DNA of 64,000 nt from Bradyrhizobium monzae (GTDB taxonomy: Bacteria; Pseudomonadota; Alphaproteobacteria; Rhizobiales; Xanthobacteraceae). Made by a program: the position numbers and the translations under genes. The notes beneath the pieces were generated by a model that did not search any database, had not been told where the DNA came from, and worked only from the letters and a program-made list of their open reading frames with translations. The stretch spans positions 1,116,001 to 1,180,000 of the forward strand of contig NZ_JAIRDQ010000001.1 in NCBI RefSeq assembly GCF_021458635.1, given 5' to 3'. Shown piece by piece: positions 1-64,000 of this stretch. Numbering within the stretch: position 1 is the first letter of the stretch; each line of letters starts with the position of its first letter.

Positions 1-779
1 GACGCCATCGCCACGTTCGCGACCTCGTCGACGAAGACGCGCTTGCCGACGTCGCTGCCGGCGGCGCCGGCGGCGACCATCAGCGGCAGCAGATGATCCT
101 CACGCGGATGGGCGAGACGCGCGCTCGGTGCGTTCTCCCAATCCACCAGCATCGCGTTGCGGCGCTTAGCATCCGGGTTGCCGATCGCCTCGTTCAGATA
201 GGCTTCGAAATCGTAGGAGACGGGCTTCGATTCCGCGCGGCCAAAACCGCGCATGTTGTGGTAGGTGAGCCCGCTGCCGACGATCAGAACGCCCTCGTCG
301 CGCAGCGCGGCAATCGCCTGGCCAACCCTGATGTGCTCGGCTGCGTCGTAGCTCGACTTCAGCGACAGCAGCACGATCGGCATGTCGGCATTCGGATACA
401 TCAGGCCGAGCGGCACGAAGGTGCCGTGATCAAAACCCTGATTGGGATCTTCTCGGCAATCGAGGCCCGCGTGCTTGAGCAGCGCCCTCACCTCTGCTGC
501 CAGTTCGGGCTGGCCCGGCGCCGGATATGTGATGTGGTAGGTATGCTCGGGGAAACCGTAATAGTCGTACACCATCGGCGGATGCGCCGAGGTCGATACG
601 GTGAAGGCGTCGGCCTCCCAATGGCCGGTGATGACGAGCACGGCCTTCGGGCGCTCGGGAAGAAGCTGCGGCAGCCGACCGAATTCCGCAGCAGTCTTCG
701 CATATTGCACCCGCCGGTCCTCCATGAAGGGCCAGGGGCCGCCGCCGTGGGACAGGAACAGGGTTGGAAGTCGCGTCAT
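1..779 (-). CDS. DODA/LigB-type extradiol dioxygenase, 3' end cut by window
   Basis: The gene runs off the left edge. About 259 residues are visible, close to the usual 260-270 of the family, so only the C-terminal end is missing. Candidate iron ligands are His11 (LSHGGGPW), His53 (ITGHWE) and His118 (GFDHGTFVPL), with a further conserved block GSGLTYHNMRGF. This layout matches the DODA family of class III extradiol ring-cleavage enzymes, which open catechol-like rings with a non-haem metal and O2. The ATG at 779 is the only ATG in frame. The gene is divergent from the small gene at 937. The natural substrate cannot be read from the sequence; family members annotated this way are often orphan enzymes. 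Confidence 0.88.
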   Translation of the reverse strand, partial: MTRLPTLFLSHGGGPWPFMEDRRVQYAKTAAEFGRLPQLLPERPKAVLVITGHWEADAFTVSTSAHPPMVYDYYGFPEHTYHITYPAPGQPELAAEVRALLKHAGLDCREDPNQGFDHGTFVPLGLMYPNADMPIVLLSLKSSYDAAEHIRVGQAIAALRDEGVLIVGSGLTYHNMRGFGRAESKPVSYDFEAYLNEAIGNPDAKRRNAMLVDWENAPSARLAHPREDHLLPLMVAAGAAGSDVGKRVFVDEVANVAMA

Positions 780-936
780 TTGCGCCAGCTCGTCTCGTTG
801 ACAACATGCGCGTGTAGCAGTCGCGCAATCGGCGGCGAGCATAGGCAAACCGGTATGGTTAGCAAGTCGTTAACGATTTGCCGCCCACAATCCGGCGTGG
901 CTGAAGGAATCGGTCAGAAGACATGCGAGACGTGAG

Positions 937-1116
937 ATGAAGAAGTTTGCGCTGGGGGACGTCGTCAACAGTGACAAGGGCCGCCGCGGCGTCGTTCGCG
1001 CCGCCTACCGCTCGAAGGACGGCCAGCAGTTCTATGCCGTCGAGAAAGACGGCGCGATCGACTATCTGGAAGAAGACCGGCTGAGCCCGGCGCCGCGCGT
1101 CGAGCTCGCGGCCTAA
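937..1116 (+). CDS. Small hypothetical protein (59 aa)
   Basis: An intact frame starting MKKFALGDVVNSDKGRRG and ending RVELAA. The N-terminal half reads like a small beta-barrel (hydrophobic strands around GDVV, GVVRAAY and QQFYAVEKDG), similar in feel to short KOW- or Tudor-like folds, but I do not recognise a named family. Codon use is GC-rich at third positions like neighbouring genes. It sits between two genes on the other strand and ends 7 bp before the stop of the esterase, so it is its own transcription unit. The function is unknown. Confidence 0.55.
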   Translation: MKKFALGDVVNSDKGRRGVVRAAYRSKDGQQFYAVEKDGAIDYLEEDRLSPAPRVELAA

Positions 1117-1123
1117 ATCCACC

Positions 1124-2593
1124 TCATTTTTTGCTCTCGCGCGCGAGCCGGTCCAGACGCTCCACCCAGGGGTCGTCGCCGCTCGCAATGCGATCGTTCG
1201 TGATCATCAGCAGATGATCGCGGTCTGCGGCCGCATCCCAATGCGGCAGCTCTGCGTCGTTGGGATCGCCGCTCCTGGCAAAGTTGATCCAGTAGGCCCG
1301 GATGCGGTTTGCGACCTCGCGATCCCGCCGCGAGAAGATGCCCGCACCGGGCACGCCCTCCGCGCCGAAGATGAACTGCAACTCCCGCCCATGGCCTTCG
1401 TCGGGATTGCCGCGCCGTGCTTCCGGCACATAGGCAAAGCGATAGCGGAAGGTCGGCGCGCCGGTCGCGGCATGAAGCTGGGCGAGCATTCGCACCGGCT
1501 CGGAGAAAACCTTGTCGGTGTAGAAGCTCGCCGCAACATCGGACGATCTCGTTGCATCGGGATAGAGCTTGCGCAGCGCATCGATGCTCTCGCCCGAAGC
1601 GGACAGCGTCTCCTTGACCTCCAGCTCGCTGTCGTAACGCGTCTCATCGTCGTTCGAGCCGATGATCAAGGGGATGCGGCTCTCATGTCCCGCGGCAAAT
1701 CCTGTCGCGATGTCCTCCGTCACCAAATGTCCATCCATCGCCGGGCCGAAGCTGCGGAGCGATTTCTCCAGCAGACGCCTTTCAGCAGCAAGCAGACGCG
1801 CCGGTTCGACGGCGCGCAGATCCGTCTCTTGCCCGAGCGCGGCGGCAAACTGCCGGCCTGTGGCCTCCGCCTCCTGCAGCGAAGGCAGGCGCGCGCGGCC
1901 AGGTACCGATTGCAAAATGGCTTTCTGGAAGAGATCGCGGGATTGGGCGCACAGCATCAGCAGCGCGATCGATGTCGCGCCGGCGCCGTTGCCGAACAGG
2001 GTGACGTTGCTCGCATCGCCGCCGAAGGCTGCGATGTTGTCGTGCACCCAGCGCAGCGCCGTGACCTGGTCCATCAGGCCGAAATTGACCGAACCGTCGT
2101 CGGACAGCGCCGGGTGCGTCAGCCAGCCGAGCGCGCCGAGACGATAATTCACGGTCACGACGATGAGCCCGGCCTGCGCAAACCTTGAGCCGTCGAACAT
2201 CGGGTCATTGGCGGTACCCGTAACGAATCCGCCGCCATGGATGAACACCATCACCGGCAGCGGCCCGTCGACGCCGAAGGGACGAAACACGTTGAGCGTG
2301 AGGCAATCCTCGCGCGCGGCCGGCAGCGATGACTGAAGACAGGGCGCGCCATAGTCGTAGGCCGTGCTCATCTCCGAACTCTCGGGCAATGCCTGCGGCG
2401 GACGCCAGCGCAGACTGCCCATCGGCGGCGCTGCATAGGCAAGCCCCTTGAACGACGCCACCTCGCCTTTGACGGCGCCGAGCATCTGGCCTTCGCGCGT
2501 CAACGCAAATGGAAACTGACCGACCGACTGCGCTAGGGCCGCGCCGGTCCAGAGCAATACAAGGGCTGCAATGAGCGCAAGCAGGGATCGCAT
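1124..2593 (-). CDS. Type-B carboxylesterase-like protein lacking the nucleophile serine
   Basis: 489 residues with a clear Sec signal peptide (MRSLLALIAALVLLWTGAALA, cleavage near residue 21), so the product is probably periplasmic. It has the COesterase fold markers: the oxyanion loop FIHGGGFVTG, the strand leading to the nucleophile elbow, an acidic residue in SNDDETRYD and the histidine in DEGHGRELQF. The elbow itself reads LFGNGAGA where the family has GESAG: codon 1985-1987 encodes Gly203, not Ser. The Glu/Asp and His partners remain. The protein may therefore be a non-catalytic binder or work by another mechanism. Apart from this residue the length and fold are typical. Confidence 0.85.
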   Translation of the reverse strand: MRSLLALIAALVLLWTGAALAQSVGQFPFALTREGQMLGAVKGEVASFKGLAYAAPPMGSLRWRPPQALPESSEMSTAYDYGAPCLQSSLPAAREDCLTLNVFRPFGVDGPLPVMVFIHGGGFVTGTANDPMFDGSRFAQAGLIVVTVNYRLGALGWLTHPALSDDGSVNFGLMDQVTALRWVHDNIAAFGGDASNVTLFGNGAGATSIALLMLCAQSRDLFQKAILQSVPGRARLPSLQEAEATGRQFAAALGQETDLRAVEPARLLAAERRLLEKSLRSFGPAMDGHLVTEDIATGFAAGHESRIPLIIGSNDDETRYDSELEVKETLSASGESIDALRKLYPDATRSSDVAASFYTDKVFSEPVRMLAQLHAATGAPTFRYRFAYVPEARRGNPDEGHGRELQFIFGAEGVPGAGIFSRRDREVANRIRAYWINFARSGDPNDAELPHWDAAADRDHLLMITNDRIASGDDPWVERLDRLARESKK

Positions 2594-2675
2594 CTTCGGG
2601 GGATCTCGATGCGCGGAAATGTGTCCCGGCAGGTTACGTCGGCAGCCAGCTGCGAGGCAAGCGCCGCGACCTCAG

Positions 2676-2885
2676 CTAGCCGCCCTTGGCAATAATCTCC
2701 GCCAGCGCACGTCGCGCGATGATGCCGAGCTCGCCAAGCGTGGAGTGGCCGGATTGCGCCGCTTCGATCAGGCGCTCGGCGATGAACCTGCGGCTGTCGT
2801 GATCGCCACCATGCGGCAATTGGCGGCAAGTCTCCTCCAGGACGACGTCCATGTTGGCTTTGGTTCGCTCACTCAGCTCTATCAT
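2676..2885 (-). CDS. Small conserved-type helical protein (69 aa)
   Basis: Begins MIELSERTKANMDVVLEE and is almost entirely predicted helix (EETCRQLPHGGDHDSRRFIAERLIEAA, then LGELGIIARRALAEI). It resembles small uncharacterised proteins common in Bradyrhizobium, without a known function. The ATG at 2885 was chosen over one 39 bp upstream because the extra residues are not helical and look like leader DNA. It is divergent from the monooxygenase gene; the 229 bp between them hold two dyads. Confidence 0.6.
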   Translation of the reverse strand: MIELSERTKANMDVVLEETCRQLPHGGDHDSRRFIAERLIEAAQSGHSTLGELGIIARRALAEIIAKGG

Positions 2886-2943
2886 GACGCCCGGTCGGTA
2901 CGCGTGGCTTGTAGCCGCAAGCATACACAGGCGGATCGTCCAT

Positions 2944-2983
2944 GATTAGCCCGGGTAATCACGGCCATTGTGCATCGCGATGC
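2944..2983. promoter_or_regulatory. Two dyad-symmetric sites upstream of the monooxygenase
   Basis: GATTA-GCCCGGG-TAATC at 2944-2960 and the perfect 12-bp palindrome GCATCGCGATGC at 2972-2983 lie between the divergent genes at 2885 and 3115. Both could be operators for an unlinked regulator. No regulator gene is adjacent, so this is a guess from symmetry alone. Confidence 0.3.
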
Positions 2984-3114
2984 GTGCATTGAAGCATGGT
3001 TCGCGCCGCCACGATGACGCCGCAAACGACTACCGAAGATTGTACTTGCTCTGATGACAGGCCGGGCCTGCAGGACTAGCCTGCCGGCAAAACAAAATAC
3101 ACGGGAGGAATACC

Positions 3115-5805
3115 ATGCCTGACGCAATGGTCGCCGCGCGTGAGTCCAAAGCGACGAGTGGAACAGCCCAACAGGTCGATGTTGCCGTGGTCGGCGCCGG
3201 ATTCGCCGGCCTCTATCTCCTTCATCGCCTGCGCAAGGCCGGCCTCTCGGCCGTCGGCCTCGACGAAGCCGGCGACGTCGGCGGCACCTGGTACTGGAAC
3301 CGCTATCCCGGTGCGCGCTGCGATATCCAAACCATCGACTACGGCTACACGTTCGATCCGGAACTCGACAAGGTCTGGACCTGGTCGGAGAAATACGCGG
3401 CCCAGCCCGAGATCCTGCGCTATCTCGGCTTCGTCGCAGACCGCTACGATCTGCGCCGCGACATCCGCTTCAAGACCAAGGTCACCGAAGCCAGATGGGA
3501 TGAGAAGGCCGAGCGCTGGCAGCTCACCACCGACAACGGCGCGCCGGTCTCCTGCCGCCATTACATCATGGCCACCGGCTGCCTCTCCGCGCCAAAGCCG
3601 CCGGAGATCGACGGCGTCAAGGACTTCAAGGGCCAAGTCTACTTCACGGGACGCTGGCCGCATGACGGCGTCAACCTCGCCGGAAAACGCGTCGCCGTGA
3701 TCGGCACCGGATCGTCGGCCATCCAGTCGATCCCGCTGATCGCCGAGCAGGCCGCGCACCTGACCGTGTTCCAGCGCACGCCGAATTTCGCGCTGCCCGC
3801 CCATAACGGGCCCTCGCCGGCCGATCGCAAGACCTTCTTTGAAAACGACCGCGCGGCCTATCGCGAGCAGGCACGTCAGTCGATGACCGGCGTGCCGTAT
3901 CCGCAGCAGACGGTTGTGAGCTGGCAATTGAGCGATGCTGAGCGTCGCGAGCGCTTCGAACGCGCCTGGGCCGCCGGCGACCTCGTCCACATCCTGACCC
4001 AGCTCTGGGCCGACCAGGGCGTCGACTTCGACGGCAACGCGTTGATCGGCGAGCTGATCCGCGAGAAGATCTCGGCGGCCGTCAAGGATCCGGAGACGGC
4101 GGCAGCGCTGATGCCGCACGATCATCCGTTTGGCGCCAAGCGTCCGTGCCTCGATACCAATTACTACGCGACCTACAACCGGCCGAACGTCACGCTGGTC
4201 AATCTGCGGCAGGAGCCGATCAAGGCGATCACCGCCGGCAGCATCACCACCGGCAAGCGCAGCTTCGACGTCGACGTCATCGTGTTCGCGACCGGCTTCG
4301 ACGCCATGACCGGCGCGATCCGCGCCGTGCATCCGATCACGGGACGCAACGGCAAGTCGCTCACCGACGTCTGGGCACAGGGACCGCAGAGCTATCTCGG
4401 TCTCACGGTCGAGGGCTTCCCGAACTTCTTCATGATCACGGGACCCGGCAGTCCGTCGGTGCTGTCGAACATGGCGGTGTCGATCGAGCAGCATGTCGAC
4501 TGGGTCGTCGACCGCCTTGCAGCGCTGCACGACGCCGGCTTCACAACGATCGAGCCGACCGCGACGGCGCAGTCCGGCTGGGGCCGCCACATGGCCGACT
4601 GCTCGATGGTGACGCTGCACCGGCTCGCCAACACCTGGTATACGGGCGCCAACGTGCCCGGCAAAGTGCAGGGCCTGATGCCCTACACCGGCGGCGTCGG
4701 CCCCTATCGCAGCATCTGCGACGAGGTCACGAGCCGCGGCATGCTCGGCTTCAGGCTCACCGGCCCCAACGTCGCCGCGCAATGCAATGACGGCGAGGTG
4801 GTGCGGCTGCAGCCCGACGTACGGCTGGTGCTGAATTTGCTGGCGTCGCTCAACCTGCCGCCGATCGAGTCGATGGGCGCGATCGGCGCGCGCGCCTTCG
4901 TCGACGAGTTCAACAAGGGCCGGCCTGCGGGACGGCTGATCGGCGACATCGTCGACGGCACGCTGCCCGGCGCGGATGGCCCGCTGCCTTATCGCGTCTA
5001 CAAGCCGGCCACGCCGGGCCCGCATCAGGTCGTGGTCTATTTCCACGGCGGCGGCTGGGTGCTCGGCGACGAGCAGTCGGACGAGCCGTTCTGCCGCGAC
5101 ATGGTGCGGCGAACCGGCATGACCTTCGTCAGCGTCGGCTATCGCCACGCGCCGGAGCATCGCTTCCCCGCGGCGGCCGAGGACGGCTATGCAGCGACGC
5201 GCTGGATCGCCGAGCATCTCGCCGAGCTCGGCGGCAAGCCGGGCCCGGTGCTGGTGGCGGGCTGGAGCGCCGGCGGCAATATCGCCGCCGTCACCTGCCA
5301 GCTCGCGCGCGACCGCGGCGGGCCCGAGATCGCCGGCCAGCTGCTGGTGTGTCCGGTGACCGACTGCAGCTTCGACCGGCCCTCCTACAACGACAATGCG
5401 ACCGGCTACTTCCTGACAAGGTCGCTCATGTTCTGGTTCTGGGACCTCTACTGCTCGCCGGCCGACCGCACCGATCCGCGCGTCTCGCCGCTGCGCGGCA
5501 AGGTCGCCGGCCTGCCGCCGGCCTTCGTCGTGACCTCTGAGTTCGATCCGCTGCGCGACGAGGGCATCGCGTATGCGGAAGCGATGGCGGCCGCCGGCGT
5601 CCCGGTCGAGCAGTTGAAAGCCCACGGCCATTTCCACTCGTCCTTTGCGATGGTCGACGTGGTGATCACCGGCGTCCAGGGCCGGACGCAGATGGCCCAA
5701 GCCTTGCGGCGCTTCGCCGGGCTTCCGCCGGAGGTCAGCCGTGGCGACGACGCCGGCCACGGCCAGGCGAGCCCGGGGCACAGAATCGCTGCCGCCGCAA
5801 GTTGA
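3115..5805 (+). CDS. Baeyer-Villiger monooxygenase fused to alpha/beta-hydrolase
   Basis: An 896-residue two-domain protein with a strong Shine-Dalgarno (GGGAGGA, 7 bp before ATG). Residues 1 to about 560 form a class B flavin monooxygenase: FAD Rossmann motif GAGFAG (27-32), [20 protein letters not shown] motif GTGSSA, and [12 protein letters not shown]. Residues about 600-880 form an HSL-type hydrolase: HGGGW from His644, nucleophile Ser718 in GWSAGG, an acid in EFDPLRDE and histidines 837-841. The monooxygenase would insert oxygen next to a ketone and the hydrolase would cleave the resulting ester. BVMO and esterase genes are neighbours in known ketone pathways (for example acmA/acmB of Gordonia); here they are one polypeptide. 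The BVMO fingerprint FxGxxxHxxxWP reads F171-KGQVY-F177-TGR-WP, so the conserved His is Phe. The substrate is unknown. Confidence 0.93.
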
Positions 5806-5819
5806 GACGCCATCGGCCG

Positions 5820-5844
5820 GGAACTTTTTCCCGGCCACCGCGTT
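5820..5844 (+). promoter_or_regulatory. EcfG (general stress sigma) promoter
   Basis: GGAAC at 5820-5824, a 16-bp spacer and CGTT at 5841-5844 match the alphaproteobacterial EcfG consensus GGAAC-N16/17-CGTT exactly. Transcription would begin near 5851, upstream of the small gene at 5935. The -35 element overlaps a perfect 9-bp-stem hairpin at 5815-5836, just after the stop of the monooxygenase gene, which may end that transcript. Confidence 0.7.
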
Positions 5845-5934
5845 GCCGACGCGTGGCATTCAGATGCAGCGATGGGTATGGGCCCCGGCACGCGAATTTG
5901 TGTGCTGGGGTTCTTTTTGCGTGAGGCGGGGACG

Positions 5935-6207
5935 ATGGGTGGCGTATCGGTTGATTCAAAGGTCGATTTCAGTGCGCGCGCGACGCTGCATAAATGGCCG
6001 TCACTTGGAAACCAGCGCCGGCCGGACCGCGCCTCCTACCAGGTGAGCGAGGGCACGCTCGACGAGTGTATCTCGGCCTTCATGGAGAAGCCCGCGCCGA
6101 CCCGGCATCTCTATGACATCCACACCGCGCCGCAGCCGCCGCTGGTCACGGACATCCTCTCGCCCGAGCACATTGCGGAGCTGTCTCGGCTGCGGGAGTT
6201 TCTTTGA
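5935..6207 (+). CDS. Small hypothetical protein, likely EcfG-dependent (90 aa)
   Basis: Begins MGGVSVDSKVDFSARATLHKW and ends IAELSRLREFL. No signal peptide or membrane segment is seen. The central part (SEGTLDECISAFMEKPAPTRHLYDIHT) looks like a compact globular region. The ATG at 5935 has a good Shine-Dalgarno (GAGGCGGGG); the in-frame ATG at 5872 has a poor one. A perfect EcfG promoter lies about 90 bp upstream, so the protein probably belongs to the general stress regulon. I do not recognise the family. Confidence 0.6.
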   Translation: MGGVSVDSKVDFSARATLHKWPSLGNQRRPDRASYQVSEGTLDECISAFMEKPAPTRHLYDIHTAPQPPLVTDILSPEHIAELSRLREFL

Positions 6208-6273
6208 TTGCGCGCTGACATTCCAACCTCGCGCACGCGACGAACGTCTTACTTGTTTCCGCTAATTTGAGCA

Positions 6274-6299
6274 GGAACCTTCTTCCGGTTTTTCCCGTT
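6274..6299 (+). promoter_or_regulatory. EcfG (general stress sigma) promoter
   Basis: GGAAC at 6274-6278, a 17-bp spacer and CGTT at 6296-6299. This is the second exact match to the EcfG consensus within 500 bp. Transcription would begin near 6306, about 30 nt before the ATG at 6335. Confidence 0.7.
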
Positions 6300-6334
6300 A
6301 ACGGAGATCGGAAGCCAAGACCTGAGCAACTCAC

Positions 6335-6640
6335 ATGCTTGAAGCTGGCGTACCATCCCCGGTCGTGCCCTATGGCGCAGACCAGACCCTGTTCGTGGTG
6401 ATCGATCGCCGCGACAAGGCGACTGAAATTCGCGTCGAGCGAAACGACCTCGAAGCCACGATCGGCGAGCTCGTGGCCGGTTGCTTCAACGATCCGATCA
6501 AGGTGATCTCTTTCAACACGCTCGAGCACTGGATGAAGGACATCTCGACCGAGATCGCCGGCGAAATTCGTGCGCGTTGCGACATCGAGGGCATCCGGCT
6601 TCCCGACTATCTCAGCGATTTCGTCGAGAGCCACAGCTAA
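6335..6640 (+). CDS. Hypothetical protein, likely EcfG-dependent (101 aa)
   Basis: Begins MLEAGVPSPVVPYGADQTLFVVIDRR and ends YLSDFVESHS. The N-terminal half has strand-like segments (TLFVVIDRR, EIRVERND). The C-terminal half is helical and acidic. It has no signal peptide. The segment ATIGELVAGCFNDPIKVISFNTLEHW looks like a conserved core, but I cannot name the family. The EcfG promoter just upstream suggests a stress role. It is convergent with the small gene ending at 6654. Confidence 0.65.
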   Translation: MLEAGVPSPVVPYGADQTLFVVIDRRDKATEIRVERNDLEATIGELVAGCFNDPIKVISFNTLEHWMKDISTEIAGEIRARCDIEGIRLPDYLSDFVESHS

Positions 6641-6653
6641 TCGCGTCCAGACG

Positions 6654-6806
6654 CTAAGCGCGCCGGCGGCCGGCGATCACTTCGATCTCGCGGCGGCGGT
6701 CGCCGGCGAAGGTCAGGAGCTTTTCGATCGTCAGCGTATCCGTGATCCGTTTGGCAAGTCGCTCGGCGCGCGCAGCCTGATCTTCGAGATGCTGGATCGT
6801 GGTCAA
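6654..6806 (-). CDS. Small helical protein (50 aa), TTG start
   Basis: Reads (M)TTIQHLEDQAARAERLAKRITD and ends REIEVIAGRRRA. The TTG at 6806 has a very strong Shine-Dalgarno (GGGGGGAG, 7 nt upstream) which decides the start; the ATG at 6842 would put this purine run inside the gene. It is a single amphipathic helix-rich protein and resembles the 54-residue product of 61944-62108 (shared ARRAERL-type segment). The function is unknown. It lies upstream of no clear partner on its strand except rlpA beyond 6890. Confidence 0.5.
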   Translation of the reverse strand: MTTIQHLEDQAARAERLAKRITDTLTIEKLLTFAGDRRREIEVIAGRRRA

Positions 6807-6907
6807 GCGCTGTCTCCCCCCAAGCCCCGGATTGCCGGGCACCCATGGTGCGTGAGAGCAGCTAACAGCCGGTTAAGCGCGGCGTGTCGATGCCGATGAA
6901 TTGCAGC

Positions 6908-7432
6908 CTATCGCACGACGTCGAGCCGGACATTGGCGATGCCCTTGTCGACCATGCCGAGCGCCTCGGCTGCGGAGGGCGAGATGTCGACCACACGACC
7001 GTGAACAAACGGCCCGCGATCGTTGACCCGGACGGTCACGAAGCGGCCGGAGGAGACATCGGTCACGCGCAGCCTGGTGCCGAACGGCAGGCTCGGATGC
7101 GCGGCGGTCAACTCGTTCTTGTCGAACTTCTCGCCGCTCGCGGTCTCCGTGTCCGAATAGAAACTGGCCACACCATGCGATGCGGTTGTCTTGGCGCTCG
7201 CCAGGTCATGAGACCGATGCGGCCTGTAGATCGGACGCGGATGCAGCGCCGCCACCCTGTGCGGACGCTCGATCGCAGTTTGCCTCGTGGTCGTGGCAAT
7301 ATCTGCTTTCTGGCGCCCGACCGGCGATTGCGCGCACGCGGCGAGCGAGGCGGCGCCGACGATGGCGAACAGCAACCGGCTCGAGGTTGCCAGCGAAATC
7401 CGGGCAGTTTCGGCACGTGCAAAGCAAGACAT
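6908..7432 (-). CDS. rlpA: RlpA-family septal ring lipoprotein / lytic transglycosylase
   Basis: 174 residues. The N-terminal hydrophobic segment ends in a lipobox LAAC (AASLAACAQS), so the mature protein should be an outer-membrane or periplasmic lipoprotein. Residues about 85-174 are a double-psi beta-barrel: GVASFYSDTETASGEKF, AAHPSLPFGTRLRVTD, and VRVNDRGPFVHGRVVDIS, the RlpA signature around the catalytic-type Asp. RlpA enzymes cleave naked glycan strands at the division site. The SPOR domain found in enterobacterial RlpA is absent, as in many short rhizobial versions. ATG 7432 has GGAGGG upstream; the long upstream extension is GC-rich leader sequence. Confidence 0.85.
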   Translation of the reverse strand: MSCFARAETARISLATSSRLLFAIVGAASLAACAQSPVGRQKADIATTTRQTAIERPHRVAALHPRPIYRPHRSHDLASAKTTASHGVASFYSDTETASGEKFDKNELTAAHPSLPFGTRLRVTDVSSGRFVTVRVNDRGPFVHGRVVDISPSAAEALGMVDKGIANVRLDVVR

Positions 7433-7493
7433 GATGCGCCCTCCGAACAACCCTGAGTTTCGGTGGGCAATGAGGGCAGAACCTTGGCTGAAC

Positions 7494-7513
7494 AAAAGCG
7501 GCCTTGCGGCCGC
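7494..7513 (-). terminator. Rho-independent terminator
   Basis: GCGGCC-TTGC-GGCCGC (7498-7513) read on the minus strand is followed by TTTT (7494-7497). It sits between the small gene ending at 7584 and rlpA. Confidence 0.55.
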
Positions 7514-7583
7514 CGTGGTTTCGCGCCGGCTGTGACGAATCCACCACAGTACCTGTCCTGAATCGACACAGGCTCGCGAAAAA

Positions 7584-7751
7584 TCAGCCCGATAGGACGC
7601 GCCAGCTGATCGGGCGCGTCTCCGATTGCGCCTCGCCACGCTCGACGTCGCCCCTGACGAGCCGCATCAGTTCACGCCGATAGAGCAGCCGCCAGCCGGT
7701 TTTGAGGCTGGCGAGAAAGTCGAGCTCCCGTTGCGTCAGCATGCACATCAT
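7584..7751 (-). CDS. Small hypothetical protein (55 aa)
   Basis: Begins MMCMLTQRELDFLASLKTG and ends RPISWRVLSG. The segment LTQRELDFLASLKTGWRLLYRRELMRLVRG is one long basic amphipathic helix. A frame extension to an ATG at 7853 adds arginine-rich residues that look like translated leader DNA, so the shorter form is preferred. A terminator follows about 70 bp downstream. A GTAA-TG-TTAC inverted repeat at 7813-7822 lies upstream. The function is not recognised. Confidence 0.4.
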   Translation of the reverse strand: MMCMLTQRELDFLASLKTGWRLLYRRELMRLVRGDVERGEAQSETRPISWRVLSG

Positions 7752-7898
7752 GAACCCGGTCAGCTTGCGAGGGCCTCGCCGAATTCTCCGGGCCCGCGGC
7801 CGGCTACCTAATGTAATGTTACGTATCGTAGCGCTCGCGGCGGGCATGCGCAAGCCGCGATTGGTGCAATCGCGGCGACGTCCTGGCGCGCCGCGCTG

Positions 7899-10418
7899 CT
7901 AGAAATTCGGCCCGAGCGCGATCTTGGTGATCGTTCCGTTCCTGACGCCGATGCGCCATTCCGCCGAGCCGTTGGCGAACTGGGCGACATAGATGTCGCT
8001 GTCGAGCGCAGTGACGCCGCGGAACGAAACCGCGCGCAACGCACCGAGCCGCGCCACGATGGCCTGGTCGAACGGAAGCTGCTGACGCGTGATGTTGGCG
8101 ACTTCGGTCGTCATGTGGTCGTAGTCGGGCTGCCCCTTGCCGATGCCCTCGATATATTGCCGCAGCATCGCCTCGCCATTGGCGATCGGGACAGCGCGAC
8201 GCGACGCGCGCCCCGGCCGTGCCGCGACGTTCGAGGCCTCGACATTGTGGAAGCGCGTCTGCCGGCCCGGCACCAGGATCTCCATGCACTTCCCGGACTT
8301 GTCGGCGATGATCCATGGACTGTTCACGGTGGTCAGCGTGGCCCAGGTCATGTCCGACCTGACGACGCTCTGCGCCTTGTGCTGGCCGTTCGCGTCGAGA
8401 TTAAAGACCTGAATGTCGCTGTCCGTTTCGTTGTAAATCATGATCCTGATCGGCGAGGTATCGGCGCGGCCGCGCACGCTCGCCTCCTGCGAACAGGAAA
8501 CGATGCCGCCGAGCTCGTCGTTGCCGTCGGGCCGGAAGATGACGTCGCCGGCCTTGCCGTCGGGTTCGAGCAGCACACGGAATTCCGCGGTGCCGTTCTC
8601 GAACTTGGCACCATAGATGTCGTAGCCGCCGGGCCCGACGCCGCGGAAGAAGATCGACTCGACGGCACCGAGCGCCGCGAAGGTCGCACGCAATTCGTCG
8701 ACCCGGCGGTGGATGCTGGCGGCGAGCGGCGCGCTCATCCGATCGTAGCTCGGCGTGCCGCGGCGCAGATCCTCGATCCCTTTGAGGACCACCTCCTTGC
8801 TGCCCGCAGCCGGGACCTGCTCCCTGAACCTGTCAGGCACTTCCGCGAGGCGGCGCGCGAAGTCGGTCTCGATCGCCTGGGCCTGCGCTGCATCGATCCG
8901 CTGCGCGAGGCGGGCGCCGGAGGTGGCGTTCTGGACCAGCACGCGGGAGACGCCGGCGGCATCATCGCGCAGGAAGATCAGGAGATGATCGCCATGGACG
9001 GAGAAGGCGTCAGTGCCCTCGGCGAGAACCGGCGCGCGGCCCTGCCCGGTCTCCTCCACTTGCAGACGATCGCCATCGCGCCGCACGGTGAGCACGCGGT
9101 TCGGCGCGATCTTGTACCAGCCGACATATTGATCGACCGACACCGGCTCAGTGGCCGGCGCCGGCATCTCGGCAACGCGAACGGCGCGCACGTCGCGGCC
9201 ATTCATGCGCAACGTCAGCTCGGACGAGCGACGCTCCGCATCGACCTCGAACGTGATCTCACCGAACGATGCCGCATAGGACGCCGTGCCGTCGTTGGCG
9301 ACGGTGATACGCAGCCTGCGTTGCCCGGTGAGCTGCCCGTAGATGTCGTCGCCCTCGCGGAAGACGGCGAACACCGAGGCGGGGCCCATGGCGTAGAAAT
9401 TGACGAACGGACGGTAATGCTGCGCCGGTACATCACCGAGATCTGCGCCGGCGGCCACCGGATCCGGCGTGCGATAGGCGATCATTCCGGCCGACACGAC
9501 CACGACAGGCACGATCGCCGCCGCGATCCACAGCCGCTTGCGCCAACCGACCGTTGCGGGCATGGCGGCGGCCGCGATGATGCGTTCGACCCGCGCGCGC
9601 ACGGTCGACGCCTGCGCCATCGCAAGCTCCATCGGCCGCGGCTTCACGGAGGCCGCGACGTCGAGCAATATCTCGGCGTAGGACAGCCGGTCGTCGATCA
9701 TCTCGATCGCCCGGGCGTCGCTGATGATCTCGGCAAGCTCGGCAAGCCGCGCGAGCTGCCACCAGGCAAACGGGCTGAACCAGAACACCACGCGGTTGAG
9801 CGAGGCGAGCAACAGGACGTAGAAATCGCGATTGGCGACATGGGCGCCCTCATGGGCGAGTACCGCGAGGCGCTTCTTCGCGTCCCAGCCGAAAAACTGC
9901 GGCGGCACCAGGATGGTCGAGCCGAAGGTGACGGGGCCGCCGACGTCGCGGCTGACGCGCACATCGGCATCGATCATCTCACGGCTCTTCACCGGCTTCG
10001 CCGCGCGCGCCAAACGCCAGGTCAGGCAGAGGCCGATGGCCAGCCGCAGCAGCAACAGGCCGGCGACGCAGGCATAGACGGTGGTGGCGACCATCCACCA
10101 GTCGATTGAGACACCCCGCTTCACCATCGGCGCGATGGCTGCAGCGGACGCGATCGGCAAGGACGGCTGCGGTCGCTCGAGCATCGCGAAGTCGGCCGGC
10201 CACGCTTCCTCCGGCACCGGCACGGACAAAGGCATCCGGTCGATGGTGAGCGTCGGCCAATGCATCACGAACGGCATCGCCAGCGATGCCAGCAGCACGA
10301 CCACCCACGCCGTCATGTGGACGTGCGGATTGCGCACACGAAACAGGATGAGACCGATCCAGACGACGCCTCCCAGCGCGAAGGAGCGTAACGCCGCCTC
10401 AGCCAGAGCTGCGATCAT
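7899..10418 (-). CDS. BlaR1-like M56 antirepressor metalloprotease with atypical sensor half
   Basis: 839 residues. The N-terminal third has several membrane segments (residues about 10-55, 107-130, 205-225, 300-320) and the zinc motif HEGAH at 189-193, as in BlaR1/MecR1 M56 proteases that inactivate a BlaI repressor. The C-terminal half is not a penicillin-binding domain: after a stretch like DUF3471 (YVGWYKIAPNRVLTV...) come two related repeats, ESIFFRGVGPGGYDIYGAKF and RAVSFRGVTALDSDIYVAQF, each followed by an NGxAEwR strand. The start ATG overlaps the blaI-type stop (ATGA), so the pair is translationally coupled. The signal is probably not a beta-lactam; the true ligand is unknown. Confidence 0.85.
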   Translation of the reverse strand: MIAALAEAALRSFALGGVVWIGLILFRVRNPHVHMTAWVVVLLASLAMPFVMHWPTLTIDRMPLSVPVPEEAWPADFAMLERPQPSLPIASAAAIAPMVKRGVSIDWWMVATTVYACVAGLLLLRLAIGLCLTWRLARAAKPVKSREMIDADVRVSRDVGGPVTFGSTILVPPQFFGWDAKKRLAVLAHEGAHVANRDFYVLLLASLNRVVFWFSPFAWWQLARLAELAEIISDARAIEMIDDRLSYAEILLDVAASVKPRPMELAMAQASTVRARVERIIAAAAMPATVGWRKRLWIAAAIVPVVVVSAGMIAYRTPDPVAAGADLGDVPAQHYRPFVNFYAMGPASVFAVFREGDDIYGQLTGQRRLRITVANDGTASYAASFGEITFEVDAERRSSELTLRMNGRDVRAVRVAEMPAPATEPVSVDQYVGWYKIAPNRVLTVRRDGDRLQVEETGQGRAPVLAEGTDAFSVHGDHLLIFLRDDAAGVSRVLVQNATSGARLAQRIDAAQAQAIETDFARRLAEVPDRFREQVPAAGSKEVVLKGIEDLRRGTPSYDRMSAPLAASIHRRVDELRATFAALGAVESIFFRGVGPGGYDIYGAKFENGTAEFRVLLEPDGKAGDVIFRPDGNDELGGIVSCSQEASVRGRADTSPIRIMIYNETDSDIQVFNLDANGQHKAQSVVRSDMTWATLTTVNSPWIIADKSGKCMEILVPGRQTRFHNVEASNVAARPGRASRRAVPIANGEAMLRQYIEGIGKGQPDYDHMTTEVANITRQQLPFDQAIVARLGALRAVSFRGVTALDSDIYVAQFANGSAEWRIGVRNGTITKIALGPNF

Positions 10419-10807
10419 TCTTTCTTCACTCCCCTCGCCTTCTTCGCCTTGGCCACCTGGTCGGCCAGCGCACGCAATTGCTGCTGGTCGAGCATCGCAT
10501 TGTCCACCATGCCGACGAGGACCTCCTCCATCGAGCCGTTGCAGAACCAGTCGACGATGCGCTGCACCGCCTTGGCCGCAACGCGGGCCCGCTCTTCGGC
10601 GGCGTGGTAGACGTAGGTGCGTCCGTCCACGGTGTGGCGAGCATAGCCCTTTTCTTCCAGCCGGCGCAGCACCGTCCGCACCGTCGATTCCTTCAGGCGT
10701 CGCGATAGCCGCTCGCGCACGATCTCGGCCGTGACCGGCCCATGGGCCCATACCAATTGCATGACCTCGTGCTCGAGATCGCCCAGGTCGGGCAAACGAT
10801 CGTCCAT
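10415..10807 (-). CDS. BlaI/MecI-family transcriptional repressor
   Basis: 130 residues beginning MDDRLPDLGDLEHEVMQLVWAHGP. The N-terminal winged helix (residues about 8-75, with TVRTVLRRLEEKGYARH as the recognition part and DGRTYVYHA as the wing) and the C-terminal dimer helices (RIVDWFCNGSMEEVLVGMVDNA) match BlaI/MecI/CopY repressors. In this family the partner protease cleaves the repressor to switch on the operon. It is the first gene of the pair and overlaps the protease start by 4 bp. Confidence 0.92.
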   Translation of the reverse strand: MDDRLPDLGDLEHEVMQLVWAHGPVTAEIVRERLSRRLKESTVRTVLRRLEEKGYARHTVDGRTYVYHAAEERARVAAKAVQRIVDWFCNGSMEEVLVGMVDNAMLDQQQLRALADQVAKAKKARGVKKE

Positions 10808-10836
10808 GGTGGCTTACCTAACATCTTGAGATTCTT

Positions 10837-10846
10837 GTAGCGCTAC
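10837..10846. promoter_or_regulatory. Candidate operator palindrome of the BlaI-type repressor
   Basis: GTAGCGCTAC is a perfect 10-bp palindrome 30 bp upstream of the repressor ATG, a usual place for autorepression. BlaI sites are short dyads with TACA/TGTA-like arms, and this one has TGTAG/CTACG arms. A half-similar sequence, CGTAGCGCT, occurs at 7828-7836. Confidence 0.4.
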
Positions 10847-10950
10847 GGACCGTCGCACATAAGGCAACGGCAAACAACGGCGATTCCACCGGAAATGGTG
10901 GCGTGGGCTGACCTAACGAGGCGCGCTGCGACCCGCGAGGGCGGTGCGCT

Positions 10951-11068
10951 CCCTCTCCCGCTTGCGGGAGAGGGTTGGGGTGAGGGTGTCTCCGCAGTGG
11001 GACTCCCCAAGAGGATAGAGCCCTCACCCGGCGCAAGTGCGCCGACCTCTCCCGCAAGCGGGCGAGGT
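10951..11068. repeat. Composite palindromic repeat element
   Basis: Hairpin 1 at 10951-10974 has 11-bp arms (CCCTCTCCCGC / GCGGGAGAGGG). Hairpin 2 at 11045-11068 has arms ACCTCTCCCGC / GCGGGCGAGGT with one mismatch. Between them GGTGAGGG (10979-10986) pairs with CCCTCACC (11021-11028), so the element can fold as one long structure. Elements with this CCCTCTCCCGC core are widely dispersed in Rhizobiales genomes. It fills most of the gap between blaI and the malic enzyme stop. Confidence 0.75.
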
Positions 11069-11113
11069 GACCGAACCTGCCGCCGGATCGAGTCAATCAA
11101 AAGTCATCAGGCG

Positions 11114-12766
11114 TCAGTACTTCGGTTCGTACATCTGCGACTGGACCAGGCCCTTGACGTCGTTGGGCGCAGGTCCGTCGGCGAGCCCGCGCTGATAGGC
11201 GACATCAGCGACGGCTGCCGCGATGCGGGCCGAGACCTCCCGGATGCGGGGCAGCGCGGGATAGAGGCTGCCCTGATCGAGATCCTCCTTGCCGACGCAA
11301 TTGGCCAGCGTATGGGCCGCCGCCATGAACATCTCGTCGGTCACGAGCCGCGAGCGGCTGGCGATGACGCCGAGGCCGACGCCGGGGAAGATGTAGGAGT
11401 TGTTGCCCTGGCGCGGCACGAAGGTGCGGCCGTTGAGCTTGACCGGATCATAAGGACTGCCGCAGGCGAACAGCGCGCGGCCCTCGGTGTAGCGATAGGC
11501 ATCCTCTGCCGAGCACTCGGCCTTCGAGGTCGGGTTGGACAGCGCGAACACGATCGGCTGCTCGTTGAGTTCGGCCATCGCCTTGAGCACCTCGGGCGTG
11601 AAGGCGCCACCGACCGCGGCAACGCCGATGATCGCCGTCGGCTTCAACGTCTTGATCGCGGTGAGGAAGTCGGCGATCGGCGCCTGATCCTTATGCGCAT
11701 AACGGAGCTTGTGGCCGTGCAGGCCATCGCGGCCGCTGACGACGAGACCGCGGGAATCCACCAGCCACGCGCGTCGAAGCGCATCGGCTTCCGTTGCGCC
11801 CTCCGCCATCATCGCGGAGACGACGAGATCGGCGATTCCGGTCGCAGCCTCGCCGGCGCCGAGGAACAGGATGCGCTGATCCCGGAGCTTGCCCCCGCTC
11901 ACCCGGAGCGCCGAAAACAGGCCGGCGAGCGCAACTGCTGCGGTGCCCTGAATGTCATCGTTGAAGACACAGGCTTCATCCCGGTATTTGTGCAGCAGCT
12001 TGAACGCCGAATGGTTGGCGAAATCCTCGAACTGGATCAGCACATCGGGAAACGTCTTTCGCGCGGCCGTCATGAACTCGTCGACGAAGCTGTCATAGGC
12101 CTCTCCGGTGAGCCGTCGCTCGCGCAGACCGAGATAATAGGGATCGTTCAGCAGCTCTTCGTTGTTGGTGCCGACGTCGAGCACGACCGGCAGGCACTGC
12201 TCGGGATGCACGCCGGCACAAGCCGAATAGAGCGAAAGCTTGCCGACGGGGATTCCCATTCCGTTGGCACCGAGATCGCCAAGTCCCAAAATGCGCTCGC
12301 CGTCGGTCACGACGATGAGTTTTGCGGGATTGGGCCAGTTCTTCAGGATGTCCGCGATCTGGCCGCGATCGCGCGAGGAGATGAACATGCCGCGCGGCCG
12401 CTGGTAGATCAGTCCGTATTTCTGGCAGGCGAGCCCGACCGTCGGCGTGTAGATGATCGGCTGGATCTCGTCGATATTATCGACGACGACGCGGAAGAAC
12501 AGCGCCTCATTGCGGTCATGCAGTGCGTTCAGCGCGACGAATTTTTCGAGATCGGTCGGCAGCGTGCGCAGATTGGTCAGCACGCGCTCGACCTGGGTCT
12601 CGATCGTCAGCACACAAGGCGGCAGCAGGCCGCGCAGGCCGAGCGTATCGCGCTCCGCTTCCGTGAAGGCCGTGCCCCGGTTGAGCAAGGGATCGCGCAG
12701 CAAGGCCATGCCGTGTGCGGAATCGGACGATGTCGGATGGATGCTGACCGGAGCAGGTCTATTCAC
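11114..12766 (-). CDS. NAD-dependent malic enzyme (SfcA/MaeA type)
   Basis: About 550 residues. It oxidatively decarboxylates malate to pyruvate. Motifs are IIYTPTVGLACQKYG at the N-terminal malic domain, DGERILGLGDLGANGMGIPVGK, the metal site region VFNDDIQGTAAV, and the Rossmann loop FLGAGEAATG. The long single-domain form without a phosphotransacetylase domain fits the SfcA-type NAD enzyme. A GTG at 12766 with GGGGGAA just upstream gives the usual family length; an ATG at 12892 would add 42 residues that do not resemble malic enzymes. In rhizobia an NAD malic enzyme feeds dicarboxylates into acetyl-CoA in bacteroids. It stands alone between two repeat elements. Confidence 0.9.
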   Translation of the reverse strand: MNRPAPVSIHPTSSDSAHGMALLRDPLLNRGTAFTEAERDTLGLRGLLPPCVLTIETQVERVLTNLRTLPTDLEKFVALNALHDRNEALFFRVVVDNIDEIQPIIYTPTVGLACQKYGLIYQRPRGMFISSRDRGQIADILKNWPNPAKLIVVTDGERILGLGDLGANGMGIPVGKLSLYSACAGVHPEQCLPVVLDVGTNNEELLNDPYYLGLRERRLTGEAYDSFVDEFMTAARKTFPDVLIQFEDFANHSAFKLLHKYRDEACVFNDDIQGTAAVALAGLFSALRVSGGKLRDQRILFLGAGEAATGIADLVVSAMMAEGATEADALRRAWLVDSRGLVVSGRDGLHGHKLRYAHKDQAPIADFLTAIKTLKPTAIIGVAAVGGAFTPEVLKAMAELNEQPIVFALSNPTSKAECSAEDAYRYTEGRALFACGSPYDPVKLNGRTFVPRQGNNSYIFPGVGLGVIASRSRLVTDEMFMAAAHTLANCVGKEDLDQGSLYPALPRIREVSARIAAAVADVAYQRGLADGPAPNDVKGLVQSQMYEPKY

Positions 12767-12911
12767 GAATTCCCCCAGGGAGTTTCTTATTGAAGGGCAG
12801 GCATTGTCGGCCAGCGTTCCATCGAGATCAAGGACGTTGCCCGTGGGGCCGCGATTGTGATCTCGCACCGCAGCGAGATTTTCTTTGCGCACGACGGAGC
12901 GTTAACTCTCA

Positions 12912-13022
12912 CCCCTCATGGTGAGGAGGCGCGTCAGCGCCGTCTCGAACCATGAAGGCCCCCGATCTCGCCCGCGGCACATCCGTCGAGACGGCCGCTC
13001 CGCAACCTCCTCAGGATGAGGA
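12912..13022. repeat. Dispersed Bradyrhizobium-type repeat with two arms
   Basis: CCCCTCATGGTGAGGAGGCG...CGTCTCGAACCATGAAGG on the left and CGTCGAGACGG...CAACCTCCTCAGGATGAGG on the right face each other as imperfect inverted copies (GTGAGGAGG against CCTCCTCAGGAT; GTCTCGAA against the GAGAC part). The CTCATCCTGAGGAG / CGTCTCGAA core is a familiar repeat in this genus. It occupies the gap between the malic enzyme gene and the Bug-family gene. Confidence 0.65.
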
Positions 13023-13045
13023 GCAATGCTTGTGGCGCCGTTTAG

Positions 13046-14044
13046 CTATTCCGGCTTGATGTCCGCGGCCTTCACGATCGGCCACCATTTTTCGGTCTCG
13101 GCCTTCTGGAAGGCGCCGAGAGCTGCGGGCGATTGCTGGTCCGCCGGCGGAATCTCCTGGCCCAGTTCGGCAAAGCGCTGCTTGACGGAGGGATCGGCAA
13201 GCGCCGCGACGATGGCTGTGTTGAGCCTTGTGACGATCTCCTTCGGCGTGTTCTTCGGGGCCCAAATGCCGTGCCAGTAGGAGATGTACAGGCCCGGCAG
13301 CCCCGCCTCGTCGACGGTCGGAATGTCGGGCGCGGACGCGAGCCGCGTCGGCGACGTCACCGCGAACGCCTTGATCGCCCCGTTCTTGTATTGCGGCAGC
13401 GAGTTCGAGGCCTGGTCGAACATGATGTCGATCTGGCCGGCGACGAGATCGATCATGGCGGGCCCCGCGCCGCGATAGGGCACGAACTGGAAGTCGGTGC
13501 CGGTCTTCTCCTTGAAGAAGACGCCGGCGACATGCGCGCCGGTGCCGGCGCCGGCCGTCCCCGCGGTGGCCTTGCCGGGATTGGCCTTCAGCCACGCAAT
13601 CATCTCTTTCAGATTGTTGGCCTCGAGCGACTTCCGGCCGACGATCAGCTGCGTGCCCATCGCGACCAGCGCGACCGGTTCGAAATCGGCAACCACGTCA
13701 TAAGGCAGCTTGAAGATTCCGCCGTTGAGCACATGCGTGCCCCAATGGCCGATGGTGATGGTCGTGCCGTCAGGCGTTGCACGTGCGACGCGGGCGCCCG
13801 CGATGCTGCCGGACGCGCCAGCGACGTTCTCGACCACGACCGTCGCATGCAGCTCGGCTGCGATCCGCTCCGACAGGATCCGCGCCAGCGTGTCGGTCGG
13901 CCCGCCGGCCGCGAACGGGACCACCAGCGTGATGGGACGGGAGGGGAACGGCTGGGCGTCGCCGGGTGCGCTCCACGCGACACATCCGATCAACGCACAC
14001 ATGACGATTACATGACCGCGCAATCCGGCCCACAGCCCCCGCAT
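13046..14044 (-). CDS. Bug-family (TctC-like) periplasmic substrate-binding protein
   Basis: 332 residues with a signal peptide ending near SAPGDAQ. The family block follows: PFPSRPITLVVPFAAGGPTD, VVVENVAGASG, GTHVLN, GAGPAMIDLVAGQIDIMFD, PTVDEAGLPG and a C-terminal PEKWWP-like end. These bind small carboxylates or related ligands for tripartite tricarboxylate transporters. No permease genes adjoin it, so it is an orphan of the kind that is abundant in Bradyrhizobium. ATG 14044 has GGGAGCAGG upstream; the ATG 36 bp earlier lacks one. Confidence 0.9.
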   Translation of the reverse strand: MRGLWAGLRGHVIVMCALIGCVAWSAPGDAQPFPSRPITLVVPFAAGGPTDTLARILSERIAAELHATVVVENVAGASGSIAGARVARATPDGTTITIGHWGTHVLNGGIFKLPYDVVADFEPVALVAMGTQLIVGRKSLEANNLKEMIAWLKANPGKATAGTAGAGTGAHVAGVFFKEKTGTDFQFVPYRGAGPAMIDLVAGQIDIMFDQASNSLPQYKNGAIKAFAVTSPTRLASAPDIPTVDEAGLPGLYISYWHGIWAPKNTPKEIVTRLNTAIVAALADPSVKQRFAELGQEIPPADQQSPAALGAFQKAETEKWWPIVKAADIKPE

Positions 14045-14146
14045 CACCTGCTCCCAAGCTTCTTGTCGCCCGCATGTCATCAGCGGACTGGAGGGTGAGT
14101 GAACGCTGCCGCGTGGGCGGAGGCAAGCCGGAAATTTGCGGCGCCG

Positions 14147-16486
14147 CTATCCCGCAGCCCGCCGCGGCGTCAGGTTCGTGGCGACATCGGCCGGTGGCGC
14201 GACGTGCATCAAAATCGTTTGGGTCGCGGATGCGACCTCGATGCCGTCCTGCTGGAAACGCTGTTTCATGCGGCGGTTGAACTCGCGCTGGACCGGCCAG
14301 CGGCCGGCCTCGGTGCAGCGGATCTGCCCGACGATCGACACCATGGCACCGTCGACCTTGTCGATGCCCCAGAGATCGAGATCGCCGCGGATCAGCGGGC
14401 GGAATTCCGTCTCGCGGCGCATCTCATCGACGATATCCTTGAGAATCTGGCCGGCGCGGTCGGTGTCCTCCTTGTAGGCGACATTGACACTGACGGAAGC
14501 ATTGCCCGCGCCACGGCTGGCATTGGTGATGGTCGTCACCGCGCTGAACGGTACGATGTGCACGGCCCCGTCGCCGGCACGCAGGCGTATCGTACGAATG
14601 GAAACGTTCTCGACCACGCCTGACAGGCCCGACACGCTGACGGCATCGCCGACCTGGACCGTGTTCTCCAAAAGCAGGAACAGGCCGGTGATGAGATCCT
14701 GCACCAGTTTTTGCGAGCCGAAGCCGATGGCAATGCCGACGATGCCGGCGCCCGCGAGCAGCGGCGCGACATTGACGCCGATTTCGCTCAGCGCCGTGAG
14801 CCCGACGACCGTGGCGATCAGGCACAGCAGCGCCGTGCGCAGCATCGGCTGGAAGGTGCGCAGGCGTGCCGCGCGGGCATAATGTCCGTCGCGCGACAGC
14901 GTATTGATCTGCCGGTCCAGCAGCGCATTGCTGGCCTCCCAGATCGCCGCGGCGATGGCGACGGCAACGCCGATCGTGGCGACCGCCGCGAGCAGCCGGC
15001 TGCCGATCTGGCCGCCGTAGAACCAGACGATGGCATCGACGCCCCAGACCTCGAGCACGGCCACGAAGCCGATGAAGGCAATCACGCCGGAGACGATCTT
15101 GCGCAGCAGCGGCAGATAGCGGTTGGCGCGGATCTCCAGTCCCGGAAAGCGCTGAAGGATTTCAGGCTGGATCCGGAAGCCGCGGTCGATCAGGCTCAGC
15201 GTCACCATGATCGCGACCCGCGTGATCAGCGCCACCGCGATGGTGCCGACGAAATATTGCAGCAGCAGGGAATAGCCGTTGCGGATGTTGAGCGCCCAGA
15301 CCGCCCACAGCGCCAGATCGAGTGCAATGGCCAGATAATGCCAGCCGCCGGCGATGCGGTTGCGCAGGCGCGCCGCAAGCCCCAGCCGGTCCGCAGGCGC
15401 GCGGATGGCGTCGGCGACCTGGCGGCGGCATTGCAGGATGATGACGACGACGAAGAGATGCACGACCAGCATCACCATGCGAATGAGCGCGGCATAGCCG
15501 GCGCGATGCAGGCCGAGCAGCAGCGCCACGTTGGCGAACGCAATGCCGGTTACGCCGACGGCGACGATGCGGCGGGCCCAGATCTCGACATAGGCTGCCG
15601 TCTCTGCGCGCACCGGAAACAGGCCGAACGGGCCGGCCAGCGCACGGACGACGCAAATGAGCCCACGCGAGAGCGCGTAGGCATTGACGACCGCGAGGAT
15701 CACGAGGCGGACTGTGGCGGGCTCGCCGATCTCCGTTCCAAGCAGTGCGGTTGCGATGCTGACGAAAACGATCACCGGAAGCAGTTCGAGCAACAGCCGC
15801 CCCAGCACGAAGGGTAGCCGCAGCAACAGCTGCCAGACGCGCGCGAGGCTATGCCGGCGCTTGTGCAAGTCCGGCGAACGGGTGACGTCGGCGACCGATG
15901 ACGGCGGATCGGCAACGGGCAGCACCCCGACCGGCAGGTGCGCGGTCTGCGGCACACGTGCTTCGAGGAAGCCGACCGGACGCCGGATCAGGCGGACAAT
16001 CACCCATTCGGCTGCAAGCGCGCAGCCGAACACCAGCGCCAGCTTCCAGGCAATCTCGATCAGGAGATTATAAGCGTCGGGATCATTCGCGGTCTGCACG
16101 ATCCAGTAATAGAACGCCGGGAAATGCGTGAGCGTCCGCGCCATGTCGGCGACATCGCGCGAGATCTCGCCGATCTCCTCCGACACCGTCAGCAGAAGCT
16201 GCGCGCCTAGGCCGTCAGCCGACAGCGGGATCGGTGACTTCTGCTCGGGCGCGGGTGCCGGCTGCTGCGGACCGGACGCATTCGCGATCGCGCGCAGCGT
16301 ATCGATCATCTGCGCGCGCTTCTTGTCGTCCTGAAGCGTCTCCAGCGCCCGCCTGGCCTCGTCAGGCGACAATGCGGCCGCGCCATTGGCGGCCGGCGCA
16401 GGCGGCTCTGCGTAAGCGGGGGAGAAAGACGAGATCGCGGCCAGGAAGAAGGCGGCGACAAGCGCCGAGACAAGCTTATGCGACAC
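14147..16486 (-). CDS. Large mechanosensitive ion channel, MscS superfamily (YbiO-like)
   Basis: 779 residues with a signal peptide (cleavage near PAYAEPP), a periplasmic N-terminal domain, then about 10 or 11 membrane segments. The C-terminal MscS core begins around residue 545: the pore helix GAGIVGIAIGFGSQKLVQDLITG, the beta domain VQVGDAVSVSGLSGVVENVSIRT, and VPFSAVTTITNASRG. The pattern resembles E. coli YbiO. It would release osmolytes on hypo-osmotic shock. It is a single gene convergent with nothing close, with the orphan Bug gene downstream on the same strand. Confidence 0.9.
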   Translation of the reverse strand: MSHKLVSALVAAFFLAAISSFSPAYAEPPAPAANGAAALSPDEARRALETLQDDKKRAQMIDTLRAIANASGPQQPAPAPEQKSPIPLSADGLGAQLLLTVSEEIGEISRDVADMARTLTHFPAFYYWIVQTANDPDAYNLLIEIAWKLALVFGCALAAEWVIVRLIRRPVGFLEARVPQTAHLPVGVLPVADPPSSVADVTRSPDLHKRRHSLARVWQLLLRLPFVLGRLLLELLPVIVFVSIATALLGTEIGEPATVRLVILAVVNAYALSRGLICVVRALAGPFGLFPVRAETAAYVEIWARRIVAVGVTGIAFANVALLLGLHRAGYAALIRMVMLVVHLFVVVIILQCRRQVADAIRAPADRLGLAARLRNRIAGGWHYLAIALDLALWAVWALNIRNGYSLLLQYFVGTIAVALITRVAIMVTLSLIDRGFRIQPEILQRFPGLEIRANRYLPLLRKIVSGVIAFIGFVAVLEVWGVDAIVWFYGGQIGSRLLAAVATIGVAVAIAAAIWEASNALLDRQINTLSRDGHYARAARLRTFQPMLRTALLCLIATVVGLTALSEIGVNVAPLLAGAGIVGIAIGFGSQKLVQDLITGLFLLLENTVQVGDAVSVSGLSGVVENVSIRTIRLRAGDGAVHIVPFSAVTTITNASRGAGNASVSVNVAYKEDTDRAGQILKDIVDEMRRETEFRPLIRGDLDLWGIDKVDGAMVSIVGQIRCTEAGRWPVQREFNRRMKQRFQQDGIEVASATQTILMHVAPPADVATNLTPRRAAG

Positions 16487-16718
16487 GCGGATTCCCCAAA
16501 TAAATGAAAATGCGCCGGCGGAATCGGGACCGCGCGAAGCACTGCGTCATGCCGGATGGTGGCTATTCGCCCCGATCATGTGTCGGAAGTTTGCCGATCA
16601 GGCGACCATCTCTTGGCATTTCCTTTGGCATTTCCCGCAACGCAGATGTGATGGAACCGCGTCATGGCCAGTGTCGCCAAAGCATGCGAGATTGCGGGTG
16701 GGAATTCGGGGGCATCAC

Positions 16719-17342
16719 ATGACAGATTTCGATCGGCGCCGGCTCGTGCTTGCGGGAGCTGCGATTGTGCTCGGCACGCGATCTGCGGCCGCACAGAGCG
16801 GACCCCCCTTCACCTATCGCGGCATCTCGGTCGACACCAGCGCCGCGCGGGGCCAGCCTGATCTCAAGGAGATCGTCGCATCGCTCAAGCATCAGATCGA
16901 CATCGTCGTCGAATGCGGCGCGAAGCCTGGGATCATGACCTTCTTCAAGAGCCAGCCGGTCTCGGTCAAGCCCGGACAGGGCGACGGCGGCGGGCATTTC
17001 ACGTCCAAGGTCGAGGGCGTCACGGTTGACGCGGCGGTCGTTGCGCCGGAGAAGCCGGTGCTGTTGCACGAGCTGCTCCATGCCTATCATTTCCGCGTGC
17101 TGCCGGACGCGCTGCAGAATCCGGACCTCGTCCGCTTCTACGGCATAGCCAGGCAGAACGAGCTTTACCCGCCGGACTCCTACGTGCTGAAGAACGTCCA
17201 GGAGTTCTTCGCGGTGACCGGGAGCCTCTATCTCTGGGGCAATGTCGACCGCCCGCCCAACAACCGTGCCACGCTGCACGAGAAGCAGCCGGTGTATTAT
17301 CAATGGCTCGGTGATCTCTTCGGCGTGCAAAAGAAGGCATAG
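16719..17342 (+). CDS. Exported HELLH putative zinc metallopeptidase-like protein
   Basis: 207 residues. The N-terminus MTDFDRRRLVLAGAAIVLG...AAAQ is a signal peptide with consecutive arginines, close to but not a textbook Tat motif. The zinc motif HELLH is at 117-121, with a likely third ligand or catalytic partner at Glu162 in KNVQEFFAVTGSLYLWG. This HExxH + ExFA layout resembles the lethal-factor-like (ATLF) metallopeptidase group. The start at 16719 has GGGGG 8 nt upstream. The substrate is unknown; it is possibly a cell envelope protease. It is a single gene. Confidence 0.65.
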   Translation: MTDFDRRRLVLAGAAIVLGTRSAAAQSGPPFTYRGISVDTSAARGQPDLKEIVASLKHQIDIVVECGAKPGIMTFFKSQPVSVKPGQGDGGGHFTSKVEGVTVDAAVVAPEKPVLLHELLHAYHFRVLPDALQNPDLVRFYGIARQNELYPPDSYVLKNVQEFFAVTGSLYLWGNVDRPPNNRATLHEKQPVYYQWLGDLFGVQKKA

Positions 17343-17858
17343 TTGCGGTCAGCCCAAAACGCACAGCGCCGGGCAGGTAGGGGCTCTGCCTTGCTGATGC
17401 AGCCCACTAAACCTTGACCCGGCGTGCCGTTCGCGGTTTCTGCCGCTATGCGATAGTCCGAACGAGCTCCATCGCAATTAACGCGGCTGGATTTGCGGAG
17501 GTGGCGTCATAGACCTCCCCTTGCTCATGAAGTGGACGTTACGCGTCGCTTGTTTGCGACCACCTGCATGCTCCTCCCCCGACATAAAACTGTCAAGCGG
17601 GATCGATGGCCTTCAAATCACATTTGGCGACGCGTTCCCTGTTGTTCCCGCGACAGATTGCGCGCATGAGACAGCGGAATTAATCCCTCTCGGCAGCGTT
17701 GGTGTGAGCGCGCATATTCGCCTCTCCATTTTTGAAAGCGCCGCGAGATCCTCAACACGCCCATCACGGCACTGTCGCGATGGTGACATCATGCCCGTGT
17801 TTTGCCCGACGGGTCAAGCGAATTTCTTAAAATCCGAACATACATCGCGATCGCCAGC
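17343..17858. other. Intergenic spacer without a convincing gene
   Basis: More than 500 bp between two convergent genes. It is less GC-rich than its surroundings. The only frame of note, 17521-17877 on the plus strand, has no Shine-Dalgarno and no recognisable protein features, so I do not call it. The right end abuts the 48-bp repeat at 17859-17906. Confidence 0.5.
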
Positions 17859-17906
17859 AAGCCATTGCTTCCATTAACGCGGGCGACTGTGCATGGGGTT
17901 GTTTTC
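17859..17906 (-). repeat. 48-bp dispersed repeat, copy 1 (after ppk2)
   Basis: Read on the minus strand it begins GAAAACAACCCCATGCACAG and, 27 nt after that block, ends CAATGGCTT. The same two blocks at the same spacing recur at 61735-61782. It begins 43 nt after the stop codon of the ppk2 gene and lies on the same strand as that gene. Confidence 0.7.
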
Positions 17907-17949
17907 AAGTTTTGCCGACGACGGCGGCCACGCGGGCTTTTTCCTCCCG

Positions 17950-18879
17950 TCACTTTCCCCGATTCTTGTCCCCCTTCCCTTCCTTCTCCAGCGCCTTGCG
18001 CACGTTGTCGAACTCCGCCGCCGAGGCTTTGTCGGCACGGGGAAAGCGCAGGTCCAGTTTCTCGAGCTCCGCGACAATGACGGAGCCGATCACCACGCGG
18101 GCAAACCATTTGTGGTCGGCGGGCACGACGTACCACGGCGCGTGCGGCGTGGCGGTGTGGCGCACGATGTCCTGATAGACCGCCTGGTAGCGCGGCCACA
18201 GCGCGCGCTCCTTGATGTCGTCCATCGAGAATTTCCACTGCTTGGCCGGCTCCTCCAGCCGGTCGAGAAAGCGCTGGCGCTGCTCTTCCTTGGAGAGATT
18301 GAGGAAGAATTTCAGCACCAGGGTGCCGTTGCGGCAGAGATGGCGCTCGAACGCGGAGATGTCCTCGAACCGCTCCTTCCAGATGCTCCGGCTGACGAGC
18401 TTTTGCGGCAGCTTCTCCTTGGCAAGGATCTCCGGGTGCACGCGCGTCACCAGGCATTCCTCGTAATGGGAGCGGTTGAAGATGCCGATATGGCCGCGCT
18501 CCGGCAACGCGATGACATGGCGCCAGAGGAAATCGTGATCGAGCTCCTTGCTGCTCGGTGCCTTGAACGAGGACACCTCGCAGCCCTGCGGATTGATGCC
18601 CTCGAAGATCGCCTTGATCGCGCTGTCCTTGCCGGCGGCATCCATGGCCTGGAACACGATCAGCACCGACCAGCGGTCTTGGGCATAGAGCTTCTCCTGG
18701 AACGCGACCAGCCGCTTCTTGTTGGCGTCGAGAATCTCCTGCGCCGTCTCCTTGTCCAGATCGCCCTTCTCGTTGGTCTTGTAGTTCTTCAGGTGAAACT
18801 TGCCGGACCCGTCGTGCCGGAACGGCGTGATGTAGCGGTCAAGTTCCTGGGCGAGCGGTTTGGACGGCTTTTTGCTCAT
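17950..18879 (-). CDS. ppk2: Polyphosphate kinase 2, class III type
   Basis: 309 residues. The Walker A-like loop MDAAGKDS lies at about 79-86, followed by GINPQGCEVSSFKAPS, the lid region FLWRHVIALPERGHIGIFNRSHYEE and the C-terminal WYVVPADHKWFARV. The DAAGKDS and NPQGCEV forms are typical of class III PPK2, which phosphorylates AMP and ADP from polyphosphate. The start overlaps the 3' end of the livM-type permease gene by 41 bp, so it is probably read from the transporter operon. The C-terminus is basic and glycine-rich. A 48-bp repeat lies just downstream. Confidence 0.9.
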   Translation of the reverse strand: MSKKPSKPLAQELDRYITPFRHDGSGKFHLKNYKTNEKGDLDKETAQEILDANKKRLVAFQEKLYAQDRWSVLIVFQAMDAAGKDSAIKAIFEGINPQGCEVSSFKAPSSKELDHDFLWRHVIALPERGHIGIFNRSHYEECLVTRVHPEILAKEKLPQKLVSRSIWKERFEDISAFERHLCRNGTLVLKFFLNLSKEEQRQRFLDRLEEPAKQWKFSMDDIKERALWPRYQAVYQDIVRHTATPHAPWYVVPADHKWFARVVIGSVIVAELEKLDLRFPRADKASAAEFDNVRKALEKEGKGDKNRGK

Positions 18880-19858
18880 GGGCGCGGGGCACCTTGCGTT
18901 GCGGCTTCAATCGGTCGAGCAGGCTACCAAGGATGCCCTTCGGAAGGAATATGATGAAAAGCACCAACAGCACGCCGTAGACGAGGTTGTCCCAGCCGAC
19001 CGCCCTGGTGCCGAAGCCGATGCGCAGGGTTTCCGCGAGCAGGATGGTGATGACGGCGCCGACGGTCGGACCGAGCGAGACGAACAGACCGCCGACGATG
19101 GCGGCGAACACCATCTGCAGCGACACCGCGATGCCGGAGACGGTGTCGGGCGTGATGAACATCTGATACTGGCAATAGATCGCGCCCGCCAGCGCCGTCA
19201 TCACGGCGCTGATCAAGGTGATCTTCAATTTCTCCGCGGTGACGTCGACGCCGGCGGCGGCAGCCGCGTCCTCGTCCTCCGAGATCGCCTCGAGCGCGTA
19301 GCGGCTCATGCTGCGATCGATCAGATGCCAGACGACGATGCCGCCGAGCCACACCGCAAGCGCGATCAGATACCAGGTGATCTTGTCGTCGAACTGCAGC
19401 GCGAGCAGCTTGTTGCCCGAGGCCCGGTTCGGCGTATAGCCGAGCGAGCCGCCGGTATAGTCGCGCGTCGCGGTGATGATCTGGAGCACGATGCCGGAGA
19501 GCGCGAGCGTCACCAGCACGAAGTAATGTCCGGTGATGCGGAAGCGGAAACAGGGATAACCGACGATCAGCGCCAGCGCGCCGGCCGCGACCATGCCAAT
19601 GGGAATTCCGATCCATGGCGACAGGCCGAGATGATTCCACAACAGCGCGGTGACATAGGCCCCGATCCCCATGAAGCCGCCATGCCCGAGCGAGACCAGG
19701 CCGAACCGCCCCATCATCGACCACGACGTGTAGGCGAACGACCAGATCAGGATCAGTACCAGAATGTGCAGATGATAGGGATCGCGATAGACGAACGGCA
19801 GCGCGACCAGCGCGGTCAGTCCGATCCCCCAAGCTACGAGCCGGCCCTGCCCCATCAT
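18839..19858 (-). CDS. livM: Branched-chain amino acid-type ABC permease (LivM family)
   Basis: 339 residues with about nine or ten membrane segments. The family signature is present: MMGRFGLVSLGHGGFMGIGAYV, the EAA-like loop YALEAISEDEDAAAAAGVD and the C-terminal LPKGILGSLLDRL. The start ATG overlaps the livH stop (ATGATG with TGA inside). It is the inner membrane half-channel paired with LivH. The last 41 bp overlap the ppk2 start. The binding protein is of the amide/urea/aromatic-binding type rather than a strict LIV binder, so the cargo is not certain. Confidence 0.92.
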   Translation of the reverse strand: MMGQGRLVAWGIGLTALVALPFVYRDPYHLHILVLILIWSFAYTSWSMMGRFGLVSLGHGGFMGIGAYVTALLWNHLGLSPWIGIPIGMVAAGALALIVGYPCFRFRITGHYFVLVTLALSGIVLQIITATRDYTGGSLGYTPNRASGNKLLALQFDDKITWYLIALAVWLGGIVVWHLIDRSMSRYALEAISEDEDAAAAAGVDVTAEKLKITLISAVMTALAGAIYCQYQMFITPDTVSGIAVSLQMVFAAIVGGLFVSLGPTVGAVITILLAETLRIGFGTRAVGWDNLVYGVLLVLFIIFLPKGILGSLLDRLKPQRKVPRAHEQKAVQTARPGT

Positions 19859-20736
19859 CGCCGCCTCGCGAGCAGGCCCGCGGGCCGGATGAACATCATG
19901 ACGATGAAGAAGGCGAAGGCGAGCACGTAGCCCCATTCGAGATCGGAGAACAGGCCGCCGAGCGAGATGATCTCGGCAAACACGAAGGCCGCGATGAAGC
20001 CGCCGATGAAATTGCCCAGGCCTCCGAGCACGCAGATCAGGAAGGTGATCGGCCCGAAGGAGAGGCCGACGAAGGGATGCACGTCATACTGCAGCACCAG
20101 CAGGCAGGCGGCGAGCCCGGCCAGCCCGCCGCCGATCGCGGACGTGATCAGATAGATGCGCTTGGTATCGACGCCCATCAGCGCCATGATCTGGCGGTCC
20201 TGCGAGATGGCGCGGATGGCGGTGCCGGTAAAGGTCCGCGTCATGAACAGATAGACCGCGACCATGCCGACCAGCGCCGCCAGGAACGACAAGAGCCGCG
20301 CGTAACTGAAATGCATGTCGCCGAAGGCGAGCACCGGGAGGCGGATGCCGAGGTTGAGGAAGTCGATGCCGAAGGCGACGGTAGCAAAGCTCTGCAACAC
20401 GAACAGCACACCACCGGTTGCAAGCAGCTGGTTGATCGGCGGCGCCGTCAACAGCGGCGCGATCACGAGATAATGCAGCAACGCGCCGAGGATCGCGACC
20501 AACAGGATGGTCAGTGGCGCCGCGATGAAATAGCTGACGCCGTAATACTGGACCATGAAATACATGGCGTACATGCCGATCATCACGAGCTCGGCGTAGC
20601 AGATCCAGGTCACGTCGATAACGCCGAAGATCAGGTTCAGCCCGAGCGCGAGCAGCGCCAGCACGCCGCCGAGCAGGATGCCGTTGATCACGGCTTCCAG
20701 CAGATAAATGTCGAAAATGTCCAGGAACGCCTGCAT
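19855..20736 (-). CDS. livH: Branched-chain amino acid-type ABC permease (LivH family)
   Basis: 293 residues with about eight membrane segments. LNLIFGVIDVTWICYAELVMIGMY, the loop IRAISQDRQIMALMGVD and the C-terminal GFIAAFVFAEIISLGGLF are typical of LivH. It lies 7 bp after livF and overlaps the start of livM, inside a tight operon of five transporter genes. Confidence 0.92.
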   Translation of the reverse strand: MQAFLDIFDIYLLEAVINGILLGGVLALLALGLNLIFGVIDVTWICYAELVMIGMYAMYFMVQYYGVSYFIAAPLTILLVAILGALLHYLVIAPLLTAPPINQLLATGGVLFVLQSFATVAFGIDFLNLGIRLPVLAFGDMHFSYARLLSFLAALVGMVAVYLFMTRTFTGTAIRAISQDRQIMALMGVDTKRIYLITSAIGGGLAGLAACLLVLQYDVHPFVGLSFGPITFLICVLGGLGNFIGGFIAAFVFAEIISLGGLFSDLEWGYVLAFAFFIVMMFIRPAGLLARRR

Positions 20737-20743
20737 ATGCCCC

Positions 20744-21451
20744 TCACACCCCGAGATACGCTTCCTTGACCGTGTCGCTCGCCAGCATCTCGGCCGATGT
20801 GCCTGAGGCGCGGATCGTCCCGGCCTCGATCAGATAGGCCCGGTCGACCACGCGCAGCACCTGCTGCACGTTCTGCTCGACGATCAGCACCGTCAGGCCG
20901 CGGCTGCGGATCCGTTTCACCAGCTCGAAGACCTGCTGCACCACGACCGGCGCCAGCCCCGCCGATGGTTCGTCGAGCAGCAGGAGTTTTGGATTTGACA
21001 TCAGCGCGCGGCCGATCGCGCACATCTGTTGCTCGCCGCCGGACATGGTGCCCGCCATCTGATGGCGGCGCTCCTTCAGCCGCGGAAACAGGTCGAACAC
21101 AACCTCCAGCCGCTCGGCGTATTGCCCGCGCGCCTCCTTCATGAAGGCGCCCATCTTGAGATTGTCGTCGACGGAGAGCTGCGGAAACAGCCGCCGGTTC
21201 TCCGGCACATGCGCAATCCCGAGACTGACGATCTTGTGAGGCGGCGTCGCCAGCACCTCGGCACCTTCCATCGCGATCGACCCGCGCGAGGGACGGATCA
21301 GGCCGGAGATGACGCGCATCAGCGTGGTCTTGCCGGCGCCGTTCGGACCGATCACGCCTACCGCTTCACCGGCCTTCACGTCGAGATTGACGTCGAACAG
21401 CGCCTGGAACGTGCCATAGCCGGCATTGACGCCGCGAAGCTCCAGCATCAT
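20744..21451 (-). CDS. livF: ABC transporter ATPase (LivF family)
   Basis: 235 residues: Walker A GPNGAGKTT, signature MSGGEQQ, Walker B LLLLDEPSAGLAP, H-loop VEQNVQQ. The short length without the LivG insertion identifies it as LivF. The start overlaps the livG stop by 4 bp. Confidence 0.94.
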   Translation of the reverse strand: MMLELRGVNAGYGTFQALFDVNLDVKAGEAVGVIGPNGAGKTTLMRVISGLIRPSRGSIAMEGAEVLATPPHKIVSLGIAHVPENRRLFPQLSVDDNLKMGAFMKEARGQYAERLEVVFDLFPRLKERRHQMAGTMSGGEQQMCAIGRALMSNPKLLLLDEPSAGLAPVVVQQVFELVKRIRSRGLTVLIVEQNVQQVLRVVDRAYLIEAGTIRASGTSAEMLASDTVKEAYLGV

Positions 21452-22218
21452 TGGCCTCCCGCGCGGCGGCGCGCTTCAGCGGCCGCGGCCTGCGTGGTCT
21501 CGGCATCGGTGCCGAGATAGACCTCGATGACGCGCGGATCGCCAGCAACCGCACTCGGCAGGCCTTCCGAGATTTTTTCGCCGTGATCGAGCACCATCAC
21601 GCGGTCGACGACGCGCATCAGCACGCCCATGATGTGCTCGACCCAGATGATGGTGATGCCGAGTTCGTCCCGGATGTTGCGCAGCATGTCGGCGGCCTGG
21701 CCCATCTCGGCCTCGTCGAGACCGCCGAGGCTTTCATCGGCAAGCAGAAGTTTTGGGGCGGTGGCGAGCGCTTTCGCGAGCTCGAGCTTCTTCAGCCCCG
21801 CCGCGCCGAGGCCGTCAACGCTGGCGTGACGATCGGTCGGCAAACCCACCATCGCGAGCGAGCGCTCGGCCGCCTCCTCGGCCTTGACGCGGCTGTGGCG
21901 GCCTTGGCCGTAGAAGCCGGCAAGCGCGACGTTCTCGAAGATGGAGAGGCGGCGAAACGGGCGCGGGATCTGGAAGGTGCGGCCGATGCCCCGGTTGATG
22001 ATCCGGTGCGGCGCCAGCCCCGCGATCTCCGAGCCATCGAGCAGGATCGATCCGGCGCTCGGCGCCAGCGTGCCGGAGAGCATGTTGAAGATCGTGCTCT
22101 TGCCCGAGCCGTTGGGACCGATCAGGCCGAGGATCTCGCCCTGATCGACCTTGAACGACACGTTGTTGACAGCGGTGAAGCCGCCAAACCGCTTCACCAG
22201 CCCGCTGACCTCCAGCAC
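21448..22218 (-). CDS. livG: ABC transporter ATPase (LivG family)
   Basis: 256 residues: Walker A GPNGSGKST, the LivG-type insertion with RGIGRTFQIPRPFRRLSIFENV, and Walker B LLLADESLGGLDEAEM. The canonical LSGG signature is poorly kept: the stretch reads GLGAAGLKKLELAKAL, where most ABC ATPases have LSGGQ. Some LivG-like ATPases tolerate this; the partner LivF keeps a normal signature. It lies 16 bp after the binding-protein gene. Confidence 0.92.
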   Translation of the reverse strand: MLEVSGLVKRFGGFTAVNNVSFKVDQGEILGLIGPNGSGKSTIFNMLSGTLAPSAGSILLDGSEIAGLAPHRIINRGIGRTFQIPRPFRRLSIFENVALAGFYGQGRHSRVKAEEAAERSLAMVGLPTDRHASVDGLGAAGLKKLELAKALATAPKLLLADESLGGLDEAEMGQAADMLRNIRDELGITIIWVEHIMGVLMRVVDRVMVLDHGEKISEGLPSAVAGDPRVIEVYLGTDAETTQAAAAEARRRAGGQ

Positions 22219-22234
22219 CGCCCCGGCTCCGCCG

Positions 22235-23545
22235 CTACTGGTTGCTGTAGGTGGTGCCCTTCGGCAGCGGCAGCACGGCTTCGCGCTGCGCCTGGCTCTT
22301 GGGCCACACCACCGAGGACTTGTCGTCGATGTACTGGATCACGACCGGGAACGAGCGCTCGTTCTGGCCCGCCATCGGTGTGCCCTCGCCGTAGAACTTG
22401 ACGCCGAAGCCGAGCATGGTGCCGCCCTCCGGAATGTCGGTATCGAGCGACGCCTTGCGCAGCGCCTCGGGATCGACCCCGCCATACTTCTTGATCGCGC
22501 GCGGCAGGACGTCGTCCATGAACACGTAGGTGTTGGATGCCCCGATACCGACATGGGCTGAGCGGATGGCAACGCCCGGCTTGATCTTGTCGAACTCCTC
22601 GCCGACCATCTTGATGACGGGCGCAAGCTTCGGGTTCATCGTCTTCTGGTTGGCGAGCCAGATCGAAATCGGATCGGTGTTGAAGATGTAGCTCGCGTCG
22701 GCGCCCATCCCTTCCTTCAGTTTCTCGTAGACGCCGTAGCCGGCGCCGTGGCCGACGAGGGCTGCAAACTTCAGGCCCTGCTCGCGCGCCTGCCGCAGCA
22801 ACAGCGTGATGTCAGGGTTGTAGCCAGTGTGGAAAATCACGTCGGGCTTGGCGCGCTTCAGCTTGGTCACCAGCGCGGAGAGATCCGGCGCGGTCGCCGA
22901 ATAGCCCTCCTTCAGCACGACGTTGAAACCCGCCTTTTTCGCTCCGGCTTCGTTGCCCTTGGCGACATCGACGCCATAGGAGCCGTCTTCGTGGATGATG
23001 GCGACGCGGAGGTCTTTTGGCTCCTTGCCGAGCTTGCCTTGCGCGTTCTGCGCGATGAAATCCATCGTCATCGCACCGAATTGGTCGCCGCTCGCCTGTG
23101 GGCGGAAGACGTATTTGTAGTTCTTGTCGGCGAACACGGCAGACGAGATACAGGTCGTCATCCACATGAACTTCTTCAACTGCTCGACGCGGGCGGCAAC
23201 CGGCACGCATTGCGCCGAGGAGAAGAAGCCGAGCACCATGTCGACCTTCTCCTGCTCGAGCAGGCGGACGGATTCGTTGATGGCGACGTCGGGCTTGCTC
23301 TGCGCGTCCGCGTAGACCGCTTCGACCTTGTAGCCCTCGACGCCTGTCTTGCTGAAATGATCGAGGATGATCTTGGTGCCCAGGTATTCGAGCTCGGAGC
23401 CGCCGCCCGCCAACGGGCCGGTCAGGTCGAAAATCACGCCGATCTTGATCTTCTTGTCTTGGGCCTGGACCGAAACGGTCAAGCCCATCGCGGCAATCGC
23501 GATCAACAGCCCACGTACCAAACGGGCAGCCATGCGCAGGCGCAT
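22235..23545 (-). CDS. Periplasmic binding protein of a Liv-type ABC transporter
   Basis: 436 residues with a signal peptide ending at VQAQ. The type I periplasmic fold shows in KIGVIFDLTGPLAGGGSELEYLG, VDMVLGFFSSAQCVPVAARVEQ, VAIIHEDGSYGVDVAKG and FHTGYNPDITLLLRQAREQG. It is the first gene of the operon, with a strong GGGAGG Shine-Dalgarno. Family members of this subtype bind varied ligands (amides, aromatics, amino acids), so the substrate is open. Two cysteines (SSAQC and TTCISS) may form a disulphide. Confidence 0.9.
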   Translation of the reverse strand: MRLRMAARLVRGLLIAIAAMGLTVSVQAQDKKIKIGVIFDLTGPLAGGGSELEYLGTKIILDHFSKTGVEGYKVEAVYADAQSKPDVAINESVRLLEQEKVDMVLGFFSSAQCVPVAARVEQLKKFMWMTTCISSAVFADKNYKYVFRPQASGDQFGAMTMDFIAQNAQGKLGKEPKDLRVAIIHEDGSYGVDVAKGNEAGAKKAGFNVVLKEGYSATAPDLSALVTKLKRAKPDVIFHTGYNPDITLLLRQAREQGLKFAALVGHGAGYGVYEKLKEGMGADASYIFNTDPISIWLANQKTMNPKLAPVIKMVGEEFDKIKPGVAIRSAHVGIGASNTYVFMDDVLPRAIKKYGGVDPEALRKASLDTDIPEGGTMLGFGVKFYGEGTPMAGQNERSFPVVIQYIDDKSSVVWPKSQAQREAVLPLPKGTTYSNQ

Positions 23546-23636
23546 CTAAACCTCCCTGGACGATTGTGCATTGCGTTTTTGTTTTTGCTTTTCGCCCATC
23601 ACATGGGCTCGGCCGCGCGATGTCAAGCCTCGCGCG

Positions 23637-24341
23637 TCAGCGCGAGGCGAACTGCTGCGCAATGAAGGCCGTGACAAATCGCGGCATGGTAGGTGTGAGA
23701 TCATCCATTCCGCGCACGAGATGGATGGCCGAAAGCTCCGGCTCATCCTGGCGAGCCAGATTGGCTTCAATCCGCGCGCGAGCAGCCTCGCCCGGCATAT
23801 CCAGGTTGAGGATCTGTATCATTGCAAGTGCACTGCCGGTGACGACACAGTGCCAGTCCGCCTCCGCCGAATAATCAGCGGGGAGCAGGCCGGTCTCCTC
23901 CTCGAGCTCGCGAACGACACTGCCGGGAATGTCGAGCGTGCCGTCCCTGACATCGTCGAGATCGGGCGTGCCTGACGCAAAGTAGATGCGTCCCGCGTTG
24001 GCCGTGTGATGCGCCATCTCGCCCATCACGAAGGCGCCATCGGAGGTGCGCAGCGCGCCCATGCCGAACCCGTTGAACACGTTCGGATCGGGAAAGCCCC
24101 AATCGCGCCAGGCCAGGAAACTGGCGAAATCCGTCTCGAAATAGGTCGCAGCAAGATGACCGTCGGTGAAGACGGCATCCCGCCCGAGCAGAACACGGCC
24201 GTTCCAGATTTTCGGCCGCGCGCGTTGCTGCTCGGCGAAATGCGCCTCGATCTCGGCGCGCCGCGCTTCGGCGAACGGCCAGACGACGGGGTGCACGGCA
24301 AGATCAAGCGTCGAGACGCGATGAATGGTCAGTGACGTCAT
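23637..24341 (-). CDS. NUDIX-like hydrolase
   Basis: 234 residues. The core REL-EEETGL (in GSVVRELEEETGLLPADY) is the metal-binding half of the Nudix box. The first glutamate of the GX5E half is replaced by a Leu/Asp region (DGTLDIPG), so the motif is degenerate at its start. The N-terminal 90 residues (with a WRDWGFPDPNVFNGFGMG segment) are a substrate-side extension seen in uncharacterised rhizobial NUDIX proteins. It is a single gene between the Liv operon and the NMT1-type binding protein. An 8-bp-arm hairpin spans its stop codon (23628-23647). Confidence 0.75.
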   Translation of the reverse strand: MTSLTIHRVSTLDLAVHPVVWPFAEARRAEIEAHFAEQQRARPKIWNGRVLLGRDAVFTDGHLAATYFETDFASFLAWRDWGFPDPNVFNGFGMGALRTSDGAFVMGEMAHHTANAGRIYFASGTPDLDDVRDGTLDIPGSVVRELEEETGLLPADYSAEADWHCVVTGSALAMIQILNLDMPGEAARARIEANLARQDEPELSAIHLVRGMDDLTPTMPRFVTAFIAQQFASR

Positions 24342-24370
24342 GACGCCTGATTACCAAGCCTTCGCGTCAG

Positions 24371-25396
24371 TTATTTGGCGCTCCCCGTGGTCTTCTTGGC
24401 CTGGTCGACAAACTTGTTGGTAAACGTCTTGCTGACGTCGATTTTGGCGTTGGCCACCTCGGGCGAACCGACGCTGAACACCGCCAGCACGGCGTCGGCG
24501 CCCTTCGGGTCCATCTTGCCGGTCTCGGAGAACATCGGGATCGTGTTCTTCAGCGCGGCGAGATAAAGGTCCTTGTTCTTGCCGACCATCTCGTCCGGCA
24601 TCTTGGCCATGATCTCTTCGGGCGAATGCGAATGGATCCAGGCGATGGTGGCCAGCATTGCGTTGGTCAGCGCCTGCGTCTCCTTCTCGTGTCCATTGAT
24701 CCAGGCCACCGTCGAGTACAGCGCGCCACCCGGATATTCGCCGCCAAAGGTCTCGAGCGTGTCTTTTTGCGTACGGGTGTCGCTGAGGATGCGCAAATCC
24801 TTGTGGCTGCCCTGGAGCACCGTGACGGAGGGATCGAGCATCACCGCGGCGTCGATCTGACCCTGCTCCATCGCAGCGACGGCCGTGGCGCCGAGGCCGA
24901 CGCCGATCACGGCGGTGCCGGCGGGATCGAGCCCGTTCTTCTTGAGGAGGTATTTCAGGAAGAAGTCGGTGGAGGAGCCGGGCGCGCTGACACCGACCTT
25001 CTTGCCGGCCAGGTCCGTGACCGATTTGATGTCCCCGGTATGCGAGGGGGCGACGACCAGCACGAGCCCGGGATAGCGGTCATAGACCACGAAAGCCTGC
25101 AACTCCTGCTTCTTGGCCGCCAGGTTGACGCAATGGTCGAAATAGCCGGAAACCACGTCGGCGCTGCCTCCGAGCACGGCCTTGAGCGCGTCCGAGCCGC
25201 CCTTGAGGTCGACCAGATCGACATTGAGGCCCGCCTTCTCGTATTCGCCGAGCTGCTTGGCCAGCACCGTCGGCAGATAGCACAGGCAGGCGCCGCCACC
25301 GATCGCGATGGTCACCTTGCTTTGCGCTGCGGCAAGACCGGTGGTGAGCGTCAGCGCGAGCAACGCGCCGGCGAGCCTGGCAATCGTGTTCTTCAT
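24371..25396 (-). CDS. NMT1/SsuA-type ABC substrate-binding protein
   Basis: 341 residues beginning MKNTIARLAGALLALTLTTGLAAAQ, a clear signal peptide. The type II binding fold is shown by LPTVLAKQLGEYEKAGLNVDLVDLKGG, KAVLGGSADVVSGYFDH, VGVSAPGSSTDFFLKYLLKKNGL and MEQGQIDAAVMLDPS. This matches binding proteins for sulfonates, nitrate or thiamine-precursor-like ligands. The start is fixed by GGAGG 8 nt before ATG 25396. Its likely permease and ATPase are 26686-28292, separated by two unrelated genes. Confidence 0.9.
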   Translation of the reverse strand: MKNTIARLAGALLALTLTTGLAAAQSKVTIAIGGGACLCYLPTVLAKQLGEYEKAGLNVDLVDLKGGSDALKAVLGGSADVVSGYFDHCVNLAAKKQELQAFVVYDRYPGLVLVVAPSHTGDIKSVTDLAGKKVGVSAPGSSTDFFLKYLLKKNGLDPAGTAVIGVGLGATAVAAMEQGQIDAAVMLDPSVTVLQGSHKDLRILSDTRTQKDTLETFGGEYPGGALYSTVAWINGHEKETQALTNAMLATIAWIHSHSPEEIMAKMPDEMVGKNKDLYLAALKNTIPMFSETGKMDPKGADAVLAVFSVGSPEVANAKIDVSKTFTNKFVDQAKKTTGSAK

Positions 25397-25535
25397 TGGT
25401 TTCCTCCGTTCGGCTGGCGGCACCATAGAGCAGCGGGATGGGCTTGAGAAGCACCGCTTAACTGGCACTGGCCATTGGCCTTTCGGCGCAATAGCATGCC
25501 CGAATAAGAACAATTCTTGATGGGGAGGATCATCC

Positions 25536-25985
25536 ATGAATCGCCTTGCAATCGGGCTGTCGATCGCCACCGCTTTTGCCGCCGGATGCGGCGCAACCCA
25601 CCTGCTCCGGCCGGCACTGGCCGCCGAGAGCATCGCCCCGCAGATCATTCATACCAGTGAGATGGAAGGCGACGCGCTGGGCCCTGCGAACAATGTCGGC
25701 TATCGGTCCAAGACTTTCATGGTTGCCGATGGTGCCACAGTGTCGATTCAGGTCGGCAATGTGCCCAAGCACATGCATCCCAACACCAACGAGATCCAGT
25801 ACATTCTGGAGGGCACCGGTACGATCTGGTTCGGCGACAAGGAAGTCACGGTGAAGCCTGGCGACCTCGTCATCATCCCCAAGGGGACGGCGCATGGCGG
25901 CACCAAGCCGATCAGCGGGCAGGTCAAGGCGATCGCGATCAAGACGCCGCCGCAGGCGCCTGATGACGTCAAGCTGTTAGACTGA
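25536..25985 (+). CDS. Exported cupin-domain protein
   Basis: 149 residues with a signal peptide (cleavage near ALAAES). The cupin motifs are HMHPNTNEIQYILEGTG (two His and a Glu as metal ligands) and GDLVIIPKGTAHGG. It is a single-domain small-molecule binding or enzyme fold, acting in the periplasm. It has a good GGGGAGG Shine-Dalgarno and is divergent from the binding-protein gene at 25396. The biochemical role is not deducible. Confidence 0.85.
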   Translation: MNRLAIGLSIATAFAAGCGATHLLRPALAAESIAPQIIHTSEMEGDALGPANNVGYRSKTFMVADGATVSIQVGNVPKHMHPNTNEIQYILEGTGTIWFGDKEVTVKPGDLVIIPKGTAHGGTKPISGQVKAIAIKTPPQAPDDVKLLD

Positions 25986-25994
25986 ACGTTGAGT

Positions 25995-26522
25995 TCACAT
26001 GCCTCGCGAGTCGCGCATCGCCTGCGCGACTTTCGTCGCTTGCGACACTCGTCCGATCTTTGCGCCGGTGACGATCTTTCTTCGACGTGTGCTCGCGTTC
26101 GGGACCATGCCTTCGTTCGCGGCAGCGCCGGCAGGAGGATAGGTCGTGAAGTTTGCGGCTCGATGCAGCGCAAGCGCCTTTCGAGCCGCTTCGATATTCG
26201 CGGTGCGGGCTGCCATATTGTGAAGACGGCCGAGTTCCTTGTTCAGCCGCTTCAGCGCCGCGGCGAAGACTTGCTTGCGCTCTGATGCACGCTCGACGGT
26301 TCCTGGAAAGCTTGCTCCGCGCGCCTCAGCCTTTCCGCGCCCTTCGCGTCGCCGTTGTCGGCCGAGCGTGCGTTCCTTATCGCGCATCTTGCGCAAGCGG
26401 GGACGCATGGCTTCGAGTTCAGCCACCTCGACGTCATAAATGGCAGGATGGTGCGTAAAGCGGATCGTCTCATACTCTTCGTGGCTGAGGAGACTGCGCT
26501 CGAGCTTGGAAGGGACCGGCAT
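25995..26522 (-). CDS. Hypothetical basic coiled-coil protein (175 aa)
   Basis: Begins MPVPSKLERSLLSHEEYETI, with GGAGGA upstream of ATG 26522. It is very rich in Arg, Lys and Glu. The segments RPRLRKMRDKERTLGRQRRREGRGKAE and KQVFAAALKRLNKELGRLHNMAARTANIEAARKAL are long charged helices. Similar proteins of unknown function recur in Bradyrhizobium. It has no signal peptide. The basic tail (RRRKIVTGAKIGRVSQATKVAQAM) would suit nucleic acid binding, but that is inference. Confidence 0.65.
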   Translation of the reverse strand: MPVPSKLERSLLSHEEYETIRFTHHPAIYDVEVAELEAMRPRLRKMRDKERTLGRQRRREGRGKAEARGASFPGTVERASERKQVFAAALKRLNKELGRLHNMAARTANIEAARKALALHRAANFTTYPPAGAAANEGMVPNASTRRRKIVTGAKIGRVSQATKVAQAMRDSRGM

Positions 26523-26685
26523 AGCATTCCTCCGTTTGATTTCCTCAGATGAAGGGAGCAGGACCCGTCCAGGTCCAGTGACCAAGTCTACCCGCGGAGG
26601 CGTGGGCCCGCCATTGGCCGAATCGAAGATGGTAAAAATCTACCGGCGAAGATGCCGTGCCGCTCGGTCCTAAGCGGCTGCACGC

Positions 26686-27474
26686 TCAACCGCGTCCATC
26701 CGACGTAGTCGGCCGCCACACCAGCAGCCTTCGCTCCGCGAGCGTGACGCCAAAGTCGATGAGGATGACGAAGGCCGACAGCACGAACATGCCGGCAAAC
26801 ACGCCGGCGACGTCGAACACACCTTCAGCCTGCTGGATCAGATATCCGAGCCCTGCGGCCGATCCCAGATATTCGCCGACGACGGCGCCGACCACGGCGA
26901 ATCCGACCGAGGTGTGCAGCGAGGAGAACATCCAGGACAGCGCCGACGGCCAGTAGACGTGCCGCATCAGCTGCCCTTCGCTCATGCCGAGCATGCGGCC
27001 ATTGTCGAGCACGGTGCGGCTGACCTCCTTGACGCCCTGGTAGACGTTGAAGAACACGATGAAGAACACCAGCGTCACGCCGAGCGCGACCTTGGACCAG
27101 ATGCCAAGCCCCAGCCACAGCGCGAAGATCGGCGCCAGCACCACGCGCGGCAGCGCGTTGGCCATCTTGACGTAGGGATCGAATACCGCGGCAACCAGCG
27201 GCTGCCGCGCAAACCAGAAGCCGACCAGGACGCCGCTGAGCGAGCCGATCACGAAGGCGAGGATCGATTCCCAGAGCGTGATCGCGAGATGCTTCCAGAT
27301 CACACCGGAAACGAACCATTTGACGATCTGCTCGAACACGTCGATCGGATTGGAGAAGAAGAACGGCGGCAGCAAAATCTTGCCAAACACCGGCACGGTC
27401 GATAACAGCTGCCACAACACGATGCAGACGATCGCGACCAGGACTTGCAGCGCAAGCAACGTCACCCGCGACAT
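26686..27474 (-). CDS. ABC transporter permease (SsuC/TauC-like)
   Basis: 262 residues with six membrane segments and the EAA loop VSRTVLDNGRMLGMSEGQLMRHVYWPSALSWMF. It forms the inner membrane channel with the ATPase encoded immediately upstream (stop and start share one base). It most likely works with the NMT1-type binding protein at 24371-25396. Confidence 0.9.
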   Translation of the reverse strand: MSRVTLLALQVLVAIVCIVLWQLLSTVPVFGKILLPPFFFSNPIDVFEQIVKWFVSGVIWKHLAITLWESILAFVIGSLSGVLVGFWFARQPLVAAVFDPYVKMANALPRVVLAPIFALWLGLGIWSKVALGVTLVFFIVFFNVYQGVKEVSRTVLDNGRMLGMSEGQLMRHVYWPSALSWMFSSLHTSVGFAVVGAVVGEYLGSAAGLGYLIQQAEGVFDVAGVFAGMFVLSAFVILIDFGVTLAERRLLVWRPTTSDGRG

Positions 27475-28292
27475 CAGACCGCCTCCGCCGCGTGGGTCGA
27501 TTGCGCGTAGCCCTTCATCACCTCATCCTTGAGCACACCCCAGATTTCGCGATGCAGCGCATGGAAGTCCTTGTCCATCCGCACCTCGAAGATGTCGCGC
27601 GGGCGCGGCAACGTCACGCGCCAGTCGCCGATGATGCGCGAGGACGGCCCCGCCGACATGATCACGACACGGTCAGCGAGTGCGATCGCCTCCTCGAGAT
27701 CGTGGGTGACGAACAGCACGGCCTTGCGGTCGGCGTTCCACAAGTCGAGCAGCAGATTGCCCATGACCTGGCGGGTCTGCGCATCGAGCGGCCCGAACGG
27801 CTCGTCCATCAGCAGGATCTTTGGGTCGCGGATCAGCACCTGCGCCAGTGCGACACGCTTGCGCTGGCCGCCGGAAAGCATGTGGGGATAGCGGTTGGCA
27901 AAGGCGACGAGACCTACGGAGGTGAGCCATTTCTGCGCATGCGGCAGCGCCTCGGCGCGCGGCGTGCCCTTGATCTCGAGTCCGATCGCGACATTGTCGA
28001 GCGCCGTCTTCCAGGGGAACAGCGCATCGGCCTGGAACAGATAGCCGGCATCCCGGTTCAGCCCGGCGAGCGGCCGATCAAAAATCTTGACGCTGCCCGC
28101 GGCGGGCTTCAGCAAACCGGCCGCGACATTGAGCAGCGTGGATTTTCCGCAACCGGTCGGGCCGACAATGGCAACGAACTCGCCCTGCGCGACCGCGAGA
28201 TGGGCCTTCTCCACCGCCGTATAGACCCGCCCGTCCCCCAACCGGAACGCAACCTTGGCATCTTCCAGCGCCACCGCCGTGGGCGTTGTCAT
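27474..28292 (-). CDS. ABC transporter ATPase (SsuB/TauB-like)
   Basis: 272 residues: Walker A GPTGCGKST, signature LSGGQRKRVALAQ, Walker B ILLMDEPFGPLD, H-loop VTHDLEEA. It is the usual partner of the SsuC-like permease that follows. It is divergent from the osmoprotectant ATPase at 28412; 119 bp separate them and serve both promoters. Confidence 0.93.
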   Translation of the reverse strand: MTTPTAVALEDAKVAFRLGDGRVYTAVEKAHLAVAQGEFVAIVGPTGCGKSTLLNVAAGLLKPAAGSVKIFDRPLAGLNRDAGYLFQADALFPWKTALDNVAIGLEIKGTPRAEALPHAQKWLTSVGLVAFANRYPHMLSGGQRKRVALAQVLIRDPKILLMDEPFGPLDAQTRQVMGNLLLDLWNADRKAVLFVTHDLEEAIALADRVVIMSAGPSSRIIGDWRVTLPRPRDIFEVRMDKDFHALHREIWGVLKDEVMKGYAQSTHAAEAV

Positions 28293-28411
28293 GTGTTTCC
28301 TCCGAACCCTGGCGATGCCTTAGCCTCTCGCGCGTCCAAGTTCAATCAACCGGCCAAGCGTGCTACGCATGGGGCTGGCCGCCCCCTTACCGTCCCTTGA
28401 GCCCACCCGCG

Positions 28412-29194
28412 ATGCCCTCCAAGCTGGCAATCAGCTACCGAAACGTCACCAAGAGCTTCGGCCCCCTCCGGGCCGTCGACGACGTCTCACTCGACATCGC
28501 CGAGGGCGAGTTTCTGGCGATCGTCGGCGGCTCGGGCTCGGGCAAGACGACGCTGCTGCGGCTCGCCAACCGGTTGATCGAGGCCGACGGCGGCACCATC
28601 ACGGTCGAGGGCGAGGACGTCCAGAACGTCGATCCGGTCGCGCTGCGGCGCCGGATCGGCTACGTCTTTCAGAGCGGGGGGCTGTTTCCGCACTTGAGCG
28701 TCGCCGACAATATCGGGATCACGCCAAAGCTGCTCGGCGCGCCCGCAGCAGAGATTGCCGCGCGCGTCGACGAGCTCATCGAGCTGGTGCAGCTCGACCG
28801 TGCCTCCCATCGCGACCGGCTGCCGGAGGCACTCTCGGGCGGGCAGCGCCAGCGCGTCGGCGTGGCGCGGGCGCTCGCGGCAAAGCCTCGCATCGTGCTG
28901 ATGGACGAGCCGTTCGGCGCGCTCGATCCTCTCACCCGCGATGCGCTCGGCGAGGATTTTCGCGAGCTGCACCGCAAGCTCGGCCTGACCACCGTGATGA
29001 TCACACACGACATGACGGAGGCGATTTTGCTCGCCGACCGCATCGCGGTCATGCGCGGCGGCAGGTTGCTCGCGCAGGGCACGCCGTCGGAGCTCTCGAC
29101 CAGCAGCGACGCCTATGTGCTGGAGCTGCTGCGCACGCCACGGCGCCAGGTCGAGCGGCTGAACGCGCTGCTGCCACAGAGCGGTGCGCCATGA
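28412..29194 (+). CDS. Osmoprotectant (glycine betaine-type) ABC ATPase
   Basis: 260 residues: Walker A GGSGSGKTT, signature LSGGQRQRVGVARAL, Walker B IVLMDEPFGALDPLTRD, H-loop ITHDMTEA. It resembles OpuBA/OsmV, but the C-terminal CBS pair of OpuAA is absent. The ATG 28412 gives an N-terminus MPSKLAISYRNVTKSFG that fits the family; the longer frame to 28286 would overlap the divergent gene. The stop overlaps the next start (ATGA). Confidence 0.9.
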   Translation: MPSKLAISYRNVTKSFGPLRAVDDVSLDIAEGEFLAIVGGSGSGKTTLLRLANRLIEADGGTITVEGEDVQNVDPVALRRRIGYVFQSGGLFPHLSVADNIGITPKLLGAPAAEIAARVDELIELVQLDRASHRDRLPEALSGGQRQRVGVARALAAKPRIVLMDEPFGALDPLTRDALGEDFRELHRKLGLTTVMITHDMTEAILLADRIAVMRGGRLLAQGTPSELSTSSDAYVLELLRTPRRQVERLNALLPQSGAP

Positions 29195-30750
29195 GCCTCC
29201 TCAATGATCCGCGCTGGGGCGAGGCACTGTCGCATTTGCCCGATTACCTCGGCAATCATGTGCGGGTGAGCCTCGCCGCGCTCGCGCTCGGCCTCGCCGT
29301 CAGCCTGCCGCTCGCGATCCTCACACGCAACCGCCCGGCGCCGCGCGCCATCCTGCTCGCGTTCGCCAGCATCGTGCAGACGGTGCCGGGGCTGGCGCTG
29401 CTCGCGCTGTTCTATCCGCTGCTGCTGCTCGCGGCGTCCGTGACGCTCAAATGGTTCGGCGTCTCGTTCTCCGCCTTCGGCTTCCTGCCGGCGATGCTGG
29501 CGCTCGCGCTCTATTCGATGCTGCCCGTGCTACGCAACGGCATCACCGGGCTCAACGGCATCGACCCCGCGCTGATTGAGGCCGCCAAAGGCGTCGGCAT
29601 GACGGAGCGGCAGTCGCTGGTCATGGTCGAGCTTCCGCTGGCTCTGCCGGTGATGATGGCCGGCATCCGCACCGCTGCCGTATGGGTGATCGGCACAGCG
29701 ACGCTGTCGACGCCGATCGGTCAGACCAGCCTCGGCAATTACATTTTCGCGGGACTGCAGACCCAGAACTGGGTATTCGTGCTGTTCGGCTGCTTTGCCT
29801 CAGCCCTGCTGGCGCTCGCCGTCGATCAGCTGCTCGGCCTGATCGAGAGCGGCCTGCGCAATCGCAGCCGCCTGGGTGCCGGGCTCGGCGCGATCGGCAT
29901 CGCGGCGCTGGTCGCGGCGACACTGGTGCCGACGATGGGACGTACGTCGTCCGGCTATGTGGTCGGTGCAAAAACCTTCGCCGAGCAATACGTGCTCTCG
30001 GCCCTGCTGAGGGACCGCCTCCAGGCAGCCGGCCTCTCCGCCACGGCACGGTCCGGTCTCGGCTCGAGCGTGATCTTCGAGGCGCTGAAGGCCGGCGACA
30101 TCGATCTCTATGTCGACTATTCCGGAACGCTCTGGGCCAACCAGCTGCACCGCACCGACATCAAGCCCCGCGCGGAGCTGGTGACAGATTTGAAGACGGC
30201 GCTCGCCAAGGACAACATCACCCTGCTCGGCGAGCTCGGCTTCGAAAATGCCTATGCGCTGGTGATGCCGAAGAAGCGCGCCGACGCGCTTGGCATCCGC
30301 ACCATCGCCGATCTCGCCGCGCACGCTTCAACGATGTCGATCGCCGGCGACTACGAATTCTTCTCGCGGCCGGAATGGGCGGCACTGCAGAAAGCCTATG
30401 GCCTTCAGTTCCGCGCACAACGCCAGATGCAACCGGATTTCATGTATGCGGCGGTCGCCAGCGGCGAGGTCGACGTGATCGCCGGCTACACCAGCGACGG
30501 GCTGATCGCGAAGTATGATCTGGTGGCGCTCGACGATCCCAGGCAAGCGATCCCGCCTTACGACGCCATCCTGCTGCTCGCGCCGAAGCGTGCCGGTGAC
30601 GAGCGGCTCAAGGCCGCGCTGAGTCCGCTCCTCGGCAAGATCGACATCACCACCATGCGCGAGGCTAATTTACGTGCGGCCGGCAACGACGCGACGTCGT
30701 CGCCGGATGCTGTGGCGACGTGGCTGTGGCAGAAGGTCGGCGGGCGCTAG
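29191..30750 (+). CDS. Osmoprotectant ABC permease fused to its binding protein
   Basis: 519 residues. Residues 1 to about 215 are a ProW/OpuBB-like permease with six membrane segments and the loop LIEAAKGVGMTERQSLVMVELPLALPVMM. Residues about 245-519 are an OpuAC/QAT-type binding domain: VVGAKTFAEQYVLSALL, GLGSSVIFEALKAGDIDLYVDYSGTLW and VASGEVDVIAGYTSDGLIAKYDL. The binding domain is thereby tethered on the outside of the membrane. Fused permease-binding proteins are a known form of this family. With the ATPase it makes a complete two-gene importer of betaine or choline-like solutes. Confidence 0.9.
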   Translation: MSLLNDPRWGEALSHLPDYLGNHVRVSLAALALGLAVSLPLAILTRNRPAPRAILLAFASIVQTVPGLALLALFYPLLLLAASVTLKWFGVSFSAFGFLPAMLALALYSMLPVLRNGITGLNGIDPALIEAAKGVGMTERQSLVMVELPLALPVMMAGIRTAAVWVIGTATLSTPIGQTSLGNYIFAGLQTQNWVFVLFGCFASALLALAVDQLLGLIESGLRNRSRLGAGLGAIGIAALVAATLVPTMGRTSSGYVVGAKTFAEQYVLSALLRDRLQAAGLSATARSGLGSSVIFEALKAGDIDLYVDYSGTLWANQLHRTDIKPRAELVTDLKTALAKDNITLLGELGFENAYALVMPKKRADALGIRTIADLAAHASTMSIAGDYEFFSRPEWAALQKAYGLQFRAQRQMQPDFMYAAVASGEVDVIAGYTSDGLIAKYDLVALDDPRQAIPPYDAILLLAPKRAGDERLKAALSPLLGKIDITTMREANLRAAGNDATSSPDAVATWLWQKVGGR

Positions 30751-30778
30751 GGCGTGCCTCCCTGCGCCGCCGCCCTTG

Positions 30779-31156
30779 CTACGCCTTCTCGGTCGCCCCT
30801 CCGGCATCGACCCAGTCCTTGAAGCCGCCGACGTTGTAGACGTGGCCGTAGCCCATGTCCTGAAGGAGTTTGCCCGCGAGCGCGGAACGACCGCCGGAGG
30901 CGCAATAGAGGATCACGGTCTTGTCCTTGGCGAGCGCCTTGTCGTGATAGGGCGAGTCCGGATCGGCCCGAAACTCCAGCATACCGCGGGAGATATTCAC
31001 CGCCCCCGGAATCTTGCCGTTCTTCTCGATTTCAGGCGCATCGCGCACGTCGAGCACGAGCGCGCCCTTCCCGATCATCTCTTTCGCCTGGGCCGGCGAT
31101 ATCTTCGGCACGGCCGCGTTAGCAGCCTCGAGCATCTGCTTCACGGAAATTGGCAA
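30779..31156 (-). CDS. Rhodanese-like domain protein
   Basis: 125 residues with one rhodanese fold: LVLDVRDAPEIEKNGKIPGAVNISRG and the active loop YCASGGRSALAG with catalytic-type Cys. The start is a TTG at 31156 preceded by AGGAGA at 7 nt; an in-frame ATG 51 bp upstream has no such site. Single-domain rhodaneses transfer sulfane sulfur to thiol acceptors; the partner is unknown. It is convergent with the osmoprotectant operon, 28 bp away. Confidence 0.88.
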   Translation of the reverse strand: MPISVKQMLEAANAAVPKISPAQAKEMIGKGALVLDVRDAPEIEKNGKIPGAVNISRGMLEFRADPDSPYHDKALAKDKTVILYCASGGRSALAGKLLQDMGYGHVYNVGGFKDWVDAGGATEKA

Positions 31157-31294
31157 ATTACTTCTCCTGCGGTTCGCAATCTGTTGAGCGTCCCCATTAG
31201 CCGGCATCGTCCCCCACGGCGTCCCTCATTCGGAGGAGAGCACCGGGCCAAAATATCCACGGACGCAGTGGCGAATGAATGGCCGCGACGGAGA

Positions 31295-33007
31295 CTACAG
31301 CCCGTGAATCATCCCTGCGTTAATCAGCAGCCGGTTCAGTCGCCGCGCCTCGGCGCCGTCCTTGCAGCCGTAGAAGATGCCCTTGCAGCGGAGCATGATC
31401 TCCTTCTGCTCCGCAAAGGACGGATCGAGCGGAATGCCGGCCGCCTCCTGGATCACCAGCGGCAGATAGGGACCGTCGACCGTGTCCATCACCGCGTCGC
31501 TTTTCACTGGCTCGAAATTGACGGCGTCGATCGCATAATAGGTCGCATAGAGGCGCGGATCATAGGCGTCGAGCTTCTTGCCGATCGCGCCTTCGTCGAG
31601 CCCGGGCTCGAGCAGATTGGGCGCGAATTCGGGCTGGTGATCGCCATAGCGCACGATCAGGAAAGGCTCGCCCGGAAAACTCTTCTTCAAGCCGGCAATG
31701 AAGGACTTGTATTGCTCGGCGCTCATCGCCTGACGGCGCAGATATTCGTCGATGGACGGTGCGTTGCCCGGCGCGCGCCAGTTCGGCACCAGATCAGGGC
31801 GGAAGCGCGTCTCCCATGGGAAATGATTGGCGCCGAGATAGATGAAGCTGAACAGCGGCTTGTTGGGCGTCCGCTCGCCCATCAGCCGTAGCGCCTTGTC
31901 GTAGAAGAAACTGTCGGGCTCGACGTCCTTCGCACCGAGATCCTTGGCATCGAGGAAACGCTCGATGCCGCTCGTCACCTGGAAGCTGCGCGCGCCCATG
32001 AAGCCGCCATAGGCGGGATAGAGCGACATGGTGTCGTAACCGCAACGGCGCAGCGCCAGCGGCAGGCCGCGCTCGACACGGCCCGACGCAATGCGCGTCA
32101 CGAAATAGGCGAAGCGGCCGAACGAGCGCGAGGAGAGACCTGCAAGCACGTTGTATTCGGTGAACCAGCTCGGCCCGCCATTGCTCTCGGCCAGGAAAGT
32201 GCGCTCCTTGCCGTCCCAGGACTTGAAATGACTGCCGTACCCAGGCGGTACCTTGATGCCCTGTGCGGCACGGATGTCGAAACTCGATTCATCATGGATC
32301 ATGATGATGTTGGGCCGCCGGCCAGCCGGATGGCAGGAATCGACCAGCGGCATGTTGAGCCGCTCATTGGTCGAGGCGTCCGACTCCATGAAGCCGTACT
32401 GCACGAAATCGGAGACCGCCGTGACGCCGGAGCGGAAGAACTTTGAGAGATAGCCGTCGTCGTAATAGCCGCGCCAGGCTTCATCAGGATGATAGACGGA
32501 GTAGCCGACCAGCCCGGCGAGACATGCAAGCATCGCCGCCAGCGCCGGCAGGCGGCGGATGCGGAACGGATCGAGCCACCACAGCGCATACATCAGCGGC
32601 AGCGTGACGAGGCCGGCCCCGATCACCGACCAGCGCAAATTCGGGAAGATCGTGAACAGGAACGCGACCGTGTCGCGGTCGATCATCATCAGGTCGATGA
32701 AATTGACCGTCATCTGTACGACGTCGTGCTTGAGCCGCGACAACAGCACCAGCACCACGACCATGGTCAGCGACAGCGCGCCCGACAGCGCCGGCCGGCG
32801 CAACAGCGTGATCCAGAAGAAGTTGAGGATGCCCCAGGCGAGCAGGAAGGAGAGGCGCGAGCCGAAATCGGTCTCGGTCTCGTACATCAGCGCCAGCGCT
32901 GCGAAATGCGGCGCGGCAACGGCGAGCAGCCGCCAGATGCCGAGCGCGGCGACGCTCGCCAGGACGGCGGTGGTGGCGGAAGGACCTGGATTGGGCGCGG
33001 ACGCCAT
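31295..33007 (-). CDS. LtaS/MdoB-like sulfatase-superfamily membrane enzyme
   Basis: 570 residues. Five membrane segments in the first 180 residues are followed by a periplasmic sulfatase-fold domain. The metal and nucleophile sites are visible in NIIMIHDESSFDIR and PSWFTEYNVLAGLSSRS, where the Thr corresponds to the nucleophile of LtaS (NTEFEVLTG-like); YGDHQP supplies the later Asp-His pair. LtaS/MdoB enzymes move phosphoglycerol or related groups from phospholipids to glycans. A periplasmic glucan substitution role is plausible in a rhizobial relative, but not shown. The start at 33007 was chosen over 33046 because the extra residues look like leader. Confidence 0.8.
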   Translation of the reverse strand: MASAPNPGPSATTAVLASVAALGIWRLLAVAAPHFAALALMYETETDFGSRLSFLLAWGILNFFWITLLRRPALSGALSLTMVVVLVLLSRLKHDVVQMTVNFIDLMMIDRDTVAFLFTIFPNLRWSVIGAGLVTLPLMYALWWLDPFRIRRLPALAAMLACLAGLVGYSVYHPDEAWRGYYDDGYLSKFFRSGVTAVSDFVQYGFMESDASTNERLNMPLVDSCHPAGRRPNIIMIHDESSFDIRAAQGIKVPPGYGSHFKSWDGKERTFLAESNGGPSWFTEYNVLAGLSSRSFGRFAYFVTRIASGRVERGLPLALRRCGYDTMSLYPAYGGFMGARSFQVTSGIERFLDAKDLGAKDVEPDSFFYDKALRLMGERTPNKPLFSFIYLGANHFPWETRFRPDLVPNWRAPGNAPSIDEYLRRQAMSAEQYKSFIAGLKKSFPGEPFLIVRYGDHQPEFAPNLLEPGLDEGAIGKKLDAYDPRLYATYYAIDAVNFEPVKSDAVMDTVDGPYLPLVIQEAAGIPLDPSFAEQKEIMLRCKGIFYGCKDGAEARRLNRLLINAGMIHGL

Positions 33008-33198
33008 CGACGACACGCAACTTCTGGTCCGGCGCGGTGATGCCAAGCCGTCTGGCCGGCCTGCGGCGTTCGACGCAGCCGGAAAGCCTGCGCCACGTCA
33101 TAAAACTGTAATGGAACGGTCACGGACAAGCAACGCGAGCCGCGATCCGACCTTCGCTTATTGTTAGCGGGTGGCGAAGGGCCGCACCTCTGGTGACG

Positions 33199-33882
33199 CT
33201 AGGACTTGCCGATCCCCGCGATGAACAGATCGATCACCCCCTCCGCCAGCCGCTCGACTTCCGCTTCCGCCACGCCCCAACGCGGAAAATGGCCGTCGAG
33301 GTTCATTCGGGCAAAACCGTAGATCAGAGCACGGCCGGCGATCAGGATGCGCTTGAGATCCGTCGATCGCAGCAGGCCCTGTTCGGCCGCCTCGGCCAGC
33401 ATCCGCTCGGTGAGCGCGACCAGCTCGTCATTGTCGCGGGTCAGCTCGGCCGAGCTGCCATGGGCGAAATAGCGCCCCGTGGAGATGATCTCGAAATGGG
33501 CGGGGTAACGCATCGCCCAGCGCACATAGGCGATGCCGAAGGCGCGGAAGCGGGCCAGCGGGTCGGCCGACGGCGCTTCCGCGAGGGCGGCCTCGATCTC
33601 GGCGCGAAAGCGCCGCTGCGCTTCCTCGGCCACCGCCGCCATCAGCGCGTCGCGGTTGGGAAAGTGCCGGAACGGTGCCCCCGGCGACACCGCGGCCCGG
33701 CGCGCAGCCTCGCGCACGGACACCTCGGCGCCTTCGGCCGCCAGTTGCAGCGCAGCATCGATCAGCACGCGGCGGAGGTCGCCGTGGTGATAGGGCCGGG
33801 CTTCGGGTGTCTGGCGACGGGCGCGAGGTTTTGAGGTCTGAGGCTTCGAGATCTGAGGCTTGGACGTCTGACGGGCGGGCAT
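33199..33882 (-). CDS. TetR/AcrR-family transcriptional regulator
   Basis: 227 residues. The N-terminus has a short Gln-Ser-Lys-Pro repeat (QTSKPQISKPQTSKPRARRQ), then a TetR DNA-binding domain (RRVLIDAALQLAAEGAEVSVREAARRAAVSPGAPFRHFPNRDALM) and a C-terminal TetR-C-type domain. It is divergent from the membrane protein gene at 33989. Two matching 17-bp dyads in the shared 106-bp gap are its probable operators, so it likely controls itself and the neighbour. Confidence 0.92.
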   Translation of the reverse strand: MPARQTSKPQISKPQTSKPRARRQTPEARPYHHGDLRRVLIDAALQLAAEGAEVSVREAARRAAVSPGAPFRHFPNRDALMAAVAEEAQRRFRAEIEAALAEAPSADPLARFRAFGIAYVRWAMRYPAHFEIISTGRYFAHGSSAELTRDNDELVALTERMLAEAAEQGLLRSTDLKRILIAGRALIYGFARMNLDGHFPRWGVAEAEVERLAEGVIDLFIAGIGKS

Positions 33883-33911
33883 GGCGCCTTCTAGCATCAC
33901 CCGAACGTGAA

Positions 33912-33928
33912 TGTAAGCAGCGATTACA
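33912..33928. promoter_or_regulatory. TetR operator candidate 1
   Basis: TGTAAGCAGCGATTACA has arms TGTAA / TTACA with 5-bp-plus centre and the same outline (TGTAAn-N5-ATTACA) as the second site. The centre is 43 bp from the centre of site 2, about four helical turns, so two dimers would bind on the same face of the DNA. Confidence 0.75.
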
Positions 33929-33954
33929 CCATTGACGATTCCGTCACCTCGAAA

Positions 33955-33971
33955 TGTAATCGATGATTACA
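33955..33971. promoter_or_regulatory. TetR operator candidate 2
   Basis: TGTAATCGATGATTACA, perfect 7-bp arms TGTAATC / GATTACA around GAT. It ends 4 bp before the GGAGGGG Shine-Dalgarno of the membrane protein gene, so a bound repressor would block its promoter or initiation region. Confidence 0.8.
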
Positions 33972-33988
33972 TAATGGAGGGGAACACC

Positions 33989-34606
33989 ATGTCGCAACGT
34001 CAAAGCTGGTTCGAAGGCTGGCGGCTGCTCGCCGTCCTCACGTTGAGCCTGATTGCCTTAAGCCTCTGGATCGCCTCGATGCGGCAGTTCGAGGCCGAGG
34101 GCGTTCGCATGGTGATCCGCTTCACCGCGCGCAGCTCGCTCCTGCTGTTCTGCCTGGCCTTCGGTGCCGCGGCGCTGGCGCGGCTCTGGCCGAACGCCTG
34201 GACGCGCTGGCAGCGTCGCAATCGCCGCTATCTGGGCTTAAGCTTTGCCGCCTCCCACGCCATCCACGCAGTCGCGATCATCGCGTTCGCCAAGATGGAC
34301 CCGGCGGGCTTTATGGAGACGACGTCGCCGGCCTCCTACATCTTCGGCGGCATCGGCTATGCCGTGATCACTGCGATGAGTGCGACCTCGTTCGATCGTA
34401 CGGCCGCGCTGATCGGGCCGCGCGCCTGGCGCGCGCTGCACCTTGTCGGCGGCTATTACCTCTGGTTCCAGTTCATGGTGTCGTTCGGCAAGCGCGTGCC
34501 GGCCATGCCTGGTTACACGGCGTTCCTAATTCCGCTGCTCGCCGTCATGGCGCTGCGCATGCTGGCGATGGCTTCACGCCCGACCCAACAGACCGCCAAA
34601 GCGTAA
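33989..34606 (+). CDS. Membrane protein, ferric-reductase-like transmembrane type
   Basis: 205 residues with about six membrane segments. Histidines sit in the membrane (FAASHAIHAVAIIAF and ALHLVGGYYLWFQF), an arrangement seen in haem-bearing ferric-reductase-like/MsrQ-type domains. ATG 33989 has GGAGGGG at 6 nt; ATG 33974 overlaps that site. It is controlled in all likelihood by the divergent TetR regulator. The exact redox partner is not visible. Confidence 0.65.
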   Translation: MSQRQSWFEGWRLLAVLTLSLIALSLWIASMRQFEAEGVRMVIRFTARSSLLLFCLAFGAAALARLWPNAWTRWQRRNRRYLGLSFAASHAIHAVAIIAFAKMDPAGFMETTSPASYIFGGIGYAVITAMSATSFDRTAALIGPRAWRALHLVGGYYLWFQFMVSFGKRVPAMPGYTAFLIPLLAVMALRMLAMASRPTQQTAKA

Positions 34607-34611
34607 TCACT

Positions 34612-34968
34612 CTAGCGGCCGAGGCCCTCAAGCTCGCGCGCGTGGACCTCGGTCATCCGGCGCAGGCACTCGCCGGCATCGACGCGGGCAATGGTGCCCT
34701 CGCCCATGCCGTAATAGAGGCAATTGGCGTCGCGGTACTGGATCCAGAGCCGCTGCGCGGCGCGAAGCTGGTCGCGCCGCCCGTCCGCGGCATTCTTCAT
34801 CGCCTGCTGGTAGGCGATGGTCATGCGCTTGTCCCATTGCGCGGTCTGCGCCTTCAGGCACTCGACCATCTCCACGGTCGAGCCGTCGCAGGACCGCGGA
34901 TCACCCTGGTCGCCGGCTTGCGCCGCGGTAGCGAGGGCGCAAAGGACGGCGATCAAAATGCTTCGCAT
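34612..34968 (-). CDS. LprI-like (DUF1311) secreted protein
   Basis: 118 residues with a signal peptide ending at AAQAG. The DUF1311 pattern is present: SCDGSTVEMVECLKAQTAQWDKRMTIAYQQAM, QRLWIQYRDANC and the terminal CLRRMTEVHARELEGL, with three conserved-type cysteines. The name comes from a lysozyme inhibitor of Mycobacterium, but most family members are untested. It ends 5 bp from the convergent membrane gene and is 3 bp after the SDR stop codon on the same strand. Confidence 0.85.
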   Translation of the reverse strand: MRSILIAVLCALATAAQAGDQGDPRSCDGSTVEMVECLKAQTAQWDKRMTIAYQQAMKNAADGRRDQLRAAQRLWIQYRDANCLYYGMGEGTIARVDAGECLRRMTEVHARELEGLGR

Positions 34969-34971
34969 GTT

Positions 34972-35823
34972 CTAGCCCTGCGGCAGCAGCCCGAGCCGCT
35001 TGGCAATGATGCGGTCGACCGCTCGTTTGGGCAGTGTGGCAGTTATGAAGTGCCGCATCCGATCGGGCGTGATCTGGTACCGAACCTTGGGCTTTGCAGC
35101 CGTGAGCGCCTCGAAGACGACTTCGGCGATCCGCTCAGCTGGTAGCCCGGTCTCACCGAGCTTCATCATGAACGCCATGACCTTGTTGAGCGCCGGGAGA
35201 TAGGGCGAGTTCTGGTAGACCGACATATCGAACTGCTCGGCCTTGGCCCAGATCGGCGTCTTCACCGCACCGGGCGCGACGATGATGACGTCGATGCCGA
35301 ACAGCATCAGCTCGCGGCGCAGGCTTTCCGACAGGCCCTCGATCGCATGCTTGGAGGCGCAATATGGGGCCGATAGCGGATTGCCATTCTTGCCCGCGAC
35401 CGAGCTGATCATCACGATCCGCCCTTTCGGCCCCTTCAGCGACGGATCGGCGCCGAGCAGCGGACCGAACGCCTGCGTCGCGATCACAGGGCCGATGACG
35501 TTGATGTCCATCTGGCGGCGGAAATCATCCGCCGACAATTCGAGCACGGGGCCAGCGACGGCAACGCCGGCATTGTTGACGAGACCCGCTAGCGTCTCGC
35601 CGGCCAGCGCCTCGCGGACCTGGCGCGCGGCCGCCAGCACGGCGGCCTCGTCGGTAACGTCGAACAGCAGCGGCGTGAAGTTCGCACCGAACTCACCCTT
35701 CAGCCGGTCAGCGTCGGCCTGCTTGCGGACGCTGCCGAAGACGCGATAGCCGCGCCCAATGAGAAATTTCGCAATGGCCCAGCCAATGCCGGTGGATGCG
35801 CCGGTGATGACGACTGATCGCAT
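34972..35823 (-). CDS. Short-chain dehydrogenase/reductase (SDR)
   Basis: 283 residues. Cofactor motif TGASTGIG near the N-terminus, NNAGVAV, catalytic Ser in MISSVAG and YCASK for the Tyr-Lys pair. The Arg in the strand-2 region (FGSVRKQAD) hints at NADP. The C-terminal part is longer than the minimal SDR. The substrate is unknown. It is followed at 3 bp by the LprI-like gene, so the two are cotranscribed. The upstream gap is the 523-bp AT-rich spacer. Confidence 0.88.
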   Translation of the reverse strand: MRSVVITGASTGIGWAIAKFLIGRGYRVFGSVRKQADADRLKGEFGANFTPLLFDVTDEAAVLAAARQVREALAGETLAGLVNNAGVAVAGPVLELSADDFRRQMDINVIGPVIATQAFGPLLGADPSLKGPKGRIVMISSVAGKNGNPLSAPYCASKHAIEGLSESLRRELMLFGIDVIIVAPGAVKTPIWAKAEQFDMSVYQNSPYLPALNKVMAFMMKLGETGLPAERIAEVVFEALTAAKPKVRYQITPDRMRHFITATLPKRAVDRIIAKRLGLLPQG

Positions 35824-36201
35824 GGTCCTTCCCCCCTTTGTGCCCCACGGTCAATGTAAGGGGAGGCCGCGCCAGCGCAATGCTGCCCGGTTCTCAAGCA
35901 GCGCACTGATGAACTTTTTCGAGAGCTCGACGCACGGCAAAGAAGGCGCAGCAGGTGTCGGTTCTTAAGATGAAGCGGTGTGCGAACGTCGAGAAATACG
36001 TTTGACCAACGATGAAAGCGCAGATGAAGAGCCGAATCTTAGACTCTGAGGACACGGCGCTTTTGGCGATTGCGAGTTCTGAAAAAGCGTTGAAGAACGA
36101 CGCGAATTCAAGAATGTGGTTTAAGCGTCAGTTCTTGCTGCTCTGAGAGCACTTCAACTCGCGAAGAATTTGAATGAAGCAGCAATGCTTCGCGCGAGAT
36201 G
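35824..36201. other. AT-rich intergenic spacer
   Basis: Clearly lower GC than everything around it, with many GAA/GCG-mixed words and no recognisable gene. A 44-codon frame (36012-36146, starting MKAQMKSRILDSEDTALL) is open but has no Shine-Dalgarno and no recognisable similarity. The spacer must hold the promoter of the SDR-lprI unit; no clear -35/-10 pair was found. Confidence 0.5.
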
Positions 36202-36234
36202 AAAAGAGCGAGACCGCTGTTCGCGATCTCGCTC
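36202..36234 (-). terminator. Rho-independent terminator of ilvC
   Basis: On the minus strand, a 12-bp stem (GAGCGAGATCGC / GCGGTCTCGCTC, one G-U pair, 5-nt loop) at 36206-36234 is followed by TTTT. It is 113 bp after the ilvC stop codon. Confidence 0.7.
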
Positions 36235-36346
36235 AGATATAGTCGCGAAGATTTAAGATTTGGTTTGGCGAGCGAAGCTCTTTGTTTTCGCTCTCACGCC
36301 CCGAACGTAGCGCGTCACCGACGCGCCACGTCCAGAGATCGCCGCC

Positions 36347-37444
<1,098 letters not shown>

Positions 37445-37498
37445 CTAGAGCATTTTCAGCCCTTAGGGAAACCCGTTTCTGCATGGAAATCCGCGACA

Positions 37499-38101
37499 TC
37501 ATGCATCCATGAAAACGGGGTAGAGGGAGGCGAGCAGCAGGAGCGCCATCAGGATATTGAAGGCGCGGACCAGCCGCTCCGAGGTCAGCACCGGTCGTAG
37601 TGCAGTGCCGAAGAAGGCCCAAACCACCGTCGAGATCGTGCCGACCAGCAGGCTGATCAGGGTCTGGATGGCGATGTTGATCGGGAACTGGGCAATGGCC
37701 GCGTAAGCCGTGATGGTGCCGATCACGATCACCCAGCCCTTGGCATTGATCCACTGGAACATGGCGGCGCCCCAGAAGGTCATCGGGCCGCGACCGTCTC
37801 CCTCGCCCGGCTTGGCCGGGCCGGACATGGCGATCACGGCAGCAAGGTAAATCAGGTAGGCGGCGCCGGCATATTTCAGGATGGTCTCGAGGATCGGATA
37901 GGCCAGAAACACCGTGCCGAGCCCGAGGCCGACGGTGGCGACCATGAAGGCAAAGCCGAGGACGACGCCGACGATGTGCGGAATGGTGCGACGGAAGCCG
38001 TAGGTCAGGCCGGAGGACAACAGCATGATGTTGTTCGGCCCGGGGGTGAAGTACATCACCACCATGAAGGCGAGGAAAGCATAGAACAGCGAGTAGGCCA
38101 T
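37499..38101 (-). CDS. LysE-family amino acid exporter
   Basis: 200 residues with six membrane segments. MYFTPGPNNIMLLSSGLTYGFRRTIPHIVGV is the LysE/RhtB signature. The start at 38101 is fixed by GAGGTGA. It exports small metabolites, probably amino acids. It sits 7 bp downstream of the EamA gene on the same strand, so it is probably cotranscribed with the ilv operon tail. Confidence 0.9.
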   Translation of the reverse strand: MAYSLFYAFLAFMVVMYFTPGPNNIMLLSSGLTYGFRRTIPHIVGVVLGFAFMVATVGLGLGTVFLAYPILETILKYAGAAYLIYLAAVIAMSGPAKPGEGDGRGPMTFWGAAMFQWINAKGWVIVIGTITAYAAIAQFPINIAIQTLISLLVGTISTVVWAFFGTALRPVLTSERLVRAFNILMALLLLASLYPVFMDA

Positions 38102-38108
38102 ATTCACC

Positions 38109-38999
38109 TCACGCGATTTTCGCAAGCGGTTCTTTGGGTAACGCCTTGGGCCGCCTGACCAGCACCATCACTGCGATGCCGCCGATGACCGTCACCATGC
38201 CGGCAAGGCGGAGCGGCCCGAACCGTTCGCCGAACACGATGCTGGACGCAGCCGAGCCGACGAACGGCACCAGCAGCGCGAACGGCACCACCTGTGCAGC
38301 AGGATAATCACGCAGCAGCCGCCCCCACAGCCAATAGGCGATGCTGGTCGAGATCGCTCCGATCACCAGCAGGCAGATCAGGCCGGTGAGCGACATATGG
38401 ATCAGCGACTGGAAAGTCTGCGTCGGCCCGTTCACGACCAGCGCGAGTGCGAACAGCGGTACCGCGGCGACGAGGCACAGCCAGGCGAACAGATCGAACA
38501 TCGGCGCGCCGCGGGCACCGCGCAGCAGGAGATTGCCGACGGCAAAGCAGATCGGCGCGATCATCAGCACCGCGAAGGCGCCGACGCTGAAATCATACCC
38601 GACGGTGCCGCAGATCATCAGCAGCCCGATCGCTGCGATGACGATGCCGAGCGTCTGCGCCGGCGCCGGGCGCTCGCCGAAGACGAGCGCCGCGAAGCCG
38701 ATCGTGAACAGCGCCTGGCTCTGCACCACGACGCTGGTCAGGCCCACCGGAACGCCATGGGCTATGCCGTAAGCCTGGCTCAGGAACTGACCGAGGAACA
38801 GCGTAAAGCTGATGGCGATGAGGAGCGACCAGGCGACCTTCGGCTTGGGAATGAACAGGCACGGCACCGCGGCGATCGAAAAGCGCATCGCCGTCATCAG
38901 CTCCGGCGAAAACTCGTCGAGCGCGATCCGGCTCGCCACAAAGGCAAACCCCCAGATGATCGCCACCATGAGGGCGATGAGGATGTCGGCGGGCTTCAT
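38109..38999 (-). CDS. EamA/DMT-family transporter
   Basis: 296 residues with ten membrane segments in two five-helix repeats (IIWGFAFVASRIALDEFSPELMTAMRF and ISTSIAYWLWGRLLRDYPAAQVVPFALLVPFVGSAASSIVFGE). DMT exporters of this sort move amino acids or metabolites outward. It lies between the methyltransferase and LysE genes in the same direction. The ATG at 38999 was preferred over one 141 bp upstream, which would add a soluble arginine-rich tail. Confidence 0.9.
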   Translation of the reverse strand: MKPADILIALMVAIIWGFAFVASRIALDEFSPELMTAMRFSIAAVPCLFIPKPKVAWSLLIAISFTLFLGQFLSQAYGIAHGVPVGLTSVVVQSQALFTIGFAALVFGERPAPAQTLGIVIAAIGLLMICGTVGYDFSVGAFAVLMIAPICFAVGNLLLRGARGAPMFDLFAWLCLVAAVPLFALALVVNGPTQTFQSLIHMSLTGLICLLVIGAISTSIAYWLWGRLLRDYPAAQVVPFALLVPFVGSAASSIVFGERFGPLRLAGMVTVIGGIAVMVLVRRPKALPKEPLAKIA

Positions 39000-39048
39000 T
39001 GTTGTTTCCGGTTCTGCCCTGTCGTGCAGCCCTGCTTGTTCTTCTCGT

Positions 39049-39744
39049 CTAGCCTTGCTCGCCGGCTTTCGGTTTGCGCAGGAGATAAGTCCCGTGCATC
39101 GGTGCGTGATAGTCGGCCGAGACCAGCGTGAAGCCGACATCGGTCAGCATCCGCTCCATCACCCAGCCGAAGGTCGAATATTCGTCGCGCATATGCGTCA
39201 CCACGCTCTCGCGCGAGAAATCATGGTTCTTGATATGGTAGTCGGCCCATTGCTCGACATCGCGCTCGACCGCGTCGGGCATCGAGGCGTAGACGATGTC
39301 GCGGAGATAGAAGGTCGCCCCCGGTTTCAGCGCGCGAAGAATCCGCGACATTGCGACTGCCTTCCAGAAATCCGGCAGATGATGCAGCGTGAACTCGCTG
39401 ACGATCAGATCGTAGGATTCGGGCTGGTAAGCAAAACTGAGCAGGCCGGCCGATTGCGTGCGGACAGGCGCCTTGCGGTCGCGGGCATAGATCTCGGCCA
39501 GCGCCAGCATCGCCGGCGAGATGTCGATGGCATCGACTTGGGCACCCATCAACGCGGCTTCGGTGGCCAGCACGCCGTTGCCGCAGCCGATGTCGGCGAT
39601 GCGCCAGCCGCGCTGGACTCCCAGCATTTTCAGCGCGGCGCGCGCCCGCAGATCGGCATCGTCGTGGGCGTCGTAGATCGACGCCACCGCGGGCTCGATG
39701 CCCATCCGGTTCCGCTCGTTGTAGTACCAGTCGCGCGCCAGCAT
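39049..39744 (-). CDS. Class I SAM-dependent methyltransferase
   Basis: 231 residues. SAM motif I ADIGCGNGVLATEAA, acidic residue in VDAIDISPAML, and motif YDLIVSEFTLHHLPDF. It is of the Methyltransf_11/25 type with an unknown acceptor. It begins 3 bp after the ilvH stop, so it is tied to the ilv operon. This is an unusual partner for acetolactate synthase, and no role in branched-chain synthesis is known to me. Confidence 0.88.
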   Translation of the reverse strand: MLARDWYYNERNRMGIEPAVASIYDAHDDADLRARAALKMLGVQRGWRIADIGCGNGVLATEAALMGAQVDAIDISPAMLALAEIYARDRKAPVRTQSAGLLSFAYQPESYDLIVSEFTLHHLPDFWKAVAMSRILRALKPGATFYLRDIVYASMPDAVERDVEQWADYHIKNHDFSRESVVTHMRDEYSTFGWVMERMLTDVGFTLVSADYHAPMHGTYLLRKPKAGEQG

Positions 39745-39747
39745 GGT

Positions 39748-40290
39748 TCACATCCCTTCAGGCCCGCGGCCGATCGCGGCAACGCCGGTGCGCGACACCT
39801 CGACAAGGCCGAGCGGGCGCATCAGGTCGATAAACTGATTGATCTTGTCCGTATTGCCTGTGATTTCGAACACGAAGCTCTCGGTGGTGGCGTCGATGAC
39901 GCGGGCGCGGAACGCATCCGCCAGCCGCAACGCCTCGACGCGATGCTCGCCCTGCCCGCGCACCTTCACCATCGCAAGCTCACGCTCGATCGAGCGCTTG
40001 GTCTGGGTCATGTCGACGACCTGGTAGACCGGGATCATGCGATCGAGCTGGTGCTTGATCTGCTGGATCACCATCGGTGTGCCCGTGGTGACGATGGTGA
40101 TGCGCGAGAGATGCTTCTGCGCTTCAGTCTCCGAAACCGTGAGGCTCTCGATGTTGTAGCCGCGGCCCGAGAACAGGCCGATGACGCGGGCGAGCACGCC
40201 GGGCTCGTTCTGCACGAGCACCGCAAGCGTGTGCGTCTCGTTCGGATCGTGACGCTCTTCGATGAAGTAGGCGGATGCGGGCTGGTTCAT
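39748..40290 (-). CDS. ilvH: Acetolactate synthase small (regulatory) subunit
   Basis: 180 residues. The N-terminal ACT domain (HTLAVLVQNEPGVLARVIGLFSGRGYNIESLTV) and the ALS_ss_C part (TDKINQFIDLMRPLGLVEVSRTG) are both present. It binds valine and stimulates the catalytic subunit. The start at 40290 has GAGGGG upstream. The order ilvB, threonine dehydratase, ilvH differs from the usual direct ilvB-ilvH pair. Confidence 0.95.
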   Translation of the reverse strand: MNQPASAYFIEERHDPNETHTLAVLVQNEPGVLARVIGLFSGRGYNIESLTVSETEAQKHLSRITIVTTGTPMVIQQIKHQLDRMIPVYQVVDMTQTKRSIERELAMVKVRGQGEHRVEALRLADAFRARVIDATTESFVFEITGNTDKINQFIDLMRPLGLVEVSRTGVAAIGRGPEGM

Positions 40291-40313
40291 TGTCGTCCCC
40301 TCTGGTCTCTGCC

Positions 40314-41285
40314 TCACGCCATCGCTGGCGCGTCCGTCCCGACCCAACGGCGGAACAGATCGAAATCGATATTGCCACCGGACAGCACGAGACCGACGCG
40401 CCTGCCCCTCAGCTTGCTCTTTTCTTGCAGCGCCGCGGCGAGCGCGGCGGCACCGGCACCCTCGGCGAGATTGTGCGTATCGGTCCAGTAGGCGCGGATC
40501 GCGGCGGCAACCTCGTCGTCGGTCACCTGGACGATGCGCGAGGCACCCTTGCGGATCAGCGCGAGCGCATCTGCATCCGGGATGCGCGTCGCCATGCCAT
40601 CAGCGAGCGTGTTGGCGGTCTCAGTCGCCACGATCTTGCCCGCCGCGAACGACAGCGCATAGGACGGCGCTTCCGTCGACTGCACGCCGACGATCTCGGT
40701 CTTCAGGCCCAGGAGATCGCACGCCATGATGCAGCCGCAGATGCCGGAGCCCTGCCCGATCGGCACATAGAGAATGTCGAGGTCGGGTGCGGTCCGAAAC
40801 AGCTCGAGCGCGTAGGTCGCAACGCCCAGCACCAGATCCGGGTGGAACGACGGCACCATGTGGAGCCCAGCGAACTGCGCGCGGCGCTCGGCCTCCTCGC
40901 GCGCGGCCTGAAAATCCTCGCCGTACTCGACCAGCTCCGCGCCGAAAGCCTTCATCGCGCGGTTCTTCTCGACCGAGTTGCCGCGCGGCACATAGATCAC
41001 CGCGGGCAGGCCGTGACGGCTCGCGGCAAAGGCCAGGCTCTGGCCGTGATTGCCGCGCGTCGCCGAGATGATGCCGGGCGTGTTCGGACTCTCGTGCTTG
41101 AGACGGTCGAGATAGACGAGGCCTCCGCGCACCTTGAACGCGCCGATCGGCGTGTGGTTCTCGTGCTTGACCACGACTTCAGTGCCGAGCCGCGCAGCGA
41201 GCAAGGGCCAGCCGCGCGCCGGCGTCGCCGGGACCGCCCGCCCCACGATCGCATGTGCGCGCTCGAGCTCCGTCAGGTCGAACAT
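40314..41285 (-). CDS. Threonine dehydratase-like PLP enzyme
   Basis: 323 residues. PLP lysine in IGAFKVRGG, SATRGNHGQSLA, phosphate loop GQGSGICG and the C-terminal SGGN. It lacks the C-terminal ACT/regulatory domain of biosynthetic IlvA, so it resembles short threonine/serine dehydratases. Placed 4 bp after ilvB and before ilvH under an Ile/Leu/Val attenuator, it probably supplies 2-oxobutyrate for isoleucine. Because it is uninhibited in form, regulation may rest on the attenuator. A catabolic serine/threonine lyase role is also possible. Confidence 0.88.
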   Translation of the reverse strand: MFDLTELERAHAIVGRAVPATPARGWPLLAARLGTEVVVKHENHTPIGAFKVRGGLVYLDRLKHESPNTPGIISATRGNHGQSLAFAASRHGLPAVIYVPRGNSVEKNRAMKAFGAELVEYGEDFQAAREEAERRAQFAGLHMVPSFHPDLVLGVATYALELFRTAPDLDILYVPIGQGSGICGCIMACDLLGLKTEIVGVQSTEAPSYALSFAAGKIVATETANTLADGMATRIPDADALALIRKGASRIVQVTDDEVAAAIRAYWTDTHNLAEGAGAAALAAALQEKSKLRGRRVGLVLSGGNIDFDLFRRWVGTDAPAMA

Positions 41286-41289
41286 GGGC

Positions 41290-43065
41290 TCACACCAGCG
41301 CCTTGCCGCCGGCGAACGCTTTGGCCGTGGCTTCGTCGTTGGCCTGCTCGGGCAACAGCATCTCGTTGTGCGCCTTGCCGGAGGGGATCATCGGGAAGCA
41401 GTTTTCCAGCGCCGCGACGCGGCAGTCGAACAGCACCGGGCGTTTGACCGAGATCATCTCCTTGATGGCACCTTCGAGATCGGCAGGCTTTGTGACCTGG
41501 AGACCGACCCCGCCATAGGCTTCCGCGAGCTTGACGAAATCCGGCAGCGCCTCCGAGTAGGAATGCGACAGCCGGTTGCCGTGGAGCAACTGCTGCCACT
41601 GCCGCACCATGCCCATGTACTGGTTGTTCAGGATGAAGATCTTGATCGGCAGCTCGTACTGAACCGCCGTCGACATCTCCTGCATCGTCATCTGCACCGA
41701 GGCGTCGCCCGCGATGTCGATGACGAGGCTGTCGGGATGGGCGACCTGCACGCCAATCGCGGCCGGCAGGCCGTAGCCCATGGTGCCGAGACCGCCCGAC
41801 GTCATCCAGCGGTGCGGCTCCTCGAAGCCGTAGAACTGCGCCGCCCACATCTGATGCTGACCGACTTCGGTCGTGATGTAGGTGTCCTTGCCGCGCGTCA
41901 GCTCGAACAGGCTCTGGATCGCGTGCTGCGGCAGGATGACGTCGTTGCTCTTCTTGTAATAGAGCGAGTTGCGGGCGCGCCATTGCGCGATCTGCTGCCA
42001 CCAGGTCTTGATGTCCGGCTTCTTCGCCTCGGCCTTGAACACCTGGAGGATGTCGCCGAGGATGTTGCCGCAATCGCCGATGATCGGCACGTCGACGCGG
42101 ATGTTCTTGTTGATCGAGGACGGATCGATGTCGATGTGGATTTTCTTCGAGTTCGGCGAGAACGCATCGACACGGCCGGTGATGCGATCGTCGAAGCGCG
42201 CGCCGACGCACAGCATGACGTCGCAATCATGCATGGTCATGTTGGCTTCGTAGGTGCCGTGCATGCCGAGCATGCCGAGCCAGTTCTTGCCCGACGCCGG
42301 ATAGGCACCCAGGCCCATCAGCGTCGAGGTGATCGGGAAGCCCGTAACCTCGACCAGCTCGCGCAGCAACTTCGTCGCCTCGGGGCCGGAATTGATGACG
42401 CCGCCGCCGCTGTAGATCACCGGGCGCTTGGCGCCGGCCAGCAGCGACACGGCCTTGCGGATCTGCGTCGCATCGCCCTTCACGCGTGGCGCGTAGGAGC
42501 GGTGCACGTCGGACTTGCGCGGCGGATGATAGGTGCCGGTCGCGAACTGGACGTCCTTGGGAACGTCGACGAGCACCGGGCCCGGACGGCCCGTGGTCGC
42601 CACGTAGAAGGCTTCGTGCAGGACTTTTGCGAGATCGTTGACGTCGCGCACCAGCCAATTGTGCTTGGTGCAGGGGCGCGTGATACCGACGGTATCGCAT
42701 TCCTGGAACGCGTCGTTACCGATCAGGTGCGTCGGCACCTGACCGGAGATGCAGACCAGCGGGATCGAATCCATCAGAGCATCGGTCAGCGGCGTCACCA
42801 TGTTGGTGGCGCCGGGACCGGAGGTCACCAGCGCGACGCCGGGCTTGCCGGTCGAACGCGCGTAGCCCTCGGCGGCGTGGCCCGCGCCCTGCTCGTGGCG
42901 GACCAGGATGTGCTGGACTTCGCTCTGCTGGAAGATCTCGTCATAGATCGGAAGCACAGCGCCGCCGGGATAGCCGAAAATGTCGGTCACGCCGTGATCG
43001 ATCAGCGCGCGGACGATCATCGCGGCGCCGGTCATCTGGTTCGGATCGTGGCTCTTGTCGCTCAT
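41290..43065 (-). CDS. ilvB: Acetolactate synthase large subunit
   Basis: 591 residues. Glu of the TPP site in HILVRHEQGAGHAAEGYAR, FAD region YSGGGVINSGPEATKLL, and the TPP/Mg motif GDASVQMTMQEM...NNQYMGM. This is the ilvI/ilvB-type catalytic subunit that starts Ile and Val synthesis. The 5' leader (43123-43240) is a transcription attenuator. It has no strong Shine-Dalgarno other than GGAGCAAG. It heads the operon ilvB, dehydratase, ilvH, methyltransferase. Confidence 0.97.
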   Translation of the reverse strand: MSDKSHDPNQMTGAAMIVRALIDHGVTDIFGYPGGAVLPIYDEIFQQSEVQHILVRHEQGAGHAAEGYARSTGKPGVALVTSGPGATNMVTPLTDALMDSIPLVCISGQVPTHLIGNDAFQECDTVGITRPCTKHNWLVRDVNDLAKVLHEAFYVATTGRPGPVLVDVPKDVQFATGTYHPPRKSDVHRSYAPRVKGDATQIRKAVSLLAGAKRPVIYSGGGVINSGPEATKLLRELVEVTGFPITSTLMGLGAYPASGKNWLGMLGMHGTYEANMTMHDCDVMLCVGARFDDRITGRVDAFSPNSKKIHIDIDPSSINKNIRVDVPIIGDCGNILGDILQVFKAEAKKPDIKTWWQQIAQWRARNSLYYKKSNDVILPQHAIQSLFELTRGKDTYITTEVGQHQMWAAQFYGFEEPHRWMTSGGLGTMGYGLPAAIGVQVAHPDSLVIDIAGDASVQMTMQEMSTAVQYELPIKIFILNNQYMGMVRQWQQLLHGNRLSHSYSEALPDFVKLAEAYGGVGLQVTKPADLEGAIKEMISVKRPVLFDCRVAALENCFPMIPSGKAHNEMLLPEQANDEATAKAFAGGKALV

Positions 43066-43122
43066 TGGCTTGCTCCGGATGCGCTGTTGTCAGCGGCTTC
43101 GTTCGTGTCGGGTTCGGGAAAT

Positions 43123-43145
43123 AAAAAAGGCCCCGAAGAGGGACC
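43123..43145 (-). terminator. Attenuator terminator in the ilvB leader
   Basis: GGTCCC-TCTTC-GGGGCC (stem of 6 with one G-U, 43129-43145) followed by TTTTTT (43123-43128), 57 bp before the ilvB start. This is an intrinsic terminator upstream of the structural genes. Confidence 0.85.
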
Positions 43146-43202
43146 CTGCACACCGCCTGTCATGTGGATGGCAGCTAGCCATCCCCGGCGGTGTGCCTGG
43201 GT
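43140..43202 (-). promoter_or_regulatory. Antiterminator/pause structure of the ilvB attenuator
   Basis: On the minus strand GCACACCGCC (43187-43196) pairs perfectly with GGCGGTGTGC (43148-43157). Inside it GGATGGC-TAGCT-GCCATCC forms a second stem around the leader stop codon. The outer stem extends by ACCC / GGGT into the first bases of the terminator arm, so the long stem and the terminator exclude each other. A ribosome that stalls early leaves the long stem free to form (antitermination); a ribosome at the stop codon covers it and the terminator can form. Confidence 0.7.
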
Positions 43203-43240
43203 ACGACGGCGATAAGGATGCTGGTAATAATGTTACGCAT
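43175..43240 (-). CDS. Leader peptide of the ilvB attenuator (21 aa)
   Basis: MRNIITSILIAVVPRHTAGDG: eight of the residues 4 to 13 and neighbours are Ile, Leu or Val (codons ATT ATT, ATC CTT ATC, GTC GTA), the amino acids made by the operon. This is the control codon pattern of a classical attenuator. The ATG at 43240 is about 25 nt after the predicted transcription start. The stop TAG at 43175 lies in the loop of the inner hairpin. Confidence 0.85.
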   Translation of the reverse strand: MRNIITSILIAVVPRHTAGDG

Positions 43241-43271
43241 GGCGGCGCTCGGCTTCCCAAAGGTTGCGCGA

Positions 43272-43299
43272 AACATAGCGACCAAAGCCCGGATGTCAA
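43272..43299 (-). promoter_or_regulatory. Sigma-70-type promoter of the ilvB operon
   Basis: TTGACA (43294-43299), 16-bp spacer, TATGTT (43272-43277) on the minus strand. The -35 is a perfect consensus. The start of transcription would be near 43265, just before the leader peptide. Confidence 0.75.
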
Positions 43300-43393
43300 G
43301 GCAAAGCGGTCGTTCTCGCGCGATTTTGGCAATGTAACGATGTTCCCGGGGTTCGGCGAGGGGTAAATGCGGGAACCCGAGCACAAAACCACG

Positions 43394-44335
43394 TCAGCCG
43401 GGGTTTCGCGCAACGCGCTCCGCGGCCGCCAGCCATCCGCTCGCCTCCTCCGGCTTCACCCATTCGAACGCGGGCAACTGGTGCCGGAACCAGGTGAATT
43501 GACGCTTGGCGTAGTGGCGGGTGTCGGCCCGGCCGATCATAGCGGCCTCCTCCAGGCTGAGCTCACCGTGCAGATGGCGGATCAACGCCGGCACACCGTG
43601 GGCCTTCATGGCCGGCAGCAGCGGGTCGAGCCCGCGAGCGGCGAGCAGCTCGACCTCGGTCTGGGCACCAGCGCCCAGCATAACGTCGAACCGGGCGTCG
43701 ATGCGGGCATAAAGCTCATCACGTCCGGGCGCGAGAAACACCGCGCGAAAACTGTCCTTCGGCAATAGCGGCGGCTGGCCCTCATGGTGCCAGTCGAGCA
43801 GCGAACGACCGGTCGCCTCGACCACCTCAAGCGCGCGCGCGATGCGTGTGCGGTCGCGGAGATTCAGTCGCTCGGCAGCGCGGGGATCGCGACGCGCGAG
43901 TTCCGCATGCAGGGCCTCGACGCCGTTGCGCTCCAGCCGGGCACGTACGTCCTCACGCATTTCCGCTGGGATCGGCGGCACGACCGAGAGACCCGCCGTC
44001 AGCGCCTTGAAATACAGCCCAGTGCCGCCAATGAAGATTGGCAGGCGGCCCTCGACCCGCGCTTCTTCGAGCGCCTTCGCGGCATCAGCCACCCAGGCGC
44101 CGGCCGAAAAGTTCACGGCCGCATCGACATGGCCATAGAGGCGATGCGGCACGCGCGCCTCCTCATCCTGCGTGGGACGCGCGGTGATGACGCGGAGGTC
44201 GCGATAGACCTGCATGGAATCGGCGTTGATCACGATTCCGCCCGCGTTCAGCGCAAGCTCCAGCGCCAGTGCCGACTTGCCGCTAGCGGTCGGGCCTGCG
44301 ATAAGCACGGCCTTGCTCGAATGCCTCTCGCTCAC
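43394..44335 (-). CDS. miaA: tRNA dimethylallyltransferase
   Basis: 313 residues. P-loop [11 protein letters not shown], then [34 protein letters not shown] and the late RQFTWFRHQ block. It adds dimethylallyl to A37 of tRNAs that read UNN codons. The start is a GTG at 44335 with GAGG about 6 nt before it; a longer frame would overlap the divergent serB gene (starts at 44347). Only 11 bp separate the two starts, so both promoters lie inside the opposite gene's 5' region. Confidence 0.95.
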
Positions 44336-44346
44336 GAAAACCTCAA

Positions 44347-45249
44347 ATGTCCCTCGTCGCCACGCTGATCTGCAATCCCGCCAATCCCGCCCTCGACTCG
44401 ACCATCGTCGACGGCGCCCGCGCCGTGCTGCCGCAAGCGGCACCCGCGCACTGGCTGTTCGACGGGGTTGCGGTCGACATCCCCTTCGGCGCCGACAGTA
44501 ACCTCGAAGGCGACCGTCACGCCATCGAAGAGCGATTGCGCGAGCTTCGCGGCGATCTGCCCATCGACATCGTCGTGCAGCCTGCCGGCGTCCGGCGCAA
44601 GAAGCTTTTTCTCGCCGACATGGATTCCACCATGATCGGCCAGGAATGCATCGACGAACTCGCCGATCTCGTCGGGATGAAGGCGCACGTGGCGGCCATC
44701 ACCGAACGCGCAATGCGCGGCGAGATCGAGTTCGAGCCGGCACTGCGCGAGCGCGTCGCGCTACTGAAGGATCTCCCGGCCAGCGTCGTCGACGAGGTGC
44801 TGGCCAAGCGCATCACGCTGACCCCGGGTGGCCGCGAATTGGTCGCGACCATGCGCGCCCACGGCGCCTATACCTGCCTCGTCTCCGGCGGCTTCACCCT
44901 GTTCACCAGCGCGGTCGCCGCCAAGATCGGCTTCCAGGAGAACCGCGCCAACGAGCTCGTCGTGCGCGACGGCAAGTTCACCGGTGAAGTGAAGGAGCCG
45001 ATCCTGGGTCGCGCCGCCAAGCTCGCGACGCTGGTGGATTTGATGGAGTCGTTCGATCTCGACGACATCGACTCGGTCGTCGTCGGCGACGGCGCCAATG
45101 ATCTGGCGATGATCCAGGCGGCAGGGCTGGGTGTGGCGTATCACGCCAAGCCTGCCGTCGCGGCCGCCGCGGCTGCGCGGATCGACCACGGCGATCTCAC
45201 CGCGCTGCTCTATGCGCAGGGCTATAAGCGCGCCGAGTTCGTGGAATAG
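44347..45249 (+). CDS. serB: Phosphoserine phosphatase
   Basis: 300 residues. The HAD motif is DMDSTMI with Asp91 and Asp93, followed by [15 protein letters not shown] and [11 protein letters not shown]. The N-terminal ~85 residues are an ACT-like domain typical of SerB. It makes serine from phosphoserine in the last step of synthesis. It is divergent from miaA. Confidence 0.95.
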
Positions 45250-45286
45250 TTCCTTCGGTCGCTGCGACATCGCGCGCAGCCGTACG

Positions 45287-45317
45287 GTGGGCAAAGGCGC
45301 ACTTTCGCCTTGCCCAC
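45287..45317. repeat. GTGGGCAAAGGCG hairpin repeat, likely bidirectional terminator
   Basis: GTGGGCAAAGGCG (45287-45299) faces CGCCTTGCCCAC (45306-45317) with one bulged base and a short loop. It lies between the convergent ends of serB and the degP-type gene. The GGTGGGCAAAGGCGC / GCCCACC form is a common small repeat in Bradyrhizobium. It has no clear T tract. Confidence 0.65.
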
Positions 45318-45336
45318 CCACGACATTGTGCCGCGA

Positions 45337-46851
45337 CTACTGCACGCTCAGCGCCACGAACCGCAGTTCGCCATCGCCGTTCGAGACCAGCAGCAGTGCG
45401 GACTTCTTGCCGTCCTTCTTGAGCTGGTCGATCCGCTTCTGGATGTCGGCGCCGCTCGCGACCGCTTCCTGCGCGACTTCGACGATGACGTCGCCGGCAG
45501 AGAGCCGCTTCTCGGCAGCATCCGAATTGGCATCGACATTGGTGACGACCACGCCCTTGACGCTGTCCTTGATCTTGTAGCGCGTGCGCAGATCCTTGTT
45601 CAGCACGGCGAGATCGAGGCCGAGCGCCTTCTGCGTCACCAGCTTCTCGGGCGGCGGCTCGTCGGTCTTCACCGCGGCCTGCACCTTGTCCGGGTCCTGC
45701 AGGCGGCCGAGCGTAACCTTCTTGGTCTGCTCCTCGCCCTTGCGGATGATGATGACGTCGACTTCCTTGCCGACTGTGGTGTCGGCGACGACACGGGACA
45801 GATCCTTCGGATCCTTGACGTCCTTGCCGTCGAACTTGACGACGACATCACCGGGTTCGATGCCGGCCGGCTTGGCCGGGCCCTTATCGTCGACGCCGGC
45901 CACCAGCGCGCCGCGCGCCGGCTTGATGTTGAGGCTCTCGGCGATCTCGTCGGTGACGCTCTGGATTCGTACGCCAAGCCAGCCGCGACGCAATTCGCCG
46001 AACTGACGGAGCTGATCGACGACGCCGGCGACCGTCTTCGACGGCACCGCGAAGCCGATGCCGATCGAGCCGCCGGAGGGCGATATGATCAGGGTGTTGA
46101 CGCCGACGACGTCGCCATCGAGGTTGAACAGCGGGCCTCCGGAATTGCCGCGATTGATGGCGGCGTCGGTCTGGATGTAGCTGTCATAGGGCCCCGAGGA
46201 GATGTCGCGGTTCTTGGCCGAGACGATGCCCGCGGTCACTGTGCCGCCGAGGCTGAAGGGGTTGCCGATCGCGACCACCCAGTCGCCCAGGCGCAGCTTG
46301 TCGGAGTCGCCGAACTTCACCGAAACAAGCGGCTTCGGCGGCTTGAACTTCAAGACGGCAAGATCGGTCTTCTTGTCGACACCGACGAGCTCGGCCTTGA
46401 TCTTGGTTCCGTCGTTGAGAATGACGTTGATCTCGTCGGCATCGGCGATGACGTGGTTGTTGGTCACGACGACGCCGGATGTGTCGATGATGAAGCCGCT
46501 TCCGAGCGAGTTGGCCTTGCGCGGCGGGCCGTTGCCGTTATCGCCGCCCTTGCTGCCGCCGCCGGGGCCTTTGCGGTTCTTGAAGAAGTCGTCGAAGAAT
46601 TCCTCGAACGGCGAGCCGGGCGGCAGTTGCGGCATGGTGTTGCTGCCACCGCCCCCCTTGGCCTCGACCGTCTGCGAGGTCGAGATGTTGACGACGGCGT
46701 CGATGACTTTCTCAGCGACGTCGGCGATGCCTTCCGGTCCGCGTGCCTGCACCGGCGAGCCGAACACACTGAAAGCGCCGATGGCGAGCGCGGCCAGCCC
46801 ACATCGCGCATGTTGGCGCAAGCGGGTCGGAACAATGGTGGCAGCGGTCAT
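45337..46851 (-). CDS. degP: DegP/HtrA-family periplasmic serine protease
   Basis: 504 residues. A signal peptide (cleavage near VQARG), then a trypsin-like domain with His in VVTNNHVIAD, Asp in KKTDLAVLK and Ser in NRGNSGGPLFN, and two PDZ domains (about residues 285-375 and 410-495). A glycine-rich linker with GGSKGGDNGNGPPRK follows the LA-type loop. It is a protease and chaperone for misfolded envelope proteins. The start ATG 46851 has GGAG at 7 nt; the frame could extend to a TTG at 46884. Confidence 0.94.
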   Translation of the reverse strand: MTAATIVPTRLRQHARCGLAALAIGAFSVFGSPVQARGPEGIADVAEKVIDAVVNISTSQTVEAKGGGGSNTMPQLPPGSPFEEFFDDFFKNRKGPGGGSKGGDNGNGPPRKANSLGSGFIIDTSGVVVTNNHVIADADEINVILNDGTKIKAELVGVDKKTDLAVLKFKPPKPLVSVKFGDSDKLRLGDWVVAIGNPFSLGGTVTAGIVSAKNRDISSGPYDSYIQTDAAINRGNSGGPLFNLDGDVVGVNTLIISPSGGSIGIGFAVPSKTVAGVVDQLRQFGELRRGWLGVRIQSVTDEIAESLNIKPARGALVAGVDDKGPAKPAGIEPGDVVVKFDGKDVKDPKDLSRVVADTTVGKEVDVIIIRKGEEQTKKVTLGRLQDPDKVQAAVKTDEPPPEKLVTQKALGLDLAVLNKDLRTRYKIKDSVKGVVVTNVDANSDAAEKRLSAGDVIVEVAQEAVASGADIQKRIDQLKKDGKKSALLLVSNGDGELRFVALSVQ

Positions 46852-46995
46852 TGTGGTCTCCAGAGAATAAGGATTCGGCCTCAAGACTGCGCTCGAACAG
46901 GGGCACGGCGCAAGCGCGGAGCTTAATGGGCCTCAAGACCCACATAATACGGCGAAAACCCGCCCCTCGCCTTCACTTTGGCGTTGGCCGCGCGG

Positions 46996-47202
46996 CTAGA
47001 TCGGACGTCGCATCACCCAGATCAGGATCAGGCCGGCTACGGCCGAGCCGATCCCGACCGCCCGCAGGATATTGTCCGGTGTAGCAATAGCGCTCTTCAT
47101 GGCCTTGCGCATCCAGTTCGGGCTGGCCGCGAACATCAAGCCTTCGAGCACAAACAGGATGCCTAAGCCGATGAGGAAGTCGGCGAACGCAATGGACCTC
47201 AT
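46996..47202 (-). CDS. DUF2065 membrane protein (68 aa)
   Basis: Two membrane segments: IAFADFLIGLGILFVLEGLMFAA and NILRAVGIGSAVAGLILIWVMRR. This is a DUF2065 protein, which is usually encoded beside hflC, as here. Its function is unknown; the neighbourhood suggests a link to membrane quality control. The start at 47202 is preceded by GGGAGG. Confidence 0.85.
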   Translation of the reverse strand: MRSIAFADFLIGLGILFVLEGLMFAASPNWMRKAMKSAIATPDNILRAVGIGSAVAGLILIWVMRRPI

Positions 47203-47241
47203 CGGATTGGAACCTCCCGTGGTGCTGTTCTTGTCTGGACG

Positions 47242-47266
47242 AAGGGCGGCCAAACCTGCCGCCCTT
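47242..47266. terminator. Hairpin between hflC and the DUF2065 gene
   Basis: AAGGGCGGC-CAAACCT-GCCGCCCTT, a perfect 9-bp stem, 8 bp after the hflC stop. No good U tract follows on the minus strand, so it may be a transcript-stabilising or partial terminator structure. Confidence 0.4.
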
Positions 47267-47273
47267 GTCTAGC

Positions 47274-48170
47274 TTACGGTTTCGCCGGCGTCCCGGTCGT
47301 CGGCTTGCCGGACGGGTTACCAAAATACCGGAAGAAATCCGAGTCCGGCCGCAGCAGGAAGCGGGTGTCGTCCTTCTTCAGCCCGTTCTCATAGGCCGTC
47401 ATCGACCGGTAGAATGCGAAGAAGTCGGGATCCTTGCCGTAGGCCTCGGCGAACAGGCGGTTGCGCTCGGCGTCACCGACACCGCGCGTCTGCTCGGCCT
47501 GAGAGTTGGCTTCGGCGATGATCACGGTTGCCTCGCGATCGGCCTTGGAGCGGATCTCCTGGGCCTTCTGGCCGCCCTGCGCGCGGAACTCCGCTGCCTC
47601 GCGCTGACGCTCGGTCTGCATGCGCTGGTAGACCGCCTGGCTGTTCTGCTCCGGCAGATCGGCGCGACGGATCCGGACGTCGACGACTTCGATGCCGTAA
47701 CCATCAGCCTCCCTGTCGAGCTGCTCGCGGATGCGACCCATCAGCTTCTCGCGCTCATCACGCACCACGGTGATGAAGTTGACCTCACCGAGCACGCGGC
47801 GCAGCGCCGCGTTCAACAGCGAGGTGAGCTGGAGGTTCGCCGCCTGGATCGAGCCGACGCTCTGGTAGAAGCGCAGCGCGTCCTTGATGCGGTAGCGCGC
47901 AAACGCGTCGACCACGAGCCGCTTCTGGTCGGAGGCAATGACCTCCTGCGAAGGGTTCTCGAGGTCGAGAATCCGCTTGTCGATGTTGATCACGGAATTC
48001 CAGGGCGCCTTGAAGTGCAGCCCGGGGTCGGTGACGACGTCCACGGGCTTGCCGAATTGCAGCACGATGGTCTGCTCGGTCTGCTGCACCGTGAACAGCG
48101 ACATGTAGGCGACAATCGCGACCAGAAGCGCTGCGAGCAGCGCGACGATGCCAGTAACCGGAGACCTCAT
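47274..48170 (-). CDS. hflC: HflC, modulator of FtsH protease
   Basis: 298 residues. One N-terminal membrane anchor then a SPFH/band 7 domain (YMSLFTVQQTEQTIVLQFGKPVDV, DKRILDLENPSQEVIASDQKRLVVD, RIREQLDREADGYGIEVVDVRIRRADLPEQN). With HflK it forms the large periplasmic-side cage around FtsH. The start overlaps the hflK stop by 4 bp. Confidence 0.95.
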   Translation of the reverse strand: MRSPVTGIVALLAALLVAIVAYMSLFTVQQTEQTIVLQFGKPVDVVTDPGLHFKAPWNSVINIDKRILDLENPSQEVIASDQKRLVVDAFARYRIKDALRFYQSVGSIQAANLQLTSLLNAALRRVLGEVNFITVVRDEREKLMGRIREQLDREADGYGIEVVDVRIRRADLPEQNSQAVYQRMQTERQREAAEFRAQGGQKAQEIRSKADREATVIIAEANSQAEQTRGVGDAERNRLFAEAYGKDPDFFAFYRSMTAYENGLKKDDTRFLLRPDSDFFRYFGNPSGKPTTGTPAKP

Positions 48171-49303
48171 CGCGTGCCTCCGCTCGACTGCAGGCCCGTT
48201 GTCGTGGGCTTCTTGGCCGACAATTCATTGAGCGGCAGATAGGGCACGATGCCCTGGCCCGAGGAACCACCGTCATAAATCAGCTTGTCCGAGCCGCCGA
48301 GCACGCGCTCCATCGTCTCCAGATAGATCCGTTCACGCGTCACGTCGGGTGCCTTCTTATATTCCTCGTACACTTTCAGGAAGCGTGAACTCTGACCCTT
48401 TGCCTCGGCAACCGCCTGCTCCTTGTAGCCCTCGGCGGCCTGCAGGATCCGCGCCGCGTTTCCACGCGCTTCCGGCACGACCTTGTTGGCGTAGGTCTGC
48501 GCTTCGTTTTGCAGCTGCTCGAGATTGGCGCGCGCCGCCTGCACGTCGCGGAAGGCGTCGATCACCTGTGCCGGCGGATCGACCTTCTGCATCTGCACCT
48601 GGGTGATCTGGATGCCGGCGCCGTAGCTATCGAGCGTCTTCTGCATCAGGTCCTGCACCGTGGCTTCGGTTTGCGTCCGCGCGCCGGTCAGGATCGGCTG
48701 GATGTTGGAGCGGCCGATCACCTCGCGCATCGCGCTTTCGGCGACCGCCTTCACGGTGCCCTCGGGATTCTGGATGTTGAACAGGAAGTTGCCGACGCCG
48801 TTGGGCTTGATGCGCCACAGCACGGTGAAGTCGACGTCGACGATGTTCTCGTCGCCGGTCAGCATCAGGCTCTCTTCGGGCACGTCACGGATCGAGCGGC
48901 CGCGGCGGGCCGGGTCGTCGATCAGTGTCATGCCGATGGAAATGGTGGACACGCGCAGCGCCTTTGGCAGCAGCACGGTCTCGATCGGATAGGGCAAATG
49001 ATAGTTCAGGCCCGGATCCACGGTGCGCACATGCTTGCCGAAGCGCAGCACGACGCCCTGCTCTTCGGACTGCACGCGGAAGAAGCCCGACAGCAGCCAG
49101 AGCGCGACGACGATGAGCAGGATCAGCGTGATGCCGATGCCGGAGAAATAGCCGCCAGGCATGATCTGCTGCAGCCGGTCCTGGCCGCGCCGCAGAAGGT
49201 CTTCCAGATCCGGCGGTCTCGGCCCGACCGGTTGCGGGCCTGAGCCCCACGGTCCCTTCGGACCAGAGCCCCACGGGCCACCGCCCTGATTCTTCCACGG
49301 CAT
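48167..49303 (-). CDS. hflK: HflK, modulator of FtsH protease
   Basis: 378 residues. A glycine/proline-rich cytoplasmic N-terminus (GGGPWGSGPKGPWGSGPQPVGP), one membrane segment near 60-80, then the SPFH domain (LRFGKHVRTVDPGLNYHLPYPIETV, VDFTVLWRIKPNGVGNFLFN). It is first in the hflK-hflC-DUF2065-degP order, a common arrangement of envelope and membrane proteolysis genes. Confidence 0.95.
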   Translation of the reverse strand: MPWKNQGGGPWGSGPKGPWGSGPQPVGPRPPDLEDLLRRGQDRLQQIMPGGYFSGIGITLILLIVVALWLLSGFFRVQSEEQGVVLRFGKHVRTVDPGLNYHLPYPIETVLLPKALRVSTISIGMTLIDDPARRGRSIRDVPEESLMLTGDENIVDVDFTVLWRIKPNGVGNFLFNIQNPEGTVKAVAESAMREVIGRSNIQPILTGARTQTEATVQDLMQKTLDSYGAGIQITQVQMQKVDPPAQVIDAFRDVQAARANLEQLQNEAQTYANKVVPEARGNAARILQAAEGYKEQAVAEAKGQSSRFLKVYEEYKKAPDVTRERIYLETMERVLGGSDKLIYDGGSSGQGIVPYLPLNELSAKKPTTTGLQSSGGTR

Positions 49304-49463
49304 TCGACGTTCTCCTCGGCAGACCGGGACTAGAGCTTAAGCCGGCCCGCATTGTCCGGCCCGGCTTTATAGGGGACCGAAAGGACCCTTACAACGCAAG
49401 CCTCGCCATCCTCCGAGCTAAGCTCGGGGGCAGAAAAGTCAATGTTAACATTGGCGAATGCGG

Positions 49464-49979
49464 TTAATGGGACCGCCGCCGACGATATGTCACATAGGAG
49501 TAGTCGGCGCTGTCGTCGGGGCCGGCGGGATGGCGGACGCGCGCCGTCTCCTCCCACTGCGCCTTGTCGATGTCGAAATGCGTGTCGCCGTCCGGCCGGG
49601 CGTGCACTTCGGTGATTTCCAGGCGGTCGGCGCGATCGAACCATTGCCGGTAGATTTCAGCGCCACCGATGACCGCGATTTCAGCGGCCGAACGCCGCAG
49701 GGCATCACCGCGCGCAACCGCGGCCGCATCCGCGGCCGATGTCGTGACGACAGCGCCAGCGGCGCGATAGGCCGCATCGCGCGTGATCACGATGTTGGTG
49801 CGGTTCGGAAGCGGTCGACGCCCGGGTAAGGATTCAAAGGTCTTGCGACCCATGATCACGGGCTTGCCGATGGTGAGCGCCTTGAAGCGCGCCATGTCCG
49901 ATTTCAATCGCCACGGGATCGCGTTGCCGGCGCCGATAACGCCGTTCTCCGCAACCGCAACGACGAAGACGATCTCCAT
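49464..49979 (-). CDS. folA: Dihydrofolate reductase
   Basis: 171 residues. VVAVAENGVIGAGNAIPWRLKSDM (substrate site), PVIMGRKTFESLPGRRPLPNRTNIVITRD (NADPH) and IGGAEIYRQ. It reduces dihydrofolate made by thymidylate synthase, encoded two genes upstream. The ATG shares a base with the stop of the GNAT gene (TGATG), so the three genes are coupled. Confidence 0.95.
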   Translation of the reverse strand: MEIVFVVAVAENGVIGAGNAIPWRLKSDMARFKALTIGKPVIMGRKTFESLPGRRPLPNRTNIVITRDAAYRAAGAVVTTSAADAAAVARGDALRRSAAEIAVIGGAEIYRQWFDRADRLEITEVHARPDGDTHFDIDKAQWEETARVRHPAGPDDSADYSYVTYRRRRSH

Positions 49980-50464
49980 CAGGTCACGCTCCCTGCAAGC
50001 CGCGTCAGCGCAGGACCGGAGACGCGGCACAGCGTCCAGTCGTCCAGCATGACAGCGCCAAGCGATTTGTAGAACGCGATCGACGGCGCATTCCAGTCGA
50101 GCACCGACCATTGCAGGCGCGACCAGCCGTTGTCGACGCATTCCTTGGCCAGATAGACCAGCAGCGCCTTGCCGAAGCCTTTGCCCCGATGTGACGGCCG
50201 CACATAGAGATCTTCGAGATAGATGCCGTGGCGGCCGCTGAAGGTCGAGAAATTCAGGAACCACACCGCAAAGCCGACGGGCTCGCCGTTCCACTCGGCG
50301 ACCGCACAAAACAGCCGCGGATCGCTGCCGAACAGCGCGTCCGCGATGTCAGCCTCGGTCGCCTCGACCTCATGCGACAGCTTTTCGTACGCGGCAAGCT
50401 CGCCGACGAAATCGAGGACGAGCCTGGCTTCGTCAGGACGTGCGCGGCGAATGCTGAGCGACAT
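49979..50464 (-). CDS. GNAT-family N-acetyltransferase
   Basis: 161 residues. It has the acetyl-CoA loop region LEDLYVRPSHRGKGFGKALLVYLAKEC and the terminal NAPSIAFYKSLGAVMLDDW. It resembles the spermidine/diamine type acetyltransferases in length, but the substrate is unknown. It sits between thyA (5 bp gap) and folA (1 bp overlap). Confidence 0.9.
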   Translation of the reverse strand: MSLSIRRARPDEARLVLDFVGELAAYEKLSHEVEATEADIADALFGSDPRLFCAVAEWNGEPVGFAVWFLNFSTFSGRHGIYLEDLYVRPSHRGKGFGKALLVYLAKECVDNGWSRLQWSVLDWNAPSIAFYKSLGAVMLDDWTLCRVSGPALTRLAGSVT

Positions 50465-50469
50465 CGGCG

Positions 50470-51264
50470 CTAGACCGCAACTGCCGCCTTGATGTGCGGA
50501 TGCGGATCGTAGCCGACGAGCTCGAAATCCTCGTAGCGGAAGGAGAAGATGCCCTTCACGTCAGGATTGATCCGCATCACCGGCAGCGCACGCGGCGCGC
50601 GGGTAAGTTGCAGCCGGGCCTGCTCCAGATGGTTGGAATAAAGATGGGTGTCGCCGAACGAATGCACGAAGTCGCCGGGCTTCAGGCCCGTGACCTGCGC
50701 CACCATCATGGTGAGCAGCGCATAGGAGGCGATGTTGAAGGGCACGCCGAGAAACACGTCGGCCGAGCGCTGATAAAGCTGGCACGACAGTTTGCCATTC
50801 GCGACGTAGAACTGGAACAGGCAGTGACAGGGCGGCAGCGCCATCTTGTCGACCTCGGCCGGATTCCACGCCGAGACGATCAGGCGGCGCGAGTCCGGAT
50901 TGCGCTTGATCATGTCGACGACGTTGGCGATCTGGTCGATGCTGCGTCCGTCCGGCGCCGGCCAGGAGCGCCATTGATGGCCATAGACCGGACCGAGATC
51001 CCCATTGGCATCCGCCCACTCGTCCCAGATGGTGACGCCGTTGTCGCGCAGATATTTGATGTTGGTGTCGCCCTTCAGGAACCACAGCAGCTCATGCACG
51101 ATCGCCTTCAGCGGCAGCCGCTTGGTGGTCAGCATCGGGAAGCCGGCGGACAAATTGAAGCGCATCTGATGGCCGAACACCGACAGCGTGCCGGTACCGG
51201 TCCGATCCGTCTTCTCGGCGCCGTCTGAAAGAATCCGCTCGAGCAGGTCCTGATACTGGTGCAT
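50470..51264 (-). CDS. thyA: Thymidylate synthase
   Basis: 264 residues. [20 protein letters not shown], active site Cys in [34 protein letters not shown] and [14 protein letters not shown]. It methylates dUMP to dTMP with methylene-tetrahydrofolate. It is first of the thyA-GNAT-folA operon. Confidence 0.97.
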
Positions 51265-51384
51265 GTGCGATAGAGCCTTTGGGGAGGCGGCGAACTTAAC
51301 GGCGCCCCCGGCGCTGCGACAGCGGCGATTCGCTGCCTTCGCCGATTATACCCGGAAAAGTGAGTGCTCCGGGCGCAAACGACA

Positions 51385-51410
51385 AGGGGCGGAACTGGCG
51401 TCCCGCCCCT
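51385..51410 (-). terminator. Hairpin after the tctC-type gene
   Basis: AGGGGCGG / CCGCCCCT, 8-bp stem with 10-nt loop, followed on the minus strand by TTGTCGTTTG. It lies 25 bp after the tctC stop and before thyA. Confidence 0.5.
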
Positions 51411-51434
51411 CTCCTATCGGCTTGATTGTGCTGA

Positions 51435-52415
51435 CTAACTTGCCGGCTTGAGCACCGGGGTCCACTTCGCGATCTCGGATTTGACGAGCGCGGCGAGCGC
51501 CTCCGGCGTCCGTTCCACGGGACCCGGGATAACACTACCGAGTTCGAGCAGGCGCTTCTTCACGGTCTCGTCGTCGAGCGCCTTGGCAGCGGCGGCGTTC
51601 AGGCTCGCCAGAATCGTAGGCGAGGTTCCCTTCGGCGCGAACATGGCATTCCAGGCCTGGGCCTGGAATGTGGGCAGGCCCGCTTCCGCAGTCGTCGGCA
51701 CGTTCGCCAGCGACGGATTGCGTTCCGGCGTTGCGATCGCGTAGGCCTTGATGGTGCCGGCGTTGATTTGCGGCACGGCGTTGACGATCTGGTCGCACAT
51801 GTAGTCGACCTGTCCCGCCACCAGCGCGTTCATCGCGGGACCCGTGCCGTTGAAGGGCACGCCGACCGGCTTGACGTCGAGGATGGAGTGCAGCAGTTCG
51901 CAGGAGACGTGCGAGACCGAGCCGACACCGGCATGCGCGGCATTCACCTTCTCGGCGTTGGCTTTCACGTAGGCGACGAACTCCTTGAGGTCCTTCGGCG
52001 GGAAATCCTTGCGCGCCAGGATCAGGATCGGCGTGCCCGCGAGCAGCGCGATCGGCTCGAAGTCTTTCTCGGGATGATAGGCAAGCTTCGGATAGAGCGG
52101 CACGGAGGCTGCGTGCGTGCCCATATGCCCGGTGATCAGCGTATAGCCGTCATTGGTCGCACGCGCGGCGCGCGTGGTCGCGGTGGTGCCGCCGGCGCCG
52201 ACCACGTTCTCGATGATGATGCTCTGCCCGAGCGTCTGTGCCATGTGCGAGGTGACGATGCGCGCGATGACGTCGGTGGGGCCGCCCGCGGCAAACGGCA
52301 CGATCATGGTGATGCTGCGCGTCGGATAGGTCTGCGCTTCGCCCGGTGCGACAAAGCCGCACAGCGATGCCAGCACGGCCGCACATGCGCCGGTGAGCGC
52401 GCGAATGGAGGTCAT
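51435..52415 (-). CDS. tctC: Tripartite tricarboxylate transporter binding protein (TctC)
   Basis: 326 residues with a signal peptide ending near PGEAQ. The family blocks are YPTRSITMIVPFAAGGPTD, IIIENVVGAGGTTATTRAA, GTGPAMNALVAGQVDYMCDQ, PTTAEAGLPTFQAQAWNAMFAPKGT. The start at 52415 has GGAGA about 9 nt upstream; an earlier ATG at 52433 lies just after a terminator hairpin. It is the last of the transporter genes on the strand, although tctC is more often first. Confidence 0.92.
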   Translation of the reverse strand: MTSIRALTGACAAVLASLCGFVAPGEAQTYPTRSITMIVPFAAGGPTDVIARIVTSHMAQTLGQSIIIENVVGAGGTTATTRAARATNDGYTLITGHMGTHAASVPLYPKLAYHPEKDFEPIALLAGTPILILARKDFPPKDLKEFVAYVKANAEKVNAAHAGVGSVSHVSCELLHSILDVKPVGVPFNGTGPAMNALVAGQVDYMCDQIVNAVPQINAGTIKAYAIATPERNPSLANVPTTAEAGLPTFQAQAWNAMFAPKGTSPTILASLNAAAAKALDDETVKKRLLELGSVIPGPVERTPEALAALVKSEIAKWTPVLKPAS

Positions 52416-52436
52416 CTCGATCTTCTCCGACATGAA

Positions 52437-52466
52437 CAAAAATGCCGGCCACAAGGCCGGCATTTT
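52437..52466. terminator. Strong palindromic terminator in the tctC leader
   Basis: AAAATGCCGGCC-ACAA-GGCCGGCATTTT, a perfect 12-bp stem with A and T tracts, able to end transcription in either direction. On the minus strand it lies 106 bp after the tctA stop and its T tract ends 22 nt before the tctC ATG. Confidence 0.8.
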
Positions 52467-52572
52467 CATTTCACGAAGCTGTCACGCAAGTCGATTGGAC
52501 TTCCGAATGCGGCGCGCCGACGCAGTGCGCTGTGACGACGCAGGCGCGACGCCGACGTTGCGCGCGGCGAGA

Positions 52573-54087
52573 TCAGTTCTCGGATTCGGTGAACACCTCG
52601 TCGCGCTTGGCGCGCAGCATGGGCAGGAACGTGAGAACCAGCAGGAAGGCCGCGATCGCGAGCAGCACGGCCGACAGCGGACGCGTCAGGAACACGCTCC
52701 AATCGCCGCGCGAGATCAGCAGCGCGCGGCGCAGGTTCTCTTCCATCAGCGGTCCGAGCACCATGCCGAGCAGCAGCGGCGCCGGCTCGAAATCGTGCTT
52801 GATCAGCCAGTAGCCGACCAGACCGAACACGCCTGCGAGGATGACGTCGACCGGCGCGTTGTTCACCGAGTAGATGCCGATCGCGCAGAAGATCACGATC
52901 GAGGGGAACATCAGCCGGTACGGCACACGCAGCAGCCGCACCCAGATGCCGACCAGCGGCAGGTTGATGATGATCAGCATCAGATTGCCAATCCACATCG
53001 ACGCGATCATGCCCCAGACCAAATCAGGCTGCTTCTGCATCACCTGCGGCCCCGGAACGATGCCATGAATGGTCATCGCACCCACCATCAGCGCCATCAC
53101 CGCGTTCGGCGGGATACCGAGGGTGAGCAGCGGGATGAAGGAGGTCTGCGCGGCTGCGTTGTTGGCGCTTTCCGGCGCCGCCACGCCCTCGATCGCGCCA
53201 CGGCCGAACCGCCTCGGATCCTTCGCCAGCTTCTTCTCGAGCGTATAGGCCGCAAACGACGCGATCACCGCGCCGCCGCCGGGCAGGATGCCGAGGATCG
53301 AGCCGAGCGCGGTGCCGCGCAGGATCGCAGGCGCGGAGTCGATCAGGTCTTTCCTGGTCGGCATCAGGCCGGTGATCTTCTGCTGCACCAGATCGCGATT
53401 CATCTCGGCGCCGGCGTCGAGATTGCGGATGATCTCGGCGAAGCCGAATACGCCCATCGCCACCGTCGCGAAGCCGAGACCGTCGGCAAGCTCCGGAATG
53501 TTGAAGGCCATGCGCGAAGCGCCGGTTTCGATGTCCGAGCCGACCATCGACAACAGCAGGCCGAACACGATCATCGCGATCGCCTTCAGAACCGAGCCCT
53601 TGGCGAGCACGACGGCGAAGATCAGGCCGAGCACCATCAGCGAGAAATACTCCGCCGGACCGAATGCCAGCGCGAGTTTTGTGAGTGGCGCGCCGAGGAC
53701 CGCGATCAAAATGGTCGCGACGCAGCCGGCGAAGAACGAGCCGATCGCGGCGATCGCCAGCGCCGGGCCGGCGCGGCCCTGCCTGGCCATCTGGTGGCCA
53801 TCGATGGCGGTGACGACCGACGTCGCTTCGCCTGGAATGTTGACCAGAATCGAGGTGGTCGAGCCGCCATACTGGGCGCCATAATAAATGCCGGCGAGCA
53901 TGATCAGCGCGCCGACCGGCGGCAGACCGAAGGTGATCGGCAGCAGCATCGCGACGGTCGCGATGGTGCCGATGCCGGGCAGCACGCCGACCAGCGTGCC
54001 GACCAGCGCGCCGATCAGGCACATCAAGAGGTTGATCGGAGAGAAGGCGACGGCAAAACCGTGAGCGAGGTTGGCAAAAAGCTCCAT
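52573..54087 (-). CDS. tctA: Tripartite tricarboxylate transporter large permease (TctA)
   Basis: 504 residues with about 11 or 12 membrane segments. GTLVGVLPGIGTIATVAMLLPITFGLPPVGALIML, the GGSTTSILVNIPGEA loop and the second repeat GSILGILPGGGAVIASFAAYTLEK are the TctA signature. It is the main transmembrane subunit of a sodium-driven tricarboxylate-type importer. It lies 7 bp after tctB. Confidence 0.95.
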   Translation of the reverse strand: MELFANLAHGFAVAFSPINLLMCLIGALVGTLVGVLPGIGTIATVAMLLPITFGLPPVGALIMLAGIYYGAQYGGSTTSILVNIPGEATSVVTAIDGHQMARQGRAGPALAIAAIGSFFAGCVATILIAVLGAPLTKLALAFGPAEYFSLMVLGLIFAVVLAKGSVLKAIAMIVFGLLLSMVGSDIETGASRMAFNIPELADGLGFATVAMGVFGFAEIIRNLDAGAEMNRDLVQQKITGLMPTRKDLIDSAPAILRGTALGSILGILPGGGAVIASFAAYTLEKKLAKDPRRFGRGAIEGVAAPESANNAAAQTSFIPLLTLGIPPNAVMALMVGAMTIHGIVPGPQVMQKQPDLVWGMIASMWIGNLMLIIINLPLVGIWVRLLRVPYRLMFPSIVIFCAIGIYSVNNAPVDVILAGVFGLVGYWLIKHDFEPAPLLLGMVLGPLMEENLRRALLISRGDWSVFLTRPLSAVLLAIAAFLLVLTFLPMLRAKRDEVFTESEN

Positions 54088-54094
54088 GACAGCC

Positions 54095-54856
54095 TCACTG
54101 AACCAGGAAACGCGGGAACATCGGCATCGGTAGCCCGAGCACGTAGGGGAATAGCAATGCGCAGCCGAGTGTCAGGCAGGCGCCGACAATGATCGCTTCG
54201 ACCCAGCGGGTCTCATGCGTGCCCAACGCCGCGATCAGGAAACTCACGAACGCCGAAACAACCACCCCGAGCGGACGAATCGCCAGGGCAAAGAAGACGA
54301 TCGAGGCCATCACGAACAGCGGCCCGCGCCAGGAATAATGCGCCATCGCCGGTCCGTCAGCCAAGAGACCGGTCAACGCGATGCCGGCGCCAAGCGCGAC
54401 GAGAAGCCCGCCAAACATCCGCGGCGCCGTACCCGCGCCAAAGGAGAAGCCGCGCATCCCCTGCAAATCGCTCGAGGCCCACAGCGCAAACAGCGCGAGC
54501 GCCATCAGGACGATTCCGCCGACATAGTCCTGTGCCGATCTGATCGTCATGAAGATCGTGAGGATCGCCACCGCAAACAGCGGATAGGAATAGATCAGCG
54601 CCAGCAGCACGTCCGATGACGCCTTCTTGGTGTCACCGCCGGCCGCGGCGAGCAACGCAGCCGGAGCGCCCGCGACCAGCGCCGTCGCATGTGCGGCCAC
54701 GACCTGCAGTGGACCCCGCCCGGCACCCCATCCGAAGATCGTCCCGATGGACCAGATCAATTCGAAAATCTGCGGCGCGACGGCCAGCAGGCAGAAACCG
54801 ATCGCTACCGACGTGTTTCTCGTAGCTGTCGCCGAGTGGCCCATTGTGTCGGCCAT
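54095..54856 (-). CDS. tctB: Tripartite tricarboxylate transporter small permease (TctB)
   Basis: 253 residues. There are four to six membrane segments; about 80 N-terminal residues precede the TctB core (FMTIRSAQDYVGGIVLMALALFALWASSDL). The C-terminal TctB signature includes APRMFGGLLVALG. This is somewhat longer than the ~150-residue minimal TctB, owing to that extra part. It is first in the tctB-tctA-tctC unit. Confidence 0.88.
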   Translation of the reverse strand: MADTMGHSATATRNTSVAIGFCLLAVAPQIFELIWSIGTIFGWGAGRGPLQVVAAHATALVAGAPAALLAAAGGDTKKASSDVLLALIYSYPLFAVAILTIFMTIRSAQDYVGGIVLMALALFALWASSDLQGMRGFSFGAGTAPRMFGGLLVALGAGIALTGLLADGPAMAHYSWRGPLFVMASIVFFALAIRPLGVVVSAFVSFLIAALGTHETRWVEAIIVGACLTLGCALLFPYVLGLPMPMFPRFLVQ

Positions 54857-54949
54857 GCATGTCTCCTCCGCGACCCGTAAGTCACGAGCACTGTTGTTCT
54901 AATCGGCTGGAAGGGATCCCCGGCCCGGATCATTGCCTAGCGATTTTCA

Positions 54950-55480
54950 TCACACAATGCCAGCAAAACCCAACACGCCGCCCGCGAGCAGAAGCCACAA
55001 CGGATTGATGCGCGCGACGGAGGCGATCACTGCAACCGTCGCGGTCAGAAGCAGCGCCGCAATATTGCGATCGGTCGACTGTGCCAGGATCAGGGCACTC
55101 GCCGCCATCAGTCCGATCGATAGCGGAACCAGTGCAGCCTGGATCAGACCGGGCCAGCGCGATTGGCTCGGCCGGTTCAGCAATCGGCTGACATAATAGG
55201 CAAGCAGCGCTGTCGGCAGGCACATCGCCAGCGTTGCGGCCAGCGCGCCGGGAATGCCCGCCACCGCATAGCCGATTAGCGTGACGATAAGCACGTTGGG
55301 ACCTGGCGAGAGCTGCGCGATCGCATAGGCGTCGGCGAACTGCTTGTCGGTCATCCAATGATGCAAATCGACCGCGATGCGGTGCATCTCGGGCACCGCG
55401 GCCGCAGCGCCGCCGACGGCGAACAGGGACATTAGACCAAAGGTGGAGATCAGCGCCCAGATCGGGTTCTCGCTGCTCAT
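54950..55480 (-). CDS. Chromate transporter half (CHR domain), second gene
   Basis: 176 residues with five or six membrane segments. The CHR block is MSLFAVGGAAAAVPEMHR, followed by DAYAIAQLSPGPNVLIVTLIGYAVAG. This is the C-terminal-type half of a two-gene (short-chain) CHR transporter. It overlaps the preceding gene by 4 bp (ATGAGC start). Confidence 0.88.
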   Translation of the reverse strand: MSSENPIWALISTFGLMSLFAVGGAAAAVPEMHRIAVDLHHWMTDKQFADAYAIAQLSPGPNVLIVTLIGYAVAGIPGALAATLAMCLPTALLAYYVSRLLNRPSQSRWPGLIQAALVPLSIGLMAASALILAQSTDRNIAALLLTATVAVIASVARINPLWLLLAGGVLGFAGIV

Positions 55481-56082
55481 GCTGCTACCTTCCGCCGCAT
55501 CAAATAGGTGACGCCGATGCTGAGCGGGATCGCGACCAGCAGCACCGCCTGCAACGGCCAGCGAAGCACGCCGATGGCTGTGAACACGCCAAGCATCAGG
55601 ATGATCACCACGACGTCCATTCGCTTGAGCAGCGGCGTCATCATGCGGAAGACCACCGCGATCAGCAGACCGACCGCGGCGCAGGAGATACCCGCTAGGA
55701 TGCGGCGGAGCACCTCCACGTCCCCAAACCGGGCGTAGATGATCGCGAGCACGGTCATGATCAGGGTCGGCGGCAGCAACAGCCCGGTGAAGGCGGCAAC
55801 ACCGCCCGCGATGCCGCGCAGCCGCGACCCGAACACCATCGACAGATTGACGATGTTGGGCCCGGGCAGGAAATGGCAGAGCGCAAAGGTCTCGTTGAAC
55901 TCCTCCGCCGTCATCCAGCGATGCTGGTCGACGATGGCGTGCCGGGCAAACACCAGGACGCCGCCGAAGCCGGCCAGCGACATCCGGGCAAAGGCCAGGA
56001 ACAACGCTGCGAGGCCGGGTGGAGGGGCGTGAGGTGATGGAGGATCCGGCTCTTGGGCGGCCGGTGCTGAATCCGGGGACAT
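55477..56082 (-). CDS. Chromate transporter half (CHR domain), first gene
   Basis: 201 residues. A proline-rich start (PAAQEPDPPSPHAPPPG), then a CHR domain: MSLAGFGGVLVFARHAIVDQHRWMT, NETFALCHFLPGPNIVNLSMVFGSRL. Paired short CHR proteins work together; some export chromate, but others are untested. It is the first gene of the pair and is divergent from the tmRNA gene. Confidence 0.88.
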   Translation of the reverse strand: MSPDSAPAAQEPDPPSPHAPPPGLAALFLAFARMSLAGFGGVLVFARHAIVDQHRWMTAEEFNETFALCHFLPGPNIVNLSMVFGSRLRGIAGGVAAFTGLLLPPTLIMTVLAIIYARFGDVEVLRRILAGISCAAVGLLIAVVFRMMTPLLKRMDVVVIILMLGVFTAIGVLRWPLQAVLLVAIPLSIGVTYLMRRKVAA

Positions 56083-56229
56083 GCCAACAGCTTAGAACGC
56101 GGTCCACCGCGGGGCCAAGATCAGACCGAAGGCCGCCCAAATCTATCCAAAGGGAACCTCGGCCCGTCCGCGCCAAACCCCTGTCTTTCTAAACCTTTGC
56201 CGCCTATATTGGGGGTGTCGGTTCGCCGG

Positions 56230-56552
56230 CTATGGAAATAAACGGTCGTCGCAATAAACCATTCGGACCCGGGGGCGGTACCCGGCGCCTCCACCAAAGC
56301 TCATCGTTCGGCGGGCTTGGCCCACTGACAAGTGAGCTTCGGCGGGGGCGAAATAGGATCGACGAGGGCGTAAAGGGCGAACTTTTTCCCGGTATTGTTC
56401 CGCCGTTATCGGGCTATGCAATAGTTGCCAACGACAACTTTGCTCCGGTTGCTCAGGCTGCGTAACGCAGTTTGAAAGACCATCTTAAAGTCCTAACGGG
56501 TTAAGCTCCGTTAGGCGGGGTTCGGAGGCACCTGGCAACAGAAGCCTCCACT
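56230..56552 (+). ncRNA. ssrA: Circularly permuted two-piece tmRNA
   Basis: The acceptor piece comes first and ends ...CGCCTCCACCA at 56296. After a 47-nt intervening segment with AAGCTCA / TGAGCTT arms, the coding piece begins GGGGGCG at 56344. GGGGGCG pairs with CGCCTCC to make a 7-bp acceptor stem with G3-U70, the alanine identity pair. The motif GGATCGACGAGGG follows. The tag is encoded at 56427-56465 as ANDNFAPVAQAA then TAA, after TAGTT and resume codon GCC. This permuted layout is the alphaproteobacterial form. The 5' end (about 56230) and 3' end (about 56552, after the GGAGGC / GCCTCC hairpin) are approximate. The T-loop (GGCGGTA) is not the usual form. It rescues stalled ribosomes and tags their products for ClpXP. 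Confidence 0.9.
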
Positions 56553-56666
56553 TACCTCTGATTTCCTTCCCGGCGGGGACTCCTGCTGACCCGTCAGGCG
56601 CGGTACTATTGCGGCTTGGCGAGTCGGGCCGGCAGGGCCCGTCTCCTGGAATGCAACAGGACCACC

Positions 56667-57185
56667 ATGGCGACCGATCATATCCGATACGATGTGCTGG
56701 CCCGCGACGCGCTGCGCGGCGTGCTGCGCAAGGTGCTGACCGACGCCGCCGCCCACGGCCTGCCGGGCGAGCATCATTTTTTCATCACCTTCGTCTCGAA
56801 GGCCGAGGGCGTGAAGATCTCGTCGCGGCTGCTGGCGCAATATCCGGAAGAGATGACGATCATCCTCCAGCACCAGTTCTGGGACCTGACCGTGCTCGAG
56901 GACCGTTTCGAGGTCGGCCTGTCCTTTGGCGGCATCCCGGAGCGGCTGATCGTGCCGTTCAGCGCCATCAAGAGCTTCCTCGATCCGTCCGTGAAGTTCG
57001 GCCTCCAGTTCGACACATCCGATGTTGCCGAGGTGGCGGGCGAGAACTTGCCGGCGACCCCGGCCCCTTCCGCTGTCGCGGCACCTGCGTCGGCTACTGA
57101 GACGGCAGAGACCGCGGAAGAACCGACCCCTCCGAACCAGGGCGGCGCCGAGGTCGTGCGGCTCGATCGTTTCCGCAAGAAATGA
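56667..57185 (+). CDS. sspB: SspB-family ClpXP adaptor (alpha type)
   Basis: 172 residues. The ClpXP-adaptor core is MATDHIRYDVLARDALRGVLRKVL, EHHFFITFVSKAEGVKISSRLLAQYPEEMTIILQHQFWDL and FGGIPERLIVPFSAIKSFLDPSVKFGLQF. A flexible Ala/Pro/Thr-rich linker follows, and the C-terminal VVRLDRFRKK is the usual tail that docks ClpX. It captures ssrA-tagged proteins and hands them to ClpXP. It lies about 115 bp after the tmRNA coding piece on the same strand. Confidence 0.93.
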   Translation: MATDHIRYDVLARDALRGVLRKVLTDAAAHGLPGEHHFFITFVSKAEGVKISSRLLAQYPEEMTIILQHQFWDLTVLEDRFEVGLSFGGIPERLIVPFSAIKSFLDPSVKFGLQFDTSDVAEVAGENLPATPAPSAVAAPASATETAETAEEPTPPNQGGAEVVRLDRFRKK

Positions 57186-57275
57186 TCTAGGTTGGCCGCG
57201 AAGCCGTCGCGCCCGGCCAAACTCCCTATATAGAAGAGCACATGAAGAGGGCCGCACGGCGTTTCGCGCGGCAGA

Positions 57276-58709
57276 ATGGATGTGCTCATGGCCAAAGCTG
57301 CCCGCGCGAAGACCGACCGCCCCGCGACCCGCATCGAGACCGACAGTTTCGGTCCCATCGAGGTCCCCGCCGATCGCTATTGGGGGGCGCAGACCGAACG
57401 CTCGCGTCAGAATTTCCGCATCGGCATCGACCGCATGCCGATCTCGCTCGTGCATGCGCTCGGCATCGTCAAGCTTGCGGCTGCACAGTCCAACCTCGAG
57501 CTCGGCCTGCTCGACAAGCGCCGCGCCAATGCAATCATCCGCGCCGCGCACGAGGTGATCGAGGGCAAGCTCGACGATCATTTCCCGCTGGTCGTGTGGC
57601 AGACCGGTTCGGGCACCCAGAGCAACATGAACCTCAACGAGGTCATCGCCAACCGCGCCAACGAGCTGCTCGGAGGCGAGCTCGGCAGCAAGAAGCCGGT
57701 GCATCCCAACGACCACGTCAACATGAGCCAGTCGTCGAATGACTCTTTCCCGACCGCGATGCACATTGCGGCGGCAAGCCGCGTCACCGCCGATCTCGTC
57801 CCCGCCCTCGGCGAGCTGCACCGCGCGCTGCGCAAGAAGGAAAAGGAATTCGCCAAGATCGTGAAGATCGGCCGCACCCACACCCAGGATGCGACGCCGC
57901 TGACGCTCGGCCAGGAATTCTCGGGCTATGCCGCGCAGGTCGAGAGCGGCATCGCGCGGCTCAAGGTCGCGGTGAAGGACCTTTATCCCCTGGCGCAGGG
58001 GGGCACCGCCGTCGGCACCGGCCTCAACTCCAAGCCGCGCTTCGCAAAGCTGTTTGCAAAGCACGTCGCCGGGATCACGAAACTTCCCTTCACCAGCGCC
58101 GCCAACAAATTCGAGGCGCTGGCCTCGAACGACGCCTATGTGCTGGCGCACGGCGCCATCAATTCCGTCGCGACAGGCCTGTTCAAGATCGCCAACGACA
58201 TCCGCCTGCTCGGATCGGGTCCGCGCTCGGGCCTCGGCGAATTGATCCTACCGGAGAACGAGCCGGGCTCGTCGATCATGCCCGGCAAGGTCAACCCGAC
58301 GCAGTGCGAGGCCATGACCATGGTGTGCTGCCAGGTGTTCGGCAATCACACCGCGATCACGGTCGCCGGCAGCCAGGGCCATTTCGAGCTCAACGTCTAC
58401 AAGCCCGTCCTCGCCTACAACATGCTGCACTCGATCCGCCTGATGGCGGACGCCGCGCGCTCATTCACGGAGCATTGCGTCAGCGGCATCCGCGCCGACC
58501 AAAAGCACATCAAGGAGTTGATGGAGCGCTCGCTGATGCTGGTGACCGCGCTCGCGCCGAAGATCGGCTACGACAACGCAGCCAAGGTGGCCAAGACCGC
58601 GCATGCCAACGGCACCACGCTGAAGGAAGAGGCGCTACGGCTCGGCTTCGTCTCGGCCGACGAATTCGACCGCCTGGTGCAGCCGGAGAAGATGACGAGG
58701 CCGGGGTGA
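57276..58709 (+). CDS. fumC: Fumarate hydratase class II
   Basis: 477 residues. The family blocks are [56 protein letters not shown] and the signature [17 protein letters not shown]. It interconverts fumarate and malate in the TCA cycle; the class II form has no iron-sulfur cluster. The start could also be the ATG at 57288 (MAKAARAK). It stands alone, 90 bp after sspB. Confidence 0.96.
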
Positions 58710-58987
58710 ATTCCGAATTCCGATAGTCATCCGTAATGATACGGAGCCTAAAGGCTCACAAATATGAGGCTAAACGGGCAGGATTTGATTACCGTCAATG
58801 TCGCAGTGAAGATCCATGTTACGCAAGCCTGCCTGCCCTTGACGGGGCGGAATTCATCGTTTGATGGCCCGAGCGGCCGATTGACGAGGACGAGCGAATG
58901 ACGATCAAGTCTTGCGGGGCGCAACGCGGCGCCTTGTTTCTGGAAGTTTCATCCAGCCTGAAGAGGAGCGGATGATGGAGACGCGGC

Positions 58988-59176
58988 ATGGGGAACGTCA
59001 TCAACCTGAATCGTTTCAGGAAGCGCGCCGAGCGGGAAGCATCGGCGAAGCAGGCGGACGTCAACCGAACGAAGTTCGGCCGCACGAAGGCCGAGCGATC
59101 GGCGGAGGAGAAGCAGGCGGACCAGGCGAAGGCGCATCTGGACCAGCATCGGATCGATCGCGAGGAGCAGCCATGA
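58988..59176 (+). CDS. DUF4169 small basic/acidic helical protein (62 aa)
   Basis: MGNVINLNRFRKRAEREASAKQAD... with a charge-alternating helix (FGRTKAERSAEEKQADQAKAHLDQH). DUF4169 proteins are usually found just before a ribbon-helix-helix gene in Rhizobiales, as here. The function is unknown. The stop overlaps the next start (ATGA). Confidence 0.85.
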   Translation: MGNVINLNRFRKRAEREASAKQADVNRTKFGRTKAERSAEEKQADQAKAHLDQHRIDREEQP

Positions 59177-59427
59177 AGTCGCCCGTCGTGAAGCGCTCGA
59201 TCGTGGTTGCCGGCCACAAGACCAGCGTCAGCCTGGAAGAGGCGTTCTGGAACGGCATGAAGGAGATCTCGGGCCTGCGCAACATGACGCTGTCCGAGCT
59301 CGTCGGCGAAATCGACGGCGCCCGCCAGCAGGGCAATTTGTCCTCGGCGATCCGCCTGTTCGTGCTCGACTACTTCAAGACCCGCGCCATGGCCGCCATC
59401 CAGCCGGAAAAGGTCCCGGCGCAGTAG
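59173..59427 (+). CDS. Ribbon-helix-helix domain protein (84 aa)
   Basis: MKSPVVKRSIVVAGHKTSVSLEEAFWNGMKEISGLRNMTLSELVGEID... matches the RHH_4-type domain: strand (KRSIVVAGHKTSVSLE), helix, turn, helix. It may bind DNA as a dimer. It is coupled to the DUF4169 gene; both follow fumC. The cellular role is not known. Confidence 0.88.
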   Translation: MKSPVVKRSIVVAGHKTSVSLEEAFWNGMKEISGLRNMTLSELVGEIDGARQQGNLSSAIRLFVLDYFKTRAMAAIQPEKVPAQ

Positions 59428-59458
59428 CGCCGGGGCGATCGGCCCACGGCTTCGTGAT

Positions 59459-59487
59459 CTGCACTTTAAAATCACTCTAAGGTGCAG
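59459..59487. promoter_or_regulatory. Irr-type iron control element candidate upstream of feoA
   Basis: The 17-bp core TTTAAAATCACTCTAAG (59465-59481) matches 11 of 14 positions of the remembered ICE consensus TTTAGAA-N3-TTCTAAA. It is framed by CTGCAC (59459-59464) and GTGCAG (59482-59487), so the whole 29-bp site is an 11/14 dyad. It lies about 55 bp before the feoA ATG. Irr is the iron regulator of Bradyrhizobium. Confidence 0.55.
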
Positions 59488-59540
59488 TTTCAGCGAGCGT
59501 GCGCGCTTGACCTCCCTGCCCTGCGTTGAAAATACAGGGC

Positions 59541-59816
59541 ATGACCGATACCCATGATACGCGCCGCGAGATGCCGCTGGGCCTGGCCAAGCGCGGCTAT
59601 ACCGGCGTCATTCAGCACCTCTCCGCCAAGGACGCCAGCTCGGCACTCTCGGACATCGAGCTCGAGAGCCGGCTGATCGAGCTTGGCTTCGTCGAGGGCG
59701 CCCGGGTCGAGGTCCTGCACGAGGGGCTGGTCGGGCGCGACCCGATTGCCGTTCGTGTCGACAACATCACCATCGCGGTGCGCCGCCGCGAAGCCATGGC
59801 CATCATCGTCGCCTGA
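59541..59816 (+). CDS. feoA: Ferrous iron transport protein A
   Basis: 91 residues. The SH3-like FeoA core is PLGLAKRGYTGVIQHLSAKDASSALSDIELESRLIELGFVEGARVEVLHEGLVGRDPIAVRVDN. It is a small cytosolic partner of FeoB. The gap to feoB is 24 bp. The upstream dyad suggests iron control. Confidence 0.93.
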   Translation: MTDTHDTRREMPLGLAKRGYTGVIQHLSAKDASSALSDIELESRLIELGFVEGARVEVLHEGLVGRDPIAVRVDNITIAVRRREAMAIIVA

Positions 59817-59840
59817 GATTGCGGCCGGACATCTGATTCC

Positions 59841-61712
59841 ATGGAATTACCCCTTCTGCATCTCGCCCTGGTCGGCACGCCAAACAGCGGCAAGACCTCG
59901 CTGTTCAATGCCCTGACCGGCAGCCGGCAGAAGGTCGCGAACTATCCGGGCGTCACCGTCGAGCGCAAAGAAGGTTTTTTCGTCACCCCGCAGGGGCGCC
60001 AGGTCTCCGTCGTCGACCTGCCCGGCACCTATTCGCTGCGCGGCCGCAGCCCGGACGAGGAGATCACCCGCGACTTCGTGCTCGGCAAGGCGTCTGGCGA
60101 GACCGTGCCCGACCTCGTGCTGTGCGTGGCCGACTCGACCAATCTGCGCCTGACCATCCGCCTGCTGCTGGAGCTCAAGCGCACCGGACGGCCGATGATC
60201 CTGGTGCTCAACATGTTCGACATCGCAAGCCGCCGCGGCATCTCGGTCGACGTCGAACGGCTCGCCAAGGAGCTCGGCGTGCCTGTCGTCACCTCGATCG
60301 CGGTGCGCAAGGGCGGCACCGCGGACCTGTTGGCGCTGACCGACGAGATCTCGGCCAGGCTCGCCGCCGAGCCTGGCGAGAACAGCTGGCGCGCGCTCAG
60401 CGTCGCCGAATTGCGCGCGACCCAGCGCGAGGCCGACCGCATCATCTCGGACTGCGTCAGCCTGCCGAGCCGGCCCGACACCTGGACCGCGCGCATCGAC
60501 GCGATCGTGCTGCATCCGGTCGGCGGCCTCATCGTGCTCGCGCTCATCCTGTTCGTGATGTTCCAGGCGGTGTTCGCCTGGGCGCAGCCGCTGATGGAGC
60601 TGCTGCAATCGGGCTTCGACGCGCTCGGCGACTTCGTCCACGCCACCCTGCCAGAGGGCCTGCTGCAGAGCTTCCTGCAGAACGGCGTGATCTCGGGCGT
60701 CGGCAGCGTCATCGTGTTCCTGCCGCAGATCATCATCATCTTCCTGTTCATCCTGCTCTTGGAAGATTTCGGCTATATGGCGCGCGCCGCGTTCCTGATG
60801 GACCGCATCATGGGCGGCGCGGGGCTGCACGGCCGCGCCTTCATTCCGCTGCTGTCGAGCTTTGCCTGCGCCATTCCCGGCATCATGGCGACGCGCGTCA
60901 TCGACAACAAGCGCGACCGGCTGACGACGATCCTGATCGCGCCGCTGATGACCTGCTCGGCGCGCATTCCGGTCTACACGCTGATCATCTCGGCCTTCAT
61001 TCCGGCCAGGGACGTCTGGGGCTTCATCAACCTGCAAGGCCTCGTGATGTTCGGCCTCTATGCGGCCGGCATCACCAGCGCGCTTGTCGTCTCGTTCCTG
61101 ATCAAATTCTTCATGCTGCGCGACTACGCGCCGGCGCCGTTCATGCTGGAGCTGCCGGACTACAAGATGCCGCGGCTGAAATCGATCGCGATCGGCATCT
61201 TCACCCGCGCAAAGATGTTCCTGCAGCGCGCCGGCACCACGATCTTCTCGATGATGGTGCTGATCTGGTTTCTGGCCTCGTTCCCGCAGCCGCCCGCGGG
61301 CGCGACCGAGCCCGCGATCGACTTCAGCCTTGCCGCGATGATCGGCAAGGCGCTGGCGCCGCTGCTCGCCCCCGTCGGCTTCAACTGGCAGATCGCAGTC
61401 GCGCTGATCCCGGGCATGGCGGCACGCGAGGTCGCGGTCGCGGCGCTGGGCACCGTCTATGCGATCGAAGGCGGCAAGGAAGCGGCCGAGCAGATCGGCC
61501 AGGTGCTGGCGACGAAATGGTCGCTCGCGACCGCGCTGTCGATGCTGGCCTGGTACATCTTCGCGCCGCAATGCGCTTCCACGCTCGCCGTGATCCGGCG
61601 CGAGACCGGAAGCTGGGGCTGGATGGCGGCGACCTTCGCCTACATGCTGGTGCTGGCCTATGCCGCGAGCCTCCTGACGTACAACGTCGCGGTCGCGCTG
61701 GGCGCCGGCTAG
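59841..61712 (+). CDS. feoB: Ferrous iron transporter FeoB
   Basis: 623 residues. N-terminal G domain: G1 GTPNSGKTS (12-20), switch PGVTVE, G3 DLPGTYS, G4 NMFD. Then about eight or nine membrane segments with two Gate motifs (SSFACAIPGIMATRVIDNKRDRLTT and the later LALIPGMAAREVAV-type region). It takes up Fe(II). The protein is shorter than the ~770-residue E. coli form; the C-terminus ends just after the second Gate core, typical of rhizobial FeoB. No FeoC gene follows. A copy of the 48-bp repeat lies 22 nt after the stop. Confidence 0.95.
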   Translation: MELPLLHLALVGTPNSGKTSLFNALTGSRQKVANYPGVTVERKEGFFVTPQGRQVSVVDLPGTYSLRGRSPDEEITRDFVLGKASGETVPDLVLCVADSTNLRLTIRLLLELKRTGRPMILVLNMFDIASRRGISVDVERLAKELGVPVVTSIAVRKGGTADLLALTDEISARLAAEPGENSWRALSVAELRATQREADRIISDCVSLPSRPDTWTARIDAIVLHPVGGLIVLALILFVMFQAVFAWAQPLMELLQSGFDALGDFVHATLPEGLLQSFLQNGVISGVGSVIVFLPQIIIIFLFILLLEDFGYMARAAFLMDRIMGGAGLHGRAFIPLLSSFACAIPGIMATRVIDNKRDRLTTILIAPLMTCSARIPVYTLIISAFIPARDVWGFINLQGLVMFGLYAAGITSALVVSFLIKFFMLRDYAPAPFMLELPDYKMPRLKSIAIGIFTRAKMFLQRAGTTIFSMMVLIWFLASFPQPPAGATEPAIDFSLAAMIGKALAPLLAPVGFNWQIAVALIPGMAAREVAVAALGTVYAIEGGKEAAEQIGQVLATKWSLATALSMLAWYIFAPQCASTLAVIRRETGSWGWMAATFAYMLVLAYAASLLTYNVAVALGAG

Positions 61713-61734
61713 CCTCTTTCAAATCCCGACTTAT

Positions 61735-61782
61735 GAAAACAACCCCATGCACAGTAGACGGGGGTTGCGAGATCAATGGCTT
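61735..61782 (+). repeat. 48-bp dispersed repeat, copy 2 (after feoB)
   Basis: Begins GAAAACAACCCCATGCACAG and ends CAATGGCTT, with both outer blocks identical to and equally spaced as in the copy at 17859-17906; the 27-nt middle differs. It starts 22 nt after the feoB stop on the same strand. Confidence 0.7.
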
Positions 61783-61890
61783 ACGCGCGTTTAAAATCAC
61801 CCGATCGTAGGCCCGTCCCGCCGAGCGCTGCGAAGTGATCGCACTCCGAATTCCCCGCAGGCCGGCGGTCACAATTACCTCGAAGCCGAT

Positions 61891-61915
61891 GGAACTTTTT
61901 CGCTCGCGCATCGTT
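61891..61915 (+). promoter_or_regulatory. EcfG (general stress sigma) promoter
   Basis: GGAAC at 61891-61895, 16-bp spacer, CGTT at 61912-61915. It is an exact match to the EcfG consensus. The transcript would begin near 61922 and reach the small gene at 61944. Confidence 0.75.
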
Positions 61916-61943
61916 CTTTGGTTTTTCCGCGAAAGTTTCTTCA

Positions 61944-62108
61944 ATGGGCAGGATGTCGGACGAGTTGGGGGATAAGGCCCGCAGAGCAGAGCGTCTCTCC
62001 AGCACCATCAGCAGCATCGAGGATGCGAAGAAGCTTCGCGACCTGTCGAAGCAGTTCGATGCAGAAGCCGATGCGCTGGACCGCAGCACCGGCGCGCGCG
62101 ACGCTTGA
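61944..62108 (+). CDS. Small helical protein (54 aa), likely EcfG-dependent
   Basis: MGRMSDELGDKARRAERLSSTISSIEDAKKLRDLSKQFD...ends TGARDA. It is a single charged amphipathic-helix protein with a heptad-like ARRAERL-STI-S-I-DAKKLRDL pattern. It resembles the 50-residue product at 6654-6806 (AARAERLAKRI). An ATG at 61953 is an alternative start. It stands directly behind an EcfG promoter and before the KaiC-like gene, so it is probably part of the general stress response. Confidence 0.6.
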   Translation: MGRMSDELGDKARRAERLSSTISSIEDAKKLRDLSKQFDAEADALDRSTGARDA

Positions 62109-62248
62109 CCAAACCGTTCCTCTTTTCAGGCATGGAACTCGACGCCGCGCTTTGAATTCCTTTCCAACGTCCCTTTTCAACCAAGGCTTCGGCCTTGGGA
62201 CTCAACACCGATGACGCCCTTTTCGGGGTAAAAGCGTCAGGAAGTTCG

Positions 62249-63763
62249 ATGATCAGTAAAGCTGGCACCCCTCAAGACGGTGAGCCCAAAGATTTGCCGC
62301 GGGTCTCGACAGGCAGCGAAGGGCTCGATGACATCCTCGGAGGGGGCTTCGATGCCAACCGGATGTACCTGTACGAGGGCAGGCCCGGCACCGGCAAGAC
62401 CACGATGGCGCTCCAGTTCCTGCTGAAAGGGGCCCGTGGTGGCGAACGCGTGCTCTACATTTCCCTGTCCGAAACCAAGCGCGAGCTGAATCTCGTGGCG
62501 AAACGGCACGGCTGGTCGCTCGAGGGCGTCGACATCTTCGAACTGGTGCCACCGGAGACGACGCTCGATCCGGACCGCGAGCTCACGGTCTTCCATCCAG
62601 CCGAAATGGAGTTGAGCGAAACGACCAATCTCGTGTTCAAGGAGGTCGAGCGCATCAATCCAACCCGCGTCGTACTCGACAGCCTGTCCGAACTGCGTCT
62701 CCTCGCCCAGAACCCGCTGCGTTACAGGCGCCAGGTTCTGGCGCTGAAACACTTCTTCACCAACCGCAAGTGCACTGTGGTGCTGCTCGACGATCTCTCC
62801 TCGTCCCAGGACGACCTGCAACTGCATTCGATTGCGCACGGCGTTGTGATGCTCGAACAGCTCGCCATCGACTACGGCGCGGAACGGCGCCGGCTTCGCG
62901 TGATCAAGATGCGCGGCATCAAGTTTCGCGGTGGCTTCCATGATTTTACGATCGAAGCGGGTGGCTTGCGCATCTTCCCCCGCCTGGTCGCGGCCGAACA
63001 TCACAAGTCCTTTCCCGGTGAACTCACGCCCAGCGGCAACGCCGAGCTCGATCAGCTCCTGGGAGGCGGCCTCGAGCGCGGCACCAACGCACTTCTCATT
63101 GGGGCTGCCGGGGTCGGCAAGTCGTCCGTTGCGCTCACCTATGCAACATCAGCGGCCCAACGTGGCGAGCACGCCGCCTTCTTTGCGTTCGACGAAGGTC
63201 GCAGCACGGTCGAGGCGCGGGCCCGAACGCTCGGCCTGCCTCTGGAAAAATATGTCGAGTCCGGACTTATCCGGTTTCAACAGATCGATCCGGCCGAGCT
63301 GTCGCCAGGCGAATTCGCCGCAAACGTGCGGAGAAGCGTCGAGATCGACAATGCTCGCGTCGTCGTCATCGACAGTCTCAACGGCTACCTGGCTGCGATG
63401 CCGGACGAGCGGTTTCTCATCCTGCAAATGCATGAACTCCTGACCTATTTGGGGCAGCAAGGCGTACTGACGATTTTGGTTCTTGCGCAGCACGGGCTGG
63501 TCGGTCCCATGGATACGCCGCTCGACATCAGCTATCTGAGCGATGCCGTGGTCATGCTGCGCTACTTCGAATTGGCCGGAACTGTGCGGCGTGCTCTATC
63601 GGTCGTCAAGAAGCGCAGCGGCCATCATGAGCACACCATCCGCGAATTTCGCCTCGGCAGCGCCGGCATCAAGCTCGGCCCGCCGCTCCGGGAGTTCAGC
63701 GGCATCTTCTCCGGCAATCCCCAATATACCGGCAAGGCGACGCCGGAAGGGTCCGCCGGATGA
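62249..63763 (+). CDS. KaiC/RAD55-like two-domain ATPase
   Basis: 504 residues with two RecA-like domains. Domain 1: STGSEGLDDILGGGFDANRMYLYEGRPGTGKTT, Walker B VVLDSLSELRLL. Domain 2: SGNAELDQLLGGGLERGTNALLIGAAGVGKSS, Walker B VVVIDSLNGYLA. Near the end ISYLSD aligns with the KaiC phosphorylation site (IST-ITD): Ser is kept where S431 would be, but the Thr position is Tyr. It has no KaiA or KaiB gene nearby. It is probably a signalling ATPase. The start at 62249 has AGGAAG at 5 nt. It overlaps the next gene by 4 bp. Confidence 0.85.
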   Translation: MISKAGTPQDGEPKDLPRVSTGSEGLDDILGGGFDANRMYLYEGRPGTGKTTMALQFLLKGARGGERVLYISLSETKRELNLVAKRHGWSLEGVDIFELVPPETTLDPDRELTVFHPAEMELSETTNLVFKEVERINPTRVVLDSLSELRLLAQNPLRYRRQVLALKHFFTNRKCTVVLLDDLSSSQDDLQLHSIAHGVVMLEQLAIDYGAERRRLRVIKMRGIKFRGGFHDFTIEAGGLRIFPRLVAAEHHKSFPGELTPSGNAELDQLLGGGLERGTNALLIGAAGVGKSSVALTYATSAAQRGEHAAFFAFDEGRSTVEARARTLGLPLEKYVESGLIRFQQIDPAELSPGEFAANVRRSVEIDNARVVVIDSLNGYLAAMPDERFLILQMHELLTYLGQQGVLTILVLAQHGLVGPMDTPLDISYLSDAVVMLRYFELAGTVRRALSVVKKRSGHHEHTIREFRLGSAGIKLGPPLREFSGIFSGNPQYTGKATPEGSAG

Positions 63764-64000
63764 GCGCAGACCGCGATCAACAGGTTCTCATATTCGCTCC
63801 GATCGGCCGCGACGGGCAGGCTTCCGCCGAGCTCTTCCGCAGCGCGAACCTTGCCGCGATCAACTGCCGAAATCTCTCTGATCTCGTCAACGAGATGACC
63901 GCCGGCGTCGGCGTCGTTTTTTTGGCCGAAGAGGGTCTGTTCGGGAAAGACACGTCCGAGCTTGCAAGATGGATCGCGAACCAGCCGCCGTGGTCCGACC
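63760..64000 (+). CDS. Putative sensor histidine kinase or related signalling protein, 3' end cut by window
   Basis: Only the first 80 residues are visible: MSADRDQQVLIFAPIGRDGQ, FRSANLAAINCRNLSDLVNEMTAGVGVVFLAEEGL, ending QPPWSD. This N-terminal module (a receiver-like strand-helix unit ending in PPWSD) precedes PAS and histidine kinase domains in many rhizobial kinases. The kinase part lies beyond the window. The ATGA overlap with the KaiC-like gene couples the two. Confidence 0.6.
   Translation, partial: MSADRDQQVLIFAPIGRDGQASAELFRSANLAAINCRNLSDLVNEMTAGVGVVFLAEEGLFGKDTSELARWIANQPPWSD

Follow-up and report, generated by a model that had tools for sequence, protein, structure and literature searches.

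Organization of the ilvB Locus

In the window, i.e. the whole stretch of 64,000 nucleotides of Bradyrhizobium monzae DNA that was analyzed, a short leader region precedes a gene cluster headed by ilvB (Table 1). On the same strand, the order of genes is ilvB, threonine dehydratase, ilvH, methyltransferase, EamA exporter, LysE exporter, and ilvC. The threonine dehydratase harbors a PALP domain only, and an ACT domain was not found; a search of the genome with this protein returned 11 matches, itself included. The true start of ilvH is likely an internal ATG near 40290. For the methyltransferase, no NCBIfam model among the 25 listed reached its cutoff. The close spacing suggests that the genes behind the ilvB leader are co-transcribed. 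A gap of 132 bases lies ahead of ilvC, which may have its own promoter. Two further genes were noted in the window. The gene miaA, encoding tRNA A37 dimethylallyltransferase, is situated just upstream of the leader on the same strand (43394-44443), and an alphaproteobacterial tmRNA gene resides at 56178-56552, where the permuted-tmRNA model matches too.

Table 1. Features of the ilvB leader and the genes behind it
Feature	Position	Strand	Basis
Predicted sigma-70-type promoter TTGACA-N16-TATGTT	43272..43299	-	10/12 consensus matches; shuffles mean 0.2
Start-of-transcript block CGCGCAACCTTTGGGAAG	43253..43270	-	CGCAA invariant in 30 rows; putative function
Leader ORF MRNIITSILIAVVPRHTAGDG, 21 codons, stop TAG 43177-43175	43175..43240	-	Similar leader in 30/30 loci, own included
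Rare GTA (Val) at codon 13; no further branched-chain codon before the stem	43202..43204	-	GTA in 87/92 leaders
10-bp long stem, 5' arm (codons 15-18)	43187..43196	-	RNA fold and covariation count
10-bp long stem, 3' arm	43148..43157	-	RNA fold and covariation count
Inner 7-bp stem (43184-43178 with 43172-43166), loop holds leader stop TAG	43166..43184	-	RNA fold and covariation count
ACCC, possible antiterminator extension with GGGT 43146-43143	43199..43202	-	In minimum free energy (MFE) fold only if terminator 3' arm is omitted
Intrinsic terminator: hairpin 43147-43127 and six-T run 43128-43123	43123..43147	-	Fold, terminator scan, alignment
ilvB, acetolactate synthase large subunit	41290..43065	-	NF006581, 1196.7 bits, cutoff 974
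Threonine dehydratase	40314..41285	-	NF004771, 541.6 bits, cutoff 317
ilvH, acetolactate synthase small subunit	39748..40347	-	NF008864, 232.5 bits, cutoff 119
Class I methyltransferase, no specific model	39049..39744	-	None of 25 listed NCBIfam models reaches its cutoff
EamA-type and LysE-type exporters	37499-39140	-	Between acetolactate synthase genes and ilvC

The clusters of 20 chosen relatives (6 from the genus, 12 more from the family, and 2 from other families) were compared at 45% identity, on the same strand and within 9 kb. They contained ilvH in 20, ilvC in 19, the LysE exporter in 14, and the EamA exporter in 13 cases. As judged by these comparisons, ilvH and ilvC are the core of the cluster, and the threonine dehydratase and the methyltransferase are patchy. 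A first, sequence-only reading of this DNA had placed threonine dehydratase, ilvH, and a methyltransferase under the control of the leader. The gene order was read correctly, but the dehydratase and the methyltransferase do not define the switch because they occur in just 6/20 and 7/20 clusters, respectively.

Elements of the Leader

The putative promoter consists of TTGACA at 43299-43294 and TATGTT at 43277-43272 on the minus strand, separated by a spacer of 16 nt. It was the one sigma-70-like site (43299-43272) in a scan of positions 42900-43500 (601 bases), for which shuffled sequences gave a mean of 0.2, and its TTGAC was unchanged across 30 aligned rows, with the own row counted. Downstream of the -10 box, the block CGCGCAACCTTTGGGAAG is kept in most of the 30 rows, which exceeds the apparent need of a weak ribosome-binding site. 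This block likely contains the start of transcription together with such a binding site. The leader ORF MRNIITSILIAVVPRHTAGDG devotes 7 of its 21 codons to isoleucine, leucine, or valine (ILV), all of them confined to codons 4-13. The six-T run of the terminator is followed after 57 nt by the start of ilvB (43065), and an attenuated RNA would be ~140 nt long if transcription begins ~7 bases past the -10 box. The 143-nt leader RNA was calculated to fold with -60.7 kcal/mol (z = -3.32), and none of 200 shuffles was equally stable. The long stem and the terminator are present together in the MFE fold of the own leader. Thus, the parts named in the sequence-only reading, i.e. the consensus promoter, a 21-residue leader peptide packed with Ile/Leu/Val codons, the 10-bp stem, the inner stem around the leader stop codon, and the terminator with six T, were all recovered at base level, by fold and covariation in the case of the stems.

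Taken by themselves, several of these parts are ordinary. At the local ILV frequency, at least 7 ILV codons in 20 have a probability of P = 0.14, and the leader ORF alone is therefore unremarkable; for at least 7 in one fixed 10-codon stretch, the value is P = 0.0019, uncorrected for having looked. One terminator-like site was found, which is likewise unremarkable by itself because shuffles average 0.6. As far as sequence comparison can tell, conservation is what raises the ilvB leader above chance.

Conservation and Covariation

By BLAST with 241 bases, 38 of 119 family genomes, the query's own among them, were found to carry the leader. A plasmid BLAST with the leader gave no match. The 30 best-scoring places, i.e. 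the query and the best 29 others, were taken as the close set. In all 30 loci ilvB lies just downstream, and the peptides are of the kind MRNKVT-LLI-VVPWHTAGGG. The 30 close leaders were aligned without the use of structure, and a covariance model was built from that alignment. When the three stems were scored on the structure-free alignment, 98.0% of 690 cells were paired, compared with 33-51% when the partners were slid. Changes on both sides had occurred in 10 of 23 stem pairs; the mean for shuffled alignments was 4.7, and 0 of 500 shuffles reached as high a count. The covarying stem bases in orthologous leaders that the earlier reading had proposed to look for are consequently present. In the inner stem, 100% of cells were paired and 4 of 7 pairs had changed on both sides in the 30 close leaders, in which the terminator pairs were also maintained and in part covarying. 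This stem covariation is strong, yet it is not independent proof, the rows being related and the structure having been drawn from members of the set.

Matches to the covariance model were obtained in 100 of the 119 genomes of the family, 30 sources of the model among them, and in 108 of the 249 genomes of the order, with 6 sources among them. The element is conserved in relatives, as the earlier reading required. In a class-wide sample of 240 genomes, it matched the query genome only (1/240). The model is therefore order-specific, and this result says nothing against attenuators in other orders. From the order search, 30 loci were fetched: 22 from nine other families (the distant set), 2 new ones from the same genus, and 6 places already seen. 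All 30 have ilvB directly downstream, and the same was true for 40/40 matches picked from the low-scoring end of the family and order lists. In all of the leaders scored (86/86; 6 of the 92 were skipped since the T-run pattern failed to match), the leader stop codon lies within a stem of 8 or more pairs. Within the scored leaders, the stop codon is entirely unpaired in 41 and the terminator pairs share the MFE fold with the enclosing stem in 63. The peptide sequence varies strongly among families, and what persists is the ILV content, the stem, and the linkage to ilvB. A simple ORF filter gave no plausible ILV-rich leader for L052, L054, L055, and L056, but a second picker found one in each. 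Because this picker favors ILV-dense frames (not GTA as such), the frequency of ILV codons seen in the distant and weak sets is in part a result of this choice.

Likely Control Codons and GUA

Codon usage was analyzed in 92 leaders, comprising 30 close, 22 distant, and 40 weak matches with 89 distinct codon strings; the start codon was excluded. GTA, found in nearly all of these leaders (Table 1), makes up 48% of their 241 valine codons. It occurs 116 times in frame versus 21 and 0 times in the other two frames. The corresponding share in ilvB itself, computed for the close and distant loci, is 0.7% in the 30 former and 4.1% in the 22 latter, and in 40 ORFs of the window taken as genes by base composition, GTA accounts for 2.3% of valine codons. 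From the A-ending share of other fourfold codons, 24.7 GTA codons would be expected, with ~23 of the 92 leaders having one; a binomial P value for the excess overstates the case, as it takes no account of how the leaders are related. ATT and CTT are likewise elevated in the leaders. The GC content at third positions is 0.44 for ILV codons and 0.74 for non-ILV codons within the 92 leaders. As the non-ILV codons keep the value of 0.74, the ILV codon bias does not reflect a general lack of codon bias. The last GTA most often begins 7-8 bases ahead of the stem (34 of 74 leaders counted). From these sequence data, the rare GUA at codon 13 is likely to be the key control codon, or sensor, of the leader.

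The genome encodes tRNA-Val with anticodons GAC, TAC, and CAC and tRNA-Leu with anticodons CAA, TAA, TAG, GAG, and CAG. tRNA-Ile(GAT) was absent among 46 tRNA matches (45 of them called by ARAGORN), and the tRNA list is thus incomplete. Excerpted text of PMC1183508 argues that the choice of control codons should track selective tRNA charging and not plain rarity: control codons need not be merely rare, and a little-used isoacceptor may even stay charged. Judged by title and beginning of abstract, none of the papers among the matches listed was recognized as describing the GUA bias in these leaders, and Vitreschak et al. 2004 may describe it. The near-universal GUA in ilvB leaders is the new point here, and it makes the choice of control codons in attenuators testable in high-GC bacteria. 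A wider proposal is offered tentatively, as one that we consider rather more likely to be wrong than right. Across the order, the ilvB attenuator might be built on a near-obligatory rare GUA shortly before the stop-enclosing hairpin, with the dwell on GUA sensing via Val(UAC) and with a timing switch that needs no dedicated antiterminator, and Corynebacterium might have reached GUA/CUU independently.

Proposed Antiterminator Pairing and Modeled Ribosome Positions

The sequence-only reading had the long stem extended by ACCC/GGGT into the terminator arm as an antiterminator, and this part of it is less well supported. In the own leader, the long stem plus ACCC:GGGT forms when the 3' arm of the terminator is omitted (-40.4 kcal/mol). 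With the full sequence, the terminator form is better than the extended stem by 6.1 kcal/mol; in the close set (30 leaders), this advantage averages 4.9 kcal/mol and ranges from 0.0 to 11.4 kcal/mol. Upstream pairing of 3 or more bases of the terminator 5' arm, by ACCC/GGGT or the like, is possible in 29 of the 30 close leaders and in 14 of the 22 distant ones; in the latter the pairing is, by eye, not of the CCC:GGG form, which is thus not kept in other families. The three CCC:GGG pairs showed no covariation above shuffles (154 to 281 of 500 reached the observed values).

Ribosomes were then placed on the leaders in a folding model. For the close set, the mean modeled terminator probability was 0.65-0.67 with the ribosome 17-20 codons before the stop codon. 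It was 0.88-0.96 when the ribosome occupied the last 12 codons, with 0.96 at a distance of 9-11 codons and 0.94 at the stop itself. On average, the terminator of the close set is position-dependent in this respect, which speaks for the extension proposed earlier. In the own leader, the terminator was favored at all modeled ribosome positions (0.86-0.99). For the 22 distant leaders, the mean was 0.93-0.96 from 18 codons before the stop onward; it was lower at -19 and -20, positions to which just 6 and 2 leaders contribute. Because the terminator barely depends on ribosome position there, a mutually exclusive antiterminator is unsupported in the distant set. In the close leaders, modeled hiding of the terminator 5' arm fell from ~0.6 to 0.01-0.29 with the ribosome 9-11 codons before the stop and was back to 0.42-0.55 with the ribosome further on (0.46 at the stop codon). 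Since the arm is partly hidden again, even at the stop, the model yields no clean on/off pattern. The position of the dip moves by about two codons with the assumed ribosome footprint.

With the modeled ribosome on codons 12-13, the two valine codons, CCC would lie beneath it and the terminator arm would become free. A stall at GUA would bring the ribosome into contact with the foot of the stem, and the models predict a freed terminator in this state, which counts against the simple reading. Either the short overlap acts kinetically, as argued for Corynebacterium, or the long stem is a timing hairpin. A pairing of TTTGGG in the 5' UTR with CCCAGG was considered as an anti-antiterminator. Its part UUGGG:CCCAG is present in the MFE fold of the own leader, but the candidate was dropped as several relatives (e.g. 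L014 and L018) are, by eye, without GGG.

Proposed Mechanism and Alternative Explanations

The conserved ilvB leader is very probably a ribosome-mediated transcription attenuator, predicted to sense charged tRNAs for valine, isoleucine, and leucine. It combines a short ILV-rich ORF, a terminator between this ORF and ilvB, and a stem enclosing the stop codon. An ILV leader with a covarying stop-enclosing stem and a terminator ahead of ilvB is the anatomy of a ribosome-mediated attenuator. When amino acids are ample, the ribosome would reach the stop codon and melt the long stem, and the terminator would then stop transcription near 43123, giving the short RNA. During shortage, the ribosome would wait at Ile/Leu codons or at the rare GUA right before the stem, and the long stem could form. 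In the family, the Pro codon CCC might then form a short pairing with the GGG foot of the terminator and delay the terminator, such that some polymerases would continue into ilvB and the following genes. This step of kinetic competition is the weakest part of the explanation.

Several observations would fit an attenuator whose switch is purely kinetic, with the long stem as a pause or timing hairpin that synchronizes polymerase and ribosome and with no dedicated antiterminator. The long stem and the terminator coexist in the own MFE fold, the terminator hardly responds to ribosome position in the 22 distant leaders, and the CCC:GGG extension does not covary above shuffles. Against it stand the 29 of 30 close leaders in which 3 or more bases of the terminator 5' arm can find an upstream partner while the 3' arm has yet to appear, the sharp loss of this upstream pairing when the ribosome covers the Pro codon, and the variation of the close-set terminator probability with ribosome position. 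We rate the chances of this version somewhat below even, and they overlap with those of the attenuator as proposed above.

Explanations other than an attenuator fare worse. Because trans-acting products are made from the trp attenuator in Sinorhizobium, as stated in part of PMC7298713, the RNA might mainly be a small trans-acting RNA or the source of a functional leader peptide like rnTrpL/peTrpL, with control of ilvB being secondary; the peptide sequence, however, differs strongly from family to family, whereas the ILV content, the stem, and the position ahead of ilvB are retained, and we regard such a role as improbable. Even smaller is the probability of a ligand riboswitch, e.g. of the ppGpp or T-box type, instead of a translated leader. 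ppGpp riboswitches do precede ilvB in some bacteria (PMC10272879), but the leader ORF shows codon-level selection, and an Rfam scan of the 64-kb window detected no amino-acid leader, T-box, or ppGpp riboswitch family at gathering score, which only two tmRNA models reached. A constitutive terminator next to a chance ORF, without regulatory role, would agree with the finding that, the promoter-like site aside, ORF and terminator alone are not beyond chance. It is hard to reconcile with a conserved ORF, codon bias, and covarying stems across many genera, and we consider it just as improbable as the riboswitch.

Relation to Known Attenuators

The ilvB leader belongs to the known alphaproteobacterial ilvB/ilvIH kind of attenuator, of which it is a well-supported, ordinary member: it lies directly upstream of ilvB, and alpha_tmRNA is found in the window. 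In the E. coli trp attenuator, the terminator shares a whole strand with the alternative stem, whereas the terminator of the own leader is nearly separate from its long stem. In the E. coli trp and ilv attenuators, termination is set by the position of the ribosome on the leader ORF, according to excerpts of PMC1183508 and PMC6123439.

That attenuators of branched-chain genes are already known in proteobacteria, as the sequence-only reading had stated, agrees with PMC1273637, PMC4117421, and PMC6123439, and alphaproteobacteria are included. The first of these, with reference to Vitreschak et al. 2004, counts "an ilvB leader peptide" among previously described elements of alphaproteobacteria, and the third reviews the class and cites the same work. 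A Sinorhizobium ilvIH cis-regulatory element is listed in an excerpt of PMC2573895 with Vitreschak et al. 2004 as the source. The alphaproteobacterial leaders of Vitreschak et al., to the extent that they are portrayed in the citing papers, resemble the own leader in having a peptide ahead of an acetolactate synthase operon. Attenuation of ilvBN in Caulobacter crescentus (Tarleton et al. 1994) is described in part of PMC4117421; by this description, it resembles the own leader in its Ile and Val leader codons (tandem there), its rho-independent terminator, and its acetolactate synthase genes. Since the covariance model matched the query alone in the 240-genome class sample, there is no close sequence similarity to the elements of other orders. 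No word beginning with "ilv" appears in the main text of PMC4842269 and PMC5082802 on Bradyrhizobium japonicum, and none beginning with "ilvB" or "ilvI" in PMC2965389.

For the "fast" attenuator of ilvBNC in Corynebacterium glutamicum, the excerpted text of PMC11857589 names CUU and GUA as conserved control codons and argues from mutants that a trinucleotide overlap decides between antiterminator and terminator. Going by that excerpt, the CUU and GUA control codons are points of likeness to the ilvB leader, and the three-base overlap may be another. The Corynebacterium system differs, on the same partial source, in its unrelated phylum, its leaderless ORF, and an extra anti-antiterminator hairpin that blocks leader translation (PMC11857589).

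These results support the annotation of a branched-chain amino acid leader before ilvB throughout a large bacterial order, and a covariance model is now provided for a leader for which no Rfam leader family reaches gathering score. In one of the genomes matched by the model (G336, locus L154), two ilvB-type genes lie ~2.7 kb from each other, and the leader model matches separately for each of them.
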